Origin: Actinomycetota bacterium
Lineage (GTDB): Bacteria > Actinomycetota > Humimicrobiia > Humimicrobiales > Humimicrobiaceae
Direction of reading: 5' to 3'
Length of the DNA stretch: 6,338 nucleotides
Assembly (NCBI GenBank): GCA_023379515.1
Contig: JAMCQQ010000051.1
Coordinates: 1-6,338 of the forward strand
Shown: one piece after another, positions 1 to 6,338 of the stretch
How positions within the stretch are numbered: position 1 is the first letter of the stretch
Layout: every line of letters starts with the position of its first letter
Made by a program: the position numbers and the translations under genes
Notes under the pieces: generated by a model
Told to the model about the DNA's origin: nothing
Database searches by the model: none
The model's input: the letters and a program-made list of their open reading frames with translations, nothing else

Positions 1-1
1 T

Positions 2-322
2 CTTACCGGTAAAATTGCATGGACTAAAAATTACAATGCCCTCAATGTTGGTGCTGCCACTGTTGTAAATGATCTCGTATTTACATCAACTTTTGACGGT
101 ATGATTCATGCTCTAAACAACAAGACAGGTGAAGAAGTCTGGAGTTATCAGGCAAGCGGCCCGATTAATGGGTGGCCTGCCGTAAAGGGAGATACGATAA
201 TAGTTCCGGTAGGTATGGGTAAGACACCAATGCTGATTGCTTTCAAGATAGGGGCAAGTGCACAAGCACCTGCTGAAACCACTGCTGCGCCAGGTGGAAC
301 AGGAAAGGGATTTCAGCAATAA
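2..322 (+). CDS. PQQ-binding-like beta-propeller protein, C-terminal part (5' truncated by window edge)
   Basis: The reading frame is open from the first bases and ends in TAA at 320-322, so only about 106 C-terminal residues are visible and the start lies outside the window. The visible part carries blade repeats typical of PQQ/pyrrolo-quinoline quinone propellers. TGKIAWTKNY is followed by a V-N-D-L-V-F strand and DGMIHALNNKTGEEVWSY, then a second partial blade (GWPAVKGDTIIVPVG). The pattern of a strand, 'D-G-x-I-x-A-L-x-x-x-T-G-x-x-x-W', and the next strand is the family signature. The last 25 or so residues are an Ala/Pro/Thr/Gly-rich low-complexity tail ending GKGFQQ, probably disordered. 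Such proteins are usually periplasmic and may be quinoprotein dehydrogenases or non-catalytic scaffolds (BamB-like). The substrate cannot be told from this fragment. It is convergent with hpnG, separated by a terminator, and probably not functionally linked to the isoprenoid genes. Confidence 0.78.
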   Translation, partial: LTGKIAWTKNYNALNVGAATVVNDLVFTSTFDGMIHALNNKTGEEVWSYQASGPINGWPAVKGDTIIVPVGMGKTPMLIAFKIGASAQAPAETTAAPGGTGKGFQQ

Positions 323-350
323 ATATTTACATTAGTGATTTGCCCGTCCC

Positions 351-377
351 GGTATAGCGCTCAAATGCTGCTATACC
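351..377. repeat. Inverted repeat GGTATAGC / GCTATACC
   Basis: A perfect 8-bp inverted repeat (351-358 pairing with 370-377) with an 11-nt loop lies directly left of the terminator hairpin. On the plus strand it is followed by an A-run, not a T-run, so it is not itself an intrinsic terminator for the upstream gene. It could protect the 3' end of the transcript or belong to the compound terminator. Confidence 0.55.
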
Positions 378-378
378 A

Positions 379-413
379 AAAAATAAGACCTCGTTTAACG
401 GGGTCTTATTTTT
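379..413. terminator. Bidirectional Rho-independent terminator between convergent genes
   Basis: A 12-bp perfect inverted repeat (AAAAATAAGACC at 379-390, GGTCTTATTTTT at 402-413) encloses an 11-nt segment that can add four more pairs (one of them a G-U wobble). The right arm ends in a T-run and the left arm begins with an A-run (from 378), so transcripts from either direction end in a U-tract after a stable stem. It lies 57 bp after the stop of the PQQ-propeller gene and about 95 bp beyond the stop of the minus-strand hpnG. That is the expected position for a shared terminator of convergent genes. Confidence 0.85.
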
Positions 414-508
414 ATACCGGATTGTGATATTGCATCTGAAGTTTAAGGATGCTTTTTTGATTTTATATCAGCATCATTCAGGATAATGATGTATCAAGAT
501 GAAGTATA

Positions 509-1294
509 TTAGGATGAGGGCATATTTATAATTGAAAGTATAAAATTATGCAGGCTCCTGCATGCTTTTTTAAAATTATTTCCGTTTCTGACTAATTTTG
601 TAATTTCTGACGGATTTCTAAGGACAAAACGGATTACTTTAGGATAATTGATAAAGGCACCATTAATCAGATTTTCATAGGATAGTGATACACTATATTT
701 CATATTGTCAGAGATTGATCTCACACATAAAACAGGAATTTTATCCGATGGAAGAAAGTTAAGCAGCCAGTAGCTTTCCATATCAACAGCATCTATACTA
801 AATTCCGGATCCAAGAACTCTTTTCGTGCTTTATCTGCAATTATATTGTTGACAGTAAGTAAGTTTCCATAATAAGTTGTACAGTAATCATGTTTAATAA
901 TTTTAAAGTCATTTAACCTGTCAGAAATTACAAAATTAGTCAGAAACGGAATTTTATTATCATCTGAGCATAAAGAATAAATATTTTTACAAATAATAAT
1001 ATCTCCTATGGAAAAACTTTCGTGCATAGCACCTGAAACACCGGCAATTATAATTTTTTCTATAAAATTATGTCCATTTTGGGTGGAATCTTTATTTAAG
1101 AAATTATCTTTTATGAATTGGGCCGCAGTTTTGGCATTTTTCTTACCTATTCCTGTAATTACAAGCAATATTTCTTTATTGTTGATAAGACCTTCATAAA
1201 TCAGTATTTCACCACTGCTCAGTTTTTTCCTGTTTTTCATTTTTCTCAGGAGACTGTTTAATTCAAATTTTAGGGCGCTGAATATTAGAATCAA
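509..1294 (-). CDS. hpnG: HpnG, hopanoid-associated nucleoside phosphorylase
   Basis: This 261-residue protein belongs to the purine nucleoside phosphorylase/MTA-SAH nucleosidase (PNP_UDP) fold. Visible motifs are an N-terminal ILIFSALKFELNSLL strand-helix, ITGIGKKNA (46-54), GVSGAM (85-90) with the following SIGDII, the substrate-binding DMES (Glu173), and SISDN with Asp196 in the place of the catalytic acid of the nucleosidases. The tail after residue 215 (I-R-F-V-L-R-N-P-S-E-I-T-K-L then a long helix) resembles the extended C-terminus of HpnG rather than the shorter MTA/SAH nucleosidases. In hopanoid producers HpnG removes adenine from adenosylhopane, leading to ribosylhopane, the precursor of bacteriohopanetetrol. 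The start is TTG at 1294-1292, supported by an AAGGA ribosome binding site 7 nt upstream. It is transcribed divergently from the cluster containing hpnH, the preceding enzyme in the pathway. A general MTA/SAH nucleosidase remains possible, but the context favours HpnG. Confidence 0.87.
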   Translation of the reverse strand: MILIFSALKFELNSLLRKMKNRKKLSSGEILIYEGLINNKEILLVITGIGKKNAKTAAQFIKDNFLNKDSTQNGHNFIEKIIIAGVSGAMHESFSIGDIIICKNIYSLCSDDNKIPFLTNFVISDRLNDFKIIKHDYCTTYYGNLLTVNNIIADKARKEFLDPEFSIDAVDMESYWLLNFLPSDKIPVLCVRSISDNMKYSVSLSYENLINGAFINYPKVIRFVLRNPSEITKLVRNGNNFKKACRSLHNFILSIINMPSS

Positions 1295-1301
1295 CTCTAT
1301 T

Positions 1302-1306
1302 TCCTT
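1302..1306 (-). promoter_or_regulatory. Ribosome binding site of hpnG
   Basis: On the minus strand AAGGA is followed by 7 nt and then TTG at 1294-1292. This strong Shine-Dalgarno match fixes the non-ATG start of hpnG. Confidence 0.7.
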
Positions 1307-1428
1307 TTCTGAAAATATTCATTACTTGACTGATATTGTCGGTTTCAAATTTAGAAACCCCTAAAAAAACTATGGGCTTTTGAGCTTTAAAAGATTTTGG
1401 CTAATCACAAATAATTTTAATATTATAA

Positions 1429-1484
1429 AAACATACTTAAGGTATTAATAAAATTTATAACTTGATAAAAATTTAAACATACTT
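1429..1484. repeat. Direct repeat AAACATACTT (two copies, 46 bp apart)
   Basis: Identical 10-mers occupy 1429-1438 and 1475-1484. Each copy contains ATAC followed downstream by GTAT (1433-1436/1442-1445 and 1479-1482/1492-1495), so each also has an imperfect dyad. The first overlaps the region just upstream of a TATAAT for the minus-strand gene, and the second abuts the predicted -10 of the plus-strand promoter. That is a plausible arrangement for a regulator acting on both genes. Base composition is very A+T-rich, so chance similarity is possible. Confidence 0.4.
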
Positions 1485-1490
1485 TAAGAT
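1462..1490 (+). promoter_or_regulatory. Predicted sigma70-type promoter for the isoprenoid/hopanoid operon
   Basis: TTGATA (1462-1467, 5 of 6 match to the -35 consensus) and TAAGAT (1485-1490, 4 of 6 match to the -10) are separated by exactly 17 bp. Transcription would start near 1497 and give a leader of about 45 nt before the TTG start at 1543. It lies on the correct strand in an AT-rich divergent gap. Confidence 0.5.
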
Positions 1491-1530
1491 TGTATCATAA
1501 AAACCTGAGTTTAAATATCAATTATGGAAC

Positions 1531-1534
1531 GGAG
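1531..1534 (+). promoter_or_regulatory. Ribosome binding site of the DRL gene
   Basis: GGAG lies 8 nt before TTG at 1543. The frame is closed by a stop at 1498-1500 and has no ATG between that stop and 1543, so this site and the TTG decide the start. Confidence 0.6.
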
Positions 1535-1542
1535 CTGCTCTT

Positions 1543-2856
1543 TTGTTAGGAATCAATGAAAAGCTTAATAATCTGCATGCTGAAAATAAAACCATTAATG
1601 TTGCAGTCGCAGGCATCGGTCAAATGGGAAGCAGCATAGTGAGTCACCTTAATAGTTTAAAAGCATTTAAGGTTTGTGCTATCGCTAATAGAAATGTCCA
1701 AAAATCTTACGACAGAGTAAAATCTCTGGGATATAGCGATAATGATATTTATGTAGTTGAAAAAGATTCAACAAAAAACCACAGTAGTGAAGACGAAAGC
1801 AAAGCTATTCAATCAGGTAAAATTATTTTTACTGATAATCTTGCTGTAATGTCGCAGATAAAGGAAGTGGATGTAATAGTAGATGCTACAGGAAGTCCTG
1901 AGGCAGGTGCTCAAATTGCTGTTACAGGGATCAGCAATAAAAAACATGTAGTTAGTTTAAATGTTGAAGCCGATACATCGGTTGGTCCTCTTCTTAAAAA
2001 ATTGGCCATAAATTCCGGTGTTGTTTATACGGTTGCAGCAGGAGATGAACCGGCAGCCTTGAAAGAATTATATGACTTTGCCACTGCCCTGAATTTAGAA
2101 GTAATTGCAGCAGGAAAAGGGAAAAACAATCCCTTAAACAGAGATGCAAATCCGACCACACTAAGAGAATATTCTGAGCAAAAAGGTACAAGTCCGAAAA
2201 TGATGACCTCATTTGTTGATGGGACAAAGTCAATGGTAGAAATGGCATGTTTTTCTAATGCAACAGGCATAATTCCTGATTGCAGAGGCATGCATGCCCC
2301 GCATGTAAATGTTGAAGATCTTACAAAAGTTTTCAGTCTTAAAGAGGATGGCGGAATTCTTGACAAAAAAGGTGTTGTAGATTTTGCAATCGGAAATGTG
2401 GCACCTGGTGTTTTTCTTATATATTCAACCGAACAGGAAATATTACGCAAAGAATTGAAATATCTTTTATTTGGAGACGGTCCCAATTATCTTTTATACA
2501 GGCCTTACCACCTTACGAGCATAGAATCACCTCTATCGATCGCAAGAGCATACTTTTACAATGAACCAACAATTACACCTAAAAATGGGATGATTTCAGA
2601 AGTAATTACAATGGCGAAAATAGATTTAAAAAAAGGTGAATCAATAGATGGTATCGGCGGTTACTCTGTTTATGGTTCAATAGAGCTTTATCAAAAAGCA
2701 AAGGACCAAAACCTTCTTCCTCTTGGATTAAGCGAGAATACGGTTTTAAAAAACGATGTTAAGAAGGGTGAACCAATAAGATACGAAGATGTTCATATAA
2801 GTGACGACTCCGTAATTTATAAGCTAAGAAAATTGCAGGAAATGATAATTGGTTAA
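1543..2856 (+). CDS. drl: DRL (DXR-II) family oxidoreductase, probable 1-deoxy-D-xylulose 5-phosphate reductoisomerase-like enzyme
   Basis: This is a 437-residue NAD(P)-dependent oxidoreductase with a homoserine-dehydrogenase-like fold and a C-terminal SAF-type domain. The Rossmann motif GIGQMG is at 24-29. It is followed by DATGSPEAGA (114-123), LNVEADTSVGP (139-149), AGDEPAA (166-172), AGKGKNNPLN (190-199) and GTKSMVEMA (227-235), with the SAF-like segment from about 350 to 430. This motif series and the length match the DRL family as I recall it from Brucella abortus. There DRL replaces ordinary DXR and converts 1-deoxy-D-xylulose 5-phosphate to 2-C-methyl-D-erythritol 4-phosphate using NADPH. 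Not every family member has that activity, so the reaction here is inference. Support comes from its position at the head of an operon with a prenyl synthase, IPP isomerase and hopanoid genes. The start is TTG with a GGAG site. The 3' end overlaps the next gene's upstream TTG candidate. Automatic annotation would probably say homoserine dehydrogenase or SAF-domain protein. Confidence 0.8.
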   Translation: MLGINEKLNNLHAENKTINVAVAGIGQMGSSIVSHLNSLKAFKVCAIANRNVQKSYDRVKSLGYSDNDIYVVEKDSTKNHSSEDESKAIQSGKIIFTDNLAVMSQIKEVDVIVDATGSPEAGAQIAVTGISNKKHVVSLNVEADTSVGPLLKKLAINSGVVYTVAAGDEPAALKELYDFATALNLEVIAAGKGKNNPLNRDANPTTLREYSEQKGTSPKMMTSFVDGTKSMVEMACFSNATGIIPDCRGMHAPHVNVEDLTKVFSLKEDGGILDKKGVVDFAIGNVAPGVFLIYSTEQEILRKELKYLLFGDGPNYLLYRPYHLTSIESPLSIARAYFYNEPTITPKNGMISEVITMAKIDLKKGESIDGIGGYSVYGSIELYQKAKDQNLLPLGLSENTVLKNDVKKGEPIRYEDVHISDDSVIYKLRKLQEMIIG

Positions 2857-3925
2857 TAAATCTCAGGGGGAAAATTTGTCTGAATTACCTGAAATATTTG
2901 AAACTTACAGACCTTTTCTGGAAGAGGAAATAAAATCCATAATTTCTGACGGCGAGCTCTTCAAAATTTCAAAAAACAAAACGACGATCTATGATATGAT
3001 GGCTTATCACTTGGGTTGGGCAGATGAAAACGGTGATAAAATTCAATTAAACAGTGGTAAATATCTCAGAGCAACTTTAACCCTTGTTGCCTGCGATTCC
3101 GTATGTGATGAGTTCAAGATTGCCCTGCCTGCCGCTGCGGCAATTGAATTAATCCATAATTTTTCACTCGTTCATGACGATATTCAGGACTGTGATGAAA
3201 TGCGCCGCCATAGACCCACGGTATGGAAAATATGGGGCAAACCCCAGGCAATTAATGTCGGCAGTGCGATGCATGCTCTCTCCACCCTTGCAGTTTTAAA
3301 GTTATCACATAACAAGATAATTCCCGGAAAAATGATAGATGTTTTAAAAATTTTGGATGAGAGTTGTCTGAAAATGATTGAAGGACAATATCTGGATATA
3401 GATTTTGAGAACAGAGGAGATATAACGGTCAAAAATTATCTTGAAATGATTGAGAGAAAAACTGCTGCGCTTATTCAATGTTCGCTTCAAATTGGTGCCG
3501 TCTTGACATTGGATTATAACAAAATGGAGCCTTTTAAAAATTTCGGCAAATACATGGGAATTGCATTCCAGACAAGGGACGACATTTTGGGTATATGGGG
3601 CAATAATAAAAAAACAGGAAAACCAAGCGGAAACGATCTTAAGAGAAAGAAAAAATCGCTGCCGGTTGTTTATTTACTTTCAAGTAATGACAGAAGCTTA
3701 AAAAGGGAATTTTTAGATATTTTTAAAAAAGAGAACATAAGCGATGATGATACTTATAAAATATTGGAAATTTTTGAAAAAATAAAAGCAAAACAGTTTT
3801 GCGAACAAACGACCGAGACTTATTACAACCTGGCATTGAATGAAATGGTAAATCTTCCGGTTAAGGCAAATAAATTGAAACATTACAGAGAAATAGTTGA
3901 TTTTTTAATTAAAAGAGAATTTTAA
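2849..3925 (+). CDS. Polyprenyl (geranylgeranyl/farnesyl-type) diphosphate synthase
   Basis: This soluble, all-helical trans-prenyltransferase condenses allylic diphosphates with isopentenyl diphosphate. Numbered from the upstream TTG (358 residues), it shows SGKYLRATL (69-77) as the substrate-binding GK-x-x-R region. The first aspartate-rich motif is DDIQD (110-114), followed by RRHRPT (119-124), and the Lys-Thr of ERKTAAL is at 204-205. The second aspartate motif is in the variant form QTRDDILG (241-248), then GKPSGNDLKRKKKSLP. The first motif has no two-residue insertion, and Phe105-Ser106 occupy the fifth and fourth positions before it. This is more like archaeal-type C20 synthases than IspA-type farnesyl synthases, but product length cannot be fixed from sequence. 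Two TTG starts are possible. The one at 2849 overlaps the DRL gene by 8 bp with AGGA 8 nt upstream. The one at 2876 has AGGGGG 5 nt upstream and would give 349 residues. Its likely role is to supply the C15/C20 precursor for the isoprenoid lipids of this locus. Confidence 0.94.
   Translation: MVNKSQGENLSELPEIFETYRPFLEEEIKSIISDGELFKISKNKTTIYDMMAYHLGWADENGDKIQLNSGKYLRATLTLVACDSVCDEFKIALPAAAAIELIHNFSLVHDDIQDCDEMRRHRPTVWKIWGKPQAINVGSAMHALSTLAVLKLSHNKIIPGKMIDVLKILDESCLKMIEGQYLDIDFENRGDITVKNYLEMIERKTAALIQCSLQIGAVLTLDYNKMEPFKNFGKYMGIAFQTRDDILGIWGNNKKTGKPSGNDLKRKKKSLPVVYLLSSNDRSLKREFLDIFKKENISDDDTYKILEIFEKIKAKQFCEQTTETYYNLALNEMVNLPVKANKLKHYREIVDFLIKREF
2865..2870 (+). promoter_or_regulatory. Candidate ribosome binding site for the alternative prenyl synthase start at 2876
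   Basis: AGGGGG followed by 5 nt and TTG at 2876 competes with AGGA (2837-2840) plus 8 nt and TTG at 2849. The 2876 start would remove nine residues and the overlap with the DRL gene. Both are plausible and the conserved domain starts after either. Confidence 0.45.
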
Positions 3926-3933
3926 AGACATAA

Positions 3934-3954
3934 CTTAAATCTGATCAATTTAAG
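3934..3954. repeat. Inverted repeat CTTAAAT / ATTTAAG in the prenyl synthase-isomerase gap
   Basis: A perfect 7-bp inverted repeat with a 7-nt centre containing TGATCA lies in the only sizeable gap (58 bp) within the rightward cluster. The stem is almost all A/T, so it would be weak as an RNA hairpin and has no T-run behind it. It is not a convincing terminator. It could be an operator or mRNA processing site, or chance. Confidence 0.35.
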
Positions 3955-3983
3955 AATATAAACTCAAACGTTTTATTTTAAAC

Positions 3984-5060
3984 ATGATGAAAAAAGAAAA
4001 CAGTTTTTCTGCTTTAAAGATTGCAAACGAGAAACGTAAAGAAGAGCATCTTCAAATCAGCTTAAATAAGGATGTAAGTTTTAAAAAAATCAGTTCAGGT
4101 TTTGAAGGGTTTTTATTTATTCATCAGGCACTTCCTGATATCGACATGAACAAAATAGATCTTTCTACGGAAATTTTTGGAAAGAAGCTGTCACTGCCGC
4201 TTATGCTGTCACCGCTTGTCGGTGGGACAGATAAAACTAAAGAGATAAATAAAAATCTTGCAAGAGTAGCCTCGGAGTTAAAAATTGCAATGAGTGTCGG
4301 CTCGCAGAGAACTGCAATTGAGAATATTGAAGTTGAAGAAACATATAAAGTTCGCGAGATAGCCCCTGAAATTCTTCTTTTTGCAAATCTCGGAGCAGTC
4401 CAATTAAATTATGGTTTTGGCATTGAACAGTGCAACAAGGCAGTCGATATGATTGAAGCGGATAGCTTAATTCTTCATTTAAATCCGCTTCAGGAAGCTT
4501 TTCAGCATGAAGGGAATCATAATTTTAAGAATCTGTCAAAAAAAATAAGCACGATATGTCAGGATGCAGCTTATCCTGTGATAGTGCGGGAAGTCGGATT
4601 TGGCATATCTGAAGAAACTGCAAAAAAATTATTGACAGCAGGAGTATCGGGAATTGACGTTGGCGGCGCCGGAGGCACATCATGGATTGAAGTTGAAAAA
4701 AACAGAACCAGCAGCAGGATTTTCAAAAAAGTAGCCGGTGACTTTTGCCAATGGGGTATACCTACTGCCGAAAGCATATTATCTGTAAAAAAAGTTGTGG
4801 GTAAAAACTCTGTGAAAATAATTGCAAGCGGAGGAATCAGGAGCGGGTTGGATGTTGCAAAGGCAATAGCACTTGGTGCCGACATTGCAGGTATTGGACT
4901 TCCGGTGCTTAAAAATATTCATTTATCAATAGACAAATGTATGGAATATATAATGGAAGTTGCTTTAGGTTTAAAAATTGCAATGTTCGGAATTGGAGCT
5001 TCCAGCATAAGTGAGCTAAAAAATAGTAAATATTTAAAAAAGAAAAAAGATGATTTTTAA
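3984..5060 (+). CDS. fni: Type 2 (FMN-dependent) isopentenyl diphosphate delta-isomerase
   Basis: This cytosolic flavoenzyme interconverts isopentenyl and dimethylallyl diphosphate using reduced FMN. The 358-residue TIM-barrel protein shows the family signatures in order. They are the N-terminal EKRKEEHLQI (R18, K19, H22, substrate diphosphate binding), LSPLVGGT (75-82), MSVGSQR (103-109), FANLGA (133-138), HLNPLQE (165-171, with the Asn, Gln and acidic residue of the active site) and VREVGFGIS (201-209). They continue with DVGGAGGTSW (225-234), the phosphate-binding ASGGIRSGLDVAKAIALGAD (281-300) and the C-terminal MFGIGASSISEL. Most homologues I recall have Lys where R202 stands, a conservative change. 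The first ATG of a pair is used and no Shine-Dalgarno sequence is visible. The start cannot be much later because R18-H22 are essential. It is preceded by a 58-bp gap and followed by hpnH after 9 bp. IPP isomerase is not essential to the MEP route, so here it probably tunes the IPP:DMAPP ratio. Confidence 0.95.
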   Translation: MMKKENSFSALKIANEKRKEEHLQISLNKDVSFKKISSGFEGFLFIHQALPDIDMNKIDLSTEIFGKKLSLPLMLSPLVGGTDKTKEINKNLARVASELKIAMSVGSQRTAIENIEVEETYKVREIAPEILLFANLGAVQLNYGFGIEQCNKAVDMIEADSLILHLNPLQEAFQHEGNHNFKNLSKKISTICQDAAYPVIVREVGFGISEETAKKLLTAGVSGIDVGGAGGTSWIEVEKNRTSSRIFKKVAGDFCQWGIPTAESILSVKKVVGKNSVKIIASGGIRSGLDVAKAIALGADIAGIGLPVLKNIHLSIDKCMEYIMEVALGLKIAMFGIGASSISELKNSKYLKKKKDDF

Positions 5061-5069
5061 AAAACAACA

Positions 5070-6065
5070 ATGATTTATTCAGCTAAACTGTCTTCAAAAA
5101 TAATAAAAAATATTGTTTCAAATAAAATCAGAGGTATAGACAAGATCCCTTATGCGTTAATGCTTGAACCTCTTTTTAAATGCAATCTTAACTGCACCGG
5201 ATGCGGACGGATAAGGGAATACAGGGAAGTTTTATCTAAAAAATTAACTGTATCCGAATGTATTGACGCAGCTCAGCAGGCAAAAGCGCCTGTTATATCA
5301 ATAACAGGGGGAGAACCTTTGATCCATCCCCAGATAAAGGAAATTGTAAACGAACTTTTAAAAAGAAATTTTTTTGTATATCTGTGTACAAACGGATTGC
5401 TTCTTTCAGACTTTGTGGATGAAATAAAACCAAGAAAAGAATTAAGTATTGTAGTTCATCTTGATGGATTTTCTCAACTGCATAACAGCTTTGCAGGATC
5501 CAGTAATGTTTTTGAAAAAGCCATTGAAGGTATAGAAAAAGCTGTAAAACTGAATTTCGGAATTATTACAAATACAACAATATACAGAAATACTGATGAA
5601 AATGAAATCCTGAACCTGTTTTCGTATTTAATGTCATTGGGAATTAAGGGTGTGCTTGTTTCGCCGGGATTTCATTATAGTTCAGTTGATAAAAAAGACT
5701 TGTTTATGGAAAAAAATGAAATTCATAAAAAATTTGCAAATATTTATTCAAAACTTAACGGTATAAAAATTTATAATACACCTCTTTACTGGGAATTTCT
5801 TCAGGGGAAACGAAATCTTAAATGCATGCCCTGGTCAACCCCAACATTTAATGTAAAAGGCTGGAAAAGCCCATGCTATCTCATAACGGATTGTCACTTT
5901 TCTACTTACAGGGAATACATGGAAAATACTTCCTGGGAAAAATATGGAACAGATGCTGACGAAAGGTGCTCTAATTGTATGATGCACTGTGGTTTTGAGG
6001 CAAGCGCAATATCAGGTGCAAGGGTAAATGATTTAATAAAAACTCTGAAGTGGAATTTTTCCTAA
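5070..6065 (+). CDS. hpnH: HpnH, radical SAM adenosylhopane synthase
   Basis: This 331-residue radical SAM protein binds a [4Fe-4S] cluster through CNLNCTGC (C38, C42, C45) and S-adenosylmethionine through ITGGEP (78-83). It starts with a short helix and then LMLEPLFKCNL, the opening typical of HpnH. Other family-specific blocks are VYLCTNGLLL (103-112), VVHLDG (128-133), VSPGF (197-201), CMPWSTPT (252-259), GWKSPCYLI (264-272) and a C-terminal CSNCMMHCGFEA (300-311) in the DUF3463-type domain. Six cysteines in the last 80 residues (C252, C269, C275, C300, C303, C307) might hold further metal or cluster ligands. HpnH adds the 5'-deoxyadenosyl radical to a hopene (diploptene) to form adenosylhopane, the first step of extended C35 hopanoids; HpnG acts next. 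The ATG start at 5070 aligns with the family N-terminus, but no Shine-Dalgarno sequence precedes it. It lies 9 bp after the isomerase gene, so is almost certainly co-transcribed with it. Confidence 0.94.
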   Translation: MIYSAKLSSKIIKNIVSNKIRGIDKIPYALMLEPLFKCNLNCTGCGRIREYREVLSKKLTVSECIDAAQQAKAPVISITGGEPLIHPQIKEIVNELLKRNFFVYLCTNGLLLSDFVDEIKPRKELSIVVHLDGFSQLHNSFAGSSNVFEKAIEGIEKAVKLNFGIITNTTIYRNTDENEILNLFSYLMSLGIKGVLVSPGFHYSSVDKKDLFMEKNEIHKKFANIYSKLNGIKIYNTPLYWEFLQGKRNLKCMPWSTPTFNVKGWKSPCYLITDCHFSTYREYMENTSWEKYGTDADERCSNCMMHCGFEASAISGARVNDLIKTLKWNFS

Positions 6066-6087
6066 AGATGAAAGCAGAGATAAAACA

Positions 6088-6338
6088 ATGAAAATATTGG
6101 TTACGGGTGCAACCGGATTTATAGGCGGCAATATTGCAATAAAGCTTGTGAACGCAGGTTATGAAACAAATATATTGATTAGAAAAAACAGCGGGAATTT
6201 AAATATAAAAGGGCTGCCCGTAAATATTTTCTACGGTGATTTGACTGATTATGATTCATTAAAAGATTCATTAAAAAACTGTTCGGTGCTTATTCACACT
6301 GCAGCATTTTATGCTTTCTGGTCCAGAAATCCCGCCCT
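6088..6338 (+). CDS. hpnA: HpnA, hopanoid-associated NAD-dependent sugar epimerase-like protein (3' truncated by window edge)
   Basis: The first 83 residues of an extended short-chain dehydrogenase/reductase (epimerase family) are visible, and the frame is open to the window end. The N-terminal Rossmann motif is TGATGFIG (6-13). It is followed by VNAGYETNILIRKNSGN, where R33 is in a nucleotide-binding place, then FYGDLTDYDSLKDSLKNC and LIHTAAFYAFWSRNP. The 'H-x-A-A-x-Y-x-x-W-x-R-x-P' block is characteristic of HpnA and of related dihydroflavonol-reductase-like proteins. HpnA is widely found in hopanoid clusters, but its reaction is not firmly established; modification of the hopanoid sugar side chain is the usual guess. 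The ATG start has a weak GAG (6077-6079) at 8 nt and lies 22 bp after hpnH, so it is probably in the same operon. The catalytic Tyr-x-x-x-Lys lies beyond the window. Confidence 0.85.
   Translation, partial: MKILVTGATGFIGGNIAIKLVNAGYETNILIRKNSGNLNIKGLPVNIFYGDLTDYDSLKDSLKNCSVLIHTAAFYAFWSRNPA

Follow-up and report, generated by a model that had tools for sequence, protein, structure and literature searches.

The window, as we call the whole 6,338-nucleotide stretch of DNA analysed here, carries a run of genes on one strand that is headed by an uninterrupted open reading frame of 437 codons with a TTG start, exactly at the coordinates given by the original prediction (Table 1). The neighbours that had been claimed for this gene are likewise present, from a prenyl diphosphate synthase to the beginning of an HpnA-type gene. 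The prenyl synthase reaches no NCBIfam cut-off that would set its product length; its longest reading frame runs from position 2849 and overlaps the DRL stop, and by comparison with the corresponding locus of the nearest relative (L001) its start is probably the TTG at 2876. For the HpnA-type piece the best family is TIGR03466, with 79.7 bits over 82 residues, the whole-protein cut-off of 368 being unreachable for a fragment.

The divergent gene codes for a nucleoside phosphorylase family protein that stays under the cut-off of every NCBIfam family listed and that also adjoins DRL in L001 (80%). Promoter-like matches over the whole window number 33, against 23.8 (sd 4.7) in shuffles, which is no evidence of function, and Rfam gave no matches within the window. 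Further upstream, positions 2-322 hold the C-terminal part of a reading frame that resembles PQQ-type beta-propeller repeats, a name given by reading only.

Table 1. Coordinates of features in the window and, in the last line, of gene pairs at loci of relatives.
Feature	Position	Strand	Remarks
DRL / DXR-II-type NAD(P)H-dependent oxidoreductase	1543..2856	+	437 aa, TTG start
K192-G-K194-N195-N196 motif	2116..2130	+	K192 and K194 are Brucella Lys191 and Lys193
Ser230 codon	2230..2232	+	at the place of Brucella Thr229
Prenyl diphosphate synthase	2876..3925	+	PF00348 (polyprenyl synthetase family), 211 bits
Type 2 isopentenyl-diphosphate isomerase (IDI-2)	3984..5060	+	TIGR02151, 405 bits (cut-off 281)
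Adenosyl-hopene transferase HpnH (radical SAM)	5070..6065	+	TIGR03470, 380 bits (cut-off 225)
Hopanoid-associated HpnA-type epimerase, N-terminal part	6088..6338	+	first 83 codons; window end cuts the gene
Nucleoside phosphorylase family protein, MTA/SAH-nucleosidase- and HpnG-like	509..1294	-	divergent from the operon
Intergenic region between the divergent genes	1295..1542	.	presumed promoter region of the DRL operon
Stand-alone E1-alpha/beta pairs	L097:7192-9166, L098, L143, L182-L193		no adjoining E2 relative

Family, fold and active-site residues

Residues 167-328 of the window protein match the Pfam domain DRL_cat (PF21135) with 210.1 bits, against a cut-off of 27; the homoserine-dehydrogenase-type NAD-binding domain PF03447 is matched with 35.8 bits. 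With phmmer, the Brucella DRL (3UPL/3UPY) is matched with 324 bits over residues 14-437, and 157 of 416 aligned residues (38%) are identical. Both the homoserine-dehydrogenase-like appearance and the membership in the DRL family that had been suggested for the protein are therefore upheld. The architecture of a DRL catalytic and an N-terminal NAD(P)-binding domain is present over the full length, and the predicted fold is that of the Brucella enzyme. Ordinary DXR, as the DXP_reductoisom or Dxr profile, is absent from the Pfam and NCBIfam matches at E <= 0.001, and the homoserine dehydrogenase cut-off of NCBIfam is missed (PRK06349, 21.7 bits vs 205). Since 7,943 of 8,000 scored candidates match at E <= 0.001, the similarity is far beyond chance.

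Lys191 and Lys193 of the Brucella enzyme are anchors of fosmidomycin and substrate (PMC3847144), and these two residues, together with Asn194, Asn195 and His250 (Brucella numbering), are kept in 37 of 37 rows of the class to which the window belongs. Thr229 was reported to be absolutely conserved in DXR-II and replaced in the DLO families, Ser being among the states of DLO2 (PMC3847144). At this position the window and 32 of the 37 class rows have Ser, which counts against the DXR-II reading. Thr stands there in the other five, among them L050, a DRL from an operon with ispE in genome G028; it is also kept in P0005, which is among the window's closest kin. Thr229 is a correlate of the DXR-II clade and not its definition.

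Nearest to the window in sequence are members of a little-studied, uncultured group of Actinomycetota: L001 (MAG KR13_N2.mb.106) has a protein 92% identical and DNA 89% identical over 3,182 aligned positions, and P0003 (Candidatus Humimicrobiaceae) is 84% identical to the window DRL. We call the class Humimicrobiia from the names of its members, a name that exists in the NCBI taxonomy. In a 54-row tree, the window falls inside a clade of 30 class-type rows with support 94/95, and 46 rows comprise the window clade and the DRLs of Brucella and Listeria innocua, with the DLO1/DLO2 references outside. Support for the branch between the DXR-II side and DLO1/DLO2 is 83/50, which is not significant; a quick 93-row tree gives the same split at 86, with a warning that long branches of the DLO rows meet. 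The references were labelled DLO by the organisms that PMC3847144 names and not by the sequences of that paper. The placement is consistent with DXR-II and no proof of it. Two DRL proteins labelled archaeal (P0098 and P0115, from Methanosarcinales and Nitrososphaeraceae MAGs) also lie inside the actinobacterial class clade and, given this position, probably come from misbinned contigs.

DRL, Dxr and gene order across the class

The class of the nearest relative, G001, comprises 40 genomes of untold completeness. Relatives stand in here for the window organism's own genome, which we infer to resemble that of the relative whose DNA is 89% identical. With the window protein as query, DRL turns up in 33 of the 40, the exceptions being G014, G030, G033 and G037-G040. 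Dxr (TIGR00243) is over cut-off in just two, G037 and G039, and no genome of the 40 has both DRL and Dxr. IspG, IspH and IspF are found in 39, 37 and 39 genomes, respectively, some as fragments. If Dxr were present and could be detected as well as whichever of these three is found least often, and if the genomes were independent, the chance of missing it in 33 genomes would be about 1e-37, so that genome incompleteness is not a likely cause of its absence. In G001, IspD stands beside IspF; IspH is also found, as is IspG in two contig pieces, but no Dxr. Ten DRL-bearing genomes outside the class (G041-G050, from Aerophobetes, Firmicutes and Chloroflexi records) represent 10 of the 12 non-class loci, without L022 and L025; searched for Dxr and dxs only, they have neither over cut-off (0/10 each).

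An ordinary DXR concealed in the relatives and, for the class, a mevalonate route to IPP were both rejected. PF02670 has a sole match over cut-off in 12 genomes, at 22.0 bits against a cut-off of 21.7, in G004; it is a homoserine-dehydrogenase-like reading frame followed by a threonine-synthase-like one (by reading), and TIGR00243 matches nothing in G004. A third, weak TIGR00243 match (18.5 bits) lies inside the DRL of G005. The mevalonate pathway was judged by HMG-CoA reductase, the only gene of that pathway searched, which occurs in 0 of 40 genomes.

DRL directly precedes the prenyl synthase in 13 of the 33 DRL genomes (G001, G002, G005, G006, G015-G019, G024, G027-G029). The same run includes ispE in nine of them, and the contigs of the other four (G001, G006, G024, G029) stop too soon to show it. 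Of the nine ispE genes, three were tested by profile and scored 198.8-211.6 bits against a cut-off of 138.7. Genes for HpnH, HpnA and squalene-hopene cyclase (SHC) follow IDI-2 in five genomes (G002, G005, G015, G016, G024), with ispE further on in four. The order in L003 of G002, namely DRL, prenyl synthase, IDI-2, HpnH, HpnA, SHC, DUF116, ispE and a TetR-like gene, predicts what lies beyond the edge of the window. In L085, also a locus of G002, no reading frame between prenyl synthase and ispE was named IDI-2. Gene calls are longest reading frames of at least 70 codons, and neighbours were named by BLAST against our own queries and in part profile-checked. At L090, L092, L085 and L091, isopropylmalate/homoaconitate-type genes and two homocitrate-synthase-like genes precede the DRL operon (by reading).

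No operon copy was seen in 20 of the 33 DRL genomes, in four of which (G003, G012, G022, G023) nothing but the contig edge follows DRL; this counts against the DXR-II reading. DRL lies beside ApbE/Rnf-like genes in 13 class genomes (loci L197, L200, L206, L207 and L213 among them), which would perhaps supply reductant for IspG and IspH. It lies beside PaaI-like genes in six, accompanied, as far as the contigs show, by methyltransferase, nth and polX-like genes, and in none of the three contexts in G012, G013, G022 and G023.

Homology, residues, gene order and gene presence or absence in relatives, with the predicted fold, are the basis on which we hold that the window gene very probably is a DRL (type II DXR) making the first committed isoprenoid building block, and we put at roughly 0.85 the probability that it works as the DXR of the MEP pathway, feeding the isoprenoid/hopanoid operon. 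The isoprenoid role first proposed from the letters of the window finds good support in genomes and homology, through the operon, the DRL matches and the lack of Dxr in the 33 DRL genomes. The enzyme would rearrange and reduce DXP to 2-C-methylerythritol 4-phosphate (MEP) with NAD(P)H; IDI-2 would balance the two building units, the prenyl synthase lengthen them, and the hopanoid genes consume its product. Catalysis, the direction of flux and co-transcription of the genes are presumed in this scheme.

It is possible, if tentative, that the window DRL is a true but secondary DXR for hopanoid supply, another DRL copy doing the housekeeping, which is compatible with the reading just given and bears on essentiality only. 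A second DRL fragment in G001 shares 62% identity over residues 264-436 and lies near PaaI-, methyltransferase-, nth- and polX-like genes, and G024 and G006 have second copies beside ApbE/Rnf-like genes; such a second, partial DRL in the nearest relative counts against the DXR-II reading. However, the G001 fragment is cut by a contig end, and in G005, G015-G019 and G027-G029 the single DRL match of each genome belongs to the isoprenoid operon.

The missing DXS and the rival substrates

The full-length dxs model is over cut-off in 10 of 14 control genomes and in 0 of the 40 class genomes, G001 included; the best match in the class has 220.7 of 465.95 bits and is read as a split transketolase C-subunit. 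DXP supply is therefore a point against the DXR-II reading. At E <= 1e-30 the same model has matches in 36 of the 40. Canonical DXS was also sought through PF13292, whose low cut-off of 21.2 bits is passed in 38 of the 40, at best with 50.8 bits, and in 13 of 14 controls, archaea included. A true DXS is expected to score hundreds of bits on PF13292, and as the full-length model is over cut-off in none of the 40, we reject these matches as transketolase/E1 cross-matches.

An unusual enzyme of the transketolase family may perform the DXS reaction. There are transketolase-like proteins of 614-626 aa, far under the dxs cut-off, one of them beside a zwf-like reading frame near ispH (by reading). 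Of the 40 class genomes, 38 have E1-alpha matches at E <= 1e-30 and 23 have orthologues of at least 59% identity, three as fragments. Stand-alone E1-alpha/beta pairs (Table 1) had no E2 relative beside them at 1e-5 in 15 stretches with 145 reading frames, several cut by contig ends. They are often found beside fructose-bisphosphate-aldolase-like, split transketolase, RpiB-like and transaldolase genes (mostly by reading), and often a sugar-binding regulator joins such a cluster of pentose-phosphate-type genes; the L097 locus has two split transketolase pairs. In G037-G040, the E1 genes adjoin E2-like reading frames. The stand-alone pair may be a candidate DXS substitute, as an idea only and not a universal one. 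Taken together, we lean toward a class-wide MEP pathway without canonical DXS and mostly without DXR, in which another enzyme would provide DXP and DRL would convert it to MEP; possibly the DXP maker is the stand-alone E1-alpha/beta, joining pyruvate and glyceraldehyde 3-phosphate.

With DXS missing, DRL might instead be the entry to the MEP pathway from a phosphosugar other than DXP, as the lack of dxs inside the class and in the ten DRL genomes outside it and the Ser in place of the substrate-anchoring Thr229 would allow. We consider this unlikely, because G037 and G039 have ordinary Dxr and yet no dxs over cut-off either, which suggests that DXP is made by other means, because the five other residues named above are kept in every class row, and because Thr229 itself is kept in L050 and P0005.

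DRL relatives do occur in catabolic-looking settings, one of them in the same class, which counts against the DXR-II reading. On three rhizobial-type plasmids (L127, L128, L129), the genes after DRL are E1-alpha, E1-beta and E2, joined on two plasmids by E3, and a sugar-binding regulator adjoins DRL on two; G013 (L130), of the class itself, has the same order of DRL and E1-E2 genes. The Priestia DRL has a sugar kinase, an MFS transporter and a sugar-binding regulator as neighbours, and that of Listeria innocua has GutM. We take these regulators to be SorC. In these organisms DRL would serve catabolism, perhaps by turning MEP into DXP, from which acetyl-CoA and glyceraldehyde 3-phosphate would be formed; this would be the same chemistry reversed. 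The DRL and E1-E2(-E3) genes are a possible catabolic route that takes methylerythritol or a similar sugar to acetyl-CoA. Judged by titles and the opening lines of abstracts, we found no relevant report of a catabolic DRL in the open-licence PubMed Central literature. A divergent second DRL type (L087:5180-6397, L100, L101) lies near split transketolase genes, at L087 inside a sugar-transport-like cluster.

That the window DRL is itself such a sugar-phosphate oxidoreductase, DLO-like or acting from MEP to DXP, its operon position being incidental, is most improbable, despite these neighbours and the modest tree support against the DLO families, given the order of DRL and prenyl synthase in 13 genomes, where ispE is present on every contig that extends far enough, no ordinary Dxr in the 33 DRL genomes, differences at Lys193, Asn195 and Thr229 in all of the DLO and DLO-like references L120, L121, L123, L124 and L126, and no sugar transporter or sugar kinase recognised in the window by Pfam and NCBIfam.

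Comparison with known systems

Like the window DRL, ordinary DXR (DXR-I, IspC) has an N-terminal domain of NADPH-binding type, and the presumed reaction is the same. DLO1 and DLO2, the DXR-II-like oxidoreductases (PMC3847144), have the DRL_cat domain in common with the window protein (L120, L121), but the references used here differ at the three positions named above, and complementation of a dxr mutant was reported to fail with four DLO members (PMC3847144). Among the closest known systems is Brucella abortus DXR-II, of the DXR-II clade of that work, from which the window DRL differs by its Ser for Thr229, its place in an isoprenoid/hopanoid operon and a class that shows no canonical dxs. This suggests that Ser can replace Thr229, one of the sites regarded as marks of DXR-II function, in enzymes with a further MEP gene in their operon.

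In the 2013 survey, DXR-II came mostly from Alphaproteobacteria and Firmicutes, with further cases in Chloroflexi, Betaproteobacteria and Fusobacteria (PMC3847144), and Dxr-II is called sporadic in the available part of a further paper (PMC13001223). With ispE, IDI-2, prenyl synthase and hopanoid genes as operon evidence, this patchy oddity becomes the apparent standard DXR of a whole class, which the accessible text of PMC11868695 mentions only for ether lipids.

For the first step, the nearest precedent, as far as the available text of PMC3424233 goes, is in Escherichia coli, where suppressor mutants of aceE (pyruvate dehydrogenase E1) and ribB make DXP. Bacteria that keep MEP genes without Dxs, like the window's class, were reported in 2023: in the part of that study available, Dxs only was missing in 181 of 4,400 species, Actinobacteria included, with the mechanism open for 172, and DxrI and DxrII were counted together; lineages with DRL and without Dxs are not singled out there (PMC10663253). 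In a class where 40 of 40 genomes show no canonical dxs and nearly all keep the later MEP genes, the missing step becomes directly testable.
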